Source: Agathobacter rectalis ATCC 33656
GTDB taxonomy: Bacteria > Bacillota > Clostridia > Lachnospirales > Lachnospiraceae
Length of the DNA stretch: 64,000 nucleotides
NCBI RefSeq assembly: GCF_000020605.1
Contig: NC_012781.1
Span: 434,001 to 498,000, forward strand
Direction of reading: 5' to 3'
The translations under genes and the position numbers were made by a program. Of the stretch, positions 1 through 64,000 are shown in pieces (position 1 is the first letter of the stretch; each line of letters begins with the position of its first letter). The notes beneath the pieces were generated by a model. It saw only the letters and a list, made by a program, of their open reading frames with translations, searched no databases and was not told where the DNA came from.

Positions 1-1
1 A

Positions 2-757
2 GTAAGAGAGCTTGCTTCACAGGAGATGAAGAACTCAGCAGGAGCTACATGGGATGCAGCTACAGCAGGAAATGCAATCGGAACATGGTCATCATCATTT
101 GGCGAGTCAATCGACGTAGTTGTTTCTAACAACGATGGAATGGGAATGTCAATGTTCAATGCATGGTCAAAGGACAACAAGGTTCCAACATTCGGATACG
201 ATGCCAACAGTGATGCAGTAGCAGCTATCGCAGAGGGCTATGGCGGAACAATCAGCCAGCATGCTGACGTTCAGGCTTACCTCACACTTCGTGTACTTAG
301 AAACGCACTCGATGGTGTAGATATTGATACAGGTATCGGCACAGAGGATGATGCAGGAAACGTATTAAGCGATGATGTATATGTTTACAAGGATGATGAG
401 AGATCTTACTACGCATTAAACGTAGCAGTTACAGCAGATAACTACAAGGATTTCACAGATTCAACAGTTGTATGGGCACCTGTTTCAACACAGCTTGATT
501 CAGCAAAGCACCCTACAAAGAAGGTATGGCTGAATATCTACAATGCTTCAGATAACTTCTTAAGCTCTACATATCAGCCACTCTTACAGAAGTATGATGA
601 TCTCTTAAATCTTGATGTTGAGTACATCGGTGGTGATGGACAGACAGAGTCTAATATCACAAACAGACTTGGAAATCCAAGCCAGTACGATGCATTCGCA
701 ATCAACATGGTTAAGACAGATAATGCAGCTTCTTATACAGCTCTTTTGAACCAGTAA
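2..757 (+). CDS. mglB: Galactose-type sugar ABC transporter substrate-binding protein, C-terminal part
   Basis: The reading frame is open from base 2, so the start, signal peptide and N-lobe lie outside the window. The visible part matches the second lobe of a CUT2 (MglB-like) sugar-binding protein: a VVVSNNDGMGMSMFNAW stretch, then GYDANSDAVAAIAEGYGGTISQ, where MglB-type proteins have the hinge and ligand-binding Asp/Asn residues. Its partners follow at once (mglA, mglC). The protein does not stop where the family normally does. The last 80 or so residues (from KVWLNIYNASDNFLSS to ALLNQ) look like the beginning of another periplasmic-binding domain, as described in the findings. Family assignment is firm; galactose as ligand is an inference from the operon. 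Confidence 0.85.
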   Translation, partial: VRELASQEMKNSAGATWDAATAGNAIGTWSSSFGESIDVVVSNNDGMGMSMFNAWSKDNKVPTFGYDANSDAVAAIAEGYGGTISQHADVQAYLTLRVLRNALDGVDIDTGIGTEDDAGNVLSDDVYVYKDDERSYYALNVAVTADNYKDFTDSTVVWAPVSTQLDSAKHPTKKVWLNIYNASDNFLSSTYQPLLQKYDDLLNLDVEYIGGDGQTESNITNRLGNPSQYDAFAINMVKTDNAASYTALLNQ

Positions 758-776
758 AAGTATTTAAAGCACTTAG

Positions 777-802
777 TTGGGGAGGGAAAAATCTCTCCCC
801 AA
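777..802 (+). promoter_or_regulatory. Intergenic stem-loop between mglB and mglA
   Basis: TTGGGGAG and CTCCCCAA form an 8-bp perfect stem around an A-rich loop, 20 bases after the binding-protein stop codon and about 50 bases before the mglA start. No U-run follows, so it is not a classical terminator. Hairpins at this place in ABC operons commonly protect the upstream mRNA 3' end so that the binding protein is made in excess; that role here is an inference. Confidence 0.5.
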
Positions 803-851
803 AATAAAGTGTATACAGACGACAGCAAATATAGAGTTAGGAGCAGGAAGT

Positions 852-2360
852 ATGGGCGATAAGAATAATGAAAACATCTTATCGATTCGTGGCATGAGCA
901 AGTCATTTGGACGAAACAGGGTTCTTGACCACATCAATTTAGATGTGAAAAAAGGTACTGTAATGGGTCTCATGGGGGAGAACGGAGCCGGTAAGTCGAC
1001 AATGATGAAATGTCTTTTTGGTACATACCAGAAGGACGAGGGAACTATATATCTGGACGGAAAAGAGGTAAGCTTTTCGGGTCCTAAGGATGCACTGGAA
1101 AATGGAATAGCGATGGTGCATCAGGAGTTGAACCAGTGTCTTGAGAGAAATGTCGTAGACAATCTGTTTCTCGGAAGATATCCGGTCAATTCATTTGGTA
1201 TGATTGATGAGGGACGCATGAAAAAAGAAGCGTCTGAATTATTCAGAAAGCTGGGAATGACAGTTAATCTCGAGCAGCCGATGAAAAATATGTCAGTATC
1301 ACAGCGACAGATGTGTGAGATTGCAAAGGCAATATCATACAACTCAAAGGTTATAGTATTGGATGAGCCTACATCATCACTTACGGTACAGGAGGTTGAA
1401 AAGCTGTTCCAGATGATGAGGATGCTTCGTGACCAGGGTATTTCACTTATCTATATTTCTCACAAGATGGATGAGATTTTTGAGATATGTGATGAGATTT
1501 CAGTTCTTAGAGATGGAAATCTGGTCATGACAAAGAGCACAAAAGAAACAAATATGAATGAACTGATTGCAGCGATGGTTGGACGAGTACTGGAGAACAG
1601 ATTCCCTCCGGTAGACAACAAACCAAAGGATGTAATCTTGTCAATACAGCATCTTTCGACAAAGTACGAGCCACATCTGCAGGACATCACATTTGATGTG
1701 CATGAGGGGGAGATATTTGGACTATACGGACTTGTCGGAGCAGGTCGTACAGAGCTTCTTGAGACGATTTTCGGAATCAGGACAAGAGCTGCGGGACGAG
1801 TATATTTTAAGAACCAGCTTATGAATTTCACCTGTGCAAAGGAGGCTATGGACTATGGCTTCGCACTTATCACAGAGGAAAGAAAAGCAAATGGACTTTT
1901 CCTTAAGGGAAACCTCACCTTTAACACAACAATCGCAAATCTCGGTGCTTATAAGAATGGACCGGCACTTTCAGACAGCAAGATGACAAAGGCCACCTCT
2001 GATGAGATAAAGATTATGCACACAAAGTGTATGGGACCGGAGGATATGATTTCGGCTCTGTCAGGAGGAAACCAGCAGAAGGTTATCTTTGGTAAATGGC
2101 TTGAAAGAGGACCGCAGATATTCATGATGGATGAGCCTACAAGAGGTATCGATGTAGGTGCCAAATATGAGATTTACGAGCTGATAATCAATATGGCAAA
2201 GCAGGGTAAGACAGTCATTGTAGTTTCATCTGAGATGCCTGAGATCCTTGGTATAACAAATCGTATCGGAGTCATGTCAAACGGACGACTCTCAGGAATT
2301 GTCAATACAAAGGAAACCAATCAGGAAGAACTGCTGAGACTCAGTGCAAAGTACCTATAA
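852..2360 (+). CDS. mglA: Sugar ABC transporter ATP-binding protein (MglA/RbsA type, two ATPase domains)
   Basis: Energises CUT2 sugar uptake with the binding protein upstream and the permease downstream. It has 502 residues, the usual size for a duplicated CUT2 ATPase. Domain 1 has Walker A GENGAGKST at residues 42-50, a signature-like stretch MSVSQRQMCEIAKA and Walker B VIVLDEPTSS. Domain 2 has the degenerate Walker A GLVGAGRTE typical of the family, a good signature ALSGGNQQK and MMDEPTRGID. I chose the ATG at 852 because AGGAG sits 8 bases upstream and the protein then begins like its relatives; a TTG at 777 lies in the hairpin and would add 25 unlikely residues. Confidence 0.93.
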   Translation: MGDKNNENILSIRGMSKSFGRNRVLDHINLDVKKGTVMGLMGENGAGKSTMMKCLFGTYQKDEGTIYLDGKEVSFSGPKDALENGIAMVHQELNQCLERNVVDNLFLGRYPVNSFGMIDEGRMKKEASELFRKLGMTVNLEQPMKNMSVSQRQMCEIAKAISYNSKVIVLDEPTSSLTVQEVEKLFQMMRMLRDQGISLIYISHKMDEIFEICDEISVLRDGNLVMTKSTKETNMNELIAAMVGRVLENRFPPVDNKPKDVILSIQHLSTKYEPHLQDITFDVHEGEIFGLYGLVGAGRTELLETIFGIRTRAAGRVYFKNQLMNFTCAKEAMDYGFALITEERKANGLFLKGNLTFNTTIANLGAYKNGPALSDSKMTKATSDEIKIMHTKCMGPEDMISALSGGNQQKVIFGKWLERGPQIFMMDEPTRGIDVGAKYEIYELIINMAKQGKTVIVVSSEMPEILGITNRIGVMSNGRLSGIVNTKETNQEELLRLSAKYL

Positions 2361-2378
2361 TAAAGGGAGAAGACGGAT

Positions 2379-4028
2379 ATGGCTAATAGTAAGATTTTAA
2401 CGGCTGAGCAGGAGCGTGCTCTGCGCCAGCCTATCGACGAATATGTTGGTGGAATACAAAAAGAAATTGATGCACTCAGAAAAGACGGAACTACAAAGGT
2501 TGTAGAGTGTCAGTCAGCGATAGCAGGCATCAAGAGAGATAAAACTCTTTCAAAGGGCGAGAAAGAGTCAGAAATAGCAGCCTGCGAGAAAGAGCTTGCA
2601 AAGGCAAAGGCTGTTGAGGCAAAGAACAAGGATGAGATTTCAAAGCTCATTGCCAAGGCTGAAAGCTATTTAAAGGAAAATTTTGATTCAAAGTATTACA
2701 ATGCCGTTAAGGCAAGCTGTGAGGCGGAAAAGGCAGAGGCGCTTGCTGCTCATAATGAGAGAATGGCAGAGCTTGATAAAAAGCACAAGGCTGCTCTTGC
2801 AAAGACATCAGACAGTACTGAGATAAAGGAAGAAAACTACGTACACAAGAATCGTATTTCCAATGAGAAGCTTGAGCTCGAGAAAGAGTATCAGACGATC
2901 AAGGACAAAAAGCATGAGGCATACAGCTACAAGTATCACCTGATTGATATGCTTCGTCTTTCAAAGTTCACATTTATGGAGAAAAGAGCTCAGAAATGGG
3001 AGAATTACAAGTATACGTTCAATAGGAGAAACTTCCTGTTACAGAATGGTCTTTATATTGCAATTATACTTATATTCATAGCGCTTTGTGTCATAACACC
3101 GATAAAGAAGGGCACACCTCTTCTGACATACAACAACATACTGAATATTCTTCAGCAGGCTTCACCGAGAATGTTCTTAGCACTTGGTGTTGCAGGACTT
3201 ATCCTCTTAACAGGAACGGACCTTTCTGTTGGACGAATGGTTGGTATGGGTATGACAACAGCCACAATCATCATGCATCAGGGTATTAATACAGGTTCTG
3301 TATTCGGTCATATATTTGACTTTACAGGAGTACCAACAGGTGCAAGAGTGGTTATCGCATTACTTGCATGTATCGTGCTTTGTACATTCTTCACAAGTAT
3401 TGCAGGATTTTTTACAGCGAAGTTTAAGATGCATCCGTTTATTTCAACCATGGCCAACATGCTTGTTATCTTCGGTATCGTAACATATGCTACAAAGGGA
3501 GTTTCATTCGGTGCTATTGAGCCGGTTATTCCTAACATGATTATTCCAAAGTTAAATGGTTTCCCAACCATCATCCTCTGGGCAGTAGCAGCAATCGCAA
3601 TTGTATGGTTTATCTGGAACAAGACAACATTTGGTAAAAACCTCTACGCAGTAGGAGGAAACCCGGAGGCAGCAGCAGTTTCAGGTATCTCAGTATTTGC
3701 AGTAACTCTCGGCGCATTCGTGATGGCCGGTATCCTTTATGGATTTGGCTCATGGCTTGAGTGTGCAAGAATGGTTGGTTCAGGTTCAGCAGCTTATGGA
3801 CAGGGCTGGGATATGGACGCAATCGCAGCCTGTGTAGTTGGTGGTGTATCATTCACAGGTGGTATCGGTAAGATATCAGGTGTTGTAACCGGTGTATGTA
3901 TCTTCACAGCACTCACATACTCTCTTACAATCCTTGGTATTGATACAAACCTTCAGTTCGTATTCTCAGGAATTATCATTCTTGTAGCAGTTACACTTGA
4001 CTGTCTGAAATACGTTCAGAAGAAATAA
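2379..4028 (+). CDS. mglC: Sugar ABC transporter permease (MglC type) with long N-terminal coiled-coil extension
   Basis: Forms the membrane channel of the CUT2 transporter. Residues from about 225 to 549 are a normal MglC/RbsC-like permease with about 8-10 hydrophobic segments, and contain ALGVAGLILLTGTDLSVGRM and the loop AVGGNPEAAAVSGI typical of the family. The first 210 or so residues are unusual: Lys/Glu/Ala-rich, strongly charged, heptad-like (for example AACEKELAKAKAVEAKNKDE), with no signal peptide, so probably cytoplasmic. The common form of the family is about 330 residues, so this one is over 200 longer. GGAGA precedes the ATG. The gene follows mglA by 18 bases and ends the operon at the terminator near 4069. 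Confidence 0.9.
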   Translation: MANSKILTAEQERALRQPIDEYVGGIQKEIDALRKDGTTKVVECQSAIAGIKRDKTLSKGEKESEIAACEKELAKAKAVEAKNKDEISKLIAKAESYLKENFDSKYYNAVKASCEAEKAEALAAHNERMAELDKKHKAALAKTSDSTEIKEENYVHKNRISNEKLELEKEYQTIKDKKHEAYSYKYHLIDMLRLSKFTFMEKRAQKWENYKYTFNRRNFLLQNGLYIAIILIFIALCVITPIKKGTPLLTYNNILNILQQASPRMFLALGVAGLILLTGTDLSVGRMVGMGMTTATIIMHQGINTGSVFGHIFDFTGVPTGARVVIALLACIVLCTFFTSIAGFFTAKFKMHPFISTMANMLVIFGIVTYATKGVSFGAIEPVIPNMIIPKLNGFPTIILWAVAAIAIVWFIWNKTTFGKNLYAVGGNPEAAAVSGISVFAVTLGAFVMAGILYGFGSWLECARMVGSGSAAYGQGWDMDAIAACVVGGVSFTGGIGKISGVVTGVCIFTALTYSLTILGIDTNLQFVFSGIIILVAVTLDCLKYVQKK

Positions 4029-4068
4029 TATCGCAAGAAAATTTCTTTTTCATACTTCCAAAATGATC

Positions 4069-4106
4069 AGCAGAGATGTCAGGGTGGCATCTCTGCTTTA
4101 ATTTTG
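4069..4106 (+). terminator. Rho-independent terminator after mglC
   Basis: AGCAGAGATG and CATCTCTGCT form a 10-bp perfect stem with a 9-base loop, followed by TTTAATTTTG. It separates the transporter from the two-component genes. The rest of the gap to 4287 is AT-rich with a possible -10 TATAAT at 4180-4185 for the next gene. Confidence 0.8.
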
Positions 4107-4286
4107 TTGTGTGGACAGTTATACTTTTGGAATTACACTTTTGTTTATTTAAAGCTACAAAAGAAGATATCATATATGATATAATACTATACAGACAGAT
4201 TTTATTATCCGGGGGATAAATTTATGCTACACACGGATTTTATGGTGTATGCAGTTCAATAATTACAAGCAGGGAGAAGACATAAA

Positions 4287-5891
4287 ATGTATACATTATT
4301 ACTGGTTGATGACGAAGAGGATGTAATAGAGGTAATCGAGAGAAAGGTATCCTGGGAGCAGATTGGTTTTCATGTTGTAGGACATGCGGGAAATGGCTTC
4401 AAGGCGCTTGAGATGATGGAGGACATGCAGCCGGATGTTGTGATGACTGACATACGTATGCCTTACATGGACGGACTTGAGCTGTGCAGTAACATCAGGC
4501 AGAGGTTTCCTGCGACGAAGCTCTTGCTTTTCACAGGCTTTGACGATTTTGAGTATGCAAAGGAGGCAGTACATCTCGAGATAGAGGAGTATATTTTAAA
4601 GCCACTCAATCTGGCTGAAATCACAGAGGTATTCAAAAAGCTTAAGACAAAGCTGGATGATGAGCTGAACGAGAAGAAAAACACAGACATATTGAAGCAG
4701 TATTATGCAGCATCACTGCCTGTTTTGCAGTCAAACTTTTATACGACACTTATCGAGGGACGCATACCGGAAAATGAGCTGGGCAGGTACATGCGTGACT
4801 ATAAGATTGTGCTTGAGGGACCATATTACTGCTGTATTATCATACATACCTCCGCAAGTCAGATGCCGCAGGGCATGGATATCAGACTGCTTGCAGTGTC
4901 AGTAGAGCGACAGGCACAGGCTGATTTAAAGGAGCGCTGGAATGGCAGGATTTTTAACTATCTCGGTGATACGGTCATGATAGCCCAGCTTGTGCAGCAG
5001 GAGGATATCTCTGAGCTGACAGATGAGTGCGACAGATTCTGCAAATATGTAAATCATGTAATGGGAGCAAAGGTAACTGTCGGAATCGGACAGGTGTGCG
5101 AAAATGTACAGGAGCTGGTGAGCTCTTATCAGAGTGCGAGGGAGGCAGTATCCTACAGGGTGCTTTATGGCAGCAACAGGGCAATAAACATGACAGAGGT
5201 TGAGCCACAGCGACGTATATCAAAGGATGGCGATGAGGGAAATGAGCTGTCAAATTTATTTAAAATGATTTGTATCGGCAAGATAGAGGATGTGGGACAG
5301 GCTGTTGAGGCGTATATGCAGCACAATTTTATGTCGCAGCAGTCACTTGAGAACTACCATGTGGCAGTAATGGAGCTGATCAGTGAGTTATATCATTTCA
5401 TGAGCAATAATGAGCTAAATGCGCAGGAAATATCGGGAAGTGTAGGCAGGCTTTATAATGAGCTCTCCAATTTTGAGCCGGTGGTGCTCAAGCAGTGGCT
5501 TTTGGATTTTTCAAGCAGGCTGCACGACGATATGGCTGATGCCAGATACAACTCCAAGAAGTCACTCATAGACAGTGCAAAGGATTATGTGCACAGGAAT
5601 TACAGAAGTGTGGACCTTGGACTTGACGATACATGTAAGGAATTAGGAGTATCTAACTCGTATTTTTCAAGTCTGTTCAAGAAGGAAACCGGCAGCTCGT
5701 TTGTGGAGTATCTGACTGATTACAGAATGGACAAGGCTGCCAGAATGCTTGTGGAGACAGACGACAAGAGCTATGTCATAGCCCAGAATGTAGGCTATGC
5801 GGATCCGAACTATTTCAGTTATGTTTTTAAGAGAAAGTATGGGGTTTCCCCATCCAGGTACAGGACAGAGTATGAGAAGAATAAGGTATAA
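4287..5891 (+). CDS. Two-component response regulator, YesN type (REC + AraC-type HTH)
   Basis: Transcription factor phosphorylated by the kinase encoded next. It has 534 residues. The receiver domain (about 1-120) shows acidic residues D8 and D9, the phospho-acceptor D55 in VVMTDIRMP, and the Lys of EEYILKPL. A middle region (about 150-400) is the variable linker usual in YesN proteins. The C-terminal 100 residues are two AraC-type helix-turn-helix motifs, ending KRKYGVSPSRYRTEYEK. The ATG has GGGAGAA upstream. The stop overlaps the kinase start by 20 bases, which suggests coupled translation. Its position between a galactose transporter and two sugar-binding proteins suggests that it controls these genes. 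Confidence 0.92.
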   Translation: MYTLLLVDDEEDVIEVIERKVSWEQIGFHVVGHAGNGFKALEMMEDMQPDVVMTDIRMPYMDGLELCSNIRQRFPATKLLLFTGFDDFEYAKEAVHLEIEEYILKPLNLAEITEVFKKLKTKLDDELNEKKNTDILKQYYAASLPVLQSNFYTTLIEGRIPENELGRYMRDYKIVLEGPYYCCIIIHTSASQMPQGMDIRLLAVSVERQAQADLKERWNGRIFNYLGDTVMIAQLVQQEDISELTDECDRFCKYVNHVMGAKVTVGIGQVCENVQELVSSYQSAREAVSYRVLYGSNRAINMTEVEPQRRISKDGDEGNELSNLFKMICIGKIEDVGQAVEAYMQHNFMSQQSLENYHVAVMELISELYHFMSNNELNAQEISGSVGRLYNELSNFEPVVLKQWLLDFSSRLHDDMADARYNSKKSLIDSAKDYVHRNYRSVDLGLDDTCKELGVSNSYFSSLFKKETGSSFVEYLTDYRMDKAARMLVETDDKSYVIAQNVGYADPNYFSYVFKRKYGVSPSRYRTEYEKNKV

Positions 5892-7665
5892 ATCAGGCAA
5901 TATACAATCCATAATAATGCTCTCATTCTCACTGCTGTCGTTTGCAATAATGCTTGTCACAGTTGTGGTGATGTATATAAAATTTGCCGATGCATCGCAG
6001 GACAGTATCATAGAGAGCAATCATAAGGTGATGGACCAGACAATAGACAGTGTGGAAAGCTATCTGGTCAATATGAGGCAGGTTTCGGATGCGGCGTATT
6101 ATAATGTAATAAAGGAGAATGATATTTTAAAGCAGTCTGACAGCATACACGATGGCATGAGCCTGCTCTATGAGTCAAACAAGGAATATCTGCGCAGTAT
6201 TGCCTTGTATAATCAGTATGGAAGCCTTATAGCTGCAGAGCCTGTTGTGTCCCAGAAGGAGGACCCGGATGTGACAAAACAGGACTGGTTCATAGAAGCT
6301 ATGGAGCGCATGGAAAATATACATTTTTCAACACCTCATGTACAGAATCTGTTTGACGATGGTTCCATGAGATATCATCTGGTCATATCATCAAGCCGTG
6401 CCGTGGAGCTGACCTCAGGTTCAGAATCACAGATGGGTGTGATGCTTGTGGACATGGATTATTCGAGTGTATCAAGGATGCTTGAGAGGATAAATACATC
6501 GGGAAAAGGACAGTATTATTATCTGTGTGATGCAAAGGGCAATATTATTTACCATCCGCATCAGATACAGTTTGATGGAGATGTTCCGGAAAACAGCGAT
6601 GTTGCGGCAAAGTCGCAAAACAGTATATATGATGATTATCTGAATGGAGTGCATCGTAAGATTATGGTAGATACAATCAGCTACACAGGCTGGAAGCTTG
6701 TATGTGTGATGCCATACTCCATCTTTACCAATAAGATGGCGGATGTGAAGCAGTTTGTTTTTGTTATAATGATTATTATGGCTATGATGTTTGTGTGGAT
6801 AAACAGAGTGATAGCTATACGTATTTCAAAGCCGATAATGAAGCTGGATGATTCTGTGAAAAGGTATGAGAATGGCAATGAAGCAGATATTTATGTAGGT
6901 GGTTCCTCAGAGATACGGCATCTGGGATACTCTATACGTAATTCATATAAGCAGAACAATGAGCTCATGAAAAAGATCGTATGGGAGCAGAACGAGAGAC
7001 GAAAGAGCGAGCTTGATGTGCTTCAAAGCCAGATTAATCCGCACTTTTTGTATAATACTCTTGACTCCATCACATGGATGATTGAAGGAGGCAAAAACGA
7101 GGAGGCCTCGTTTATGATTACGCAGCTTGCAAAACTTTTCCGTATCAGTCTGTCGAAGGGACATACCATAATACCTGTACGAGATGAGCTTTTGCACGCA
7201 AAAAGCTACATGAATATTCAGAAGGTGCGCTATAAGAACAAATTTGAGGTGAGCTTTGAGGTAGACGAGGAAATAATGGACTACTGTGCGGTGAAGCTGG
7301 TGCTTCAGCCGATTTTGGAAAACGCACTAAATTACGGAATCAGAGAGCTGGACGATTTCGGAGAGATAGTAGTCGGAGGCCAAAAAGTGGGAGAGGATAT
7401 CATCATAACGGTATCAGACAACGGAATGGGCATTCCGGAGAATGAAATTCCGTTTTTGCTGACAAATACGGACAGGGTTCACAAGAAGGGCTCGGGAGTA
7501 GGGCTTGTCAATGTAAATAACAGGATAAAGATACTGTTTGGAGAGCGCTATGGCCTGCATATAGAAAGTGAGCTTGATGAGGGAACAGTTGTGACAATCA
7601 AAATCCCGGCAATTGTCTATTCAGAGGAAAACAGACTTCAATTTGAGGAGCATCATATAGTATGA
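5872..7665 (+). CDS. Two-component sensor histidine kinase, YesM type
   Basis: Membrane sensor kinase partner of the YesN regulator. 597 residues from the ATG at 5872. A first transmembrane segment (about 12-37, SIIMLSFSLLSFAIMLVTVVVMYI) leads to an extracellular Cache-like sensor of about 250 residues. A second segment (FVFVIMIIMAMMFVW) leads to HAMP, then the His_kinase domain with the phospho-acceptor H391 in INPHFLYNTLDS, and an ATPase domain with N-box VLQPILENALNYG and G-box DNGMGIP and GSGVGLVNVNNRI. A further in-frame start at 5797 lies deep in the regulator gene and gives no membrane-like N-terminus, so I rejected it. Confidence 0.9.
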   Translation: MRRIRYKSGNIQSIIMLSFSLLSFAIMLVTVVVMYIKFADASQDSIIESNHKVMDQTIDSVESYLVNMRQVSDAAYYNVIKENDILKQSDSIHDGMSLLYESNKEYLRSIALYNQYGSLIAAEPVVSQKEDPDVTKQDWFIEAMERMENIHFSTPHVQNLFDDGSMRYHLVISSSRAVELTSGSESQMGVMLVDMDYSSVSRMLERINTSGKGQYYYLCDAKGNIIYHPHQIQFDGDVPENSDVAAKSQNSIYDDYLNGVHRKIMVDTISYTGWKLVCVMPYSIFTNKMADVKQFVFVIMIIMAMMFVWINRVIAIRISKPIMKLDDSVKRYENGNEADIYVGGSSEIRHLGYSIRNSYKQNNELMKKIVWEQNERRKSELDVLQSQINPHFLYNTLDSITWMIEGGKNEEASFMITQLAKLFRISLSKGHTIIPVRDELLHAKSYMNIQKVRYKNKFEVSFEVDEEIMDYCAVKLVLQPILENALNYGIRELDDFGEIVVGGQKVGEDIIITVSDNGMGIPENEIPFLLTNTDRVHKKGSGVGLVNVNNRIKILFGERYGLHIESELDEGTVVTIKIPAIVYSEENRLQFEEHHIV

Positions 7666-7703
7666 AGCAAGTACAATTCCCTTGCTGCATGGGAGGTGTG
7701 AGA

Positions 7704-8717
7704 GTGACAGTGAAAAATAAATGGACAAATATGAGCAAGAATAAGAGAAACTTCATCATAACAGAGCTGCTACTTGGAGTACTACTTGTGATAGGAATAG
7801 GTTTTATCGCATACAATAAGCTCAATGAGAAACCGGAGCGTATTGCAGTTGTGATGGCTGATGTGGATGAAAGCCACAGTGCTGCGTTTAAATATGGCAT
7901 GAAAATGGCGGCCTCTGAGTATGGTGTGGATGTAGTTATGATAAGTAAGGAAAATCTGAACAATATGTCAGATGAAATTGATGTCATAAAGCAGGAGATA
8001 AACAAAAAAGCTGATGCGGTCGTTTTCAAGCCGACAGCAGAAAAAATGACAGAAGAAAAAAGCCTTAATACACTTATCCGGATAAATAAAAAGACACCGA
8101 TAATGGTTGTCGGAGACCAGGCGGGAAGCGAGAGCTTTAAGTCGTTAAATACAGTGGAGTTTGACCAGTACAGCATGGGTACGGAACTGGCACAAAAGCT
8201 TCTTGCTGACAACAACGGAACACTTTCAGGTAAAAAAATAGGAATCTATTGTGAAAACACTGAATCCGATGCCTGTAAAAAACGCATTGATGGCATAAAG
8301 GATACTCTTGCGGAGAGCGGCTGTGTTGTGATGTGGATTGTATCAGGTGTTTCGGATACCGGGGAGAAAATAAATCTGCAGTCACAGAGAAAGGTTGACA
8401 TAGTTCTTGCAATAGATGATGCAAGTGTGGTTGAGGCGGCAAAGGAAGCCTCTGATAATAATCTGCAGGGTGCACTGGTATATGGGATAGGAAACTCAAC
8501 AGAAGCCATATATTATCTCGATTCGGGCTGGACAGAGGCTCTTATCACACCTGATGAATTTGCTGCCGGATACAAAAGTGTTGTAGGACTGGTCGATATG
8601 CTGCGTGGCAGTAGAAAATATTCAGTAGAGGAAAAGCCGGTATCTTACCAGCTTCTTACCAGAAAAAATCTGTTTGATGAAGAAAACAAGAAGCTTTTGT
8701 ATGCAATCAGCCAGTAG
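7704..8717 (+). CDS. Membrane-anchored periplasmic-binding-protein-like sugar sensor
   Basis: About 337 residues. A short basic N-terminus and one transmembrane helix (NFIITELLLGVLLVIGIGFIAY) without a lipobox cysteine, then a Peripla_BP_4 fold (RIAVVMADVDESHSAAFKYGMK; KADAVVFKPTAEK; VLAIDDASVVEAAKEA). The fold is that of ribose/galactose-binding proteins, but there is no transporter ATPase or permease beside it. It sits in the kinase operon, so it more likely presents a sugar to the sensor kinase than feeds a transporter; this is inference. The GTG at 7704 has GGGAGG 7 bases upstream; an ATG at 7662 overlapping the kinase stop (ATGA) is the alternative start. Confidence 0.75.
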   Translation: MTVKNKWTNMSKNKRNFIITELLLGVLLVIGIGFIAYNKLNEKPERIAVVMADVDESHSAAFKYGMKMAASEYGVDVVMISKENLNNMSDEIDVIKQEINKKADAVVFKPTAEKMTEEKSLNTLIRINKKTPIMVVGDQAGSESFKSLNTVEFDQYSMGTELAQKLLADNNGTLSGKKIGIYCENTESDACKKRIDGIKDTLAESGCVVMWIVSGVSDTGEKINLQSQRKVDIVLAIDDASVVEAAKEASDNNLQGALVYGIGNSTEAIYYLDSGWTEALITPDEFAAGYKSVVGLVDMLRGSRKYSVEEKPVSYQLLTRKNLFDEENKKLLYAISQ

Positions 8718-8731
8718 TGGGGGAACAATAA

Positions 8732-9772
8732 ATGAGAAGCAGAATAAGAAATACCATGATGATACTGTGTTTTGCACTGATATTGTCATTTGTCTCGTGC
8801 AGCAACACAAGAGTTGACGAGAAAAAACAGATATATATAGGTGTGACCTGTTATGACCAGAAGGATACATTTATCGGGGAGCTGATAGAAACTTTCAAAA
8901 AGGAGTGCGCAAGTCTTGATACAGACAAATACGATATCAGCATGACAATCATGGATGCTGCAGGCTCACAGCGTGCACAGGATGATCAGGTGCAGGAGAT
9001 GATAGAGGACGGCTGCAATGTGCTGTGTATTAATCTGGCAGACAGAACAGATTTGTCGCATATTATAAATGCTGCAATGGAGAAGGACATCCCGATTATT
9101 TTCTTTAACAGGGAGCCGGTTGATGAGGATTTAAATCGCTGGGATAAGCTGTACTATGTCGGGGCCAAGGCAAAGCAGTCAGGTCAGATGCAGGGGGAAC
9201 TCATCGCCGATTATATAAAGAATAATCCGGGTGTGGATAAAAACGGTGATGGCAGGATACAGTACGTCATCCTGGAGGGAGAGATGGGACATCAGGATGC
9301 CATCGTCAGGACAGAGAGTGTGACAGAGAGCATGAAGAATAACGGTCTTCAGATAGAAAAGCTGAGCTGTCAGATAGCAAACTGGAATCGTGCTCAGGCG
9401 CAGAACCGTATGACACAGCTTATAGGTCAGTATAAAAACAGCATAGAGCTGGTTATTGCAAACAACGATGCAATGGCACTCGGAGCGATAGACGCATACG
9501 AAAAGCTTGGTGTGACGGAGTCGAATGTACCTGCATTTTTTGGAGTGGACGGCACAGACGATGGGCTTGAAGCAGTGCAGCAGTCGAAGCTTGCGGCAAC
9601 AGTCTACAATGACAAGGAGGGACAGGCAATGGCTATGGCTCAGCTTGCTTATCTGGCAGCCACCGGGGGCAGCATGAAAAACATAAAGTTTGAGGATAAA
9701 AAGTATGTTTATCTGCCGTATGAGAAGGTGACCCCTGACAATGTAAATGAATTTGTGAAGGATGAACAGTGA
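8732..9772 (+). CDS. Galactose/glucose-binding lipoprotein (MglB-like) of the sensor operon
   Basis: 346 residues with a lipoprotein signal (LILSFVSC, Cys about residue 24). It is a two-lobe Peripla_BP_4 protein: IYIGVTCYDQKDTFIGELIETF at the N-lobe start and VIANNDAMALGAIDAYEKLG in the C-lobe. Residues near 168-176 (DKNGDGRIQ) with a downstream Glu form the calcium-binding loop that marks MglB galactose/glucose-binding proteins. This is the best evidence in the operon that the signal is galactose or glucose. Preceded by the membrane-anchored sensor by 14 bases with GGGG before the ATG. Its stop is only 2 bases from the convergent araC-type gene. Confidence 0.85.
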   Translation: MRSRIRNTMMILCFALILSFVSCSNTRVDEKKQIYIGVTCYDQKDTFIGELIETFKKECASLDTDKYDISMTIMDAAGSQRAQDDQVQEMIEDGCNVLCINLADRTDLSHIINAAMEKDIPIIFFNREPVDEDLNRWDKLYYVGAKAKQSGQMQGELIADYIKNNPGVDKNGDGRIQYVILEGEMGHQDAIVRTESVTESMKNNGLQIEKLSCQIANWNRAQAQNRMTQLIGQYKNSIELVIANNDAMALGAIDAYEKLGVTESNVPAFFGVDGTDDGLEAVQQSKLAATVYNDKEGQAMAMAQLAYLAATGGSMKNIKFEDKKYVYLPYEKVTPDNVNEFVKDEQ

Positions 9773-9774
9773 GC

Positions 9775-10617
9775 TTATTTATGCTCGTTCCTCCACTCCC
9801 TCGGAGCCACTCCGTAGATATTTTTAAAGGCGCGTGAGAAATGAAGCTGATTTTCGTATCCAACGGCAGAACCAACATCTGCGATGGATAAGGAGGTCAG
9901 CTTTAAAAGCTCTGTGGCCTTTATCATACGATAATTCATGAGAAATTCCTGAGGTGAATGTCCAACGGAATTTTTGAAAATTTTGCCCAGATAGCTTCGG
10001 TTTATGCCGCAGACTCCGGCAATATCTTCGATTGAGATATCATTCTGAAAATTCTGCTCGATATAATTCATTGCTTCTTTTATATAAAAATCACTCATTT
10101 TCCCACCCGGAACGAGTTTTGATGATTTGGCTGACTGCATCAGATAATCCAGAAAAAGGTACATATGCCCAATCAGGTGATACGGTGATTCTGAGGGGTG
10201 CCTTGTGATGTAGAGCATTTCCTCAACAAGTTTTTCGCGGATATCCTTTGAGTGTGTGTGATATACAGGATTATTTTTGGTAAGCTCTGTTGTGGTGAGA
10301 GCCTCCTTGACGCGCAGACCGTCAAACTCAATCCATATGTATTCCCAGGGAAGCTTGTCATCTGCGATATAGGTATTTATCTGGCCGGGAAAAATCAGAA
10401 AGCCCTGCCCGCTTTTTATGTTGTAGGTTTGTGTAATGCCCTTTGCATTATCGGCCATCAGAGTGCCGGTGCCGGACAGTACATAGTGGAATAGATAGTG
10501 GTTTCTTGTGGCAGGACCAAATGAGTGTCCCGGTTCGCACTGCTCGTGGCCGAACTGGTACATACACAAATCTATGAAATTTACATTTGGAAAAATATTG
10601 AAGGAAAGCTTGTCCAT
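9775..10617 (-). CDS. AraC-family transcriptional regulator of the raffinose operon
   Basis: 280 residues from an ATG at 10617 that has AAGGAG 8 bases upstream (a GTG at 10626 is also in frame). The N-terminal cupin-like sensor half contains GHSFGPATRNHYLFHYVLSGTG and GQGFLIFPGQINTY, typical of sugar-responsive MsmR/RafR-like regulators. The C-terminal half has two helix-turn-helix motifs (IEDIAGVCGINRSYLGKIFKNSVGHSP and IADVGSAVGYENQLHFSRAFK). It is divergent from the raffinose transporter, the usual arrangement for its activator. Confidence 0.88.
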   Translation of the reverse strand: MDKLSFNIFPNVNFIDLCMYQFGHEQCEPGHSFGPATRNHYLFHYVLSGTGTLMADNAKGITQTYNIKSGQGFLIFPGQINTYIADDKLPWEYIWIEFDGLRVKEALTTTELTKNNPVYHTHSKDIREKLVEEMLYITRHPSESPYHLIGHMYLFLDYLMQSAKSSKLVPGGKMSDFYIKEAMNYIEQNFQNDISIEDIAGVCGINRSYLGKIFKNSVGHSPQEFLMNYRMIKATELLKLTSLSIADVGSAVGYENQLHFSRAFKNIYGVAPREWRNEHK

Positions 10618-10805
10618 GTTAGTCACTCCTTATTGATTAATACTATAAATATATCCTTATGCGACATTATATGCAATTATAACATATTTTATAGCATATT
10701 GATATAAAAAAGCAAAAATAAGGGTATTTATTGTATGCATAATGGTATGTTATAATCAGTTAATCAGGAAAAAGAGCAAATAAAACAGAAAAGGAGTGAA
10801 AAAAT
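10618..10805. promoter_or_regulatory. Divergent regulator/raffinose operon promoter region
   Basis: AT-rich gap between the AraC regulator and the binding-protein gene. A good extended -10 (TATGTTATAAT, hexamer at 10751-10756) lies about 50 bases before the binding-protein ATG; the -35 is weak (TTTATT near 10727), as expected for an activator-dependent promoter. Two CATATT copies 12 bases apart (10683 and 10695) may be part of the AraC-type site. Ribosome site AAAGGAG lies just before the ATG. Confidence 0.45.
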
Positions 10806-12107
10806 ATGGCAAAAAGAAAGATTTGTCAGGCTATGGCGGTTGTGCTGGCACTCGGAATGTGCACGACAGGACTGACCGGATGTGGAAATGAAAAGCGGGC
10901 GGACGGAAAAACTGAGATTGAGGTGGTTTCTTATAAGCCGGAGGCTGTTAAGGCTTTCGAGAAGATTGAGAAGCAATTTAATGAGACTCACGATGATATT
11001 CATCTGACTATCTCATCTCCGAATGAGGCTATGACTATTTTAAAGACACGCTTCATCCGTGAGGATTATCCGGATATCATTGCAATAGGTGGAGATATCA
11101 ATTATTCAAATTTCCTGGATGCAGATTTGTTTGAGGATATCTCAGATCTGGATGCAGTGGACAATGTAAAAGAGGCATATCTGGATATGGACAAGGAGCT
11201 TGAGTTCATTCCAAAGGATGGCACCTATGCACTTCCTTACGCCGCAAATGCAGCAGGAGTACTTTACAACAAGGATATGTTTGCGGAGAATGGCTGGAAG
11301 GTGCCTACAACCTGGAGTGAGTTTACAGCACTGTGCGATGAGATAAAGGAAAGCGGAACACTTCCTTTGTATCTGGGCTTTAAGGATACATGGACCTGTC
11401 TGGCACCGTGGAATGCTCTTGCAGTAGGTCTTTGTGATTCAGACACCTGTAATCAGGTAAATATGGGAAATACGACATTTGAGGAGGCATATTCTCCGGT
11501 TGCCGACAAGATACGTACATTGCTTGATTATGCAGAGGACAATCCATATGCTTACAGTTACAATGACGCATGTACAGCCTTTGCCAGAGGTGAATCTGCC
11601 ATGTACACGATAGGAAGCTATGCTATTCCTCAGATTAAGTCAGTTAATCCTGATATGAATATCGGTTCATTTACTTTCCCGGCAAATGATAATGAGGCTG
11701 ACAATGTGTTAAATTCAGGAATAGATTTACAGCTTTCAGTTATGAAGGCCTGCAAAAATAAGGAAGCAGCATACGAGGTGCTTGAATATCTGTACAGCGA
11801 TGAGACAATTCAGACATATCTGGATGACCAGGGCGGAATTGCCTGCAAGGAGGGAGATTTCGCAATACCTGATACACTGGAGGATATGCAGGAGTATATA
11901 AAGGACAACCGTATGTCGGATTATCAGGATCACCATTATCCAAGTGAGATGAGCGTGGACGCCATGATTCAGACATATCTGCTTGACACAGGTGACAATG
12001 CAAAAGAGAAGTTCTTAAAGAAATTTGATTCAGACTGGGAGCGTTACAACAGAGATCTGATTCGTGAAGTACAGGATTACCAGAAGGAACAGGAGGATGC
12101 AAAATGA
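10806..12107 (+). CDS. CUT1 sugar ABC transporter substrate-binding lipoprotein (MsmE/RafE type)
   Basis: 433 residues. Lipoprotein signal peptide with lipobox LTGC (Cys about residue 26), then a SBP_bac_1 fold (TEIEVVSYKPEAVKAFEKIEKQFNETHDDI at the start; YALPYAANAAGVLYNKDMFAENGWKVPTTWSEF in the middle). It captures oligosaccharides for the two permeases that follow. The adjoining AgaSK and sucrose phosphorylase genes point to raffinose-family sugars (raffinose, stachyose, perhaps melibiose). Stop overlaps the next gene by 4 bases (ATGA), so the operon is tightly coupled. Confidence 0.9.
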   Translation: MAKRKICQAMAVVLALGMCTTGLTGCGNEKRADGKTEIEVVSYKPEAVKAFEKIEKQFNETHDDIHLTISSPNEAMTILKTRFIREDYPDIIAIGGDINYSNFLDADLFEDISDLDAVDNVKEAYLDMDKELEFIPKDGTYALPYAANAAGVLYNKDMFAENGWKVPTTWSEFTALCDEIKESGTLPLYLGFKDTWTCLAPWNALAVGLCDSDTCNQVNMGNTTFEEAYSPVADKIRTLLDYAEDNPYAYSYNDACTAFARGESAMYTIGSYAIPQIKSVNPDMNIGSFTFPANDNEADNVLNSGIDLQLSVMKACKNKEAAYEVLEYLYSDETIQTYLDDQGGIACKEGDFAIPDTLEDMQEYIKDNRMSDYQDHHYPSEMSVDAMIQTYLLDTGDNAKEKFLKKFDSDWERYNRDLIREVQDYQKEQEDAK

Positions 12108-12979
12108 AAAAGAAAATGTCAAATAGGGACAAGACATTCTGGGCAGTTGTGATACCTGTTGTGGTTTTATTTTTCGCATTTAACACGCTGCCGATGATAA
12201 AGGGTGTGATTTACAGCTTTACAAACTACAAGGGCTATGGCTCATATGATTATGTCGGACTTAGAAACTATACAGACCTGTTTACCGACGCCAGAGTCGG
12301 AAAGAGCTATCTGTTTACTTTTAAATATGCGATTGCAGGAACCGTACTTGTAAATGTATTAAGCCTTGTAATGGCAGTTGCGTTAAACAGCAATATCCGC
12401 GGCAAGAGTGCATTAAGAGGTGTTTATTTCGTACCGAATATCCTTGGCGGACTGGTTATTGGTTACATTTTCAGCTTTATTTTTACATATATTCTGCCGG
12501 TAGTAGGAAATACCTTCAACATCGGTTTCTTACAAAACAGTATTCTGGCGAGTGAAAAATATGCATGGATTGGCGTGCTGATTGTCGGGGTATGGCAGGC
12601 GGTTGCCATGAATACAATCATTTATATATCCGGACTGCAGACAGTGCCTGAGGATGTTTACGAAGCCAGCATGCTCGACGGAGCAGGCAAATGGAAACAG
12701 TTCTGGAAGGTTACGTTTCCACTCGTTATGCCGTTTGTTACAATCAATCTGGTGCTCAGCACAAAGAACTTCCTCATGGTATTTGACCAGATTATGTCAT
12801 TGACAAAGGGCGGCCCGGCACAGAGCACTGAGTCAATCTCATACCTGATTTACAGAAATGGTATGGATGGAGGACAGTTTGGATTCCAGAGTGCAAACGC
12901 AGTAATTTTCTTTGTTGTAATTGTGGCTATTTCACTATTCCAGATGGGCGTTATGAATAAGAAGGAGGAGCAGTTATAA
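12104..12979 (+). CDS. CUT1 sugar ABC transporter permease (MsmF type)
   Basis: 291 residues, six predicted membrane helices, first of the permease pair. The EAA-loop sequence is visible as YEASMLDGAGKWKQFWKVTFPLVMP, which docks a shared MsmK/UgpC-type ATPase. No such ATPase is encoded in the operon, so it must be supplied from elsewhere in the genome, as is common in Lachnospiraceae and streptococci. Overlaps the binding-protein stop by 4 bases and ends exactly where the next permease starts. Confidence 0.92.
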   Translation: MKKKMSNRDKTFWAVVIPVVVLFFAFNTLPMIKGVIYSFTNYKGYGSYDYVGLRNYTDLFTDARVGKSYLFTFKYAIAGTVLVNVLSLVMAVALNSNIRGKSALRGVYFVPNILGGLVIGYIFSFIFTYILPVVGNTFNIGFLQNSILASEKYAWIGVLIVGVWQAVAMNTIIYISGLQTVPEDVYEASMLDGAGKWKQFWKVTFPLVMPFVTINLVLSTKNFLMVFDQIMSLTKGGPAQSTESISYLIYRNGMDGGQFGFQSANAVIFFVVIVAISLFQMGVMNKKEEQL

Positions 12980-13815
12980 TGAAAAAACAAAAATCAAACT
13001 GGGTACTTACCATCGTTTTAATATTGGGAACCTTAACCGTATTTTTCCCACTGTATATGGCTGTTATCATTGCCTTCAAGAAACCGAGTGAGATGACAAA
13101 TGATGTCGCAGGAGCTCTTTCATTCCCTTCAAAGTGGAGCTTTTCAAACTTCACAGAGGCTATGAAGGTGACTGATTTCTGGCATTCTCTCGGAAACAGC
13201 TTACTTATCACTATTGTGACCATTGTTCTCGCAATCCTTATCCATTCGATTGCAGGATATGTTATCGGACGAGGCATGGCAAGGAAAAAGAGCTTCCGTT
13301 TCATATATCTTTACATTGTAAGCGGTATGTTTGTGCCATTCTCAATTCTCATGATGCCTCTTGTAAAGCAGACTGCGCAGATGGGACTTGGAAACAGGGC
13401 AGGAGTTATTATTTTATATCTTGTATTTTACATGCCAATGAATGTATTATTATATAGTGGATACTTGAAAAATATCCCTATGGCACTTGAGGAGGCTGCA
13501 GACATCGATGGCGCAAGCACATGGACAACATACTGGAGAGTTGTATTTCCTATGATGAAGCCTATGCATGCGACAGTAGCCATCCTGACAGCACTCGGTA
13601 CCTGGAATGATGTCATGACACCGCTTGTCATCATGTCAGGAACAGGACAGAATACACTGCCGCTGGCACAGCTGAATTTCCAGACACAGTTTGGAACCAA
13701 CTACAATCTGGCATTTGCATCATATATTCTGGCTTTGATACCGATACTTATATTCTATATAATCTGCCAAAAGCAGATATTAAACGGTGTTGCAAACGGT
13801 GCAATCAAGGGATAA
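12979..13815 (+). CDS. CUT1 sugar ABC transporter permease (MsmG type)
   Basis: 278 residues, six predicted helices. Second permease of the raffinose transporter, with EAA loop EEAADIDGASTWTTYWRVVFPMMKP and the C-terminal ending QKQILNGVANGAIKG typical of MalG/MsmG proteins. GGAGGAG lies within the end of the preceding gene and the ATG overlaps its stop by one base. Confidence 0.92.
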   Translation: MKKQKSNWVLTIVLILGTLTVFFPLYMAVIIAFKKPSEMTNDVAGALSFPSKWSFSNFTEAMKVTDFWHSLGNSLLITIVTIVLAILIHSIAGYVIGRGMARKKSFRFIYLYIVSGMFVPFSILMMPLVKQTAQMGLGNRAGVIILYLVFYMPMNVLLYSGYLKNIPMALEEAADIDGASTWTTYWRVVFPMMKPMHATVAILTALGTWNDVMTPLVIMSGTGQNTLPLAQLNFQTQFGTNYNLAFASYILALIPILIFYIICQKQILNGVANGAIKG

Positions 13816-13854
13816 TTTTTAAACACTATTTTAACAATGATATGGAGTGATTTT

Positions 13855-16695
13855 ATGGCAATTATATTTAATCCAAACAAGAAAATTTTTACTTTACAGA
13901 CAGCTCACACCACATATCAGATGCAGGTGGACAGACTGGGCTATCTGCTGCATCTGTACTACGGAGCAAAAAGCACATGTGATATGGACTATGTGCTGAC
14001 ATATGCTGACAGAGGCTTTTCAGGCAATCCTTACGCAGCAGGCATGAACCGTACATATTCGCTTGATACGCTGCCACAGGAGTATCCGACACTTGGCACA
14101 GGCGATTTCAGAAATATTGCGCTTGATATCAAAAACGAACAGGGCACTGAGAGTGTTGAGCTTCTTTATAAGAGTTATGAAATCAGAGACGGAAAATACG
14201 CTCTAAAGGGACTTCCGGCAGTGTGGGCATCTGATGATGAAGCGCAGACTCTTGAAATAGTTCTTGGCGATGATATCGCAGGCGTTGAGGTGCATCTGCT
14301 TTATGGCGTGCTCGAGGCTTGTGATGTCATCACAAGAAGTGTGCTCATTAAAAATACAGGCAGTGGGAATATTACAATTGAAAAGGCTCATGCTGCCTGC
14401 CTGGATATGGTTTACGGAGATTATGATGTGATCAGATTCTACGGTAAGCATGCCATGGAGCGCAATCTTGAGCGCACACACTTAGGACACGGCACACTTT
14501 CATTCGGAAGCCGCAGAGGAACCTCAAGCCACCAGTACAATCCGGCGGTTATTCTCGCACAGCGCGATACTACAGAAAATGCAGGAGACTGCTATGGTAT
14601 GCTTTTTGTATACAGTGGCAACTTCTCATGTGAGGCAGAGAAGGACCAGATTAACCAGACACGCCTTTTAATGGGGCTTTCCGATGAGCTGTTTTCATAT
14701 CCGCTTGCGGCAGGAGAGACCTTTACAGTGCCTGAGGTGATTATGTCATACTCGGCAGACGGTTTCTCACAGCTTTCCCATCAGTACCACACCTGCATCA
14801 GTGAGCATGTGTGCAGGAGCAGATTTGCACATGAGGTAAGACCGGTGCTCATCAATAGCTGGGAGGCTGCTTACTTTGACTTTACCGGTGATACGATAGT
14901 AGATCTTGCAAAGGAGGCCGCATCACTGGGCATAGATATGGTGGTCATGGATGACGGCTGGTTTGGAAAGAGAGATGATGATAATTCATCACTCGGAGAC
15001 TGGTTTGTGAATGAGAAAAAGCTTGGCGGAACACTTTCTGAGCTCATCGACAGAGTGCATGCACAGGGAGTGAAATTTGGAATATGGATTGAGCCTGAGA
15101 TGGTGAATGAGGACAGTAATCTGTACAGAGAGCATCCTGACTGGGCTATCCAGATTCCGGGAAAGCTTCCTGTACGCTCAAGAAACCAGCTTATTTTAGA
15201 CTTTTCGAGAAAAGAAGTCAGGGACAATATTTTCAATCAGATCTGCGCAGTGTTTGACCAGGGAAAAATCGACTACGTGAAGTGGGATATGAACAGAAGC
15301 ATGGCTGATGTGTATGCAGGAAATCTTGCATACGACTATGTGCTTGGAGTGTATGATTTTATGGAGCGTCTGGTGACAAGATATCCGGATATACTTCTTG
15401 AGGGCTGCAGCGGTGGAGGTGGACGATTTGATGCAGGCATGCTCTACTACAGTCCACAGATATGGTGCAGTGACAATACAGATGCCATAAACCGTACAAG
15501 AATACAGTATGGCACATCGTTCTTCTATCCGGTATCATCCATGGGAGCGCATGTATCGGCAGTGCCAAATCATCAGACAGGCAGAGTGACAAGCCTTAAA
15601 ACAAGAGGCATCACAGCCATGGCAGGAACCTTTGGCTATGAGCTGAATCCGGCCCTTCTGTCGGATGAGGAAAAGGAAGAAATCAGAGAGCAGATAAAGA
15701 CCTTTAAGAAGTATGAGATGCTTATAAATGAGGGCACCTACTGGCGTCTTACAAGCCCATTTGAGGATGAGGTGGCTGCTTGGATGTCTGTCTCAAGGAC
15801 AAAGGACAGGGCGCTTGTGAGCGTGGTTCGTCTGTATGCAGAGGCAAATGCGGCAGCATGCTATGTGAAGCTTAAAGGCTTGGAGTCTGATGCAGTATAT
15901 ATTGAGGAAAATACCGGCAGGCAGTACACAGGTGCAGCACTGATGAATGCAGGAATACCGCTTCCGTTTGCCGTAAAGGAGTATGAGGCATATCAGTTTT
16001 CATTTATCAGGCTTGATGAGGCAAAGAAGCTGTATGATGAGATAAAGAAGGTGTGCGGCAATCTAAAATTAAATGAGGCTGACACTGCAGATAGTGCTTC
16101 TGATAACCGTATTGTAATAAGCATCTACGGCGGCTCAGGCTCAGGAAAGACAACGATTGCAGCAGCCCTGCAGCAGTATTTTCTTAACGATAATACAGCC
16201 TGCTATGTGCTGACCGGGGACAATTATCCACACCGTATCCCGATGAGAAACGACGAGGAACGCCTTAATGTGTATAACGAGTCCGGCGAGGATGGCTTAC
16301 GTGGATATCTTGGAACACCTAAGGAGATTGACTTTGACAGGATTAACAAGGAGCTTTCAGAGTTTAAGGCAGGAAAAGATATAATTGAGATAAAGCATAT
16401 GGGCCGCGAGGACGGTGATATCTCATATGACGAGACTGATTTCACAGGAATTAAAGTGCTCATCCTGGAGTGGACCCATGGAGGAAGCGAATACCTTAAG
16501 GGTGTTGATATACCTGTATTTTTGGAGAGCTCGCCTGAGGAGACAAAGGCACGCCGCATTAAGAGAGGACGTGACGAAAACGCCGCAAGCCCTTTCATAT
16601 GCCGCGTGGTAGAATTGGAGCAGGAAAAGCTTGATTTGCAGGGAAAAAATGCGCGTATCGTAGTTGGAAAGGATGGCAAAGTCTATGAACAATAA
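13855..16695 (+). CDS. agaSK: Bifunctional alpha-galactosidase/sucrose kinase (AgaSK type)
   Basis: 946 residues. Residues 1-730 are a GH36 alpha-galactosidase: N-terminal beta-sandwich, then the barrel with nucleophile D478 (YVKWDMNRSM) and acid/base D540 (WCSDNTDAINR). Residues about 755-946 are a P-loop kinase domain with Walker A GGSGSGKTT (near 759) and a uridine-kinase-like layout. This fusion is known from Ruminococcus gnavus AgaSK, which removes galactose from raffinose or melibiose and phosphorylates the released sucrose at C6 of glucose or fructose. ATG at 13855 chosen because GGAG lies 9 bases before it; an upstream ATG at 13837 lacks a ribosome site. No signal peptide, so the enzyme is cytoplasmic, consistent with the upstream importer. 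Confidence 0.9.
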   Translation: MAIIFNPNKKIFTLQTAHTTYQMQVDRLGYLLHLYYGAKSTCDMDYVLTYADRGFSGNPYAAGMNRTYSLDTLPQEYPTLGTGDFRNIALDIKNEQGTESVELLYKSYEIRDGKYALKGLPAVWASDDEAQTLEIVLGDDIAGVEVHLLYGVLEACDVITRSVLIKNTGSGNITIEKAHAACLDMVYGDYDVIRFYGKHAMERNLERTHLGHGTLSFGSRRGTSSHQYNPAVILAQRDTTENAGDCYGMLFVYSGNFSCEAEKDQINQTRLLMGLSDELFSYPLAAGETFTVPEVIMSYSADGFSQLSHQYHTCISEHVCRSRFAHEVRPVLINSWEAAYFDFTGDTIVDLAKEAASLGIDMVVMDDGWFGKRDDDNSSLGDWFVNEKKLGGTLSELIDRVHAQGVKFGIWIEPEMVNEDSNLYREHPDWAIQIPGKLPVRSRNQLILDFSRKEVRDNIFNQICAVFDQGKIDYVKWDMNRSMADVYAGNLAYDYVLGVYDFMERLVTRYPDILLEGCSGGGGRFDAGMLYYSPQIWCSDNTDAINRTRIQYGTSFFYPVSSMGAHVSAVPNHQTGRVTSLKTRGITAMAGTFGYELNPALLSDEEKEEIREQIKTFKKYEMLINEGTYWRLTSPFEDEVAAWMSVSRTKDRALVSVVRLYAEANAAACYVKLKGLESDAVYIEENTGRQYTGAALMNAGIPLPFAVKEYEAYQFSFIRLDEAKKLYDEIKKVCGNLKLNEADTADSASDNRIVISIYGGSGSGKTTIAAALQQYFLNDNTACYVLTGDNYPHRIPMRNDEERLNVYNESGEDGLRGYLGTPKEIDFDRINKELSEFKAGKDIIEIKHMGREDGDISYDETDFTGIKVLILEWTHGGSEYLKGVDIPVFLESSPEETKARRIKRGRDENAASPFICRVVELEQEKLDLQGKNARIVVGKDGKVYEQ

Positions 16696-18160
16696 ACCTA
16701 TGCTTAATGCATATCCTGACAGTCTGGGCGGTAAGCTTTCCGATATCGCAGCGCTGCTCAAAAAGAAGGAAATGCAGGACACATTTTCATCATTTTATAT
16801 TCTGCCAAGCCTGTATCATTCGGATTTGGACCGCGGATTTTCGGTCGTGGACTACAATCTGAATGAGGAGCTTGCGACAATAGAGGATTTATCGCAATTG
16901 AAGGAGCTGGGGATTGACTTAAAGCTTGACTTTATTTTAAATCATGCTTCGGCACAGTCACCACAGTTCAAGGATCTTGTGGAAAAGGGCGATGAGTCGG
17001 AGTACCGCGACTTTTTCATAGACTGGAACAAATTCTGGGAAGGTCATGGAGTCATGACGGACGAGGGCTACATACAGCCTGATGAGTCATGCTTAAAGCA
17101 GATGTTTTTCAGAAAGCCGGGGCTTCCGATTCTCATGGTGGAGTTTCCGGATGGACGAAGGGTGCCATACTGGAACACATTTTACCAGGAGGTGCATGGC
17201 AGAGATTATCTGGGGCAGATGGATTTAAATATAAAGTCCGAAAAGGTGTGGGATTTCTATCGAGAAACACTTAAAAAAATAGCATCTTACGGTGCGGCTA
17301 TTGTGCGGCTTGATGCATTTGCCTATGCGCCTAAAGCACCGGGGAAAAAGAATTTCCTGAATGACCCTGAGACCTGGGAATTTCTACAGCAGATCCATGA
17401 GCTTGCAGCTCCGCTTGGGCTGACTCTGCTGCCTGAAATACATGCGGCATATGAGGAGAAAATATACAAAACCCTTGCAGATAAGGGCTATGCCACATAT
17501 GATTTCTTTTTACCGGGACTGGTAATTGATGCGATTGAGAACAGGAGAGCAGATTACCTTGCAAAATGGGCGCGTGAGGTTGTGGAAGATAAAATCTCAA
17601 CAGTCAATATGCTTGGCTGCCATGACGGCATACCTCTTCTGGATTTAAAGGGTCTGCTTCCGGAGGACGATATTCGCTCGCTTATAGATTTGATTGTATC
17701 TCGTGGCGGCATGGTCAAAAATCTTCATGGACAGAAGAATATATATTATCAGGTCAATGCCACATATTACAGTGCGCTTGGTGAGTCTGACAGCAAAATG
17801 CTTCTGGCCCGTGCTATTCAGATGTTCATGCCGGGCAAGCCGCAGGTATGGTATCTGGATCTCTTTGCAGGCAAAAATGACCATGAGGCAGTAAGACGCG
17901 CAGGAGAATCAGGACACAAGGAAATCAACAGGACAAACCTCAGTGCCTCCGATATTGAGGAGGCGCTAAAAAAGGATGTTGTTGCAAAGCAGCTTGAGCT
18001 GCTTCGCATGAGAAACACCCATAAGGCGTTTGAGAAGGGAGCTGTCATCACAGTAGCAGGAGAAGGGCCAAAGCTTTCAATCCGCTATGATAACGGTGAA
18101 GCATATGCGCTTCTAACGGTGGATTTTGAAGCCGGAGCGTATGAGATAGAGCTGAGCTGA
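16685..18160 (+). CDS. Sucrose phosphorylase or sucrose-6-phosphate phosphorylase (GH13_18)
   Basis: 491 residues, normal size for the subfamily. Catalytic triad is visible: nucleophile D210 (VRLDAFAYAPK), acid/base E251 (LPEIHAAYE) and stabiliser D314 (GCHDGIP). The enzyme splits sucrose (or its phosphate) with inorganic phosphate to glucose-1-phosphate and fructose or fructose-6-phosphate. Because the gene overlaps agaSK by 11 bases and AgaSK makes sucrose-6-phosphate, the phosphorylated form is the more likely substrate, as reported for the enzyme next to AgaSK in R. gnavus. Substrate choice cannot be read from sequence by eye. The ORF has further upstream in-frame starts inside agaSK, but the ATG at 16685 starts the homologous part. 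Confidence 0.88.
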   Translation: MNNKPMLNAYPDSLGGKLSDIAALLKKKEMQDTFSSFYILPSLYHSDLDRGFSVVDYNLNEELATIEDLSQLKELGIDLKLDFILNHASAQSPQFKDLVEKGDESEYRDFFIDWNKFWEGHGVMTDEGYIQPDESCLKQMFFRKPGLPILMVEFPDGRRVPYWNTFYQEVHGRDYLGQMDLNIKSEKVWDFYRETLKKIASYGAAIVRLDAFAYAPKAPGKKNFLNDPETWEFLQQIHELAAPLGLTLLPEIHAAYEEKIYKTLADKGYATYDFFLPGLVIDAIENRRADYLAKWAREVVEDKISTVNMLGCHDGIPLLDLKGLLPEDDIRSLIDLIVSRGGMVKNLHGQKNIYYQVNATYYSALGESDSKMLLARAIQMFMPGKPQVWYLDLFAGKNDHEAVRRAGESGHKEINRTNLSASDIEEALKKDVVAKQLELLRMRNTHKAFEKGAVITVAGEGPKLSIRYDNGEAYALLTVDFEAGAYEIELS

Positions 18161-18218
18161 TTTGTGTATTACTTATATGAAGCAGTTAGAATATATTTAT
18201 CATAAAAGATGCGATATC

Positions 18219-18251
18219 AAAAAGGAACCGGATTTTCCGGTTCCTTTTTTG
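18219..18251 (+). terminator. Terminator of the raffinose operon
   Basis: AAAAAGGAACCGG and CCGGTTCCTTTTTT form a long perfect stem with a TTTT-type loop and a run of six T. It lies 60 bases after the phosphorylase stop. Confidence 0.9.
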
Positions 18252-18422
18252 CTGCGTAGAATTATTAACATTCCAGTATTTATCAGCTGTTAAGTATGTG
18301 TAAACGATTTCATGAATTAGCTTTGAAAACCTGTACTTCTGGTGTTTATATTGCACTCAAGCAAACGAGCTACAGCCGTTGCTGGAAGAAGCAAAAGAAG
18401 TGGATGGCTCATAGAGGATAAT
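18252..18422. other. Intergenic stretch between operon end and AAA ATPase gene
   Basis: About 170 bases between two terminators. A short open stretch around 18355-18410 could encode ELQPLLEEAKEVDG but has no start codon, ribosome site or recognisable family, so it may be a worn gene remnant. Nothing else recognisable. Confidence 0.3.
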
Positions 18423-18471
18423 AAAGAAAGAGAGGTTCATGATGTTAAATGTCATGGACCTCTCTTTCTTT
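18423..18471. terminator. Bidirectional terminator between convergent units
   Basis: AAAGAAAGAGAGGTTCATGA pairs with TCATGGACCTCTCTTTCTTT (one mismatch) around a 9-base loop. A-tract on one side and T-tract on the other allow it to act for the - strand AAA ATPase gene, which ends 10 bases away, as well as for + strand read-through. Confidence 0.8.
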
Positions 18472-18480
18472 AGGGGAAAA

Positions 18481-20280
18481 TTATAAATGTTTCAAATAAT
18501 TTTCTACATTCTGATACTCAACGCCATTTTCCATGACGGAATCTTCACCACGATAGAGCACACATCGCTTGGTAATCTGGCCAAATCTCTGACTTGTTTG
18601 ATTCAGTTTCTCTTCGTCAACTAAGAAGCGGGCTTGCATTGGAACAATTTTCGAGCTGTGTTTTATTTCGTAGCATTCACATGTATTGAGTTTAGCATCG
18701 TAAATTACCATATCGTATTCGCCGACAGCAAATTGCAATTTGAAAACACGTTGATGCCTTTTAGCCGATTTGAATGTTTCTAAAAGTACGATGTCTTCCA
18801 TCATACGACCACGCACTTCTTCCAAAATACGTTCAGAAACTAACATTTTTTCGTGCTCGCTCAATGTAGAGAATAATTCATCTTTTGTCAAAGAATGAAC
18901 CAATGCCTGTGCCTGGCAATAACGCATGCCTGGTTGCGTGAATAAAATATTCTCTAGTGGTTCGGCACTTGGAATTACCGTTTCTCGTGGAACGTCAACA
19001 ATCAGGTCAAGTGCTTTCAAATATTCTTTGATTTCCTCTATGTGAGCATTTGTAATACCAATAGATTGTTCTTCTTTATTGTGAATCTCCAACATATCCA
19101 TTAATCGTTTGGTTACTGCTTCTGTATCGATTTTATCCAAAATATCTGTACGCTGTTTGGGATTACGATCTCTTCGCAAAACATCAGCAGCTGAACCCAA
19201 ATCATGAGATTTGAATTTGTCGGTCAGAATACGAATAAGGAAACGATGATTCATATCCTCAATGATTCGATTGATAGCACCTGTTAGTTCACCTGCCTCA
19301 TAGAGTGATTGGAGATGACGGAAATATCCTCCGTCTTGACAACAACTCAGGGAGTGCTGGATATTTTTACAGATTGCGGTATCGATATAACGCCGTGTGG
19401 ATTCGTCATCACGGAACGAAGCATCCTCTGAAATAACGTCTTTATCATCAAAATCCAGTTCTCCTGCACGAAGTGTGCCGCCATAGCGAATATACTCGTC
19501 AATACTGTCGATACCGAGTAAACGACTATGTTCACGGAATGGAATAAAGGTAGTGTGAATCGTAACAGCTCGATCATAAAGTTCCTGATGAAGCGCAAAC
19601 CAAAAGCCAAGAGAATCTGTTCCGGATAAAACAATTTTCATACCTTGTGCAGCGTAGATATCAGAGAATAGTGCTGCTGAATCAATAAAGTCGGGCATTA
19701 GGGTTACTTCGTCAATAAAAACATATTCATATCCCAGATCAAGGAGTTTGCCCAAATCACGATTCATCGCTGCCATGGTATCGCTCCCTTTTGCTTTGAT
19801 GTATGCTGATTTTGCGGACTGTGATGGAGTCATTCCTAAAACAGCCTGACGCAGCATTGTTGTCTTTCCTGTTCGTCGCAGACCAAATACCAAGCATACA
19901 CGATCTGTTTCCTCACTGTTTAAATATGCCTGTAACTGTCTGAAACAATCACGTTTTCCCCAGTTTTTTACACCTTTTGTCAGTGCCAGAAGACGTTCTC
20001 CGATAATGACAGAAGTTTCAAAATCTGTAGATTTAGATGGATCAATAGAACTGTGTTGTTTCAGTTCTTTCAATTCTTCTTGAAGCTGTTTGCGCCTTTC
20101 AACACCTGCAAAAATTTCTTCGCGTTCGTTCTTTTTAATGTACTTGCTTTTGCTTTTTCCATTCTCTGTCCATTGCAGATAAGGCTGCTCTTTGCCGTAA
20201 ATTTTCTTCATGTTGATAGAACCTTGTGGTAAGGCTGCTATCTCGTTTTCTAATTCATAAATTCGTTTGTAGATATCCAT
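18481..20280 (-). CDS. AAA-family ATPase with N-terminal DUF6788-like and C-terminal nuclease-like domains
   Basis: 599 residues from the ATG at 20280, which has GGGGTGAT 4 bases upstream; an upstream in-frame start (20334) would read through the promoter repeats. N-terminus (about 1-75): ALPQGSINMKKIYGKEQPY and SKYIKKNEREEI, like the small DUF6788-type domain. Middle: P-loop VFGLRRTGKTTMLRQ, Walker B-like YVFIDEVTLMPDF and LSGTDS, as in the AAA_14/DUF4143 ATPases. C-terminal: GEYDMVIYDAKLNTCECYEIKHS, a D...ExK pattern like PD-(D/E)XK nucleases. Function unknown; such proteins are widespread accessory genes in gut Firmicutes. Codon use differs from the neighbouring carbohydrate genes, suggesting transfer. 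Confidence 0.75.
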   Translation of the reverse strand: MDIYKRIYELENEIAALPQGSINMKKIYGKEQPYLQWTENGKSKSKYIKKNEREEIFAGVERRKQLQEELKELKQHSSIDPSKSTDFETSVIIGERLLALTKGVKNWGKRDCFRQLQAYLNSEETDRVCLVFGLRRTGKTTMLRQAVLGMTPSQSAKSAYIKAKGSDTMAAMNRDLGKLLDLGYEYVFIDEVTLMPDFIDSAALFSDIYAAQGMKIVLSGTDSLGFWFALHQELYDRAVTIHTTFIPFREHSRLLGIDSIDEYIRYGGTLRAGELDFDDKDVISEDASFRDDESTRRYIDTAICKNIQHSLSCCQDGGYFRHLQSLYEAGELTGAINRIIEDMNHRFLIRILTDKFKSHDLGSAADVLRRDRNPKQRTDILDKIDTEAVTKRLMDMLEIHNKEEQSIGITNAHIEEIKEYLKALDLIVDVPRETVIPSAEPLENILFTQPGMRYCQAQALVHSLTKDELFSTLSEHEKMLVSERILEEVRGRMMEDIVLLETFKSAKRHQRVFKLQFAVGEYDMVIYDAKLNTCECYEIKHSSKIVPMQARFLVDEEKLNQTSQRFGQITKRCVLYRGEDSVMENGVEYQNVENYLKHL

Positions 20281-20308
20281 AATATCACCCCGTTTCTTAC
20301 AATCTATT

Positions 20309-20352
20309 ATAACCCATTTTGAGTGAAACATCAATGGGTTATAATGGGTTAT
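20309..20352. repeat. ATAACCCATT inverted and tandem repeats in the AAA ATPase promoter
   Basis: ATAACCCATT at 20309-20318 is inverted by AATGGGTTAT at 20333-20342, which is then repeated exactly at 20343-20352. They lie 29-72 bases upstream of the AAA ATPase start codon, where a repressor would bind. No regulator gene is adjacent. Confidence 0.6.
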
Positions 20353-20552
20353 AACGTCAAAAAATGTGGAAGTGAAACGACTACTTTTTTGTCGTGAACA
20401 AAAGATTGTGAAATCAAGATGGATAAAGTATAATAATCATAAGTTATTTTTCTGGGAACTATGCGTATTGTTGTAAAAAACAACGGCATTGTAGTATAGT
20501 TAAAATGTATTGATAAGCCGGAAGAGCTGCTGCAGATATAAGAGGTAACAAT
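20353..20552 (+). promoter_or_regulatory. Promoter region of the DNA glycosylase gene
   Basis: A candidate promoter TTGTAA (20471) - 18 bases - TATAGT (20495) precedes the glycosylase by about 50 bases; another TATAAT lies at 20429. GAGGTAAC precedes the ATG. Otherwise nothing recognisable. Confidence 0.35.
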
Positions 20553-21047
20553 ATGGAATACGAACACATAACCCACTCCTTCGAGCCTGTCTATGATGAA
20601 AACAGCCGCATACTGATCCTCGGCACTCTGCCGTCCGTTGCATCAAGGGAAAACAATTTCTATTACGGACACAAGCAGAACCGTTTTTGGAAGCTGCTTG
20701 CGTATCTATTGGATGAACCGGTGCCGGAGACGATAGATGAGAAAAAATATATGCTGTTTAAAAATCATATAGCTATATGGGATGTGATACAAAGCTGTGA
20801 CATCAAGGGGTCGAGCGACAGCAGCATCAAAAACGTCGAACCGACAGATATAAGGAAAATCCTTGAAACAGCCGATATAAAACAGGTATATGCAAACGGA
20901 AATAAAGCAGGGGCGCTTTATAAGAAATATCAGCTTCCTCTGACAGGTATGGAGGCAGTCACACTGCCGTCCACAAGCCCTGCAAATGCGGCATGGTCAT
21001 TTGAAAGGTTATGCGAAGCATGGACACGGATACTTGCAAACCTTTAG
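20553..21047 (+). CDS. DNA-deoxyinosine (hypoxanthine-DNA) glycosylase, UDG superfamily
   Basis: 164 residues. Motif 1 is GTLPSVASRENNFYYGHKQNRFWKLL, characteristic of the hypoxanthine-DNA glycosylase branch (family 6) of the uracil-DNA glycosylase superfamily; the last motif is LPSTSPANA. These enzymes remove deaminated adenine from DNA. The Asn in NNFYYGHKQNRFW takes the role of the activating residue. It is followed 29 bases later by a MATE pump on the same strand, with no functional link that I can see. Confidence 0.85.
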   Translation: MEYEHITHSFEPVYDENSRILILGTLPSVASRENNFYYGHKQNRFWKLLAYLLDEPVPETIDEKKYMLFKNHIAIWDVIQSCDIKGSSDSSIKNVEPTDIRKILETADIKQVYANGNKAGALYKKYQLPLTGMEAVTLPSTSPANAAWSFERLCEAWTRILANL

Positions 21048-21076
21048 AGATTTATATATAGAGGTAAAATTTACTT

Positions 21077-22426
21077 ATGAAAACAATAGAATTTGATACA
21101 CATTTTTACAAAAAGCTGTGGACACTCATGGTTCCGATAATGGTGCAGAATCTGATGTTGGCGCTGGTGGCGGTGGCAGATGCTTTCATGCTCGGAGGAC
21201 TGGACCAGAACTATATGTCAGCGGTTTCGCTTGCCACACAGATACAGTTCATCCAGAACATGTTTCTATCAGCAGCTACAGCAGGGCTTGCAATACTCGG
21301 AGCACAGTATTGGGGCAAGCAGGACATAAAGGCGCTCGATGATATATTCGCTCTTGCAATCAGGATATGTGGCATAGTATCGGTGCTGTTTTTCGTGGCA
21401 TGTGCATTTTTCCCACGATATCTGATGCTTATTTTCACAAACGAGCCGGTGCTTATAGATTATGGTGTAAGCTACCTTAAAATAGCTTCTTTTTCATATT
21501 TATTAACAGGTTTTTCGCAGTGTTATATAGTCATGATGAAGATATCAGAGCACGCGGGTACTGCGGCGGCAGTCAGCTCAATTACAGTGCTTATAAACAT
21601 AATACTCAATGCCATATTTATCTATGGTGCATTTGGCATCGAGAGCATGAATGTGAGGGGAGCGGCACTTGCCACACTCATATCAAGAGTAGTGGAGCTT
21701 ATGCTTTCAATCACATTTTCGTACAGACCGGGATATATCAGGCTTAAAATTAGAGAGCTTTTTGCAAGGAACAAGGAGCTGTCAGCAGATTTTATGAAGT
21801 GCTCCGGACCGATTCTCGGAGCAAGCCTTGTATGGGGAATAGGCTTTACATCGTACTCTACATTTATGGGACACATGGGAACAGATGCGGCAGCGGCCAA
21901 CTCCGTCGCAGCGGTTGTGCGTGATATCATTTGCTGTCTCAGTGCAGGTATATCAAGTGCAGCAGGCATTATGATAGGAAATGAGCTTGGCGCAGGGAAT
22001 TTAAAGCGTGGAAAAGCATATGGCATCAGAATGGCAAAGCTGTCATTTTTGTGTGGAGCTGTTATGACAGTGCTTATGGCGGTTTCAGCACCGGTGATTT
22101 TACATTTTGTAAAGCTCACACCGCAGGCTGCAGAGTATCTGAAGCAGTTATTCGGTGTACTTGCCTTCTACATGATTGGACGATCGGTAAATGAAATCAT
22201 CATAAACGGTGTCTTTGGTTCGGGAGGAGATACGATGTTTGATATGTACTCTCTTGCTGTTACGATGTGGGGCATAGCAATACCGCTTGCAGTTGCAGGC
22301 ACATATTTTTTGAACTGGCCGGTGGTTGTGGTATATGCGTGCACCTGTGTGGATGAGGTTGGAAAGATACCGTGGACACTCATACATTTTAAAAAATACA
22401 AGTGGGTAAAGGATTTGACAAGATAA
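21077..22426 (+). CDS. MATE-family efflux transporter
   Basis: 449 residues with about 12 hydrophobic segments in two similar halves, the MATE layout. The start KLWTLMVPIMVQNLMLALVAVADAFMLGGLDQNYMSAVSLATQ is typical of the NorM-related bacterial branch. Drives sodium- or proton-coupled export of cationic drugs or metabolites; substrate unknown. Shares the + strand with the glycosylase; convergent with the LacI gene, with 52 bases between stops. Confidence 0.9.
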   Translation: MKTIEFDTHFYKKLWTLMVPIMVQNLMLALVAVADAFMLGGLDQNYMSAVSLATQIQFIQNMFLSAATAGLAILGAQYWGKQDIKALDDIFALAIRICGIVSVLFFVACAFFPRYLMLIFTNEPVLIDYGVSYLKIASFSYLLTGFSQCYIVMMKISEHAGTAAAVSSITVLINIILNAIFIYGAFGIESMNVRGAALATLISRVVELMLSITFSYRPGYIRLKIRELFARNKELSADFMKCSGPILGASLVWGIGFTSYSTFMGHMGTDAAAANSVAAVVRDIICCLSAGISSAAGIMIGNELGAGNLKRGKAYGIRMAKLSFLCGAVMTVLMAVSAPVILHFVKLTPQAAEYLKQLFGVLAFYMIGRSVNEIIINGVFGSGGDTMFDMYSLAVTMWGIAIPLAVAGTYFLNWPVVVVYACTCVDEVGKIPWTLIHFKKYKWVKDLTR

Positions 22427-22478
22427 TGGAAAATGTATGAAAACAAGCGTGTGCACAGGGAGTAGGTCGGTTATCGGC

Positions 22479-23504
22479 TTAATAAAGCGAGATGACGGAT
22501 TGCCTGTCAACAATCTCAACATCTATAATCTCACCTAAATTACTGTCTGATTCATTGTCATGTATTTTCTTTAGGAGAAGCTCGGTTGCAAGCCGGGCTT
22601 TTTTTGGTACATTTTGTGATACCGATGTAAGCTTCGGCACGGTGTACTGGCATAGATTCAAATTATCATAGCCTATGACAGATAAATCAATCGGGACACG
22701 GTAACCGCCGAGACGCGCACCCTCCATGATGCCGATAGCACATATATCGGCAGTTGTTACCACTGCTGTGATTGGTGACTTGCTGCCTGCAATGGCACGG
22801 CCGGCTTCGATACCGCCCTCATATGAAGGTGGATAGCTGAAAATATATTCAGGACGGAAAGGAATATGACTGTCCTCCAAAGCTTTTTTGTATCCGTTAA
22901 AACGTTTGGTGAGGACGATATTTCCCTCATAATCAGCTACAAATGCAATCTCGGTGTGCCCGTGATTTATCATATATTTGGTCGACAAATATAAGCCCTT
23001 TTCATCATCAGATATTACATTTATGAGATTAGGGTGAGAGTAATTGCTGTCAAAGGTAGCAATAGGGCAGTTGGCTGCATCCATCAGCTTTTCAAGATTT
23101 TGGGCAGAGGTGGGGAAAACCAGAATCATCCCATCGACATTCCAGTTCTTAACCAAAGATAATATGTCTGAGCTTCTGGATACTGATTGAAGCATGGTGA
23201 AGTATCCGTTTTTGTGAAGCTCTGTTTCTATTGTACCAATCATTGTACTGACATATGGGTTCTCAAAATAATTGTATCCTGAAGCATATTCTTTCTCCTC
23301 TAAGAATGTAACAACTCCGATAATGTGTGAGGAATTGTTTGAAAGACTTCTTGCGTTCATATTCGGAACATAATTATATTCCTCTATAATTGAATTGATT
23401 TTATCCCTTGTTTTCTGTGAAACACGGCTTGTCTTTCCGTTGATTACGTTTGAGACGGTCATTGTGCTCACACCTGCCATTTCGGCAATATCCTTAAGCG
23501 TCAT
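22479..23504 (-). CDS. LacI-family transcriptional regulator of the GH31/CUT1 locus
   Basis: 341 residues from the ATG at 23504, which has GGAG 6 bases upstream and begins MTLKDIAEMAGVSTMTVSNVING, the exact LacI start. Longer in-frame starts would run through the operator repeats. Residues 1-60 form the HTH and hinge; about 60-335 form the sugar-binding effector domain (IGVVTFLEEKEYASGYNYFENPY; TAVVTTADICAIGIMEGARLGGYRVPIDLSVIGYDNLNLC). Divergent from the sugar transporter, which it most likely represses until an alpha-glucoside is present. Confidence 0.92.
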   Translation of the reverse strand: MTLKDIAEMAGVSTMTVSNVINGKTSRVSQKTRDKINSIIEEYNYVPNMNARSLSNNSSHIIGVVTFLEEKEYASGYNYFENPYVSTMIGTIETELHKNGYFTMLQSVSRSSDILSLVKNWNVDGMILVFPTSAQNLEKLMDAANCPIATFDSNYSHPNLINVISDDEKGLYLSTKYMINHGHTEIAFVADYEGNIVLTKRFNGYKKALEDSHIPFRPEYIFSYPPSYEGGIEAGRAIAGSKSPITAVVTTADICAIGIMEGARLGGYRVPIDLSVIGYDNLNLCQYTVPKLTSVSQNVPKKARLATELLLKKIHDNESDSNLGEIIDVEIVDRQSVISLY

Positions 23505-23548
23505 ATTAAACTCCATTCTATTCAGTATTATAATTTTTTTACTATATA

Positions 23549-23606
23549 GTTTATACATAAACCACAATAAGTTTGAACATAAACAATGATGAGTTTATAC
23601 ATAAAC
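23549..23606. promoter_or_regulatory. Three tandem GTTTATACATAAAC operator-like sites, 22 bases apart
   Basis: Near-palindromic 14-mers start at 23549 (GTTTATACATAAAC), 23571 (GTTTGAACATAAAC) and 23593 (GTTTATACATAAAC). The spacing is exactly 22 bases, about two helical turns, so all would face the same side of DNA. They sit 45-100 bases upstream of the LacI start codon. A looser copy (GTTTATAAATTA) begins at 23628. Confidence 0.65.
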
Positions 23607-23774
23607 CGAATATGATTCAAAATATGGGTTTATAAATTATCTTAAGTATACATTTTTATTTTGCAAATAGCAATCGGTTTTTGCAAATATTTAGACAAAA
23701 CCCTAATTTACATGTAAAAATGCACAAAAAACATATGAAAATAATATGAAAAGTGATAAAAAAACAAAAAACTA

Positions 23775-23824
23775 TTGACGAATGTATAAGGTGGTGGTAG
23801 ATTATAGTTAGATTTAGCGCTAAA
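23775..23824 (+). promoter_or_regulatory. CUT1/GH31 operon promoter with LacI-type operator
   Basis: TTGACG at 23775-23780 is a good -35; the -10 is poorly defined in the TAGATTATAGT stretch (23798-23808). Just downstream, TTTAGCGCTAAA at 23813-23824 is a perfect 12-bp palindrome with a central CG, the classic LacI-family operator shape, placed to block initiation. Confidence 0.65.
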
Positions 23825-23873
23825 CTAATTTGAACGAAAAAGAGGATATTGAATTAAGAAAGTGAGGATTTCT

Positions 23874-25235
23874 ATGAAGAAGAAACTTATTGCAACAGTT
23901 ATGGCAGCTACAATGGCAGTGACAGCGCTTACAGGCTGTGGCAGCTCATCGGCTTCATCAGCTAAAAAGGACATAAAGGTACCAACAAAGCCATTTGGCG
24001 ATACGGTGAAGTATGACCCTTCGGTTGAGATTAATGATGGAAAGGATATCTCAATTGACCTGTGGGAGTGGGGAAGCGATGAATTATTTCAGAAGGTTAT
24101 TGACAGATACACAGCTATTCATCCTAATGTAACTATAAACCTGGTGGATAATCCATGGGAAGATTACTGGACAAAGCTTCCTCTGGCACTCGATGGTGAG
24201 GACGGACCGGCACTCTTCGATGTACATAACAGCTATCATGAGAATCTTATCAACTATATGGCTCCGCTTGATATTCCTGTTGAGGATTTGGAGCAGGACT
24301 TCAATGGAGTGAGCGCTCATGTGATTGATGGTAAGGTTTATTACATTGATTACGGAATGATGACAGGCTCTGTTTATTACAACAAGGAGATGTGGAAGGA
24401 AGCCGGACTAACAGATGATGATATTCCAAAGACCTGGGATGAAATGATTGAGGTGGCAAAGAAGCTTACCATCAAGGACGGAGACAAGATAGTCCAGGCC
24501 GGACTCAATTTCAATAATGATTTCCACCAGAATTACCTGCTTGGTCTTAATTATCAGCTTGGTGAGAACCTCTTTAAGGAGGATGGAAAGACACCTAATG
24601 TCAATTCAGATGCCATGAAGAAGGTAATGCAGATGCTTGTTGATATGTACGACAAGGATCAGATTGGTTCAAAGGATTTTGGCGAGAACTGCGCAGACAG
24701 CTTTGGACAGGGACAGTCGGCAATGGTTATTCAGTGGGGACATTATTACAATACACTTAAGACCACATGGAGCGATATAGATTTTGGCGTATTTGAAATT
24801 CCTACATTTGACGGAAATCCATATGCATACAATAGATATAACGGTGAGTCAACATTCGGTGTAAACAAAAAAGCACCAAAGGATCAGCAGGCAGTTGCAC
24901 AGGATTTTGTAAAGTTTTTCCTCTGCGATGATGAGTCTCAGGTAGATTTCAATCTTGCTATGAGTACCTTCCCTGCAAAGAAATCCCTTGCAGACAATGA
25001 GGAAATACTTAAAAACCCATCGCTTAAGGTACTTGCAGAGCACATTGACCACTACATCTGGCCGGGTCCGATGCCTTCATGTGTTGAGGAGGATATGAAA
25101 AAGGCCGGAGAGGATATATTCTACAATGGAGTAGATATTGATACGGCTTTAGACAAGGCACAGGCTGATATTATAAAGGATATGAAGAGCAGTTCATTCC
25201 AATCAGTCGAGAATCTATATGAGTTTGCAAAATAA
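23874..25235 (+). CDS. CUT1 sugar ABC transporter substrate-binding lipoprotein
   Basis: 453 residues from the ATG at 23874 (GAGG 6 bases upstream; a GTG at 23862 is a weaker option). Lipobox LTGC with Cys near residue 22, then a Ser/Lys-rich linker and a SBP_bac_1 fold (DISIDLWEWGSDELFQKVIDRYTAIHPNVTINLVDNPWEDYW). Tryptophan-rich sequence in the binding half fits an oligosaccharide ligand. It feeds the two permeases that follow; the ATPase is absent here. Adjacent GH31 enzymes suggest malto- or isomalto-oligosaccharides, or other alpha-glucosides. Confidence 0.9.
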   Translation: MKKKLIATVMAATMAVTALTGCGSSSASSAKKDIKVPTKPFGDTVKYDPSVEINDGKDISIDLWEWGSDELFQKVIDRYTAIHPNVTINLVDNPWEDYWTKLPLALDGEDGPALFDVHNSYHENLINYMAPLDIPVEDLEQDFNGVSAHVIDGKVYYIDYGMMTGSVYYNKEMWKEAGLTDDDIPKTWDEMIEVAKKLTIKDGDKIVQAGLNFNNDFHQNYLLGLNYQLGENLFKEDGKTPNVNSDAMKKVMQMLVDMYDKDQIGSKDFGENCADSFGQGQSAMVIQWGHYYNTLKTTWSDIDFGVFEIPTFDGNPYAYNRYNGESTFGVNKKAPKDQQAVAQDFVKFFLCDDESQVDFNLAMSTFPAKKSLADNEEILKNPSLKVLAEHIDHYIWPGPMPSCVEEDMKKAGEDIFYNGVDIDTALDKAQADIIKDMKSSSFQSVENLYEFAK

Positions 25236-25265
25236 CATGTAGAGATTCACTACGGAGGATTATTA

Positions 25266-26144
25266 ATGTTTAAAAAATCACATCCATTACAAAGTAAGAG
25301 TGAAATAATTTTAAGAAACATAGTTGTTGTAGCTATGGTAGCTTTCTTTACAATATTTTTGATAATACCAATCGGTATAGCATTTGCAGGAAGCTTTCAT
25401 GAGTGGAACCCGTTAAGCGGAACATACAAGTTTTTAGGTCTGGAAAATTATAAGCAGGTGTTCACGAGCAAATTGTTCGGTAAATCAATGTTCAATACCG
25501 TAATTTTTTCGGTAGTTGTAATTGTTTTCAGAGTTGGTCTGGGACTGGGAATCGCGTATGCTATTTATTCAACGCTTATAAAGCATAAGAGTTTTTTCAG
25601 GGCAGTTTACTATATGCCTGTAGTAACGCCTATGGTTGCAGTGGCATTTGTATGGAAGTTCATGTACAATCCACAGATCGGAACCATCAACAAAATATTC
25701 GGGCTCGATATCAACTGGCTGATGAATCCCAAAACTGCTCTGATTGCAGTAATGATAATGACCATCTGGAAGGATTTTGGATATGCGGTTGTCATGTATA
25801 TGGCAGGCCTGTACTCACTTCCGGCAGATGTCATGGAGGCAGCACAGGTTGACGGAGCGAGTGGCTGGCAGAAATTCAGATACATTACATTGCCGTTGCT
25901 TAAGCCTATGACACTTTTTGTAGTCATTACATCAATTATTTCGTATATCCAGGCATATGTTCAGATACTCATCATGACAGAGGGTGGACCGGGAACATCA
26001 ACATATCTGGCTTCTTACATTATTTACGATGAGGCCTTTGTCAAATACAACTTTGGATATGCATCAGCACTTTCATTTGTGCTTTTTGTGATTACCGCAG
26101 TGCTTACCGTGCTTTCTTTCAAAGTATCGGGCAAGGAAGAGTAG
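25266..26144 (+). CDS. CUT1 sugar ABC transporter permease (MalF/UgpA type)
   Basis: 292 residues, six predicted helices. EAA loop MEAAQVDGASGWQKFRYITLPLLKP and the periplasmic entry LGLENYKQVFTSKLFGKSMFNT are typical. GGAGG precedes the ATG. It lies 30 bases after the binding protein and 12 bases before its partner. Confidence 0.92.
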   Translation: MFKKSHPLQSKSEIILRNIVVVAMVAFFTIFLIIPIGIAFAGSFHEWNPLSGTYKFLGLENYKQVFTSKLFGKSMFNTVIFSVVVIVFRVGLGLGIAYAIYSTLIKHKSFFRAVYYMPVVTPMVAVAFVWKFMYNPQIGTINKIFGLDINWLMNPKTALIAVMIMTIWKDFGYAVVMYMAGLYSLPADVMEAAQVDGASGWQKFRYITLPLLKPMTLFVVITSIISYIQAYVQILIMTEGGPGTSTYLASYIIYDEAFVKYNFGYASALSFVLFVITAVLTVLSFKVSGKEE

Positions 26145-26156
26145 GAGGAGAATATC

Positions 26157-26978
26157 ATGAGAAAAAAAGTAAGCAGTATAGTTTTAAATGTATTCCTTCT
26201 ATTATTGGGCATTGTTACAGTTTATCCGTTTATATGGATGCTATGCTCATCATTTAAGCAGAATAAGGAAATAATGGCGTTGCAGCAACATCTGCTTCCA
26301 CAAGAGTTTACAATAGACAATTACATCAGCATGAATTCGCATTTCAATTTCATGAGGTTTTTTGGAAACAGTTTGTTTATCACGATTGTTGTAACCCTGC
26401 TTGTGGTATACACCAGTACAATCTGTGGTTTTGTATTAAGCAAATATAAGTTTAAGGGCAGAAATATCCTATTTGGCTTTGTATTGGCTACTATGATGAT
26501 TCCATGGTGTGTAACAATTATTCCAAAATACACTATGATTCAGAAATTCGGATGGATGGACAGCTATAAGGCACTTATTATTCCGGCTATGTTCAGCGGA
26601 TTTGGAATATTTATGATGAAGCAGCACATTGAGACCATTCCTGATGAGATTATTGAAGCTGCCAGAATGGATGGCGCTAATGAGTTTTATATCTTTCACA
26701 GGATTATATTTCCGATGGCAAAAAACGGAATTTCAAGTATAGCCATTTTTCAGTTCCTGTGGACATGGGAAGACTATCTGTGGCCTTATCTTGTAATCAA
26801 TACCAAGGAAAAGCAGCTATTGGCAGTTGGTCTTAAGATGTTTAACGGACAGTATTCAACAGATTATGGCGCACTTTTTGCGGCAACGGCAATATCTATC
26901 ATACCGGTTTTACTGATATATCTGTTCTTCCAGAAGCAGTTTATCGCAGGAATTGCGGCATCGGCTGTCAAGGGATAG
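26157..26978 (+). CDS. CUT1 sugar ABC transporter permease (MalG/UgpE type)
   Basis: 273 residues, six predicted helices, EAA loop IEAARMDGANEFYIFHRIIFPMAKN and C-terminal FFQKQFIAGIAASAVKG. Forms the heterodimeric channel with the preceding permease. AGGAGGAG lies 6 bases before the ATG. Confidence 0.92.
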   Translation: MRKKVSSIVLNVFLLLLGIVTVYPFIWMLCSSFKQNKEIMALQQHLLPQEFTIDNYISMNSHFNFMRFFGNSLFITIVVTLLVVYTSTICGFVLSKYKFKGRNILFGFVLATMMIPWCVTIIPKYTMIQKFGWMDSYKALIIPAMFSGFGIFMMKQHIETIPDEIIEAARMDGANEFYIFHRIIFPMAKNGISSIAIFQFLWTWEDYLWPYLVINTKEKQLLAVGLKMFNGQYSTDYGALFAATAISIIPVLLIYLFFQKQFIAGIAASAVKG

Positions 26979-27005
26979 CGTAATTTATATGAGAGGGAGT
27001 ATTTC

Positions 27006-29399
27006 ATGCAGGAAATATACAGAGTAAAGACAAGTCCGGTGGCATTATCGGACAATATGATAATAGGTGAAAAATACAGGATTACAGTTCTGACAGAAGC
27101 CCTTGTCCGTCTGGAATACAGTGAAGATGGCGTATTCGAGGATAGGGCAACACAGACAGTATTGTTCAGGGATTTTCCAAAGACCGGCTATCATGTGGTG
27201 CGTAACGCTGATGGAATTGAGGTTCATACATCAATGCTGCACCTGATATATAATGAGAAGGAGTTCTCATCACACGGACTGAGTATACAGATTAAGGGAA
27301 ACCTGAGCGCATATCACAGCATCTGGCATTATGGCGAGAAGGTGCATGATTTGCAGGGTACAGCGCGTACACTTGATGACGTAAACGGAGAGGTTGAGCT
27401 TGGACACGGTGTCGTTTCACGCTTTGGATATTCAATTCTTGATGACAGTAAATCACAGATTTTACTTGACGATGGATGGATTGAGCCAAGAAAAAAAGGT
27501 GTGTCTGATTTGTATTTCTTTGGATACGGACATGATTATAAACAGGCGCTCAATGATTTTTACAGGCTTTGCGGCAAGACCCCGATGCTTCCGCGATATG
27601 CACTGGGAAACTGGTGGAGCAGATATTATAAATACTCAGAAGAAAGCTATATGGAGCTGATGGACAAATTCGATGAAAAGAACATCCCATTCACGGTAGC
27701 GGTAATAGATATGGACTGGCATCAGGTTGATGTGGACCCTAAATACGGAAGCGGCTGGACAGGATATACCTGGAACAAAAAGCTTTTCCCGGATCCGAAG
27801 CGCTTTCTTGGAAAGCTCCATGACAGAGGAATGCATACTACCCTGAACGTACACCCTGCGGATGGTGTGCAGGGCTGTGAAGAAATGTATGTTGATATGG
27901 CAAAGGAAATGGGCGTGGACTATGAAAAGGAGGACCCGGTTGTATGTGATCCGGCAAGCCCAAAGTTTATGGATGCATATTTTAAGTATCTTCATCATCC
28001 GAGAGAGGCTGAAGGTGTGGATTTCTGGTGGATTGACTGGCAGCAGGGCAGCAACTGCAAGGTTGAAGGATTGGATCCGCTATGGATTTTTAATCATTTT
28101 CATTATCTCGATAATAAAAGAGACGGCAGGCGTCCAATGACATTTTCGCGCTATGCAGGTCCGGGAAGCCATAGATATCCGATTGGATTTTCGGGAGATA
28201 CACATATTACATGGGAGTCGCTTAATTTTCAACCGTATTTTACAACGACAGCGACAAACATCGGATATGGATGGTGGAGCCATGATATTGGCGGACATAT
28301 GCTTGGCTACAAGGATGATGAGCTGACAGCCAGATGGACACAATATGGTATATTCTCTCCGATAATGCGTCTGCACAGCTCATGCAGCGAATTTAACGGC
28401 AAGGAGCCGTGGCGATTTAAAAAAGAGACTGAGGAAGCGATGGAGGCGGCGCTCAGACAGAGGCATTGTATGATTCCGTATCTGTATACCATGAACTATC
28501 GCAGCTATGCCGAGAATATGCCGCTGATTGAGCCTATGTATTATGAGTATCCTGAAAATGCAGAGGCTTATGAGGTAAAGAATCAGTATTTCTTTGGCAG
28601 CCAGCTTATGGTAGCACCTGTTACAACTCCACGTATTAAGGGACTTAATGTGGCAAAAACCAAAGTATGGTTCCCGGAGGGCATCTGGTATGATATCTAT
28701 ACAGGCATGCGCTATGATGGTGGAAGAATGCTGGAGGTTTACAGGGATTTGAGCAGCATACCTGTGTTTGCGAAGGCGGGAGGCATACTTGTGTGTGCAG
28801 ATGCTGATGAGCTTGATGCAAGATCTGTTATCAAAAATCCTGATGTATTATGTGTCAGGGTATTCCCGGAGGCTGATGGTGAGTTTGAGCTATACGAGGA
28901 TGACAATGAATCCTGCGGATATGTGGATGGCAGATGTGTGACCACAGCTATGAAATATTCTGCGGATAAAGATATGTTTGTCATTTCTCCGGCAGATGGA
29001 GATACATCATTAATACCTGACAACAGAACCTATAAGCTTGTCTTTGAAAGAAGAACCGAGACAGCAGCCGATAAGGTAAAGGTATCTGTGGATGGTAAAG
29101 AGGTATTGGCAAAGAATAAATATGATAAAGAAAACAGAAAGCTCATCGTTACTGTAAATGCATCGACAGCGAGCAAAATAAGCGTTGCAATATCGAAAGA
29201 CACAGTAGCGCTTGATAATCAAATCGAAAAAAGATGCTTTGATTTCCTGAATCAGGCAGAGATAGGCTTTGTGCTAAAGGATGAAATCTACGGTCTTATT
29301 ACATCGGGAAAGAAAACAACAGTGATTTTATCAGAGCTCAAGGCAAAGGAGCTTGATACAGAGCTGTATGGTGTATTGACAGAGATACTTACAGCCTGA
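27006..29399 (+). CDS. GH31 alpha-glucosidase-like glycoside hydrolase (DWQQG type)
   Basis: 797 residues, no signal peptide. N-terminal beta-sandwich, then the GH31 barrel starting near LCGKTPMLPRYALGNWWSRYYKY. The nucleophile is D344 in WWIDWQQG, differing from the WxDMNE of standard alpha-glucosidases; the acid/base is D398 in SGDTHITWESL. The last 100 or so residues (about 690-797) are an extra C-terminal part after the usual beta domains, ending in a small helical stretch rich in Lys/Glu. Cytoplasmic, so it acts on imported sugars. The changed nucleophile motif implies a linkage preference other than simple maltose hydrolysis, which I cannot name. GAGGGAG precedes the ATG by 7 bases. Confidence 0.85.
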   Translation: MQEIYRVKTSPVALSDNMIIGEKYRITVLTEALVRLEYSEDGVFEDRATQTVLFRDFPKTGYHVVRNADGIEVHTSMLHLIYNEKEFSSHGLSIQIKGNLSAYHSIWHYGEKVHDLQGTARTLDDVNGEVELGHGVVSRFGYSILDDSKSQILLDDGWIEPRKKGVSDLYFFGYGHDYKQALNDFYRLCGKTPMLPRYALGNWWSRYYKYSEESYMELMDKFDEKNIPFTVAVIDMDWHQVDVDPKYGSGWTGYTWNKKLFPDPKRFLGKLHDRGMHTTLNVHPADGVQGCEEMYVDMAKEMGVDYEKEDPVVCDPASPKFMDAYFKYLHHPREAEGVDFWWIDWQQGSNCKVEGLDPLWIFNHFHYLDNKRDGRRPMTFSRYAGPGSHRYPIGFSGDTHITWESLNFQPYFTTTATNIGYGWWSHDIGGHMLGYKDDELTARWTQYGIFSPIMRLHSSCSEFNGKEPWRFKKETEEAMEAALRQRHCMIPYLYTMNYRSYAENMPLIEPMYYEYPENAEAYEVKNQYFFGSQLMVAPVTTPRIKGLNVAKTKVWFPEGIWYDIYTGMRYDGGRMLEVYRDLSSIPVFAKAGGILVCADADELDARSVIKNPDVLCVRVFPEADGEFELYEDDNESCGYVDGRCVTTAMKYSADKDMFVISPADGDTSLIPDNRTYKLVFERRTETAADKVKVSVDGKEVLAKNKYDKENRKLIVTVNASTASKISVAISKDTVALDNQIEKRCFDFLNQAEIGFVLKDEIYGLITSGKKTTVILSELKAKELDTELYGVLTEILTA

Positions 29400-29403
29400 G
29401 GCA

Positions 29404-29444
29404 GTCACCGGTTATACTAGGTGTGACCGGTGACTTTCTTTGTT
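29404..29444 (+). terminator. Terminator after the first GH31 gene
   Basis: GTCACCGGT and ACCGGTGAC form a perfect 9-bp stem, loop of 13 bases, followed by TTTCTTTGTTG. It makes the second GH31 gene at least partly independent; that gene has about 90 bases of its own leader. Confidence 0.75.
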
Positions 29445-29540
29445 GTAAAAATTAAAAATGGATGATACTATTATAGTAAACGGAAGTATTTTTATAAGAA
29501 ACATCAGGAGAAACTATATAATTCAAGGGAGGATTATGCA

Positions 29541-31787
29541 ATGGGAAATTTATATAAGAACTGTAAAATACAGGACAACACAGCAGAGCTGATCTACGAG
29601 AACGGCAGTCTGTTTGTTACCATATTTGAAAACAACATAGTGCATGTTGCACAAAAACACGGCATCGAAAGTGTTGCAATAGAAGAGGACTTTATTCCGA
29701 AGGCTGCCACACCGGACGTGACCTGCAAGGATACGTCTGATGCCAAGGGGACCGCAGCAGAAGCCGGTGTAAGCGATGCAGCAGTTAAAGCAGTCATAAG
29801 TGCAAGGGATATTACTGTAAATGTAAAGGATAACGAGAAGCTTGATATTTATTACAAAGGGAAGCTTGTGCTTTCGGATTATGAAACAGCACGCAAAAAG
29901 AGTGAGAAGAATCCGTACGAGGATCTTGCCATCGCAGAGCTTGAGGGACATACTGTCGGAAAAGATGAAGAAAAAACTGACGCTGTTACCATCATCAAAA
30001 AGCTTGGAAAGGATGATGCTATTTACGGTCTGGGAGATAAGCCGGGATGCCTCAACAAGCGTGGATATTCATATGTAAACTGGAACACGGATGATCCTGC
30101 GCCACATGTGGACAGCTTCAAATCGCTGTACAAATCCATACCGTTTTTTATCGTGTTGGGCGATGAATATTGCTATGGAATTTTTGCGGATAATACCTAC
30201 AAGACAACCTTTGATTTCGGTTATGAAAACACAGATTACTATTTCGTCGAGCATGAGAAGGGCGAGCTGGACTACTATTTTATGCCGGGAAATGATATGG
30301 CAGAGGTGGTAGGACTTTATACATCACTGACAGGCACCACACCGCTTTATCAGAGATGGATATACGGCAGCCATCAAAGCCGCTGGGGCTATTACACACA
30401 GGATGAGGTACTTGATATAGCTGACAAATTCCGCGAACTTGATATCCCATGCGATGTGATACATATGGATATCGATTACATGAACGGCTACAGGGTATTC
30501 ACCTTTGATGACAAGAAATTCCCGGATGTAAAGGGCCTTTCAGAGAAGCTTGCTGACAGGGGTGTAAAGCTCATATCCATCATTGACCCGGGTGTGAAAA
30601 AGGATGAGGATTATTTCATGTACAAAGAGGGCATGGAGATGGATGCATTTGCACATGATACAGATGGCAGTGTATATGAAAATGCTGTCTGGCCGGGAAC
30701 ATCGGTATTTCCGGACTTCACAAAGCAAAGCGTCAGAAGCTGGTGGGGAGACAAGACCAAGATACTTCTCGAGCACGGTATCAGTGGCATATGGAATGAT
30801 ATGAATGAGCCTGCAAGCTTCAACGGACCACTGCCGGATGATGTGCAGTTTGAGTATGGAGCACATGAAAAGGTTCACAATATTTACGGACATTTTATGG
30901 CAAAAGCTACATATGAGGGACTTGCGAAAAATGATGGTGGAAAACGTCCGTTTGTACTTACAAGGGCTGCATATGCCGGAAGCCAGAAATACTGCGGTGG
31001 CTGGACCGGAGACAATCACAGCATCTGGGCGCATATAGCACTTTCGCTCGAGCAGGTCTGCAATCTGTCAGTCAGCGGACTTGCCATGTGTGGCAGCGAT
31101 ATAGGCGGTTTCGGAAGTGATACTACACCGGAGCTTCTTGTCAGATTTTATGAGGCAGCAGTATTTGTGCCGTTTTTCAGAAATCATTCAGCGATGGGAA
31201 CACGCAGACAGGAGCCTTGGCAGTTTGACGAGACTACGATAGATGCAGTCAGAAAGACAGTAAAGCTCAGATACAGATTTATCCCATATATCTATGATCT
31301 GGCACATGAGTGTGAGAAGACAGGAGCACCTATCGTGCGCCCGCTCGTATACGAGTATCATGCAGATAAGCATGTGAGAAATATTTCCGATGAATATATG
31401 CTCGGAAGCTTTGTACTGGTTGCACCTGTGATCGCACCGGGCAAGGAGGCAAGAGAGGTTTATCTGCCTGACGGCGACTGGTATGATTACTACACAGGCG
31501 AAAAATACAGTGGCGGCAGATATATTTTAGCAGATGCACCACTTGATAAAGTACCTGTCTTCATAAAAGCAGGAGCCATTATCCCTGTTGCAGACGGAGA
31601 AATTCGCTCTACAGAGGACATTACAGAGGATAAGATCAGCATACTGACATATCCGGGCAAGGGCAGCTTCGTGCATTATCAGGATGACAATGAGACGTTT
31701 GCATACAGAAACGGTGCGTACAATGCTGTTGAGTATACACTGGATGGGGATAAGCTCGAGAAGAAAGTGTTGCATAAGGGATTGTAA
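29541..31787 (+). CDS. GH31 alpha-glucosidase
   Basis: 748 residues, cytoplasmic. The signature GISGIWNDMNEPASF holds the nucleophile D420, and GGWTGDNHSIWAH holds the acid/base D491. Substrate-binding HMDIDYMNGYRVFTFD and PDFTKQSVRSWW are typical of the alpha-glucosidase subgroup of GH31. Residues about 65-100 carry an Ala/Lys-rich insertion (PDVTCKDTSDAKGTAAEAGVSDAAV, shown in part) not expected in the N-terminal sandwich. It releases glucose from the non-reducing end of imported alpha-glucosides. GGGAGGA precedes the ATG. Confidence 0.92.
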   Translation: MGNLYKNCKIQDNTAELIYENGSLFVTIFENNIVHVAQKHGIESVAIEEDFIPKAATPDVTCKDTSDAKGTAAEAGVSDAAVKAVISARDITVNVKDNEKLDIYYKGKLVLSDYETARKKSEKNPYEDLAIAELEGHTVGKDEEKTDAVTIIKKLGKDDAIYGLGDKPGCLNKRGYSYVNWNTDDPAPHVDSFKSLYKSIPFFIVLGDEYCYGIFADNTYKTTFDFGYENTDYYFVEHEKGELDYYFMPGNDMAEVVGLYTSLTGTTPLYQRWIYGSHQSRWGYYTQDEVLDIADKFRELDIPCDVIHMDIDYMNGYRVFTFDDKKFPDVKGLSEKLADRGVKLISIIDPGVKKDEDYFMYKEGMEMDAFAHDTDGSVYENAVWPGTSVFPDFTKQSVRSWWGDKTKILLEHGISGIWNDMNEPASFNGPLPDDVQFEYGAHEKVHNIYGHFMAKATYEGLAKNDGGKRPFVLTRAAYAGSQKYCGGWTGDNHSIWAHIALSLEQVCNLSVSGLAMCGSDIGGFGSDTTPELLVRFYEAAVFVPFFRNHSAMGTRRQEPWQFDETTIDAVRKTVKLRYRFIPYIYDLAHECEKTGAPIVRPLVYEYHADKHVRNISDEYMLGSFVLVAPVIAPGKEAREVYLPDGDWYDYYTGEKYSGGRYILADAPLDKVPVFIKAGAIIPVADGEIRSTEDITEDKISILTYPGKGSFVHYQDDNETFAYRNGAYNAVEYTLDGDKLEKKVLHKGL

Positions 31788-31805
31788 AAATACATAACCT
31801 TAAAT

Positions 31806-32561
31806 TTAAAATTCAATATCAACCTCAACAGGGCAGTGGTCTGAACCGAGCACATCGGTATGGATTGCTGCCTTTTTAAGCTTATCATTGATGCGCTTTG
31901 ATGTGATAAAGTAGTCGATACGCCAGCCTGCGTTCTTCTCGCGAGCCTTAAAACGGTATGACCACCAGGAATATATACCCTCGGCATCTGGATAAAAATA
32001 TCTGAAGGTATCGGTAAAGCCGGAACCTAAAAGCTCCGTCATTTTAGCACGTTCCTCATCTGAAAAACCTGCATTCTTGCGGTTTGTTTTTGGATTTTTC
32101 AGGTCGATTTCATTGTGTGCGACGTTCAGATCACCACACAGTACGACAGGCTTTTTGGCATCGAGTGTTTTAAGATATTCTCTGAAATCATCCTCCCACT
32201 GCATACGGTACGGCAGCCTTTTCAGCTCATTCTGTGAGTTTGGTGTATAGCAGGTTACGAGATAGAAATTGTCATATTCGAGTGTGATGACACGTCCTTC
32301 CTTATCATGCTCCTCAATGCCTATGCCGTAAGACACAGATAATGGCTCATTTTTTGCGAAAATGGCTGTGCCGGAATAGCCTTTTTTCTCGGCATAATTC
32401 CAGTACTGGTGATAGCCCGGCAGGTCAAGGTCAATCTGTCCCGCCTGTAGCTTGGACTCCTGTATACAAAAGAAATCCGCATCTATACTGTTAAAAAAAT
32501 CAAGGAAACCTTTCTGGACGCATGCGCGCAGTCCATTTACATTCCACGATATAAATTTCAT
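31806..32561 (-). CDS. xth: Exodeoxyribonuclease III (AP endonuclease)
   Basis: 251 residues. Begins [19 protein letters not shown] with the metal-binding Asn, then IQESKLQ (catalytic Glu), [17 protein letters not shown] (Asp/Asn of the active site) and ends [13 protein letters not shown] with the SDH motif. Repairs abasic sites in DNA. TGGAGG lies 9 bases before the ATG. It is convergent with the second GH31 gene, with only 18 bases between stops. Confidence 0.96.
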
Positions 32562-32617
32562 GTCTTAGTCCTCCATATAAGTGTGTGTATTAAAATCATA
32601 TTTAAAAAGTATTCTTC

Positions 32618-33946
32618 TTACAAAAACGAAATCATATAAGCAGGCAGACAGAGTATGTCTTTGTCTTTTGAGAAATCCTTTGTATATACGAGATATTTTT
32701 GAAGAATACGGTTTGAAAATTTTATTGAAAATTCATCCAGTGACTTATGGGTTTTATAGCCACTGGATTTTACTTCAATAGGGCAAACCTTATTTTTTTT
32801 GGCAATAAGAAAATCTATTTCGTAATTATGGCGTGAACTTTCATTAAAAAAAGTATAGTAAAATAATTCGTTGCCATTACACGTTAAAAGCTGTGCAACT
32901 ACATTTTCGTAAAGATAGCCTAGATTAGTTCCTAGCTTGTCATTTAACAATTTTTCATAAATTATGTTTTCTGTGAAATCTTTGTCTTTAAACATCAATG
33001 TAGTAAACAGCCCGGTATCGCATAAAAATAGTTTAAACCGGGTTAAGTCTTTGTTGGTTGACATACCGGCACTTGGGTCATTTGCATGGTATGATACCAA
33101 AACAGTTTTTGAGTCTTTTAACTCTGCAATCAGTTCCAGTGTATTATCGGCGCGATTGTTTGTCAGTACGCTTGATACCTGATATCGTGAAGCATTTTTG
33201 TTTAGCTGCGCAGGAATTGCATCAAAAAGCATAGATATTTTTCCAGTAGCATCTATTTTTTTGAAATCATCTTCATAAAGATTCAGAATATCACGCTTCA
33301 CGTCATCAACCTTACGGAAGTTATTGGTTTTGATATATTCATCAACTGCCTGCGGCATTCCCCCGACAAGCATATAAAGACGGAAATCACGCATCAATTT
33401 ACGATTAATCTCTTCTCCGAAGGGTTTTTGAGAATCGAATAGCTTATGGATTAGGGGGATAGTTGTTTCATCATTCAAAGCCCATAAAAATTCTTCATAA
33501 TCCATAGGATACATGTTTAGCTTTCTCTCTTCGCTTGGAATAAGTATATCCTGTACGTTTTTTTTGATAGAAATCAGAGAACCGGTTTCTATATAATCAT
33601 ATCGGTGATCTTTTACAAGTGATTTGATAGCCTGTCTTGCGCGGGGGCATAATTGTACTTCGTCAAAAATAATCAAAGACTCTCTCTCATAGAGATCGAC
33701 TTTGTATTGGAGCTGCAACTGCAAAAACAGATAATTCAGATCTGAAATATCCTCAAACAGTTCACGTATATTTTTTGAGACGATTGAGAAATCAATGATT
33801 ATATAACTTTTGTATTCATTTCGTCCAAATGACTCTACGATGGTTGACTTGCCTATACGACGGGCTCCTTCGATTAAGAGTGCTGTTTTACCATCGGAAT
33901 CCTTTTTCCATTGCAATAATTTATCATATATTTTTCGCTTAAACAT
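32618..33946 (-). CDS. AAA-family ATPase with DUF4143-type nuclease-like C-terminus
   Basis: 442 residues. N-terminal P-loop EGARRIGKSTIVESF (about 24-38), Walker B-like LIIFDEVQLCPRARQAIK and sensor ETGSLISIKK, the AAA_14 layout. The C-terminal half is DUF4143 with HNYEIDFLIAKKNKVCPIEVKSS, an E-D-ExK pattern shared with PD-(D/E)XK nucleases. This belongs to the same broad group as the ATPase at 18481 but is not a close copy. Function unknown. Its start codon (AGGAG 5 bases upstream) directly abuts a four-copy 33-base tandem repeat. Confidence 0.85.
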   Translation of the reverse strand: MFKRKIYDKLLQWKKDSDGKTALLIEGARRIGKSTIVESFGRNEYKSYIIIDFSIVSKNIRELFEDISDLNYLFLQLQLQYKVDLYERESLIIFDEVQLCPRARQAIKSLVKDHRYDYIETGSLISIKKNVQDILIPSEERKLNMYPMDYEEFLWALNDETTIPLIHKLFDSQKPFGEEINRKLMRDFRLYMLVGGMPQAVDEYIKTNNFRKVDDVKRDILNLYEDDFKKIDATGKISMLFDAIPAQLNKNASRYQVSSVLTNNRADNTLELIAELKDSKTVLVSYHANDPSAGMSTNKDLTRFKLFLCDTGLFTTLMFKDKDFTENIIYEKLLNDKLGTNLGYLYENVVAQLLTCNGNELFYYTFFNESSRHNYEIDFLIAKKNKVCPIEVKSSGYKTHKSLDEFSIKFSNRILQKYLVYTKDFSKDKDILCLPAYMISFL

Positions 33947-33948
33947 GA

Positions 33949-34088
33949 CATTCTCCTAATAAAATTACAAAATCGCATTTTTTATTTTGATGTTTTACTA
34001 CAAAATCGCATTTTTTATTTCGACGATTTACCACAAAATCGCATTTTCTTTTTTGCTATTTTACCACAAAATCGCATTTTTTAAAAGA
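33949..34088 (-). repeat. Four 33-base tandem repeats upstream of the AAA ATPase
   Basis: In gene orientation the unit begins AAAATGCGATTTTGT and continues GTAAAA plus an AT-rich spacer. The shared CAAAATCGCATTTT starts at 33968, 34001, 34034 and 34067 on the + strand, exactly 33 bases apart. The core of 14 bases is identical in all four; spacers drift. The copy closest to the gene merges with the ribosome-binding site. Confidence 0.85.
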
Positions 34089-34292
34089 GGTTTGAATCTG
34101 CAGATTACACTTTTTATATAAAATCGTTACTGTTCACACCGAACAGTGTGACCAGCAACATAAAATACGTATAATAGAGGAAGAAAATACGCAAGATAAT
34201 ACGTAAGAAAATATGCAAGATAAAGTCGGTTCATAAGCTGCACCAAGCTGGTGCAGAAATCAGAAATATGTGAAAATATGACATAAATATAA
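34089..34292. other. Intergenic stretch without recognisable gene
   Basis: AT-rich, between the tandem repeats and the terminator-like hairpin at 34293. Contains short inverted pieces (CACACCGAACAGTGTG near 34137; AAGCTGCACCAAGCTGGTGCAG near 34237), but nothing I can assign. Confidence 0.3.
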
Positions 34293-34349
34293 TAAATCCG
34301 CTACACTATATCATATGATTACGCACATGATATAATGCAGCGGATTTTA
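34293..34349 (-). terminator. Terminator-like hairpin after the second MATE gene
   Basis: AAATCCGCT...ATATCATATG pairs with CATGATATA...AGCGGATTT with small bulges. On the - strand, the MATE gene direction, it is followed by ATTATATTTAT, a weak U-rich tail. The outer ATCCGCT/AGCGGAT resembles the hairpin at 45753. Confidence 0.55.
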
Positions 34350-34382
34350 TTGTTGATTATTTTAAAGCTCAAGTAAAATTTT

Positions 34383-35780
34383 TTATAGCACATCGCTTCC
34401 ATCAGGAATCTTTGAGATAATAGTTCTGTTAATCCTGATTAAGAATAATGTCGAAACAGTAAAGGATATCACCTCTGCTATAGGGAAAGCCCACCATACA
34501 GCGTGAAGTCCACCAAGCTTTGAAAGGATGTATGCTGCCGGAATTAAAACCACAAGCTGACGCATGATTGATACGATCATGGAAAAGACCGCCTTTCCCA
34601 AAGCCTGGAATACGGTGCCGACGATAATACAAAACCATGCGATGAGGAAATGCACTCCGATTATTCTGAGCGCCGGAACACCGATTTTGAGCATATCGTC
34701 AGAGGCGCTGAACATTCCAAGAAGCACATGTGGTATGAACTCAAAGCAGGCAAAGCCAACGAAGAGCAGACAGAATGCTGTTATCAGGCTGACCTTTATT
34801 GTTTTAACCATACGCTTTCTGTTCTGAGCACCGTAGTTGAATGCGATGATAGGTGTGATTCCGTTGTTCAGTCCGAATACAGGCATAAAGAAGAAGCTCT
34901 GCAGCTTGAAATAAACACCGAAAACAGCAGCGGCAGTCGATGAAAAGCCGATAAGTATTCTGTTCATGGCATATGTCATTATAGAGCCTATAGACTGCAT
35001 GATGATTGACGGAATACCGATAGCATAAATGGTTCCCATGATTTTGAAATCCGGGCTGTAGCCCTTGAAGCTCAGGCTGATTTCATGATTGAATTTGTGG
35101 TTGCAGACAAAGGCAACAACGGCGGCTACGCACTGTCCCACAACGGTTGCCACGGCTGCACCGGTAGCACCGAGCTTAGGGAAGCCAAGCAGTCCAAAGA
35201 TCATGATAGGATCCAGAATGATATTTGTGATGGCACCGCAAAGCTGTGAGGTCATGCTGAAAATAGTTCTTCCTGTCGAGGTAAGCACCCTCTCAAAAAA
35301 GATTTCCGCAAAAATACCAAATGAAAAAATCATAACAGTACTCAGGTAGCTCACACCCATATCCATGATTTCGATATCAGCATTTCCAATCTGACTCATG
35401 TAAAAAGGCTTTACGATTGTAAGTCCGAGAATCAGAAATATTACATAGCTGAATGCATATAGTACGGCACCGTTGATGCCGATTTTGTTGGCCTCGTCGT
35501 ATTTATGGGCGCCGAGTGACTTTGACAGCAGCGCGTTTACACCTACACCGGTACCGGTTGCGACAGCGATGATGAGTGTCTGCAAAGGGAAGGCAAGTGA
35601 AACTGCTGTGAGTGCGTTTTCGGACAGCTTTGCAACGAAAATACTGTCCACGATGTTGTATAAAGCCTGTACGAGCATGGAAATCATCATAGGCAAAGAC
35701 ATGTTAAATACAAGTCTGCCGATAGGCATGGTTCCCATCTTGTTCTCTGTTACAGGGGCTGAATTTGTTTCCTGACTCAT
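34383..35780 (-). CDS. MATE-family efflux transporter
   Basis: 465 residues with about 12 hydrophobic segments. Begins with a polar tail then MGTMPIGRLVFNMSLPMMISMLVQALYNIVDSIFVAKLSENALTAVSLAFP, the DinF/NorM-like signature of clostridial MATE proteins. Only distantly like the MATE pump at 21077. Substrate unknown. AGGAGGAATT precedes the ATG. Confidence 0.92.
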   Translation of the reverse strand: MSQETNSAPVTENKMGTMPIGRLVFNMSLPMMISMLVQALYNIVDSIFVAKLSENALTAVSLAFPLQTLIIAVATGTGVGVNALLSKSLGAHKYDEANKIGINGAVLYAFSYVIFLILGLTIVKPFYMSQIGNADIEIMDMGVSYLSTVMIFSFGIFAEIFFERVLTSTGRTIFSMTSQLCGAITNIILDPIMIFGLLGFPKLGATGAAVATVVGQCVAAVVAFVCNHKFNHEISLSFKGYSPDFKIMGTIYAIGIPSIIMQSIGSIMTYAMNRILIGFSSTAAAVFGVYFKLQSFFFMPVFGLNNGITPIIAFNYGAQNRKRMVKTIKVSLITAFCLLFVGFACFEFIPHVLLGMFSASDDMLKIGVPALRIIGVHFLIAWFCIIVGTVFQALGKAVFSMIVSIMRQLVVLIPAAYILSKLGGLHAVWWAFPIAEVISFTVSTLFLIRINRTIISKIPDGSDVL

Positions 35781-36033
35781 AATTCCTCCTATTGTAAATG
35801 ATTGTTAATTTAAAACTCCTACATTATATATGTACGAAGCTTTAGTTATTAAAATTAAAATCACCGGTAGATTAGCCGGTGTTTAAAATGTGCAACAAAG
35901 CGCCAATTACATATAATACCATGACTGCAGGATACTTTCAAGGTATTATATAACTGTTAAATCATATCATAATAGTTAATGAAAAAATGCCTCAAAAAGT
36001 ATAGCATTGCAGGGTATAAATTACGATAACCGC

Positions 36034-36094
36034 TTGACAAAATGACAGAGAGATATATAATTAGTTCAAAAATGAATAATTCAAAAATGTATAA
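36034..36094 (+). promoter_or_regulatory. marR promoter and 15-base tandem operator-like repeat
   Basis: TTGACA (36034-36039), 16-base spacer, TATAAT (36056-36061): near-consensus. Immediately downstream TTCAAAAATGAATAA (36065) is followed by TTCAAAAATGTATAA (36080), two copies in exact register. Position over the transcription start fits autorepression by the MarR protein encoded next. The remainder of 35781-36033 is AT-rich and shows only a small ACCGG/CCGGT hairpin near 35863. Confidence 0.65.
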
Positions 36095-36135
36095 CGAAGC
36101 AGCAAAATAGGAAAAGAAAAGAAGGAATATCACAT

Positions 36136-36576
36136 ATGAAATTTAACTTTGAGTTTGCAGAGAAGATTTCGCGAACCTACAGCGATGAGTGCAGACCACT
36201 GTGCCATGAGCTGAAGCTTCCGCAGACAGCCTTTGATATACTCATGTTTCTGGCGAACAATCCGGAATATAAGACGGCAAGGGATATAGTTGAAATAAGA
36301 AAAATCAAGGCAAATCTTGTGTCTGTAAATGTTGATAAGCTTGTGAATGAAGGCTATCTGGAGAGAAAACCTGTGGAAAATGATAGGAGGAAGACGGAGC
36401 TTGTCTGTACAAAAAAGGCCGGGACTGTCATTGAAAGAGGAAGGCGTATACAGCAGCAGTTTACAGCAAATCTGTTTGCAGGGATAGATGAGGAGCAGAA
36501 AAAGCAGCTGACGATTGTTATGGAACAGCTTGAGAATAATATGGATGAAATAATCAGGAGGAAATCACACAAATGA
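36136..36576 (+). CDS. MarR-family transcriptional regulator
   Basis: 146 residues with a central winged helix: TAFDILMFLANNPEYKTARDIVEIRKIKANLVSVNVDKLVNEGYLERKPVENDRRKTELVCT, including the wing motif ENDRRK. Forms dimers and commonly represses its own operon. Overlaps the TSUP transporter gene by 4 bases (ATGA), so it probably controls that export function. GAAGGAAT precedes the ATG. Confidence 0.9.
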   Translation: MKFNFEFAEKISRTYSDECRPLCHELKLPQTAFDILMFLANNPEYKTARDIVEIRKIKANLVSVNVDKLVNEGYLERKPVENDRRKTELVCTKKAGTVIERGRRIQQQFTANLFAGIDEEQKKQLTIVMEQLENNMDEIIRRKSHK

Positions 36577-37349
36577 GCACATTAATAACTATAATAGTAA
36601 CATTTTTTGCCGGTATGGGCGCAGGCCTTGGAACCGGCTTTGCGGGACTAAGCGCAGCAGCAGTAATAAGCCCTATGCTCATTACATTTTTGGGAATGGA
36701 CCCTTATATGGCAGTGGGAATAGCCCTGTCGTCTGATGTACTTGCCAGCGCAGTGTCAGCCTATACATATGGAAAGAACAAGAACCTTGATGTAAAAAAC
36801 GGGCTCATAATGATGGTCACGGTTTTATGCTTCACGGTTGTTGGAAGCTATGTATCAAGCCTTGTGCCGTCAGCAACAATGGGCAACTTTTCGGTATTTA
36901 TGACATTTTTACTCGGAATCAAGTTTATAGTCCGTCCTGTCATGACAACAAAGGAGGCCATGCAGGGAGTTTCAGCTAAAAAGAGAGCTGTCCAGTCAAT
37001 CATCTGCGGTGTGATTATCGGATTTATCTGTGGCTTCATAGGTGCGGGAGGCGGTATGATGATGCTCCTCATCCTCACATCGGTGCTTGGCTATGAGCTT
37101 AAGACTGCAGTCGGAACGAGCGTATTTATCATGGCATTTACAGCCTTTACAGGAGCTGCCTCGCACTTTGCCATCGGTGGAAAACCGGACTGGTTTGTGC
37201 TGCTTTTATGTATTGCATTTACACTCCTTTGGGCGAGAATTGCAGCGGTCTTTGCAAACAAGGCATCCGCAAAAACCTTAAATCGTGCCACAGGTATTGT
37301 ACTTGTAATACTTGGCATCGTGGTATTTGCATTTTCACTTCTGAGCTGA
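36573..37349 (+). CDS. TSUP (TauE/SafE) family membrane transporter
   Basis: 258 residues, about 7-8 hydrophobic segments in two related halves. The half-repeat motifs GMGAGLGTGFAGLSAA and CGFIGAGGGMMML are the hallmark of the TSUP family, which exports or imports sulfur-containing organic anions such as sulfite, sulfoacetate or taurine-derived compounds. Actual substrate unknown. Translationally coupled to the MarR regulator. Confidence 0.88.
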   Translation: MSTLITIIVTFFAGMGAGLGTGFAGLSAAAVISPMLITFLGMDPYMAVGIALSSDVLASAVSAYTYGKNKNLDVKNGLIMMVTVLCFTVVGSYVSSLVPSATMGNFSVFMTFLLGIKFIVRPVMTTKEAMQGVSAKKRAVQSIICGVIIGFICGFIGAGGGMMMLLILTSVLGYELKTAVGTSVFIMAFTAFTGAASHFAIGGKPDWFVLLLCIAFTLLWARIAAVFANKASAKTLNRATGIVLVILGIVVFAFSLLS

Positions 37350-37371
37350 TTTTTCCTGAATATATAACTGC

Positions 37372-37631
37372 AAGCCCCGGCTGCCCGACCGGCACACACA
37401 GCTTCCCCGCGTGCGAATAGCGAAGCTGCTTAGATACTGTAGAAATTATGCCATGAAACACAGAAACGCTCCTGCATGGACGCAGGGGCGAGGAGAACCG
37501 CGCCACGGACGGCGCGTTTCGACGGTTTCGTCAGGCATAGAAGCTCTTCAAGCATAATTTCGTACAGTATCTTAGCAGCGCAGCGTAGCACGCGGGGGAA
37601 GCTGTGTGTGCCGGTCGGGCAGCCGGGACTT
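37372..37631 (+). repeat. Family A palindromic element, copy 1 (candidate structured RNA)
   Basis: Outer arms 37372-37413 and 37589-37631 are complementary over about 42 bases with one mismatch and one bulge. Inside, GCTGCTTAGATACTGTA pairs with TACAGTATCTTAGCAGC, then GAAATTATGC with GCATAATTTC. The centre holds two hairpins whose loops read ATGGAC (stem GCTCCTGC/GCAGGGGC) and ACGGAC (stem CGCGCC/GGCGCG). The core is shared with copies 2 and 3; the arms are not. Lies between the TSUP gene and a chemoreceptor gene, no ORF of note. Confidence 0.7.
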
Positions 37632-37895
37632 ACATCATTACATAAAACAAGAAAAAATCATCATATGTATTTTAAGGGGATTGCGAAAAAAATCTACCAT
37701 TTTGTGCAAAACCACATATTTAATAGAAAGATTCACATAAAGATTATTGAGAATATAGTATTGCTCCCTTAGAAAAATAGTACTATACTGAATTTGTCTG
37801 ATGAATTTAGACTTGAGTATAAATGCCCTTGAGTATAAATAATAATATAATTAAATGGTCAAAAGGTATCATAAGATAGGAGGAAATAACAAACT
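37632..37895 (+). promoter_or_regulatory. Leader of the chemoreceptor gene
   Basis: AT-rich. CTTGAGTATAAAT occurs twice, at 37812 and 37828 (16 bases apart), about 55-85 bases before the ATG; this may be a binding site or a small duplication. I see no convincing sigma-28 motility promoter. AGGAGG lies 10 bases before the start codon. Confidence 0.35.
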
Positions 37896-39608
37896 ATGTC
37901 TTCAAAAAAAGATGCGATGAAAAAGAAATTGGAAAACATGCATTTGGGTGAAAGGATTAACTATGGCTATAGAATGGTTATTACCATGATGCTTATTTCG
38001 GGACTGCTTTCGATTGCGGTCATTGGTGTGTTGTTTTTCAATATGTTAAACTATGTAAACAAGGTAAATGCTGCCGATCAGGCGGTTAAGACATGTAGAA
38101 TAAATGTAAATGCAGCGGCTAGAAATGTAAGAGAGATGGCACTTAATCCTGACAAATCAACATATGACGACTATGAGCAGGGCGCAAAAGAAAAGCTTGA
38201 AGATGTTGATGTGCAGTTAAAAACAATAAAAAAATCAGGTATCGTTCCTGAGAATCAGTATAATGAATATTCAAAGGCTCTTTCTGACTGGGCGAATATC
38301 GGATACTCAATCATGGATAAGATTAAAGCCGGACAGAAGGATGAGGCTGTTGATCAGATTATCAATGAGTGTACACCAAAGTTAAATAAAACAGTTGAGC
38401 TTGCAAAGGAAATCAACAAGCTGACTGACGAAAGAAGCCATCAGGCAGTTGTAAGGACATATGTATGTGCTGCAGTCGGACTCATAGTCATCATTATCTG
38501 TCTGATATGTGCATGGCAGTTGACAAAGAGAACAGGAAAGATCGTGCTTGATACAATCCTTGAGCCATTACATGCAATCGAGGAAGTGGCAAAGGAGCTG
38601 ACAGAAGGAAATCTTCACAGCACACTTGATTACCGTTCAGAGGATGAAATCGGTAGATTGGCACACAGCATGAGAAAGTCTATCCGTATTCTCGGCTCAT
38701 ATGTGGATGATATAGACAGGTCGATGAAGCTCTTTGCGGACGGACATTTTGATGCACAGCCGGAAGTAGAGTGGAGAGGCGATTTTGTAGGTATTTTACA
38801 TTCATTTATGGAATTTGAAAAAAGTATGGCAGTCACCATAAAGGGAATCCAGAATGTATCAAGCGAGGTTTCAAGTGCGGCAGAGCAGGTAGCTGCAAGC
38901 TCAAATGACCTTGCAGACGGTGCAACCAATCAGGCTGCGGTTGTAGAGGAACTGACAGCGACGGTTGAGGGAGTTTCAGAGCAGGTGGAGCAGAATTCAA
39001 AGAGTGCAAAGGAAATCAGTGGAAGAGTGGATGAGCTTGGAGGTGCAATTTGGGAAAGCAATGGAAAGATGCAGGAGATGGTTACATCTATGCATGAAAT
39101 AAACGAAGCCTCTAAACAGATAGATCAGATTATATCAACCATTAATGAGATTGCATCACAGACCAACCTGCTTGCATTAAACGCTTCTATTGAGGCAGCA
39201 AGAGCAGGGGAGGCAGGAAAAGGCTTTGCGGTTGTGGCAAATCAGGTAAATATGCTTGCCGATCAAAGTGCACAGGCTGCAAAGGAATCAGCTGCGCTTA
39301 TAGAGACATCTGTGCAGGCTGTTGAAAAAGGCATGAATATTGCAGAGCAGACAGCTTCACAGCTTGAAGAAGTAGCAGAGAACTCTAAGGTGATTACAAA
39401 AGAGGTGACTAATATAGCTGATACACTGGAGACCCAGACCAGTGAGATCAAGCAGATTAACGAAGGAATTGAGCAGATCAATGATGTTGTACAGACCAAT
39501 TCAGCAACATCACAGGAGTGTGCGGCTGCGAGCCAGCAGATGAGCAGTGAATCAGAAAATCTGAGTGAAATGATAGCAAAATTCAAAATCTCAGACATTG
39601 AAGAGTAA
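37896..39608 (+). CDS. Methyl-accepting chemotaxis protein
   Basis: 570 residues. TM1 at about 27-50, a four-helix-bundle-type extracellular sensor of about 140 residues, TM2 at about 190-212 ([20 protein letters not shown]), HAMP ([21 protein letters not shown]), and a signalling domain whose tip is the conserved [33 protein letters not shown], shown here for its key residues. It controls CheA. No CheB/CheR docking pentapeptide at the C-terminus. Followed 21 bases later by an EAL-domain gene, so chemotaxis and c-di-GMP signalling seem to be transcribed together. Confidence 0.95.
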
Positions 39609-39629
39609 TATAATAGAAGGTGAAATTTA

Positions 39630-41306
39630 ATGAGGGCTTTTGATGCATATAAAATACTTGACGAGCAGGAGGCAGGAAGTCTGATAGACTTAATTGCACC
39701 TTGTATGGATGATTATCTGTATATTATAGATTTAAAGAATGATACACTGAGGATATCACAGTCAGCGGTAGAGCGTTTTATGCTTCCTGATAAATTTATG
39801 AATGATGCAACAAAGCATCTTCGTACATTGGTTTATGAGAAAGACCGTAAGCTGCTCGAAAATCACAAGCGTAAAATATATGATGGAAAAGAAAAAAGGT
39901 ACAACGTGCTATGTCGTTTGATGAACAGCAAAAATCTCCCGGTATGGATTAACTGCCGTGGGGAGGTCATCAATGACGAGGCGGGGAAACCACGATATAT
40001 TATAGGCTGCATGAACGAGACAGGAACAAGGCAGCGAGCTGACAATATCAGTGGGCTGTTAGGTGAAAAGGAGATGGCATCATATCTCTATTCACAGCCT
40101 AAAGAGAAGCTGTCAGGTTATTTCATACAGATTGGAATTGACGATTTTGGGATAATCAATAATGTTCAGGGTCAGATATATGGCAACTACATACTTAAAA
40201 GAGTGGCCGAATGCATAGCAGAATGTCTCTCAAGCGGTCAGAGAATATATCATCTTGTTACAGATAAGTATATGCTTGTGGATATGCTTAGCAAATCGCA
40301 GGATGATGTGGTGCAGTTGTTCAAAAGGATAGGTGAAAAAATTGATGAGTTTATAGTTGATGAAAACTATAAATCAATCTTTTCGATTTCTGCCGGAGTG
40401 ACAGATATATCAACACTGGCAGAGGACGCAATAGAGTGCAGGAAAAAGTCGGATTTTTCTTTAAAATGCGCAAAAAAAAGAGGCGGAGGAAGCCTTTATT
40501 TCTTCGAGGAAGAGGATTATAAAGTGTCATTGCGCAAAAATACCATCCTGAGTGCGCTTCGTAGCGCAACTGTAAATGATTTTGAAGGCTTTGAGGTATA
40601 TTATCAGCCTATCTTAGATAGTGCTGATCGAATAATCGGTGCAGAGGCACTTTTACGGTTTTTCATGCATTCGGATGAGGGCGATGAAATGATTTCCCCG
40701 GTTGAGTTTATTCCTTTACTGGAGAAGAGCAGGCTCATCATTCCGGTTGGAGAGTTTGTATTGAACGAAGCAGCAAAAATGTGCCGTGAAATGCAGCAGT
40801 ATATTGCGGATTTCAGGGTAAATATCAATGTATCATATATACAGATTATGCGTGGAAGTATGGCAAATAAAATCCTTACTGCTATCCGGGCAAACAATCT
40901 GAGACCTGAATCCATCTGTATCGAAATGACAGAGAGTGGATTCATGGATATGACGCCATGTTTTTGCAGCTTCAGGAAAAAGCTTGATGAGAATAATATC
41001 CAGTTCATAATAGATGATTTTGGAACAGGCTATTCAAATCTTCGCTATATCAGTGAGATGAACCCGGACTATGTAAAGATAGATAAGGATTTTACGGCAA
41101 GGGCGATGAGCAGTGAGAAGGACTATGAGCTGTTCAGAAAGATTATAGAGATGGTTCACAGTATAAATATAAAAATCTGCATTGAGGGAATTGAGAAGGA
41201 AGAGTGGGCTTGCGCAATGAAAGAAATCCATGTAGATTATATGCAGGGATATCTGTATGGCAGACCATGCGAAAAAGGCGTTTTTTTAAACAACTATGGG
41301 ATATAA
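39630..41306 (+). CDS. c-di-GMP phosphodiesterase: PAS, degenerate GGDEF, EAL
   Basis: 558 residues, cytoplasmic. PAS-like domain at about 20-130, a degenerate GGDEF domain at about 145-290 in which the catalytic GGDEF is replaced by VTDKYM, then EAL at about 310-550. Phosphodiesterase residues are present: EALLR, the Asn of VNINVS, ICIEMTE, DDFGTG, VKIDK, IEGIE and MQGYLYGRP, so it should hydrolyse c-di-GMP while the GGDEF part is regulatory. AGGTGAAA precedes the ATG. Probably cotranscribed with the chemoreceptor. Confidence 0.9.
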   Translation: MRAFDAYKILDEQEAGSLIDLIAPCMDDYLYIIDLKNDTLRISQSAVERFMLPDKFMNDATKHLRTLVYEKDRKLLENHKRKIYDGKEKRYNVLCRLMNSKNLPVWINCRGEVINDEAGKPRYIIGCMNETGTRQRADNISGLLGEKEMASYLYSQPKEKLSGYFIQIGIDDFGIINNVQGQIYGNYILKRVAECIAECLSSGQRIYHLVTDKYMLVDMLSKSQDDVVQLFKRIGEKIDEFIVDENYKSIFSISAGVTDISTLAEDAIECRKKSDFSLKCAKKRGGGSLYFFEEEDYKVSLRKNTILSALRSATVNDFEGFEVYYQPILDSADRIIGAEALLRFFMHSDEGDEMISPVEFIPLLEKSRLIIPVGEFVLNEAAKMCREMQQYIADFRVNINVSYIQIMRGSMANKILTAIRANNLRPESICIEMTESGFMDMTPCFCSFRKKLDENNIQFIIDDFGTGYSNLRYISEMNPDYVKIDKDFTARAMSSEKDYELFRKIIEMVHSINIKICIEGIEKEEWACAMKEIHVDYMQGYLYGRPCEKGVFLNNYGI

Positions 41307-41420
41307 GGAATATTTTCCGGGAGTTACAGACAAAAAGAATGCCAATGAAATATTTGAAAGAATATTTAAACGTACAGAAAAACTAAACATCAAGGTATTG
41401 GGCAACAGGAGGCAAATCAC

Positions 41421-42101
41421 ATGCAAAATTCCAAAGAAAAAACTCTTTCCCAAAGGATTGCAGAGAGAATTATCAAATACATACTGGAGGAAAATCTGCA
41501 GCCGGGTGACAAGCTTCCGAACGAAACCGTAATGTGTGAACGGCTGAATGTTGGAAGAAGCTCTCTGCGTGAAGCTATGCGAGCACTCGCATCACGTAAT
41601 GTGATCACCATACGCCAAGGCTCCGGTTCATATGTTTCCGCCACTCCCGGGATGATTGATGATCCATTCGGCCTGACCTTTGTTGAAGATAAACAAAAGA
41701 TGATTAAAGATCTGATGGAAATCAGATTTCTAATCGAACCATCCATAGCTGCCATGGCCGCTATCCGTGCAGATGAGACAGATATCAAAAACATACTTAC
41801 TGCATGTGAAAATACCGAAAAGCTCCTTCTTGCAAATAAAAATCACGCTGAAAAGGATATAGCATTTCATACTGCTATTGCCTTAAGCAGCAAAAATATA
41901 GTTGTTCCAAAGCTGGTTCCTATCATCAACAGTTCAATTCCTCTGATCCGTGAGTCTGCAAAATTCACCATGCGTGATGAAACCATCGAAATTCATCGTG
42001 AAATTGCAGATGCAATTGCAGCCCACGATGCCGTCCGTGCCCACGATGCGATGTATCTGCATCTGATCTACAACCGGAAGCATATAAAATCCATAAATTA
42101 A
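41421..42101 (+). CDS. GntR-family regulator, FadR/FCD subgroup
   Basis: 226 residues. Winged helix at about 8-75 (QPGDKLPNETVMCERLNVGRSSLREAMRALASRNVITIRQGSGSYV), then a helical FCD domain at about 95-220 with the metal/ligand residues expected (DIAFHTAIA; EIHREIADAI; DAMYLHL). The family responds to organic acids, often uronates or lactate, but no target operon lies beside it. Codon choice is visibly richer in TCC, ATC and CCG than in flanking genes, suggesting later arrival. AGGAGG lies 8 bases before the ATG. Confidence 0.9.
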   Translation: MQNSKEKTLSQRIAERIIKYILEENLQPGDKLPNETVMCERLNVGRSSLREAMRALASRNVITIRQGSGSYVSATPGMIDDPFGLTFVEDKQKMIKDLMEIRFLIEPSIAAMAAIRADETDIKNILTACENTEKLLLANKNHAEKDIAFHTAIALSSKNIVVPKLVPIINSSIPLIRESAKFTMRDETIEIHREIADAIAAHDAVRAHDAMYLHLIYNRKHIKSIN

Positions 42102-42296
42102 TGACTGTCCGGTTATCACCGGCCACACTGCGATGTGACCGGCAGTACCATATTTTATGGTTCTGGCGCTTGAAATAGTCGCCCAGCAACCTGTTTACAT
42201 TATACATCATAAGTCATTTTGGTTGGAATGTCAAAGTATTGCTAATGATAAAACAAAAAGTTGATATATTACTACATAAGAAAGAAGGATGAAATT
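42102..42296 (+). other. Intergenic region after the GntR gene
   Basis: CCGGCCACA and TGTGACCGG (around 42118-42143) can form an imperfect hairpin but no T-run follows, so its terminator role is doubtful. An AT-rich stretch before the hemerythrin gene contains its promoter; I cannot define hexamers with confidence. Confidence 0.3.
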
Positions 42297-42698
42297 ATGT
42301 ATGAAATGAAACCAGAATATTATATCGGAATAGATATGATTGATGAAGAGCACAAGCAGTTATTTAAATATGCAGATGAAGCATATGAACTGCTGCATGA
42401 TGAGTTTACACCGGATAAATATGATAAGATGGATATCATCTTGGAGAAGCTCCGCGACTACACAGTAAAGCACTTTGCTGACGAGGAGCAGTACATGGAA
42501 TCAATACATTACAAGAAGATGTTTACACAGAAGGTTCAGCATATGGAATTTGTACAAAAGCTGGATGAGTTCATTGAGCATCATAGTGATGAGGAGATAG
42601 ATCAGGATGAGCAGATCATGGGAATCCTCAAGTATCTCACAGACTGGCTGATAAACCATATCCTGTATGTTGACTGTCAGATACCGAAGCCACAATAA
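42297..42698 (+). CDS. Bacteriohemerythrin
   Basis: 133 residues from the ATG at 42297 (AAGGATGA upstream). Diiron-binding residues are visible: IDEEHKQLF, KHFADEEQYM, the His of VQHMEFVQ and LINHILYVD. The four-helix protein binds O2 and may sense it, deliver it or buffer against it in this anaerobe. It is placed between c-di-GMP genes, and in many clostridia hemerythrins accompany motility genes. Confidence 0.92.
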   Translation: MYEMKPEYYIGIDMIDEEHKQLFKYADEAYELLHDEFTPDKYDKMDIILEKLRDYTVKHFADEEQYMESIHYKKMFTQKVQHMEFVQKLDEFIEHHSDEEIDQDEQIMGILKYLTDWLINHILYVDCQIPKPQ

Positions 42699-42726
42699 AG
42701 TACCTGAGTTTTAGCAAAGAGTAAGT

Positions 42727-42994
42727 ACCGCAGGTCGCCGTCTGCCGTGGTAGCGCACATACTCCCCGTAAGCGAATAGCGAAGCGGCTTAGATACTGTA
42801 GAAATTATGCCGTGAAACACAGAAATGCCCAGCCATGGACGGCTGGGCAAGGCGTTATGCGCCATGGACGGCGCATAAAAGCCGGTTTCGTCAAGCATAG
42901 AAAGACTGTAAGCATAATTTCGTACAGAATCTTAGCCGCGCAGCGTAGCTTACGGGGAGTATGTGCGCTGCCACGGCAGGCGGTGGCATGCGGT
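42727..42994 (+). repeat. Family A palindromic element, copy 2 (candidate structured RNA)
   Basis: Outer arms 42727-42770 and 42951-42994 match over 44 positions with 39 Watson-Crick pairs, four + strand G.U wobbles and one mismatch. They share no sequence with the arms of copies 1 or 3. Inner stems: GCGGCTTAGATACTGTA with TACAGAATCTTAGCCGC, then GAAATTATGC with GCATAATTTC. Two central hairpins both have ATGGAC loops (stems GCCCAGCC/GGCTGGGC and TTATGCGCC/GGCGCATAA). Sits between hemerythrin and diguanylate cyclase genes. Confidence 0.7.
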
Positions 42995-43050
42995 CCGTAA
43001 TTTTATAGAAAAATATAGCGTAATCAGCATATATTTGGTATAATTTGGAT

Positions 43051-44481
43051 ATGAAAAATAAGCGAAGATTTGCAATGGTCTCAGTTTCAGTAATCGTAGT
43101 AGCATTGATTCTCGAGGCGGGAATTTTGAAATATGTAAATGATGCAAATGCATATAAGCTATCAAAGGTGCTTCTGGATCGTGTTTTCACTGTGCTCGAT
43201 AAAAATGACCAGAGTGAGGAGGAGCTTATAGAATCGTTAAAGGACGATTATATAGTCAGGGCAAAAGCAGTGTCATATATCGTAGATGCAAAGCCACAGG
43301 TAGAAAATGATGTGGAGGAATTGCAAAAGATAGCAAAGCTGATGTCGGTAGATGAGATACATCTGTTTGATGAAACAGGTTGTATAACCAGCGGCAGCGT
43401 GCCAAAATACTTTGGCTACAGCTTTGATTCGGGGACTCAGATGTCATATTTTAAACCAATGCTCACCGATAAGAGCCTTACGATGTGTCAGGATGTCACA
43501 CCGAATACATCAGAGGGAAAGGCAATGATGTATGCCATTACCTGGAATGAGGCTGGCACAATGATGGTACAGGTGGGTTTGAAGCCGCAAAGGCTCTTAG
43601 ATGAATTGAAGCAGAATGAAATATCTACAGTGGTTTCTGACATGCCTGTGTACAAGGGCATGGAACTTTATGTGGCAGATGCAGATACAGAACTGGTTAA
43701 GGGGGCCACAGATTGTGACAAAATAGGAAAAACCTTCCACGATTTAGGCCTTCCAACAGATATTAAGGAAAGCGATAAGCCAACAGTAAGGCAGATTAGC
43801 GTAAATGATTCAGGCTGCAGATGTGTAATCAGGAGAGGTGACAAATATATAGTGGCTGTCACCATTGACAAATCCTTTTATATGACGAACAGCGTAGTAG
43901 CACTGCTTGTAGTTGGCATATATCTTATACTCGCATCGTGCTGTATTATGTATATGTTTTCGAAGATTATGAAGGAAAAATATGAGAAAGAAAAGCTGTT
44001 GTATATATCGAATACTGATGCACTTACAGGGTGCCTGAACAGACATGCCTATGAGACAGATATCAATAAGCTTGATTTGAAAAAAGAGTGGATATATATA
44101 TCACTTGATTTAAACAGCTTAAAGCATGTAAACGATACATATGGACATGCTGCGGGTGATGAGATGATTTGCGCAGCCGCAACATGCATGATGGCAAGCT
44201 TTGGTGAGTTTGGCAGGGTGTACAGAATAGGCGGAGATGAGTTTGCTGTGATAATTACACAAAAGCCGGATGAGCTTGATGCTATGACAAAGCATTTCGA
44301 CAGCAGTGTAGCCGAATGGAGAGGAAAAATCGTCGATTCCATGACCATCTCATACGGATGTGTAAGAAGTCTGGAGGAAGACTGGGAGTTTGTATACGAT
44401 ATTGCGAAGGAAGCAGACAGGAGAATGTATGCAAGCAAGGCGCGCTATTACAGTGACAGTGACATAGACAGGAGAAAGTAA
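43051..44481 (+). CDS. Membrane diguanylate cyclase (GGDEF)
   Basis: 476 residues from the ATG at 43051. TM1 (about 8-28), an extracellular sensor of about 240 residues, TM2 (VVALLVVGIYLILASCCIMYMF), then GGDEF with substrate motifs LDLNSLKHVNDTYGHAAGDE and active site RIGGDEFAVI. No RxxD inhibitory site is visible five residues upstream of GGDEF. It makes c-di-GMP, opposing the EAL protein upstream. No Shine-Dalgarno sequence precedes the start; instead a TATAAT ends 7 bases before it, so the mRNA may be leaderless. Confidence 0.92.
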   Translation: MKNKRRFAMVSVSVIVVALILEAGILKYVNDANAYKLSKVLLDRVFTVLDKNDQSEEELIESLKDDYIVRAKAVSYIVDAKPQVENDVEELQKIAKLMSVDEIHLFDETGCITSGSVPKYFGYSFDSGTQMSYFKPMLTDKSLTMCQDVTPNTSEGKAMMYAITWNEAGTMMVQVGLKPQRLLDELKQNEISTVVSDMPVYKGMELYVADADTELVKGATDCDKIGKTFHDLGLPTDIKESDKPTVRQISVNDSGCRCVIRRGDKYIVAVTIDKSFYMTNSVVALLVVGIYLILASCCIMYMFSKIMKEKYEKEKLLYISNTDALTGCLNRHAYETDINKLDLKKEWIYISLDLNSLKHVNDTYGHAAGDEMICAAATCMMASFGEFGRVYRIGGDEFAVIITQKPDELDAMTKHFDSSVAEWRGKIVDSMTISYGCVRSLEEDWEFVYDIAKEADRRMYASKARYYSDSDIDRRK

Positions 44482-44489
44482 ATTAAAAT

Positions 44490-44531
44490 AAAGATTCCAC
44501 CAATACGGATATGGTATTGATGGAATCTTTT
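44490..44531. terminator. Terminator between GGDEF and azlD genes
   Basis: AAAGATTCCA...AATAC pairs with GTATT...TGGAATCTTT around a short loop; T-tract on one strand and A-tract on the other suit both convergent genes. Confidence 0.75.
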
Positions 44532-44549
44532 AAGTGGGAAAATAAATAA

Positions 44550-44858
44550 TTAGTGGAACAGCTCTACAATAAATACCGCCACACAGGAAGCCACGGCGAC
44601 GGTTGTAAGCCCCTTGCCCTTTAATGCAAATATCACTGCCGCGATAAGTCCTGCTGCTGCACCAACCCACCAGTTAGTAGCATAAAACACTGCCGGAATA
44701 GTCATGGCGGTTAAAACTGCATACGGAATATAGTATAGAAAAGATCGCACGAAGCTGTTGTTGATCTTTTCTTTTATTGCGATAAAAGGAATAACGCGGA
44801 TCAGATATGTGGAGCCCGCGAGTATGAGTAAATATATAAAAAATACACTGTTTTTCAT
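44550..44858 (-). CDS. azlD: AzlD-family branched-chain amino acid exporter subunit
   Basis: 102 residues, three to four hydrophobic segments: VFFIYLLILAGSTYLIRVIPFIAIKEKINNSFVRSFLYYIPYAVLTAMTIPAVFYAT is the AzlD pattern. Works with AzlC, encoded 44 bases upstream, to export branched-chain amino acids or analogues. AAGGAG precedes the ATG. Confidence 0.9.
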   Translation of the reverse strand: MKNSVFFIYLLILAGSTYLIRVIPFIAIKEKINNSFVRSFLYYIPYAVLTAMTIPAVFYATNWWVGAAAGLIAAVIFALKGKGLTTVAVASCVAVFIVELFH

Positions 44859-44902
44859 TATGTAAAATCTCCTTATACGCTTATTATCAAATATTTAATA
44901 AA

Positions 44903-45604
44903 TCATTCCTTATCAGTATCATCTGCAACCGGAAACAGCAGCGAACCGATAACTGCAGCCACAATGGCTACAACAGTGATGGTGATACCGCTTGAAATCC
45001 TTGACAAAAACGGTATGTAGTAAAACATGCAGCTAAGCACGAGTGCAAGCAGCACAACAAACACGACCGCACGCGATTTCTTCATCTCAGGAACCACGAT
45101 AGCCACGAACATGCCATAAATAGCAAGACTCAGCGCACTCATAAGCCTATCCGGCAGGATGCTTCCCAGTATAGCACCTATCAGCGTACCGACAGCCCAG
45201 CCGATGTATGGAAGAGTTGAAAGTCCTGCAAAAAAGCTTCTGCTCACAGAATCCTCCTGGCTTGCCACGGCAAAAATTTCATCAGTCATCATAAAGCCGA
45301 GTATCCATCTTGAAATTCCGCTAAATCTGGAATCAGCCTTCTGACCAACCGAAATCGACATAAAGGAATATCTTATATTAATAGTAATCTGCGAAATAAG
45401 CATCTGGAAATACTGTCCCGGATGCATCATTATTCCAATGCCTGCAAACTGTCCGGCAGATGTGACAGTGGTCATCGAAATGAGCACAGCCTGCCACCAG
45501 GATAGTCCATATGACACCGCCATAATTCCAAAAGTAAATGAAACTGACAGATATCCCAGCGCAATCGGGATTCCTGCTGTCAGTCCTCGTTTATAGTTTT
45601 CCAT
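44903..45604 (-). CDS. azlC: AzlC-family branched-chain amino acid exporter subunit
   Basis: 233 residues, 6-8 hydrophobic segments. Typical start GLTAGIPIALGYLSVSFTFGIMAVSYGLSWWQAVLISMTTVTSAGQFAG and family sequence FMMTDEIFAV. First gene of the azlCD operon, transcribed on the - strand. AAGGAGAA precedes the ATG. Confidence 0.92.
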   Translation of the reverse strand: MENYKRGLTAGIPIALGYLSVSFTFGIMAVSYGLSWWQAVLISMTTVTSAGQFAGIGIMMHPGQYFQMLISQITINIRYSFMSISVGQKADSRFSGISRWILGFMMTDEIFAVASQEDSVSRSFFAGLSTLPYIGWAVGTLIGAILGSILPDRLMSALSLAIYGMFVAIVVPEMKKSRAVVFVVLLALVLSCMFYYIPFLSRISSGITITVVAIVAAVIGSLLFPVADDTDKE

Positions 45605-45752
45605 TCTAAATTCTCCTTAGCATAATACAACAACATGTTATTCTAGCACAAATTTCATGAAAATGCACTTTCAAATTGTATGTACCACTTTACAATCTTG
45701 CAGTTGCGCATCATGTAACTGCATAAAGACCGGTAATAATAATTGTAATTTG

Positions 45753-45797
45753 CCCATCAATCCGCTATACTGTAGCTAAGTACAGCGGATTGATGGA
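45753..45797. repeat. CCATCAATCCGCT palindrome
   Basis: CCATCAATCCGCT and AGCGGATTGATGG form a perfect 13-bp stem around a 19-base loop containing its own ACTGTA/TACAG-type pairing. It lacks a T-run, so is not an evident terminator. It resembles the hairpin at 34293 in ATCCGCT, the ACTATA/ACTGTA part and AGCGGAT. Confidence 0.5.
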
Positions 45798-45813
45798 TTT
45801 CGTGGAGGTTCAT

Positions 45814-45867
45814 ATGGTAAGCACTTACCTAGGTTTTGGAAAATACATTTGTATTGTAGTGAGGTGA
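45814..45867 (+). CDS. Possible 17-residue leader peptide upstream of the DUF4869 gene
   Basis: ATG at 45814 with a strong GGAGG 5 bases upstream, then MVSTYLGFGKYICIVVR and a stop. A GGTAAGCACTTACC near-palindrome overlaps its first codons. It lies 41 bases before the DUF4869 gene. It could be a regulatory upstream ORF; length gives no statistical support, so it is tentative. Confidence 0.25.
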   Translation: MVSTYLGFGKYICIVVR

Positions 45868-45908
45868 AATTCATTCAAGGCTAATCTAACAGGAGGAGTA
45901 GATTTTGT

Positions 45909-46346
45909 ATGCTGAATATATTTTATGGAGATATGAAAGAAGCAGTATATAATACGGCAGCGTATTTTAAATATGATTATGAAGATAACTGGATTACAGA
46001 TCCATTTGTGAAGAAAATGATAAAGGATGTGGATCAGTCGATTGTTTTGGACAGTGGAGTAATCGACAGCCCAGTGTTAGGAAAAATACCGCCTACGGGG
46101 TTATCAGGTGGTGTTAAAACATTGATTTTGGTGAAGTTTGAAAAAAATAAAATTTTCAATGCATCGACCTGTGGAGATAATTGTGCAAAATGGTTATTAA
46201 AAATTGCAGAAACAGAAGACAGAACAATAAACTTACGTCATTTGATGAAATTTGAAGTTGAACCGTTTGACATCCGAATCCTTAACACGAATGAAATTGT
46301 ACATACCATGGAAGAACTGGTATCAATTGCAGGTGAATTTGTTTGA
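45909..46346 (+). CDS. DUF4869-family protein
   Basis: 145 residues, no signal peptide or membrane segment. Contains the pattern I associate with DUF4869: IFYGDMKEA at the start, SPVLGKIPPTGLSGGVKTLIL in the middle and FNASTCGDNCAKWLLKIAE near 95. The CGDNC pair of cysteines may bind metal or be redox-active. Function unknown. Strong AGGAGGAG before the ATG. Followed 15 bases later by an ATPase gene; the two look like one functional unit. Confidence 0.75.
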   Translation: MLNIFYGDMKEAVYNTAAYFKYDYEDNWITDPFVKKMIKDVDQSIVLDSGVIDSPVLGKIPPTGLSGGVKTLILVKFEKNKIFNASTCGDNCAKWLLKIAETEDRTINLRHLMKFEVEPFDIRILNTNEIVHTMEELVSIAGEFV

Positions 46347-46361
46347 TGGCAGGAGGATACG

Positions 46362-47339
46362 ATGAAAGGAAAACATAAAGTTATTGTATCAACAAAACGT
46401 TTAAAGTATGAATTTGAACTTCGGAGAAATCTGACGATTATCCAGGGAGACAGTGCAACTGGAAAAACTACACTTGTAGATATGATTCGTGATTTCGTGA
46501 ATAATCCAACCGGCACACCTGTAGAGGTGATATGTGATAAAAAATGTCATGTGGTTGAAGGAAGTTTATGGAAAGAGCAGTTGTCAGGCATATCAGACTG
46601 TATTGTATTTATTGATGAGGGAAATGAATTCATAACGACAGTAGATTTTGCAGATAAAATTCAAAAAACAGATAATTATTATGTAATTGTTACTAGGGAA
46701 GCTTTACCAGCATTGCCATATAGCGTAGAAGAAATCTATGGAATTCGTACATCTGGAAGATATGGGACATTGAAACAAAGTTATCATGAATTCTATCGGA
46801 TATATGGAACAGATACATATGAAGATAAAGTGAGTCCGGAGATTATTATTACGGAAGACAGCAATTCAGGATATCAATTTTTTGAACATGTATGTATAGA
46901 AAATGGTTTGAAATGTGAATCTATGAATGGAAAATCAAATGTCTTTCATTATCTGAACAAACATAAAGGTGAAAAAATACTTGTCATTGCAGATGGGGCG
47001 GCATTTGGTTCCGAGATTGACAGGGTGTTGCAGGTTATCCATGGCAGAAAAAATGTGGCCTTATATTTGCCTGAATCATTTGAATGGATGATTATGGATG
47101 CCGATATTTTAAAGAATAATACAGTAAGAAGCATATTGAGTAATCCATCAGAGTATGTAGAGAGCAAGCTTTATTTCAGTTGGGAAAGGTTTTTTACAGC
47201 TATTCTGATTGAACAAACAAAAGACACCTATTTGGCATATGCAAAACGTAAATTAAATCCGGCATATTTAAGTGGAGCAATTAAAGAGTCGATTTTAAGA
47301 AAAATGAACATAATTGATCTGAATAAGAAAGATGAATAA
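46362..47339 (+). CDS. Uncharacterised P-loop ATPase partner of DUF4869
   Basis: 325 residues. Walker A GDSATGKTTLVDMI at about 29-42, possible Walker B CIVFIDEGNEF near 86-96, followed by YVIVTREALPALPYSVEEIYGI, where an ATPase sensor could lie. The second half (EKILVIADGAAFGSEIDRVLQVI; VALYLPESFEWMI) resembles a TOPRIM/OLD-like alpha/beta fold only loosely. No membrane segment. I do not recognise a named family. The gene pair is compact, A+T-rich compared with neighbours, and flanked by unrelated housekeeping genes. Confidence 0.7.
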   Translation: MKGKHKVIVSTKRLKYEFELRRNLTIIQGDSATGKTTLVDMIRDFVNNPTGTPVEVICDKKCHVVEGSLWKEQLSGISDCIVFIDEGNEFITTVDFADKIQKTDNYYVIVTREALPALPYSVEEIYGIRTSGRYGTLKQSYHEFYRIYGTDTYEDKVSPEIIITEDSNSGYQFFEHVCIENGLKCESMNGKSNVFHYLNKHKGEKILVIADGAAFGSEIDRVLQVIHGRKNVALYLPESFEWMIMDADILKNNTVRSILSNPSEYVESKLYFSWERFFTAILIEQTKDTYLAYAKRKLNPAYLSGAIKESILRKMNIIDLNKKDE

Positions 47340-47368
47340 ATATTAAGAAAAAATAGAGGAATGGTTAA

Positions 47369-48514
47369 ATGAAGGTTGTAGTAGCAATTGATTCATTTAA
47401 AGGAAGCATGACAAGCATGCAGGCAGGGATGGCATGCAAAGAAGGCATATTGGCGGCAATACCGAAAGCAGATGTGGTGGTCAGATCACTTGCAGATGGT
47501 GGCGAGGGAACTGTAACCGCTTTGGTAGAGGGCATGAATGGCACATATGAACATGTTGATGTAACAGGACCGATGGGACAAAAGGTGCACGCGACATATG
47601 GAGTACTTGAGGATGATACGGCTGTTATGGAAATGGCAGAAGCATCAGGAATCACACTTGTTGAAGGTAAACCTGATCCATGGAAAGCGACCTCATTGGG
47701 TGTGGGAGAGATGATATTGGATGCCGTGCACAAGGGCTGTCGGAATTTCATAATCGGAATAGGCGGAAGCGCAACCACTGAGGGCGGCATAGGAATGCTG
47801 ATGGCGCTCGGCTATGAGTTTTATGATGAGGATGACAATATTCTTCCACCGGTATTTGGCTCGCTTGCAAGGGTAAGAAAGATCAAGGCTGATAAGGTCC
47901 CTTCAGAATTGAAGCAGTGTCATTTCAAAATAGCATGTGATGTTACTAATCCACTGTGCACAGAGCAGGGCTGCGTATACATTTTTGGAAAGCAAAAGGG
48001 CGTACAGGAGCATGAAAAGGCACAGATGGATAAAATGATGAGACAGTATGCAGACTGTGTTGAGGAGTATGCGGGAAAACGTTTTAGCGAGACACCGGGA
48101 GCAGGCGCTGCGGGAGGTCTTGGGTTTGCTTTTCTATTTGGACTTGAGAACGTGGAGCTTAAATCCGGCATAGATATAGTGCTAAACGCAATACAGCTTG
48201 ACAAGGAACTGAAAAATGCCGATATCGTAGTGACCGGAGAGGGCAGGCTTGATGGACAGAGCGCCATGGGAAAGGTGCCTGTCGGAGTGGCAAAAGCAGG
48301 CAGAAAAAACGGCTGTAAAGTAATCGCACTTGCAGGGAGTGTCACTGACGATGCAGTGGCATGTAATAAAGAAGGCATAGATGCGTTTTTCCCTATTATA
48401 AGAGGGGCAACAACGCTTAATGAGGCTATGGATATCAAAAATGCTCAAAAAAATATGAAAAACACTGCAGAACAGGTTTTCAGGCTTATTGACATCAGCT
48501 CGCTTATGGAATAA
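47369..48514 (+). CDS. Glycerate kinase (GarK/GlxK type)
   Basis: 381 residues. Starts VVVAIDSFKGSMTSMQAGMACKEGI and contains PLADGGEGT-like RSLADGGEGTVTALVEG, FIIGIGGSATTEGGIGML and GAAGGLGFAF, all hallmarks of the type 2 glycerate kinase family, and VVTGEGRLDGQSAMGKVP. Phosphorylates D-glycerate to 2-phosphoglycerate, feeding glycolysis. Monocistronic as far as can be seen; 29 bases after the ATPase gene with GAGGAA before the ATG. Confidence 0.95.
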   Translation: MKVVVAIDSFKGSMTSMQAGMACKEGILAAIPKADVVVRSLADGGEGTVTALVEGMNGTYEHVDVTGPMGQKVHATYGVLEDDTAVMEMAEASGITLVEGKPDPWKATSLGVGEMILDAVHKGCRNFIIGIGGSATTEGGIGMLMALGYEFYDEDDNILPPVFGSLARVRKIKADKVPSELKQCHFKIACDVTNPLCTEQGCVYIFGKQKGVQEHEKAQMDKMMRQYADCVEEYAGKRFSETPGAGAAGGLGFAFLFGLENVELKSGIDIVLNAIQLDKELKNADIVVTGEGRLDGQSAMGKVPVGVAKAGRKNGCKVIALAGSVTDDAVACNKEGIDAFFPIIRGATTLNEAMDIKNAQKNMKNTAEQVFRLIDISSLME

Positions 48515-48608
48515 TATATGTTAGTAAAATTATGCGTGGTGCAGGGGCGTGATGAGACATAAAAGCCCTGTATATCATAGAATATTTCAATAAAAAAGGA
48601 GAAAAGCA

Positions 48609-50048
48609 ATGGCTAAGGAGAAAAAATTAGTAGAGGCCATCACTTCCATGGAGGAAGATTTCACACAATGGTATACAGACGTTGTGAAGAAAGCAGAGTT
48701 GATGGATTATTCATCTGTAAAGGGATGTATGATCTTTAAGCCCAATGGTTATGCCATCTGGGAGAATATACAGAAAAATCTCGATGCAATGTTCAAAGAG
48801 ACAGGTGTAGAGAATGTATACATGCCAATGTTCATTCCGGAGAGCCTGCTCCAGAAGGAAAAGGATCACGTAGAGGGCTTTGCACCTGAGGTCGCATGGG
48901 TCACACAGGGCGGACTTGAGACACTTCAGGAGAGACTTGCAGTAAGACCTACATCAGAGACACTTTTCTGCGAGCTTTTCAGCAAAACAGTACAGTCACA
49001 CAGAGACCTTCCAAAGGTATATAACCAGTGGTGCTCAGTAGTGCGCTGGGAGAAGACAACACGTCCATTCCTCCGCTCATCAGAGTTCTTATGGCAGGAG
49101 GGACATACTGTTCATGCAACAGCCGAGGAGGCAGAGGCACGTACAGTACAGATGTTAAACATCTATGCGGATTTCTGTGAGAAATATCTTGCAATCCCTA
49201 TGGTAAAGGGAAGAAAGACAGACAAGGAGAAGTTCGCCGGAGCAGAGGCTACATACACAATAGAGGCACTCATGCATGACGGAAAAGCACTCCAGTCAGG
49301 AACCTCACACAACTTTGGTGACGGCTTCCCTAAGGCATTCGGCATCCAGTACACAGACAAGGACAATAAATTACAGTACTGTCATGAGACATCATGGGGC
49401 GTTTCAACACGTCTTATCGGAGCTATCATCATGGTTCACGGAGATGACTCAGGACTCGTGCTTCCACCAAAGATTGCACCAACACAGGTTATGGTCATTC
49501 CAATCCAGCAGCAGAAGGACGGCGTCCTTGACAAGGCATACGACCTCAAGGACAAGCTCTCAAAGGATTTCCGTGTGAAAATCGATGCAACCGACAAGAC
49601 ACCTGGCTGGAAGTTCGCAGCACAGGAGGTTCAGGGAATCTCAACACGTATCGAGATTGGACCAAAGGATATCGAGAAAAACCAGTGCGTTATCGTCCGC
49701 CGAGACACAAGAGAGAAAATCGTTGTCTCACTTGATGAGGTCAATGAGAAGCTCGCAGAGGTACTTGAGACAATGCAGAATGACATGCTCGAGAAGGCAA
49801 AGGCATTCCTTGCAAGCCATATAAACGATGCACACGACTACAATGAGTTCAAGGCAATCGCAGAGACAAAGCCTGGCTTTATCCGTGCTATGTGGTGTGG
49901 AGACGAGGCCTGCGAGAATAAAATCAAAGAGGACACAACAGTTACAAGCCGTTGTATGCCATTTGGTGACCAGGAGCAGATTTCCGACGTATGCGTATGC
50001 TGTGGAAAGCCGGCGCATAAGCTCGTATACTGGGGCAAGGCATATTAA
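48609..50048 (+). CDS. proS: Prolyl-tRNA synthetase, short (eukaryote/archaea-like) form
   Basis: 479 residues. Class II catalytic domain with motif 2 [32 protein letters not shown] and LRPTSE-type [12 protein letters not shown]; anticodon domain from about 285; and a C-terminal zinc-binding domain with Cys pairs (CGDEACENK ... CVCCGKPA) ending in the invariant Tyr. The editing INS domain of the long bacterial form is absent. Codon use is strongly biased, as for highly expressed genes. AAAAGGAG precedes the ATG. I find no T-box motif in its 95-base leader, only a CAGGGGC/GCCCTG hairpin. Confidence 0.96.
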
Positions 50049-50113
50049 ATTCGCGCCTACGAGAATTTATTTCGCGAATTAATCATTACTTTTGTATATT
50101 ATTATGATAAACA

Positions 50114-50364
50114 GCTCGCCGGAGGGGCGCATTGACGCAGCATACGGCTGTGGCGCATGCTCGATTTACGACGTGTCGTGTGTGAGAGTTAATGCCACCT
50201 GCGGCTGAAGCTGGCGCAAAAAATACTCGTTCAAGCGTAAGCGCGTTTGATTTTTTAGCGCCTAATAAGCTCTGCCGCAGGAGGTATTTACTCTCACCAG
50301 ACTAAGGAGTTATGAGAGCATGTGTCACAGTTGTATGCTGTGGCAATGTGCCCCTCCGGCGAGC
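50114..50364 (+). ncRNA. Element B: 251-nt nested palindrome, candidate structured RNA
   Basis: Arms 50114-50162 and 50316-50364 pair over 49 positions: 42 Watson-Crick, 6 G.U wobbles (all valid only if the + strand is transcribed) and one mismatch. Inside, GTGAGAGT/ACTCTCAC and CCTGCGGC/GCCGCAGG stack around an internal loop, then GGCGC/GCGCC and TCAAGCG/CGCGTTTGA close a central hairpin, with a small ACGA/TCGT hairpin on the 5' side. No coding potential. It fills the gap between proS and cca and ends 32 bases before the cca start. Confidence 0.55.
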
Positions 50365-50395
50365 GTCATTTAGAATAAAAAAGGAGAATCCAACG

Positions 50396-51736
50396 ATGCG
50401 CATAGATTTACCGCAGAATGTCAACTTCATAATAGACACGCTCTACGAGCATGGCTTTGAGGCATATGCGGTAGGTGGATGCGTGCGTGACAGTCTCCTG
50501 GGCCGGGTGCCACAGGACTGGGATATCACCACATCTGCAAAGCCTGCGCAGGTCAAAGCGATATTTGACCATACGATAGACACAGGTATCCAGCATGGCA
50601 CAGTCACGGTCATGCTGGAGCATGTGGGCTATGAGGTCACCACCTACAGGATAGACGGAGAGTACGAGGATGCACGCCATCCAAAGGAGGTTACCTTTAC
50701 CTCCAATCTGAAGCTTGATCTGGAGAGGCGCGACTTCACAATCAATGCCATGGCATATAATCATAGGGCAGGGCTTGTCGATGAATTTGACGGCATAGCA
50801 GATTTAAAAGCACATGTGATCAGATGTGTGGGCTGTGCACACGACAGGTTCAGTGAGGATGCACTCAGGATGTTTCGTGCGGTGCGATTTGCAGCCCAGC
50901 TTGGCTTTGATATAGAGGCACAGACTAAAGCAGCCATAAAAGAGCTTGCCCCTGCCTTGTCAAAGGTCAGCGCAGAGCGAATCCAGGTGGAGCTTGTGAA
51001 GCTTCTGACATCAGACCATCCGCAGATGATGAGAGATCTGTATGAGCTTGGACTCACAGCGGTATTCATGCCGGAGTTTGATGTGATGATGCAGACACCT
51101 CAGCACAATAAGCACCATATGTACAGTGTCGGCGAGCATACGCTTCATACCTTGGAGCATGTGCGAGCGGACAAAATCCTAAGGCTTACTATGCTGCTTC
51201 ATGATGTGGCAAAGCCTGTGTGCATTACGACAGATGAGGAAGGCCAGAATCATTTCAAGAAGCATCCTGTTGTGGGAGCTGATATGACAAGAAAGATACT
51301 CAGGCGCCTTAAGTTTGATAACAGGACTACAGACTGTTGCTGTAAGCTCGTAAAAGAGCATGATGACCGTCCGGCCATCACAGAGCGCAATGTAAGGCGT
51401 GCCATAAGCCGCATAGGAACAGAGCTTTTTCCGCTGTTGTTTGAGGTGAAAAGAGCCGATACACTCGGACAGAGCATGTATAAGCGCGCAGAAAAGCTTG
51501 AATACATCGCAGAATATGAGAGTGTATACAGGAAAATCCTCGCAGACCACCAGTGTGTATCAAAAAAGGAAATGAAAATAAATGGCAGCGACCTGATTAA
51601 AATGGGAGTAGAGCCGGGACCGAAGCTTGGCGATATCCTGGACAGGCTTTATGAGCAGGTGCTTGATGACCCATCGCTCAATGAAGCACAAAAACTTAAA
51701 GAGCTTGCGAATAAAATAATAACCTCTCTCATATGA
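50396..51736 (+). CDS. cca: CCA tRNA nucleotidyltransferase with HD domain
   Basis: 446 residues. Head domain GGCVRDSLLGRVPQDWDITTSAKP has the metal-binding D-x-D, then RRDFTINAMAYN and RMFRAVRFAAQLGF of class II CCA enzymes, and an HD phosphohydrolase domain (LHDVAKP). Adds CCA to tRNA 3' ends; this matters here because the tRNA-Tyr gene at 62193 does not encode CCA. ATG at 50396 chosen because AAGGAG lies 8 bases upstream; the longer ORF from 50312 would translate the element B arm. Confidence 0.95.
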   Translation: MRIDLPQNVNFIIDTLYEHGFEAYAVGGCVRDSLLGRVPQDWDITTSAKPAQVKAIFDHTIDTGIQHGTVTVMLEHVGYEVTTYRIDGEYEDARHPKEVTFTSNLKLDLERRDFTINAMAYNHRAGLVDEFDGIADLKAHVIRCVGCAHDRFSEDALRMFRAVRFAAQLGFDIEAQTKAAIKELAPALSKVSAERIQVELVKLLTSDHPQMMRDLYELGLTAVFMPEFDVMMQTPQHNKHHMYSVGEHTLHTLEHVRADKILRLTMLLHDVAKPVCITTDEEGQNHFKKHPVVGADMTRKILRRLKFDNRTTDCCCKLVKEHDDRPAITERNVRRAISRIGTELFPLLFEVKRADTLGQSMYKRAEKLEYIAEYESVYRKILADHQCVSKKEMKINGSDLIKMGVEPGPKLGDILDRLYEQVLDDPSLNEAQKLKELANKIITSLI

Positions 51737-51789
51737 TTAAAAAGCATCTTAATAGTTATGATGCATTAATTATATGAGGGGGGATTTTT

Positions 51790-52758
51790 TTGTATAATCA
51801 GCCGGAAGTGGCTTTGGAAAAATATGAGCTTACAGTAAGCAGGATAATAAAGGGCAGAGGAGCATATATATGTGACACAGGCATCGGGCAGAAGCTGCTC
51901 GTGCCGTACAGAGGGCATGAGCAAAGGGCATGCACCCTGCGGGATACGCTGGCATTTATCCAGAGAAACGGTATGGATGTGGAGCAGATATCACAGACAA
52001 AGGAGCAGTGTATCATATCGCGAGATAACTGTGAGGACGCATACATATTGAAGGATTACAGAGCAGGCAGAGAGTGCAGCACGGACAGCATAGATGATAT
52101 GCGTGGCGGCAGCAGGGCATTAGCGCAGCTGCACAATATATTGGAAAAGTATCCGCTGCCTTCGGATATCGAGGTAGAAAGCCTGTACGAAAAAGCTCAG
52201 CGCAAATGTGCGCAGATAGTAAAGCTTAAAAACTACATACTGCGTCGCAGCAAGACAAATGCTTTTGAGCATCTGTTTTATGAATGCTATGAGAGATTCT
52301 TAGAGCAGGGACAGAAATCGGCGGAAATATTGTGTGAGCTGGAAAATAGTAAAACGTCGGTTCCGATATACTGTCACGGAGCCTTCAACCAGCACAATGT
52401 CGTGTATACACAGTCCGGAAGATGGCTCCCTGTCAATTTCGAGACCATGCATCCGGGATATCCGGAAACTGATCTTGCGGAGTACATGCGCAAGATGCTC
52501 GAAAAAAATCACTGGGATACAGCGGTTGCAGATGCAATTCTTGACAGCTATTGCAGCGTAAGAAGTCTTGATGATACATCAATGAGACTGCTTCAAGCAC
52601 TGCTTTTGTTTCCTGAAAAATTTTGTAAGCTCTGCAATCACTATAGCAACTCGCGCAAGTCATGGGTATGCGACCGCGATGTGGATAAGCTTGCACAGCT
52701 CATACAGCTAAGTGGGGAGCGCGAGGAGTATCTGCATGCCCTGCAAGCCATAGTGTAA
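51790..52758 (+). CDS. CotS-family spore-coat-like kinase protein
   Basis: 322 residues from a TTG start preceded by GAGGGGGGA. The fold follows the aminoglycoside-phosphotransferase-like CotS/YutH/YsxE family: YLLKDYRAGRECSTDS-like substrate loop (AYILKDYRAGREC), SRALAQLHN, and PIYCHGAFNQHNVVY in place of the catalytic HGDxxxxN, where the usual Asp is Ala (HGAFNQHN), followed by LPVNFETMHPGYPETDLAEYMRK. Loss of the catalytic Asp and NFE instead of DFD suggest a pseudokinase. In Bacillus such proteins sit in the spore coat. Confidence 0.75.
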   Translation: MYNQPEVALEKYELTVSRIIKGRGAYICDTGIGQKLLVPYRGHEQRACTLRDTLAFIQRNGMDVEQISQTKEQCIISRDNCEDAYILKDYRAGRECSTDSIDDMRGGSRALAQLHNILEKYPLPSDIEVESLYEKAQRKCAQIVKLKNYILRRSKTNAFEHLFYECYERFLEQGQKSAEILCELENSKTSVPIYCHGAFNQHNVVYTQSGRWLPVNFETMHPGYPETDLAEYMRKMLEKNHWDTAVADAILDSYCSVRSLDDTSMRLLQALLLFPEKFCKLCNHYSNSRKSWVCDRDVDKLAQLIQLSGEREEYLHALQAIV

Positions 52759-52862
52759 GCAGTAATGCATATATATAGTGAATTTAATTGAAAAGTAAAT
52801 GACTATACGATATATTATTATTGTAGAAAAACGTTTAAAGCCAGCTATTAAAGGAAATACAG

Positions 52863-54194
52863 ATGAAGAAATTTAAAAGATTATTTTGCATAGTATGCAT
52901 GCTTGTGCTGTTACTTGCAGCATGTGGAAAACAGGACACGGATGATGGTGTAAAAAAATTCTATAACAGCATGAATGATACGACGGAGGCCGTGGGAGAA
53001 AGCACGCAGTCCGGTTTGAAAGCTGCTGCGGAGGAAAACGGAAAGTCCGTTAAGAAAAGTTCAGATATTCTCATAGTATCGGACATAAACAGTGCCAATG
53101 AGACAATCAGGGTATACAATTACTCGACGGGAGTGCAGTATCAGTATTACTATGGGCTGACCACCGGCTTTTTTGACAAATATGGCAATCACATGTCAGT
53201 TTCAGACATACATCAGGGTGATGTGGTTGACATATCAGGGGCAGATTCAGACGGCAAGGCAAAGCGGATACAAAAATCCGATAAGGTGTGGACAAACGAC
53301 GCAGTGACCAATTTTTCTGTGGATAAGAATAATAGCGTGCTTGAAATCGGAAATAGCAGCTACAGGCTGGATGAGCGCACCATGATATTTTCAGGCTCGG
53401 ATGTCATAGATACTGACAGCCTAACGGCGCAGGATAAGCTGGCTGTTGTCGGGATTGACAAGGATATAGTGTCAATTTCTGTCACAACAGGGCACGGCAC
53501 ACTGCAGCTTAGCAATACATCGCTGTTTGAGGGCAGCTTTTTGCAGCTCGGAGACAGGATATTTGCAGAAATCACTAAGGATATGTCGCTTGATGTGCCG
53601 GAGGGCAGCTATACGCTCGCTGTGGCCAACAACGGCTGGGGAGGCAGCACGGATATTGAGATAAAAAGAGGCGAGACTACAAAGGTAAATTTAAATGATT
53701 TAAAGGGTGAGGGTCCTAAAAAGAGCAGCATCCTTTTCGAGGTTGACGTGCAGGGAGCAAAAATATATGTCGATGGCAGTGAAATCGACTATACGAGCCC
53801 GGTTGAGATAACATACGGAAAACACACGCTTAAGGTAACAGCCGATGGCTATGACACCTGGACGAGGACGCTTTACGTGAACTCGAAGGAAGCCACCATA
53901 CAGATTACGATAAACGACAATAAGGACAGCCTCGGCAGTGATTCATCAGGCACCGGAACCGGCAGCACGGACAGCTCGCAGGCCACCGCACAGACTCCTT
54001 CAGAGACTGCCTCACAGAGGGCAGATGAGAAGGACAATCAAAGTACATCTAAAAGCACCACCGGCAGCTCGAAGAGCACAAATTCATCACGGCAGACATA
54101 CAATAAATCCTCTGACAGTTCCAAAAATAGTCTGACAAATAAGGACATATCCGATTATCTTTCAACATTAACCTCTTTATTAAGTTCAAAGTAA
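52863..54194 (+). CDS. PEGA-domain lipoprotein
   Basis: 443 residues. Lipoprotein signal with lipobox LLAAC (Cys about residue 21), then a beta-rich extracellular part (about 60-270). A PEGA domain at about 292-357 reads FEVDVQGAKIYVDGSEIDYTSPVEITYGKHTLKVTADGYDTW (key residues only). The tail is Ser/Thr/Gln-rich low complexity (about 358-425) ending in LSTLTSLLSSK, a wall-spanning type linker at the wrong end for an anchor. Surface protein of unknown role. Confidence 0.8.
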   Translation: MKKFKRLFCIVCMLVLLLAACGKQDTDDGVKKFYNSMNDTTEAVGESTQSGLKAAAEENGKSVKKSSDILIVSDINSANETIRVYNYSTGVQYQYYYGLTTGFFDKYGNHMSVSDIHQGDVVDISGADSDGKAKRIQKSDKVWTNDAVTNFSVDKNNSVLEIGNSSYRLDERTMIFSGSDVIDTDSLTAQDKLAVVGIDKDIVSISVTTGHGTLQLSNTSLFEGSFLQLGDRIFAEITKDMSLDVPEGSYTLAVANNGWGGSTDIEIKRGETTKVNLNDLKGEGPKKSSILFEVDVQGAKIYVDGSEIDYTSPVEITYGKHTLKVTADGYDTWTRTLYVNSKEATIQITINDNKDSLGSDSSGTGTGSTDSSQATAQTPSETASQRADEKDNQSTSKSTTGSSKSTNSSRQTYNKSSDSSKNSLTNKDISDYLSTLTSLLSSK

Positions 54195-54246
54195 GGTTTT
54201 AAGAATGGTAAAAGTACATAAAAGCCTAGGAAATAGCGCATTTTCC

Positions 54247-54275
54247 TTGACAAACCCCATAAAAACAAGTATATA
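54247..54275 (+). promoter_or_regulatory. HU gene promoter
   Basis: TTGACA at 54247-54252, 17-base spacer, TATATA at 54270-54275; a near-consensus housekeeping promoter about 70 bases before the HU start codon. Confidence 0.7.
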
Positions 54276-54347
54276 TATTCTTGTAGGTAATTTGGGAATA
54301 CAGCTCGAATTATATAAATTATGAAAATCCAGAGGAGGAATTTTATC

Positions 54348-54620
54348 ATGAACAAAGCAGATTTAGTTGCAGCTATGGCAGAGAAGGCCGGAGTATCAAA
54401 GAAGGATGCAGAGGCATCTTTAAAGGCATTCACAGATGTTGTTGCAGAGGAGTTAAAGAAAGGTGAGAAGATCCAGTTAGTTGGATTCGGTACTTTCGAG
54501 GTATCTGAGAGAGCAGCAAGAACAGGAAGAAATCCACAGACTGGCGCTGAGATGACAATTGCAGCATCTAAGGCTCCTAAGTTCAAGGCTGGAAAGGCTT
54601 TAAAAGATTCTCTTAACTAA
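54348..54620 (+). CDS. hup: HU-family DNA-binding protein
   Basis: 90 residues, exactly the family size. [22 protein letters not shown], then [22 protein letters not shown], the DNA-intercalating beta arm with the conserved RNPQTG proline. Nucleoid protein. The ATG at 54348 has AGGAGGA 8 bases upstream; an upstream in-frame start at 54321 was rejected. Confidence 0.97.
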
Positions 54621-54647
54621 TAAGTTAGACTATCACGGAGTAGAAGA

Positions 54648-54680
54648 ATGGGTGAAGCCTTTAAGGCTCCGCCCATTTTT
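54648..54680 (+). terminator. Terminator after the HU gene
   Basis: ATGGGTG-AAGCC pairs with GGCT-CCGCCCAT around TTTAA, followed by TTTTTGG. Strong GC-rich stem. Confidence 0.8.
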
Positions 54681-54749
54681 GGCTATATCCACTGAAATCA
54701 GGGTAATGGTTATGAATTGATTTATTATAGGTAAGACACAGAGGTAACA

Positions 54750-54989
54750 ATGAGATTAGACAAATTTTTGAAGGTATCGCGTCTGATAAAGAGACGTACA
54801 GTGGCAAATGAGGCATGTGACGCAGGCCGTGTCACAGTAAACGGCAGACCGGCAAAGGCATCTGTAAATGTCAAGGTCGGAGACATAATAGAGATAGCAT
54901 TTGGACAAAAGACAGTCAAGGTTAAGGTGTTAAATCTCCTTGACACAACAAAGAAGGAAGAAGCAAAAGATCTTTTTGAGTATATATAG
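54750..54989 (+). CDS. rqcP: RqcP (YabO) S4-domain ribosome quality-control protein
   Basis: 79 residues, nearly all an S4 RNA-binding domain: MRLDKFLKVSRLIKRRTVANEACDAGRVTVNGRPAKASVNVKVGD (key residues). In Bacillus it supports RqcH-driven C-terminal tailing on stalled 50S subunits. Its position before yabP and divIC is the same as yabO in Bacillus. Confidence 0.93.
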   Translation: MRLDKFLKVSRLIKRRTVANEACDAGRVTVNGRPAKASVNVKVGDIIEIAFGQKTVKVKVLNLLDTTKKEEAKDLFEYI

Positions 54990-55098
54990 GTTATATTTTC
55001 ATGAATCCCGGCATATATTTACATATGCGATTCCACAGATGGCATGTATATGTGCGGCTGTCTATGGAGCATATTAAAAATTATGTGAGGGACAGGAA

Positions 55099-55383
55099 AT
55101 GGAAGAAATATCAGGCACAAAGAGTCATAAGCTTATCTTGAATAATCGCAGAACAGGCAGCTTTACAGGCATTTTGGATGTGCTCTCCTTTGATGTGGGA
55201 GAGATACTTTTGGAGACGGAGCTGGGCATGCTTGACCTAAAGGGCAAGGATCTTCACGTAAACAGGCTAAACCTTGAGAAGGGAGAAGCCGATATAGAAG
55301 GTGAGATAGACATGATTACGTATTCGAAGGTACCGGAGGTGACCGGAAAGAAAGATAAAATGTTTGGCAGGATATTCAGATAA
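55099..55383 (+). CDS. yabP: Sporulation protein YabP
   Basis: 94 residues. HKLILNNRRTGSFTGILDVLSFD and LDLKGKDLHVNRLNLEKGEADIEGEI are the YabP/YqfC pattern. In Bacillus it acts with YabQ in cortex formation. Here yabQ does not follow: the divIC gene starts 17 bases after the yabP stop. Confidence 0.92.
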   Translation: MEEISGTKSHKLILNNRRTGSFTGILDVLSFDVGEILLETELGMLDLKGKDLHVNRLNLEKGEADIEGEIDMITYSKVPEVTGKKDKMFGRIFR

Positions 55384-55400
55384 GCACCTAAGGAGGAATA

Positions 55401-55694
55401 ATGAGTAAACGTCGTGCAAAGAGAAGGGGCGGAACTTTAAGTGTTTCCATCATAGTTATAGCATTTCTTGTGGTTATGGTAGTCCAGGTTGTGCAGCTAA
55501 AGCAGAAGGAATCTACATATGCCGCACAAAAAGCGGAGCTTGAGAAGCAGTATACTAAAGAATCGGAGCGTGCTGATGAGATAGAAAGCATGCAGCAGTA
55601 TATGCAGAGTGACCAGTACATAGAGGATATAGCAAAGAGCAAGCTGGGGCTTGCGTATGACAATGAAATAATCTTCAAGGAAAAGGACAAATAA
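55401..55694 (+). CDS. divIC: Septum formation protein DivIC (FtsB-like)
   Basis: 97 residues. A basic N-terminus (SKRRAKRRGG), one membrane helix (LSVSIIVIAFLVVMVVQVVQL), an extracellular coiled coil (KQKESTYAAQKAELEKQYTKESERADE) and a short C-terminal part (YIEDIAKSKLGLAYDNEIIFKEK). Part of the division complex with FtsL and DivIB. AAGGAGGA precedes the ATG. Confidence 0.9.
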   Translation: MSKRRAKRRGGTLSVSIIVIAFLVVMVVQVVQLKQKESTYAAQKAELEKQYTKESERADEIESMQQYMQSDQYIEDIAKSKLGLAYDNEIIFKEKDK

Positions 55695-55778
55695 TTTTTG
55701 AAGATATAGTTGCGCTTTTTCGTCAAAACCTTCATTTTTGACCACATATAATCGTTGAAAAAAGATGGAGGCAAAAAG

Positions 55779-57620
55779 ATGAGGATTGCAAATTTAAAAA
55801 AGGCTGTGTGGGGGCTTATGGCATTTGCATCCACACTGGTGTGTGTGATGGATTGTTATCCGCTGATACCTGCAGTGTATGGAGTTTATTGTCTGAGCAG
55901 TGGGCATACGATTATTTTTTACATAGGATTAATTATTGGAATGGGATACTTTATATCGATACCGTCGATATGTAAGTATCTCTTTATTATTGCGGTGATT
56001 TACTTTGGGGAAAGGCTATTTGTGAGAAAAAGCAGTAAAAACGGATGTCTGACAACAGCCGTTGTAGCAGCTTGTGCCACGGCGGTGATGAATCTGTCGG
56101 TAACATTTCTGGGAAAGCCGTATACGGATGAGATAGTGTTGTCGGTAGCAGAGAGCCTTGTTGTGTTTTCGATGGCCTTTGTGCTTTGCAGAGCATGCGA
56201 ATATTTAAGGGCTCTTGAGCACAATGAAAACCCGGTCATAGCAGGACTCCTGCCCGACAGGGAGGAGGCATTTGCCACAGCAGTTTCAGGACTTTCAGGC
56301 ATTATTTCGACTGCAAACGTCATGGCTGTAAAATGTACGGCAGATAAAATCCCTGATGAGAGTGAGAAAATACAGCTTGAGGTGACAGGGAGACTTTGTG
56401 CATGTTGTGAGGGCTGCAGTGTGTGCTGGACAAGCGGGACTTCGATTTCCGACAGTATAAAAATGCTTGCTGATGCAGTGCGCAAACGTATGAAAACAGA
56501 GGAAATTGTGCAAAACAGATATGTGGATGGCTGCCCGCACTATACGCGCATGGTGGAAGCCGCCACAGAGGCATTTGCCCGTATTGAGCTAAATGAAGCC
56601 TGGTACAGGCGTCTCACGGAAAACAGACGCGTCATAGCCACACAGCTTGACGCTATGGCAGAGCTCATGGATAGCTGGTGCAGGGCTGAAAAATGTATTG
56701 ATAAAAAAAGAAGGCTGCGTCTTACAAGAGTTTATGTATATACAAAAGAGGCTGGTATACAGGTGGAAAATGCCCATATTTATGAGAACGCAAGGCAGCA
56801 GGTATGTATAAAGGCAGATGTCTGCACCAAGATAGATGGCGGGATTGAAATTTCAAAGTATGTGCAGGCGGTTTCACGCGCCATGGGAGTGAAGCTCAGG
56901 CAGGCACATGGGACAGTTTCAATAATATCCGATGAGAGGACATCTATTGTGCTTTACGAGGAGAATCAGTTCTATGCACTTTCGGGGGTGGCGACCAAAA
57001 AGAAGACCGGCTCTCAGGCAAATGGCGACAGCTGCAGCATGTTTCAGCTGGATGATGGCATGTATCATGTATGTGTATCCGATGGCATGGGCTCGGGCAA
57101 GCAGGCGCAGGCCGAGAGCACACTGGTGGTGGATTTGCTTGAAAAGCTTTTGGAGGCCGGCTTTAGCAGGGAAAGTGCCCTAAAGCTGATGAACTCTGCC
57201 ATGGTCATATCGGCGGGCGAGGAGTCCTATTCCACGGTTGATTTTGCCACAATAGACATGTACACAGGTGAGCTTGAGCTGGCCAAAACAGGCGCCGCAC
57301 CGTCATTTATCAAATCAGGGAAACAAGTAAGTGTTATAGAAAATGAATCACTCCCGGCGGGGGTCGATGTCTGGCAGGAGAGCAAACATTCAAAAAATAC
57401 ACTTCAAAGTGGCGATTTCCTTGTCATGGTGACGGATGGTGTGCTAGAATATCTGCATGTAAAGGACAGACAGGGGAAACTTATGGATATCATCGCAGGC
57501 GTCAAAAGCGACAATGCAGGCGTGATGGCGCAGGAAATTCTGGACAGGGTGCTGCTTGACACAGGTGGATACGCCATGGATGATATGACTGTAGTTGCAA
57601 TAGGAATCTGGGAAAAATAA
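55779..57620 (+). CDS. spoIIE: Stage II sporulation protein E, short form (PP2C phosphatase)
   Basis: 613 residues from the ATG at 55779 (GGAGG 7 bases upstream). Roughly residues 8-130 are hydrophobic, with about 4-5 membrane helices, against ten in Bacillus SpoIIE (about 827 residues). The middle (150-390) is the regulatory region with several Cys (CACCEGCSVC). The phosphatase domain has VSDGMGSGKQAQAES, TGAAPSFIKSG, VMVTDGVLE and DDMTVVAIGIW with the metal-binding Asp residues intact. In Bacillus it dephosphorylates SpoIIAA to activate sigma-F. The stop overlaps tilS by one base. Confidence 0.9.
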   Translation: MRIANLKKAVWGLMAFASTLVCVMDCYPLIPAVYGVYCLSSGHTIIFYIGLIIGMGYFISIPSICKYLFIIAVIYFGERLFVRKSSKNGCLTTAVVAACATAVMNLSVTFLGKPYTDEIVLSVAESLVVFSMAFVLCRACEYLRALEHNENPVIAGLLPDREEAFATAVSGLSGIISTANVMAVKCTADKIPDESEKIQLEVTGRLCACCEGCSVCWTSGTSISDSIKMLADAVRKRMKTEEIVQNRYVDGCPHYTRMVEAATEAFARIELNEAWYRRLTENRRVIATQLDAMAELMDSWCRAEKCIDKKRRLRLTRVYVYTKEAGIQVENAHIYENARQQVCIKADVCTKIDGGIEISKYVQAVSRAMGVKLRQAHGTVSIISDERTSIVLYEENQFYALSGVATKKKTGSQANGDSCSMFQLDDGMYHVCVSDGMGSGKQAQAESTLVVDLLEKLLEAGFSRESALKLMNSAMVISAGEESYSTVDFATIDMYTGELELAKTGAAPSFIKSGKQVSVIENESLPAGVDVWQESKHSKNTLQSGDFLVMVTDGVLEYLHVKDRQGKLMDIIAGVKSDNAGVMAQEILDRVLLDTGGYAMDDMTVVAIGIWEK

Positions 57621-59164
57621 TGATTAGACGGACAAAAGATTATATTCTGGAAAACAAGATGATAAACAATCACAGCACGGTGCTTGTTGCGCTGTCGGGC
57701 GGTGCGGATTCGGTCTGCCTTCTGCTGGTGTTAAATGAGATAAAAAGACAGTGCGCAGATGAGCTTGATTTTGCGCTGGAGGCAGTACATGTGGAGCATG
57801 GCATCAGAGGAGCCGAGAGCAGGGAGGATGCGAGGTTTGCGTCAGATATCTGCGAGAGGCTTAACATACCGTGCCATGTGCATTCTGTGGATGTACCGCA
57901 ATATGCAGCAAGTCATGGACTCGGACTGGAGGAGGCCGCCAGGATATTGCGCTATGAAGCGTTTGAAAAGGAAGTCGCCAGGATATTGCGCTATGAGGCG
58001 TTTGAAGAGGGGGCAGGCAGATATCCCTGTGAACCGGCCAATGCATCAGACCAAAAACAGGGTAACAGCAGGCAGGTAGTCGTTGCAGTTGCGCACCATA
58101 TGGAGGACAACGCAGAGACAGTTCTTTTTCAGATGCTTCGCGGAAGCGGAGCGAAGGGGCTATCTGGCATGCATCCGGTTTCAGTGAAGAACGGTGTCAC
58201 CTATATCAGGCCGCTTTTATCAGCAACACGCGCACAGATAGAGGAATATCTGAAGGAAAACGGACAGGCTTTTGTCACCGATGCCACAAACACTGACACA
58301 GCCTACTCCAGAAACAAGCTGCGCCATGATGTGTTTCCTTTGCTTTTGCAGATCAATGACAGGGCGATAGAGCATATCAATGAGAGCGCAGGACAGCTTG
58401 CGGTGATGAATGATTTTTACGAGCAGCAGCTAAAAGAGGCGTGCGACAGCATGGTTTCAAAAAAAGAAGGCAGGGTGATACTTGAAATCAGCCGTTTTGA
58501 GTGTCTGCATCCGGCATTAAAAAGCGGAGTGGCGCGCGAGTGTATACATCTGGCGTCAGGGCGGCTCAAGGACATCACGAGCACGCATATCGGTGCCCTT
58601 GTGAAGCTTGCAGGGCAGCAGTCGGGCAGAAAAATCAATCTGCCGTATGGTATTATTGCGGAAAAATCATTTGGCGAGGTGATACTCTTCGCCGAAAGGT
58701 GTGACGATGAAAAAGAAGAAATTCACATTACGCAAAAAGAGCTTGAGGTACTGAGTGACACGGGAGAGCAAAAAAACATAAAGCTTTCGGCAGATGGCTC
58801 ATATGTCACACTTTGTATACAAGATTTTAATGGTAAAATGGACGAAATTCCCAAAAAACCATATACGAAATGGTTTGATTATGATAAGATGAAGAAAGGC
58901 TTTGAAATAAGAACAAGAAAAGCCGGTGACTATATAATTGTGGATGACGAGGGCCATCATAAGAAGCTGAAGCAGGTATTTACAGGTGATAAAATTCCTG
59001 CACAGCAGAGAGCGGGGCTGTGGCTCATAGCCCATGAATCACTGGTGCATGCCATTATCGGATACAGATCCGGCTGCAGCGCACTTGTCACACCACAGAC
59101 AGGAAAAGTACTTAAGATCACATTTTACGGAGGAAAACAAAATGGATTTTTCAAAAAAATATGA
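57620..59164 (+). CDS. tilS: tRNA(Ile)-lysidine synthase
   Basis: 514 residues. PP-loop SGGADS at residues 26-31, HVEHGIRG, HHMEDNAETVLFQMLRGSGAKGLSGM and RPLL, all typical; C-terminal TilS domain with FEIRTRKAGDYI and the KKLKQVFTGDKIPAQQR motif. Converts the wobble C of tRNA-Ile(CAU) to lysidine. Residues about 106-131 carry a tandem 13-residue duplication (ARILRYEAFEKEV / ARILRYEAFEEGA) plus a Gly/Asn-rich insertion not expected in the family. It starts in the spoIIE stop and overlaps hpt by 23 bases. Confidence 0.95.
   Translation: MIRRTKDYILENKMINNHSTVLVALSGGADSVCLLLVLNEIKRQCADELDFALEAVHVEHGIRGAESREDARFASDICERLNIPCHVHSVDVPQYAASHGLGLEEAARILRYEAFEKEVARILRYEAFEEGAGRYPCEPANASDQKQGNSRQVVVAVAHHMEDNAETVLFQMLRGSGAKGLSGMHPVSVKNGVTYIRPLLSATRAQIEEYLKENGQAFVTDATNTDTAYSRNKLRHDVFPLLLQINDRAIEHINESAGQLAVMNDFYEQQLKEACDSMVSKKEGRVILEISRFECLHPALKSGVARECIHLASGRLKDITSTHIGALVKLAGQQSGRKINLPYGIIAEKSFGEVILFAERCDDEKEEIHITQKELEVLSDTGEQKNIKLSADGSYVTLCIQDFNGKMDEIPKKPYTKWFDYDKMKKGFEIRTRKAGDYIIVDDEGHHKKLKQVFTGDKIPAQQRAGLWLIAHESLVHAIIGYRSGCSALVTPQTGKVLKITFYGGKQNGFFKKI
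57935..58012 (+). repeat. 39-base tandem duplication inside tilS
   Basis: The segment starting GCCGCCAGGATATTGCGCT at 57935 recurs at 57974 with a handful of point differences. Reading frame is kept, adding 13 residues. Confidence 0.9.
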
Positions 59165-59687
59165 TATTTCGGTTTACCTGACAGAGGAGCAGCTCAATAA
59201 GCGTATTGCAGAGATTGGAGCGCAAATCACAGAAAAATACAGGGGACAGTCAGTATATCTCATTTGCATACTCAAGGGCTCAATATTCTTTACCACTGAG
59301 CTTGCAAAGAGAATTGATTTGCCTATGACTATGGATTTCATGTCGGTATCCAGCTATGGCTCAGGCACAGAGTCATCAGGCGATGTCAAGATTAAAAAGG
59401 ACCTTGAGCATTCTATCGAGGGAGAGAATGTCATCATCATAGAAGATATCATTGATTCGGGAAATACTCTTAGCAGGCTTTCAAAGCTCCTTGCCAAAAG
59501 AAACCCGAAGAGTCTCACAATCTGTACACTTTTGGACAAGCCTGAGCGCCGTGTGGTTGATGATGTAAATGTAGACTACGTGGGCTTTGTGATTCCTGAT
59601 AAGTTTGTGGTAGGCTATGGCCTTGACTATGATCAGAGGTTCAGAAATCTGCCTTACATCGGCTTCGTCGAGGGCGAAATAAAATAA
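59142..59687 (+). CDS. hpt: Hypoxanthine phosphoribosyltransferase
   Basis: 181 residues from the ATG at 59142 (GGAGG 9 bases upstream, within the tilS end). PRPP-binding motif VIIIEDIIDSGNTLS, flexible-loop sequence MSVSSYGSGTESSG, and the C-terminal FVVGYGLDYDQRFRNLPYIG. Salvages hypoxanthine and guanine. The tilS-hpt-ftsH order matches that of Bacillus. Confidence 0.96.
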   Translation: MDFSKKYDISVYLTEEQLNKRIAEIGAQITEKYRGQSVYLICILKGSIFFTTELAKRIDLPMTMDFMSVSSYGSGTESSGDVKIKKDLEHSIEGENVIIIEDIIDSGNTLSRLSKLLAKRNPKSLTICTLLDKPERRVVDDVNVDYVGFVIPDKFVVGYGLDYDQRFRNLPYIGFVEGEIK

Positions 59688-59701
59688 AAAGGAGAAGTAA
59701 A

Positions 59702-61552
59702 TTGAATAAACAAAAAAGCGGTATGCGCGGAATAGGCGTATACATTATCATTGTATTTGCAGTAATCTGCATCTGGTACTGGCTGAGCGCCGGGGCTACA
59801 TCAAACTCTTACACACAGAGTCAGTTCGAGAAGGATCTTGACAAGAATCAGGTGAAGAGCGTAAAGGTAGTGCAAAACAGGGAGATACCGACAGGAAGTC
59901 TGGAGGTGAAGTTCAAGGATGGCACATCAAAGGTGCTTTATGTATCAGATGTAAACAATATCGAAAAGACCATGACAAAAGCAGGGTACACCGACTATAC
60001 AGTTGCGGATGTTCCGGCTGAGAGCTGGATTATGACACTGCTTCCGTATCTTTTGGTATTCGGAGCCATGTTCATACTCTTTGCAGTGATGAACAACAAC
60101 GCAGCAGCACAGGGCGGCGGTGGCAAGATGATGAACTTCGGCAAGAACCGTGCGAAGCTCACTACACAGGAGGAGAACCATATCAAGTTTTCCGATGTAG
60201 CAGGCCTAAAGGAGGAAAAGGAGGAGATTGCAGAGATAGTTGATTTCCTTCGTGATCCGGGAAAATACACCAGACTTGGAGCAAGAATCCCAAAGGGTGT
60301 CCTTCTTGTAGGACCTCCGGGAACAGGTAAGACTCTCCTTGCCAAGGCAGTAGCCGGAGAGGCAGGGGTACCGTTTTTCACCATTTCAGGATCTGATTTC
60401 GTGGAGATGTTCGTCGGAGTCGGAGCCTCACGAGTGAGAGATTTGTTTGAGGATGCCAAGAAAAATGCGCCTTGTATCGTATTTATCGATGAGATTGATG
60501 CAGTAGCCAGACGCCGTGGCACAGGAATGGGCGGCGGACACGACGAGCGTGAGCAGACATTGAACCAGATGCTTGTCGAGATGGATGGCTTTGGTGTCAA
60601 TGAGGGCATTATCGTCATGGCAGCCACAAACCGTGTGGATATACTTGACCCTGCTATCATGCGTCCGGGACGTTTCGACAGAAAGGTTGTAGTAGGCAGA
60701 CCGGATGTGGGTGGCAGAGAAGAAATTTTAGGTGTCCATGCCAAGAAAAAACCTCTTGCAGAGGATGTAGACTTAAAGCAGATTGCACAGACTACAGCAG
60801 GCTTCACAGGTGCAGACCTTGAGAATCTGATGAATGAGGCAGCAATCCGTGCAGCGGGCGAAAACAGAGAATATATCACACAGGATGATATCAGAAAATC
60901 CTTCGTCAAGGTTGGTATCGGAGCTGAGAAGAAGAGCCGTATCATCTCTGACAAGGAAAAGCGCATCACAGCCTACCACGAGGCAGGACATGCAATCCTT
61001 TTCCATCTGCTTCCGGATGTGGGACCTGTATACACGGTTTCAATCATCCCTACAGGAGCAGGCGCAGCAGGCTACACCATGCCTCTGCCTGAGAAGGATG
61101 AGATGTTCAACACAAAGGGACGTATGCTTCAGGAAATCGTAGTAGACTTAGGAGGTCGTGTCGCAGAGGAACTTGTGTTTGACGATATCACCACAGGTGC
61201 ATCACAGGACATCAAGCAGGCTACAAAGCTTGCGCGCGAGATGGTTACCAAATACGGTATGTCAGACAATATCGGTCTTATCTGCTATGCCGATGATGAG
61301 GAGGAGGTCTTCATCGGACGAGACCTCGCCCATGCAAAGAACTACAGCGAGGGCATAGCATCGGCAATCGATGTCGAGGTAAAGCGCATCATCGACGAGT
61401 CGTACGACAAGGCAAAGAGCATGATAGCAGAGTACCGCGAAGTGCTTGACAGATGTGCAGCACTTCTTCTTGAGAAGGAGAAAATCACAAGAGATGAGTT
61501 TGAAGCACTGTTTGACGAGGACAGCAAAACAACAGTTGGACATAATATTTAA
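59702..61552 (+). CDS. ftsH: ATP-dependent zinc metalloprotease FtsH
   Basis: 616 residues from a TTG start (AAAAGGAG upstream). TM1 at about 11-28, extracellular part, TM2 at about 107-125 ([18 protein letters not shown]), AAA module with Walker A GPPGTGKT (204-211), Walker [11 protein letters not shown] and the SRH region [19 protein letters not shown], and protease domain with zinc site HEAGH (426-430). Degrades misfolded and regulatory membrane proteins. Confidence 0.97.
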
Positions 61553-61760
61553 AAAATAACTATACTTTTGTGCAGAATCACTATATGAAAAATATTAAAT
61601 ATAACTAAAGTACTATACAAATTGCATAAAAACAAACTACGATTTTTATGCAATTTGTGAACACTTATCGTTATAACCGTGATATTATAATAACCGTAAA
61701 AACCCCCCAATACATTATATAGTTTTTGCTATACCCCATAGTAAAAATACCTTCTCCTAA

Positions 61761-61790
61761 AAGGCAGCCGATCGTAGGCTGTCTTTTTTA
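61761..61790 (+). terminator. ftsH terminator
   Basis: AGGCAGCC and GGCTGTCT pair (one G.U) around a 7-base loop, followed by TTTTTT. The 200 bases between ftsH and this hairpin are AT-rich with an inverted CAAATTGCATAAA/TTTATGCAATTTG pair near 61618-61660 and no gene. Confidence 0.8.
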
Positions 61791-61818
61791 ATATCTATAT
61801 TATAGCTATAAAGTAAGG

Positions 61819-62099
61819 GGATTGTGTGCCCGGGACGGTGCTTTGGTGGGGGATTGATGCCCTTACTGGAGCGCATAGAGAAGTTGCTTAGAGTCTGTCA
61901 GAATTATGCTTAGAGGAGCAGAAATGCCCGGCCATGGACGGCTGGGCAAGGCGTTATGCGCCATGGACGGCGCATAAAAGCCGGTTTCGTCTGTCATAGA
62001 AAGATTAAAAGCATAATTCCTACAGACTCTTAGCAGCGTAGCGTAGCGAAAGCGAGGGCATCAATCCCCCACCAAAGTATCGTCCCAGGCGCGCAATCC
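61819..62099 (+). repeat. Family A palindromic element, copy 3 (candidate structured RNA)
   Basis: Outer arms 61819-61867 and 62051-62099 pair over 49 positions with five + strand G.U wobbles and two mismatches; sequence unrelated to the arms of copies 1 and 2. Inner stem TTGCTTAGAGTCTGT pairs with ACAGACTCTTAGCAG, differing from the ATAC/GTAT of copies 1-2 in a compensating way. Central hairpins with ATGGAC loops are almost identical to copy 2. It lies after the ftsH terminator, so it is not simply an ftsH 3' tail, and before tRNA-Tyr. Confidence 0.7.
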
Positions 62100-62192
62100 A
62101 CGTATTAAAGAAAATAATTTGGTTACGATAAAATATGCTTGCATAATCACATCTGTTGTGATAAACTATGCAAGTATCGTAATTAAATACAT

Positions 62193-62274
62193 GGGCAGAT
62201 TCCCGAGTGGCCAAAGGGGACAGACTGTAAATCTGCTGCAACTTGCTTCGATGGTTCGAATCCATCTCTGCCCA
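62193..62274 (+). tRNA. tRNA-Tyr (GTA)
   Basis: 82 bases. Acceptor GGGCAGA pairs with TCTGCCC, anticodon arm AGACTGTAAATCT gives GUA, a class II long variable arm follows (GCTGCAACTTGC), and the T arm is GATGGTTCGAATCCATC. The discriminator is A and CCA is not encoded (CCCATTAAAA), so the cca enzyme must add it. Confidence 0.95.
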
Positions 62275-62276
62275 TT

Positions 62277-62310
62277 AAAAAACCTCAAGTCGTATGACTT
62301 GAGGTTTTTG
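62277..62310. terminator. Terminator after tRNA-Tyr
   Basis: AAAACCTCAAGTC and GACTTGAGGTTTT form a 13-bp perfect stem with a GTAT-type loop and a T-run on either strand, serving both the tRNA and the convergent - strand gene. Confidence 0.9.
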
Positions 62311-62330
62311 TGTTATTCTGAAATTATCAT

Positions 62331-64000
62331 TTAATCGGCCTGTGCCCCGGTGGCGGTAAGCACAGACTCCCATGCCATCGTATCAGGCCAGTCCTTTGTA
62401 TCAAAGCCATCACGGATACATCTGCTGTAGTAGTCCAGCTTGTTTCGTATCGGCGAATCATCTGTGAATCTTGCATCATCATAGATGCCGTTAATATAAT
62501 CATCTATCGCGGTTCCGAATATTTCAGAGCGGTCCTCTGTTGCAAAGGTCATGCCGTAGGAATCAATGAAATACCCGGATATGTGGTTCGATGGATCATC
62601 CGGATTGTAGTTTGCGTAGCTATCATCATAAGAGAAGCTGTCAGGGTTAAAGCTGTTCCATTTCCCCTCAGAAAACTCGCTCTTTTCATCGTAGGTGTGT
62701 ATGAATGTAAGTCTCTGGTCAATCAGATGGGAAATCTCATGGCCTACAGTGTAGCTGAAATCCCAGCTGTAGTTGCAGTTTAGAACCATCACATTGTGGT
62801 TGTTTATTATATTTACGAAGCCGCTTGGCTCATTTATCATATCTGAGTGGCCTGATGAAATATCACCGCACAGATAGATTCGCATGCCTCTTATATCGCC
62901 ATAACACAGCTGTGTGAAAAAGTCATCAGGGAAACAGCCAAGTATTTCCTCAAGCGAATCCAGAGCGACCGACAGCTTATCCTTGTTCTTAAATTGATGG
63001 ATATCGTAGTAATCAATTCTCTTTGGCACCTCAGGCCCGAAATATATGGAAAAGCCGTATTTCTGTTCAAGCGCTGTGATACGTGCATTTATGTCGGATA
63101 AATCACCCCAGTCATATGAAGCGGTGTCAGGTATCAGGGTGACCTCGTCGCCGTATGTATTGTACTCGGAATCCTTCCCGGCCTCTTCCGTAGCTTCCTG
63201 ATTTTCATCGGTACTGTCAGCGGGGTCTATGGCAGAATATGGGGATACATATGAGCCATCATCGCGTAAGGCCTGTAGCAGTGTATCACAGTCATTGTAT
63301 GACGTGATTTCGGCTTTGCTGTCATTCTTGCCCTTGTCGAGTGACCAGATGAGAATTTCCGGGTTGCACTGCGCTGTGTACAAAAGCATCATCACACAGT
63401 TTGCATCAGGCAGATATACCGAGTTGGCAGAACAGTAGGTCTTGGTATCGGCTGCCGCAGAGTCGGATGAGCTGTCGGACATTTTGCCTGTGTTTCGAGT
63501 CGCCAGATTGTATGAAAAGGATGAACTGACACCGGTGGCGGGTGAATATTTATAGTAACTGATGATGTTGTCCGAGGATAAATCCTGGCATCGTATGAGC
63601 ATGTCACCATCCTCTGCCAAAGTCACATCCACCACATCCGGCAGTGAAAAAAAGCTGTTTTCTCCATCGGATGAATGATAGTTCCAGATATTGTTGGCCG
63701 TATCTGCCTCGATTACAAAGCCCTTTGAGTCGACACATGACATGGAAAAACTTTGTCCTTCGTAGGTTGAAAGCACTGTGTTATCGTCAATCCTTATATC
63801 AGAGACTGCATATTTGTAGGTATCGGGTGTGACACCTGACACGAGAGCGTATTTTCCGTCAGCGGAGGTGGCAATCTGTGAGACATCATAATAATTGCCG
63901 GGATTCGGCACATCGCCATCATCAGAATCTGATGTATCGCAATTGCCATCATAGTCCTCAGGATTATATTTGCAGGTTTTTATCTCCTTTAAATCCTTAT
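62331..64000 (-). CDS. Putative zinc metallopeptidase with N-terminal repeat region, partial at 5' end
   Basis: The frame stays open to the window edge on the - strand, so the N-terminus (and any signal peptide) is missing; the GTG near 63911 is internal. At least 556 residues visible. The first part has beta-propeller-like repeats (IATSADGKYALVSG; SMSCVDSKGFVIEAD; VTLAEDGDMLIRC). An Asp/Ser-rich linker follows. The C-terminal part has SYTVGHEISHLIDQR, a zinc HExxH motif, and downstream EDRSEIFGTAI, whose Glu could be the third ligand. Probably a secreted or surface peptidase; the family is not identified. Confidence 0.65.
   Translation of the reverse strand, partial: KDLKEIKTCKYNPEDYDGNCDTSDSDDGDVPNPGNYYDVSQIATSADGKYALVSGVTPDTYKYAVSDIRIDDNTVLSTYEGQSFSMSCVDSKGFVIEADTANNIWNYHSSDGENSFFSLPDVVDVTLAEDGDMLIRCQDLSSDNIISYYKYSPATGVSSSFSYNLATRNTGKMSDSSSDSAAADTKTYCSANSVYLPDANCVMMLLYTAQCNPEILIWSLDKGKNDSKAEITSYNDCDTLLQALRDDGSYVSPYSAIDPADSTDENQEATEEAGKDSEYNTYGDEVTLIPDTASYDWGDLSDINARITALEQKYGFSIYFGPEVPKRIDYYDIHQFKNKDKLSVALDSLEEILGCFPDDFFTQLCYGDIRGMRIYLCGDISSGHSDMINEPSGFVNIINNHNVMVLNCNYSWDFSYTVGHEISHLIDQRLTFIHTYDEKSEFSEGKWNSFNPDSFSYDDSYANYNPDDPSNHISGYFIDSYGMTFATEDRSEIFGTAIDDYINGIYDDARFTDDSPIRNKLDYYSRCIRDGFDTKDWPDTMAWESVLTATGAQAD

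What the first reader, a model, noticed from the sequence alone, without database searches (positions are those of the whole stretch)
37372..37631. Family A: large structured element with covarying stems (copy 1)
Three intergenic copies (37372, 42727, 61819), all on the + strand after + strand genes, share the same fold. A long outer stem (42-49 bp) whose sequence is completely different in each copy is nonetheless self-complementary. The mid stem covaries: GCTGC/GCAGC, GCGGC/GCCGC; ATAC/GTAT versus AGTC/GACT. Two central hairpins covary too: CTGC/GCAG versus AGCC/GGCT around the same ATGGAC loop. That is base-pair selection, hence a functional RNA of about 270 nt. I do not recognise it as a named class.
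Basis: partly seen in the sequence, partly recalled or inferred. Interest (0 to 1): 0.85.

Follow-up and report, generated by a model that had tools for sequence, protein, structure and literature searches.

The report
Known gut RNA that flips orientation
The element is a repeated copy of a catalogued bacterial RNA family (TwoAYGGAY) that may bind the regulator CsrA; the new part is that its centre appears turned around in place at several sites between two closely related bacteria.

Summary
All three window copies match Rfam RF01731 (TwoAYGGAY) at 147-158 bits, cut-off 43. The host genome has 49 copies. Covariation is strong: 40 of 60 pairs change on both sides in 26 aligned copies, 0 of 500 shuffles as high. 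The outer stems have drifted but are alignable.

Best-supported function is the published proposal (PMC4333381, passage seen) that the two hairpins bind CsrA. New support: the loops keep A-N-GGA, with GGA at both loops in 28/30 own and 18/18 distant copies aligned. CsrA is encoded by 49/51 motif-bearing genomes against 236/347 without the motif; a control RNA, raiA, shows no such link.

Unexpected: against a close sister genome (a draft MAG), the core is inverted in place at 6 of the 23 loci tabulated with clearly orthologous cores: 92-99% identical when turned, 59-65% as placed. Of 13 sites compared where one genome lacks the full element, 11 keep remnants, so loss is seen but clean insertion is not. 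Expression and CsrA binding are untested here.

The parts
37366..37637 (+). Copy 1, whole element (core plus outer arms)
   Evidence: Arms; core; starts just after ORF 36573-37349 (+)
37418..37586 (+). Copy 1 core, RF01731
   Evidence: cmscan 151.5 bits, model 1-168
37369..37408 (+). Copy 1 left arm
   Evidence: Inverted repeat I4, 95% complementary to 37595-37634
37595..37634 (+). Copy 1 right arm
37476..37481 (+). Copy 1 hairpin loop 1, ATGGAC (candidate CsrA site)
37505..37510 (+). Copy 1 hairpin loop 2, ACGGAC (candidate CsrA site)
   Evidence: GGA-to-GGA spacing 29
42717..43004 (+). Copy 2, whole element
   Evidence: Inverted repeat I1
42777..42946 (+). Copy 2 core, RF01731
   Evidence: 158.0 bits
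42835..42840 (+). Copy 2 loop 1, ATGGAC
42864..42869 (+). Copy 2 loop 2, ATGGAC
61814..62104 (+). Copy 3, whole element
   Evidence: Inverted repeat I2
61876..62044 (+). Copy 3 core, RF01731
   Evidence: 146.8 bits
61934..61939 (+). Copy 3 loop 1, ATGGAC
61963..61968 (+). Copy 3 loop 2, ATGGAC

Best explanation
The three elements are copies of TwoAYGGAY (RF01731), a dispersed structured RNA. Shown here: the core is a long stem with two hairpins whose loops keep A-N-GGA, 28-30 nt apart in 36 of the 37 elements where both were detected; the genome carries 49 matches, and the elements sit inside outer arms that drift quickly yet stay largely self-complementary. Inferred: when an element is transcribed as part of a neighbouring transcript or from its own promoter, the two GGA hairpins bind a CsrA dimer, so the copies together act as decoys that hold CsrA away from lower-affinity mRNAs, and the outer stem insulates and protects the fold. 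Also inferred: core inversion is a by-product of recombination or replication errors between the inverted arms, and copy number is a balance between old duplications and frequent deletion.
For: Rfam matches and 49 copies. Loop conservation: in 30 of the own-genome cores loop 1 is A30, N (T24/A3/C3), G29 (one gap), G30, A30, then variable; GGA stands at both loops in 28 of 30 own and 18 of 18 distant cores aligned. GGA spacing is 29-30 in 26 of 27 own elements (one automatic call gave 14) and 28-30 in the 10 of 18 distant elements where both loops were detected automatically. CsrA (PF02599) is present in 49 of 51 genomes with a motif match at E<=0.001 against 236 of 347 without (odds ratio 11.5, Fisher p=4e-6); counting only the 34 genomes with a match over the family cut-off, 33 of 34 against 252 of 364 (p=2e-4). 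The control RNA raiA (RF03072) shows 30 of 46 against 255 of 352, p=0.30. The host encodes two CsrA-family proteins. Strong covariation. The core changes less than the arms between sisters: 20 of 23 orthologous cores are 95% identical or more, while arm pairs change often. Gardner and Eldai proposed CsrA binding for this family from motif matches (PMC4333381, one passage seen).
Against: No RNA-seq and no binding data were available. Within the genus csrA is nearly universal (56/60; 30/30 high-quality) while the motif is patchy (24/60), so CsrA does not require it. Two motif-bearing genomes lack a detected csrA: G241 (94% complete, 6 motif hits) and G295 (75% complete, one hit at E=0.001). The 398 genomes are not phylogenetically independent (the 51 motif genomes fall in 25 families), so the p-values are too small; only one control RNA was run. 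17 of the 51 have no match over the family cut-off. Some copies are lost or broken in one sister, so single copies look dispensable. Orientation relative to genes is not conserved, and inversion puts the sites on the other strand.
Confidence: 0.5

Rival explanations
1. A MITE- or REP-like DNA repeat. The element spreads as a ~280-bp unit with defined ends, and the palindrome is needed for mobility; the RNA core matters only to the element itself, if at all.
For: 49 dispersed copies; patchy presence within one genus, 0 to 38 matches per genome in a search that scored at most 38 candidates; recurring end motifs lying outside the core; local clusters (L010/L048/L049 and L022/L041/L042).
Against: No clean insertion: of 13 site comparisons 11 keep remnants of arm or core and 2 (L091, L092) are ambiguous. 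All 11 exact own-genome hits of the left-end motif lie at TwoAYGGAY elements or remnants, so no autonomous relative with exactly these ends was found. Fixed A-N-GGA loops on one strand and the csrA link are not expected of a purely DNA element.
Confidence: 0.25
2. A 3'-end or intercistronic mRNA element: the very stable outer stem stops exonucleases or separates transcription units, and the core is a protein-binding module in those transcripts.
For: Long paired arms; intergenic position; convergent contexts outnumber divergent ones, own genome ++13, +-12, --7, -+5 (ORF-based).
Against: No orientation rule (25/37 and 18/33 behind a co-directional gene); cores invert; a simple hairpin would not need two conserved GGA loops.
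Confidence: 0.17
3. A cis-regulatory switch of the neighbouring genes (Rfam types it Cis-reg).
For: Rfam type label only.
Against: Neighbours of the window copies look unrelated by eye, contexts are in all orientations, and Weinberg et al. 2010 list it as probably not cis-regulatory and probably not a riboswitch (PMC2864571, table passage).
Confidence: 0.05

Closest known systems
Rfam RF01731 TwoAYGGAY (Weinberg et al. 2010, PMC2864571; clan CL00106)
   Same: Full-length model matches over the gathering score for all three copies; two AYGGAY hairpins; same stem architecture.
   Different: Nothing found in the core. The Rfam model stops inside the element: here paired arms of about 40-57 nt and recurring end motifs extend it. 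CaCoFold had already lengthened an annotated helix of this family (PMC7657543, one passage).
CsrB/CsrC/RsmZ CsrA-sequestering sRNAs (features recalled)
   Same: GGA in hairpin loops, several sites per cell, host encodes CsrA.
   Different: Two sites per element spread over ~49 chromosomal loci instead of many sites in one or two sRNA genes; a dedicated promoter or two-component regulator was not looked for.
Invertons / phase-variable inverted-repeat segments (features recalled)
   Same: A segment of ~190 bp between inverted repeats is found in both orientations at the same locus.
   Different: Repeats differ from locus to locus, so no single recombinase site is evident; both states were seen only by comparing two species, not within one population.
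REP/BIME and MITE repeats (features recalled)
   Same: High-copy intergenic palindromic repeats.
   Different: Much larger, with a conserved multi-hairpin core; no clean empty site and no partner element with exactly these ends found here.

Membership tests
RF01731 TwoAYGGAY | Score at or above the curated gathering score (43 bits) | tested here: met
   151.5, 158.0, 146.8 bits
RF01731 TwoAYGGAY | Two hairpins with AYGGAY loops | tested here: met
   All three window copies
RF01731 TwoAYGGAY | Conserved secondary structure with covariation | tested here: met
   26 own-genome elements
CsrA-sequestering RNA | A-N-GGA in hairpin loops, more than one site | tested here: met
CsrA-sequestering RNA | Occurs in genomes with CsrA | tested here: met
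   49 of 51 genomes; exceptions G241, G295; 33 of 34 over the cut-off
CsrA-sequestering RNA | Binds CsrA and relieves its targets | not testable with these tools
   No binding or expression data
CsrA-sequestering RNA | Expressed as an abundant free RNA | not testable with these tools
   No RNA-seq held
MITE / IS-derived repeat | Clean empty sites, target duplication | tested here: inconclusive
   11 of 13 compared sites keep remnants, 2 ambiguous; target duplications not tested systematically
MITE / IS-derived repeat | Autonomous element sharing the ends | tested here: inconclusive
   Left-end motif exact in own genome: 11 of 11 hits at this family; one motif form, one genome, right end not searched
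Inverton | Segment flanked by inverted repeats found in both orientations | tested here: met
   6 of 23 orthologous cores; between species only, and the sister is a draft MAG
Inverton | Common recombinase site and recombinase | tested here: inconclusive
   Arms differ between loci; recombinase genes were not searched

The most novel reading that the evidence does not exclude
TwoAYGGAY elements are invertible CsrA-site cassettes. Each locus carries a ~190-bp RNA core between private inverted repeats, and flipping the core takes the two GGA hairpins out of, or puts them into, the transcripts that cross the locus. A population could thus vary, locus by locus, how much CsrA it sequesters or which transcripts carry CsrA sites, with the arms kept complementary by the same recombination.
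Probability: 0.1. Interest if true: 0.85.

Novelty: already known. Interest (0 to 1): 0.45.

Why it matters
The RNA class is in Rfam without a function that I could find in the passages seen. The loop conservation and csrA co-occurrence make the CsrA proposal directly testable in one gut bacterium with 49 copies. In-place inversion of a structured-RNA core inside locus-specific palindromes did not turn up in the paper searches (open-licence PMC papers only). It also warns that matched changes in long palindromic stems are not by themselves proof of RNA selection.

Tried and rejected
Unknown class: rejected by the Rfam match.

Inverted cores inside the own genome: my first arm table seemed to show swapped arms. 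That was my error (genome-search loci are not oriented to the match) and vanished on re-orientation.

L013 (window copy 3) as ortholog of G014 C16_32650: counted as a flip (7 of 25), then dropped, because flanks on both sides of that G014 copy match G000 214742-215092. L038 was dropped from the clear-core count (66% as placed, 55% inverted); it supplies 7 of the compensated arm changes.

Recent clean insertion: not found. Autonomous partner by left-end motif: not found. Assembly artefact for the inversions: the longest perfect arm match in the six flipped G014 loci is 23, 22, 13, 21, 22 and 51 nt (the 51 is the ortholog of L036), so five are too short to confuse assembly at usual k-mers (inference); L036 could be affected, which would leave 5 of 22. 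A second genome pair to test inversion (G050 against G054, 12 and 15 loci): too diverged; among matches over 280 nt one reached clearly beyond an element (L158/L166, 490 nt at 68%). Pattern scan of viral contigs: 0 matches.

Full report
WHAT IS THERE. Three intergenic elements at 37366-37637, 42717-43004 and 61814-62104 (+) consist of a ~168-nt core inside inverted arms of 40, 57 and 50 nt (95, 84 and 86% complementary). cmscan identifies all three cores as RF01731 TwoAYGGAY over the whole model (151.5, 158.0, 146.8 bits; E 1e-29 to 4e-27). The genome G000 (3,449,685 bp, one contig; window = 434001-498000) has 49 matches, all over the cut-off. Four of these are split by a group II intron and two carry a longer first hairpin. 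From its size I recall the genome as Eubacterium (Agathobacter) rectale ATCC 33656; no call names it.

STRUCTURE. On 26 of the 49 own-genome elements, arms included, 60 pairs were counted: 95.1% of cells paired, 40 pairs with changes on both sides, covariation 0.429 against 0.154 shuffled, no shuffle of 500 as high; sliding the partner by 1-3 columns gives 28-48% paired. The structure came from the same alignment, and four loci with deviating arms (L018, L022, L028, L029) and L031-L049 were not put in. All 18 outer-arm pairs of that structure have changes on both sides (89.5% of cells paired). The arms are alignable homologs that have drifted. Left and right ends share motifs YCACARCGTAAGG and AATAGTACGG (rc), found with up to 3 mismatches in 44 and 41 of 76 elements (43 of the 49 G000 elements, the six interrupted or altered ones left out, and all 33 of G014); at that laxity some are chance. 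All 11 exact own-genome hits of the left motif are, by position, at this family or a remnant of it.

IS THE ARM PAIRING RNA OR DNA SELECTION? If RNA pairing is selected, G.U mismatches should exceed A.C on the core strand. G000: 75 against 41 (p=0.002); G014: 43 against 29 (p=0.12). Per element 22:8 with 13 ties (p=0.016) and 16:12 with 5 ties (p=0.57). A first count with looser arm limits gave 129:101 over both genomes. This favours RNA selection modestly and leaves room for arm-to-arm repair of DNA. Between sisters, one search found 24 pairs with a compensated change on both sides, 88 Watson-Crick to mismatch and 37 mismatch to Watson-Crick, in 25 loci. Without L013 (not an ortholog) these are 23, 71 and 34; without L038 as well, 16, 64 and 32. 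Independent changes at that rate would give about two compensated pairs (my rough estimate, no call).

INVERSION. Orthologous loci were found from flanks. For 24 of them the cores were compared in both orientations. One (L038) has no clear core match. Of the other 23, 17 cores match as placed (86.5-100%) and 6 match only when inverted: L003 98.8, L006 99.4, L020 98.8, L023 97.0, L036 92.4, L039 97.0%, against 59-65% as placed. In these six the fixed flank windows are 81-99% identical; in 9 of the 24, none of them flipped, at least one fixed window fell below 80%. Flanks and outer arms stay in place in the four flipped loci aligned in full. Two further shared loci with an intron in G000 (L043, L047) keep orientation. 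A seventh case, L015, has a turned and truncated core in G014 (by eye). Where the end motifs can be read, they suggest G000 holds the older state (weak). Five of six flipped loci have perfect arm runs of 23 nt or less, the sixth (L036) 51, so assembly error is unlikely for five but not excluded.

LOSS, NOT INSERTION. Seven G014 copies without a G000 partner and 13 of the G000 copies without a G014 partner were searched by joined flanks. Thirteen sites were aligned; by eye 11 keep pieces of an element: partial deletions; a plain hairpin with the core gone (L037/L099); a turned and truncated core (L015/L101); a fusion of two elements' arms (L103). Two (L091, L092) are ambiguous. The other searched loci gave no interpretable pair of flanks. 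Window copies 1 and 2 lie in a ~7.1-kb stretch (37358-44527) absent from G014, so they give no element-specific empty site.

DISTRIBUTION AND CsrA. Within the genus 24 of 60 sampled genomes (G000 included) have the motif, in very uneven numbers. In the phylum sample 51 of 398 genomes (41 of 267 genera) have a match at E<=0.001 and 34 one over the family cut-off, with at most 6 candidates scored per genome. Of 20 distant loci fetched, 19 reach the cut-off; in these the same core with two hairpins is visible by eye, with a GA-rich motif at the core's foot in most. On 48 aligned cores (30 own; 18 distant, L125 and L126 left out) the loop A and GGA are mostly kept and the bases beside them vary; GGA stands at both loops in 28 of 30 own and 18 of 18 distant cores. 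A stricter hairpin search finds both loops in 27 of 30 and 10 of 18; GGA spacing is 28-30 nt in 36 of these 37. CsrA is found in 285 of 398 genomes: 49 of 51 with the motif, 236 of 347 without (odds ratio 11.5, p=4e-6); over the cut-off 33 of 34 against 252 of 364 (p=2e-4). raiA RNA as control: 30 of 46 against 255 of 352 (p=0.30). Relatedness among genomes is not corrected for. In the genus csrA is nearly universal and uninformative (56 of 60).

LITERATURE. 'TwoAYGGAY' is in 7 papers of the library, 5 listed; I saw passages of these five, not whole texts. Weinberg 2010: table passage, probably RNA, probably not cis-regulatory, probably not a riboswitch. Gardner and Eldai 2014: passage proposing CsrA-binding sRNAs. 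Rfam 15: two additional covarying pairs. CaCoFold: an annotated helix lengthened. Stability-compensation preprint: unequal hairpin stabilities. Searches for CsrA sponges with Clostridia, invertons with E. rectale, CsrA/FliW/sRNA, PhaseFinder with Agathobacter (0 papers) and inversion/MITE (0 papers) showed nothing on inversion of this element in their listings.

VERDICT. A known RNA class, confirmed as RNA-like. A published CsrA hypothesis is strengthened by loop conservation and by co-occurrence but not proven. In-place inversion inside locus-specific palindromes is new to me and rests on one genome pair, one member of which is a draft.

Noticed in passing
G000 L051, L052, L054, L055 (elements L043, L044, L046, L047): Four copies are split at the same core site by an antisense group II intron (RF02001, RF01998 and RF00029 in all four; in L051 a 464-aa ORF that looks like a reverse transcriptase by eye). 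The G014 orthologs of two of them (L060, L075) lack it. The intron seems to use this repeat as a target.
   Followed up: partly
window 50108-50370: Another large palindromic element: arms 50114-50162/50316-50364 (49 nt, 86%), 153-nt centre, no Rfam match in the window scans; one further copy at G000:C1:2727961-2728206 (70% identity).
   Followed up: partly
window 37358-44527: About 7.1 kb including copies 1 and 2 is absent at the orthologous place in the sister genome, which has ~70 bp instead.
   Followed up: no
L135-L141; also G000 2296099/2296552 and 613736/614033: Elements often stand in divergent pairs (minus left, plus right) some 130-560 bp apart in several genomes; seen by eye in the capped list, not tested against chance. 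Several pairs have an AT-rich middle.
   Followed up: partly
G000 2039595-2042685 (L048, L010, L049): Three elements within about 3 kb; in two of them the first AYGGAY hairpin is replaced by a longer insert.
   Followed up: no
G000:C1:3209104-3209238: A second, divergent CsrA-family gene (58 bits) besides the main one at 108708-108866 (92 bits); both score classes recur in the genus.
   Followed up: no
window 33967-34116: Short tandem array of 33-bp units containing ACAAAATCGCATTTTTTA.
   Followed up: no
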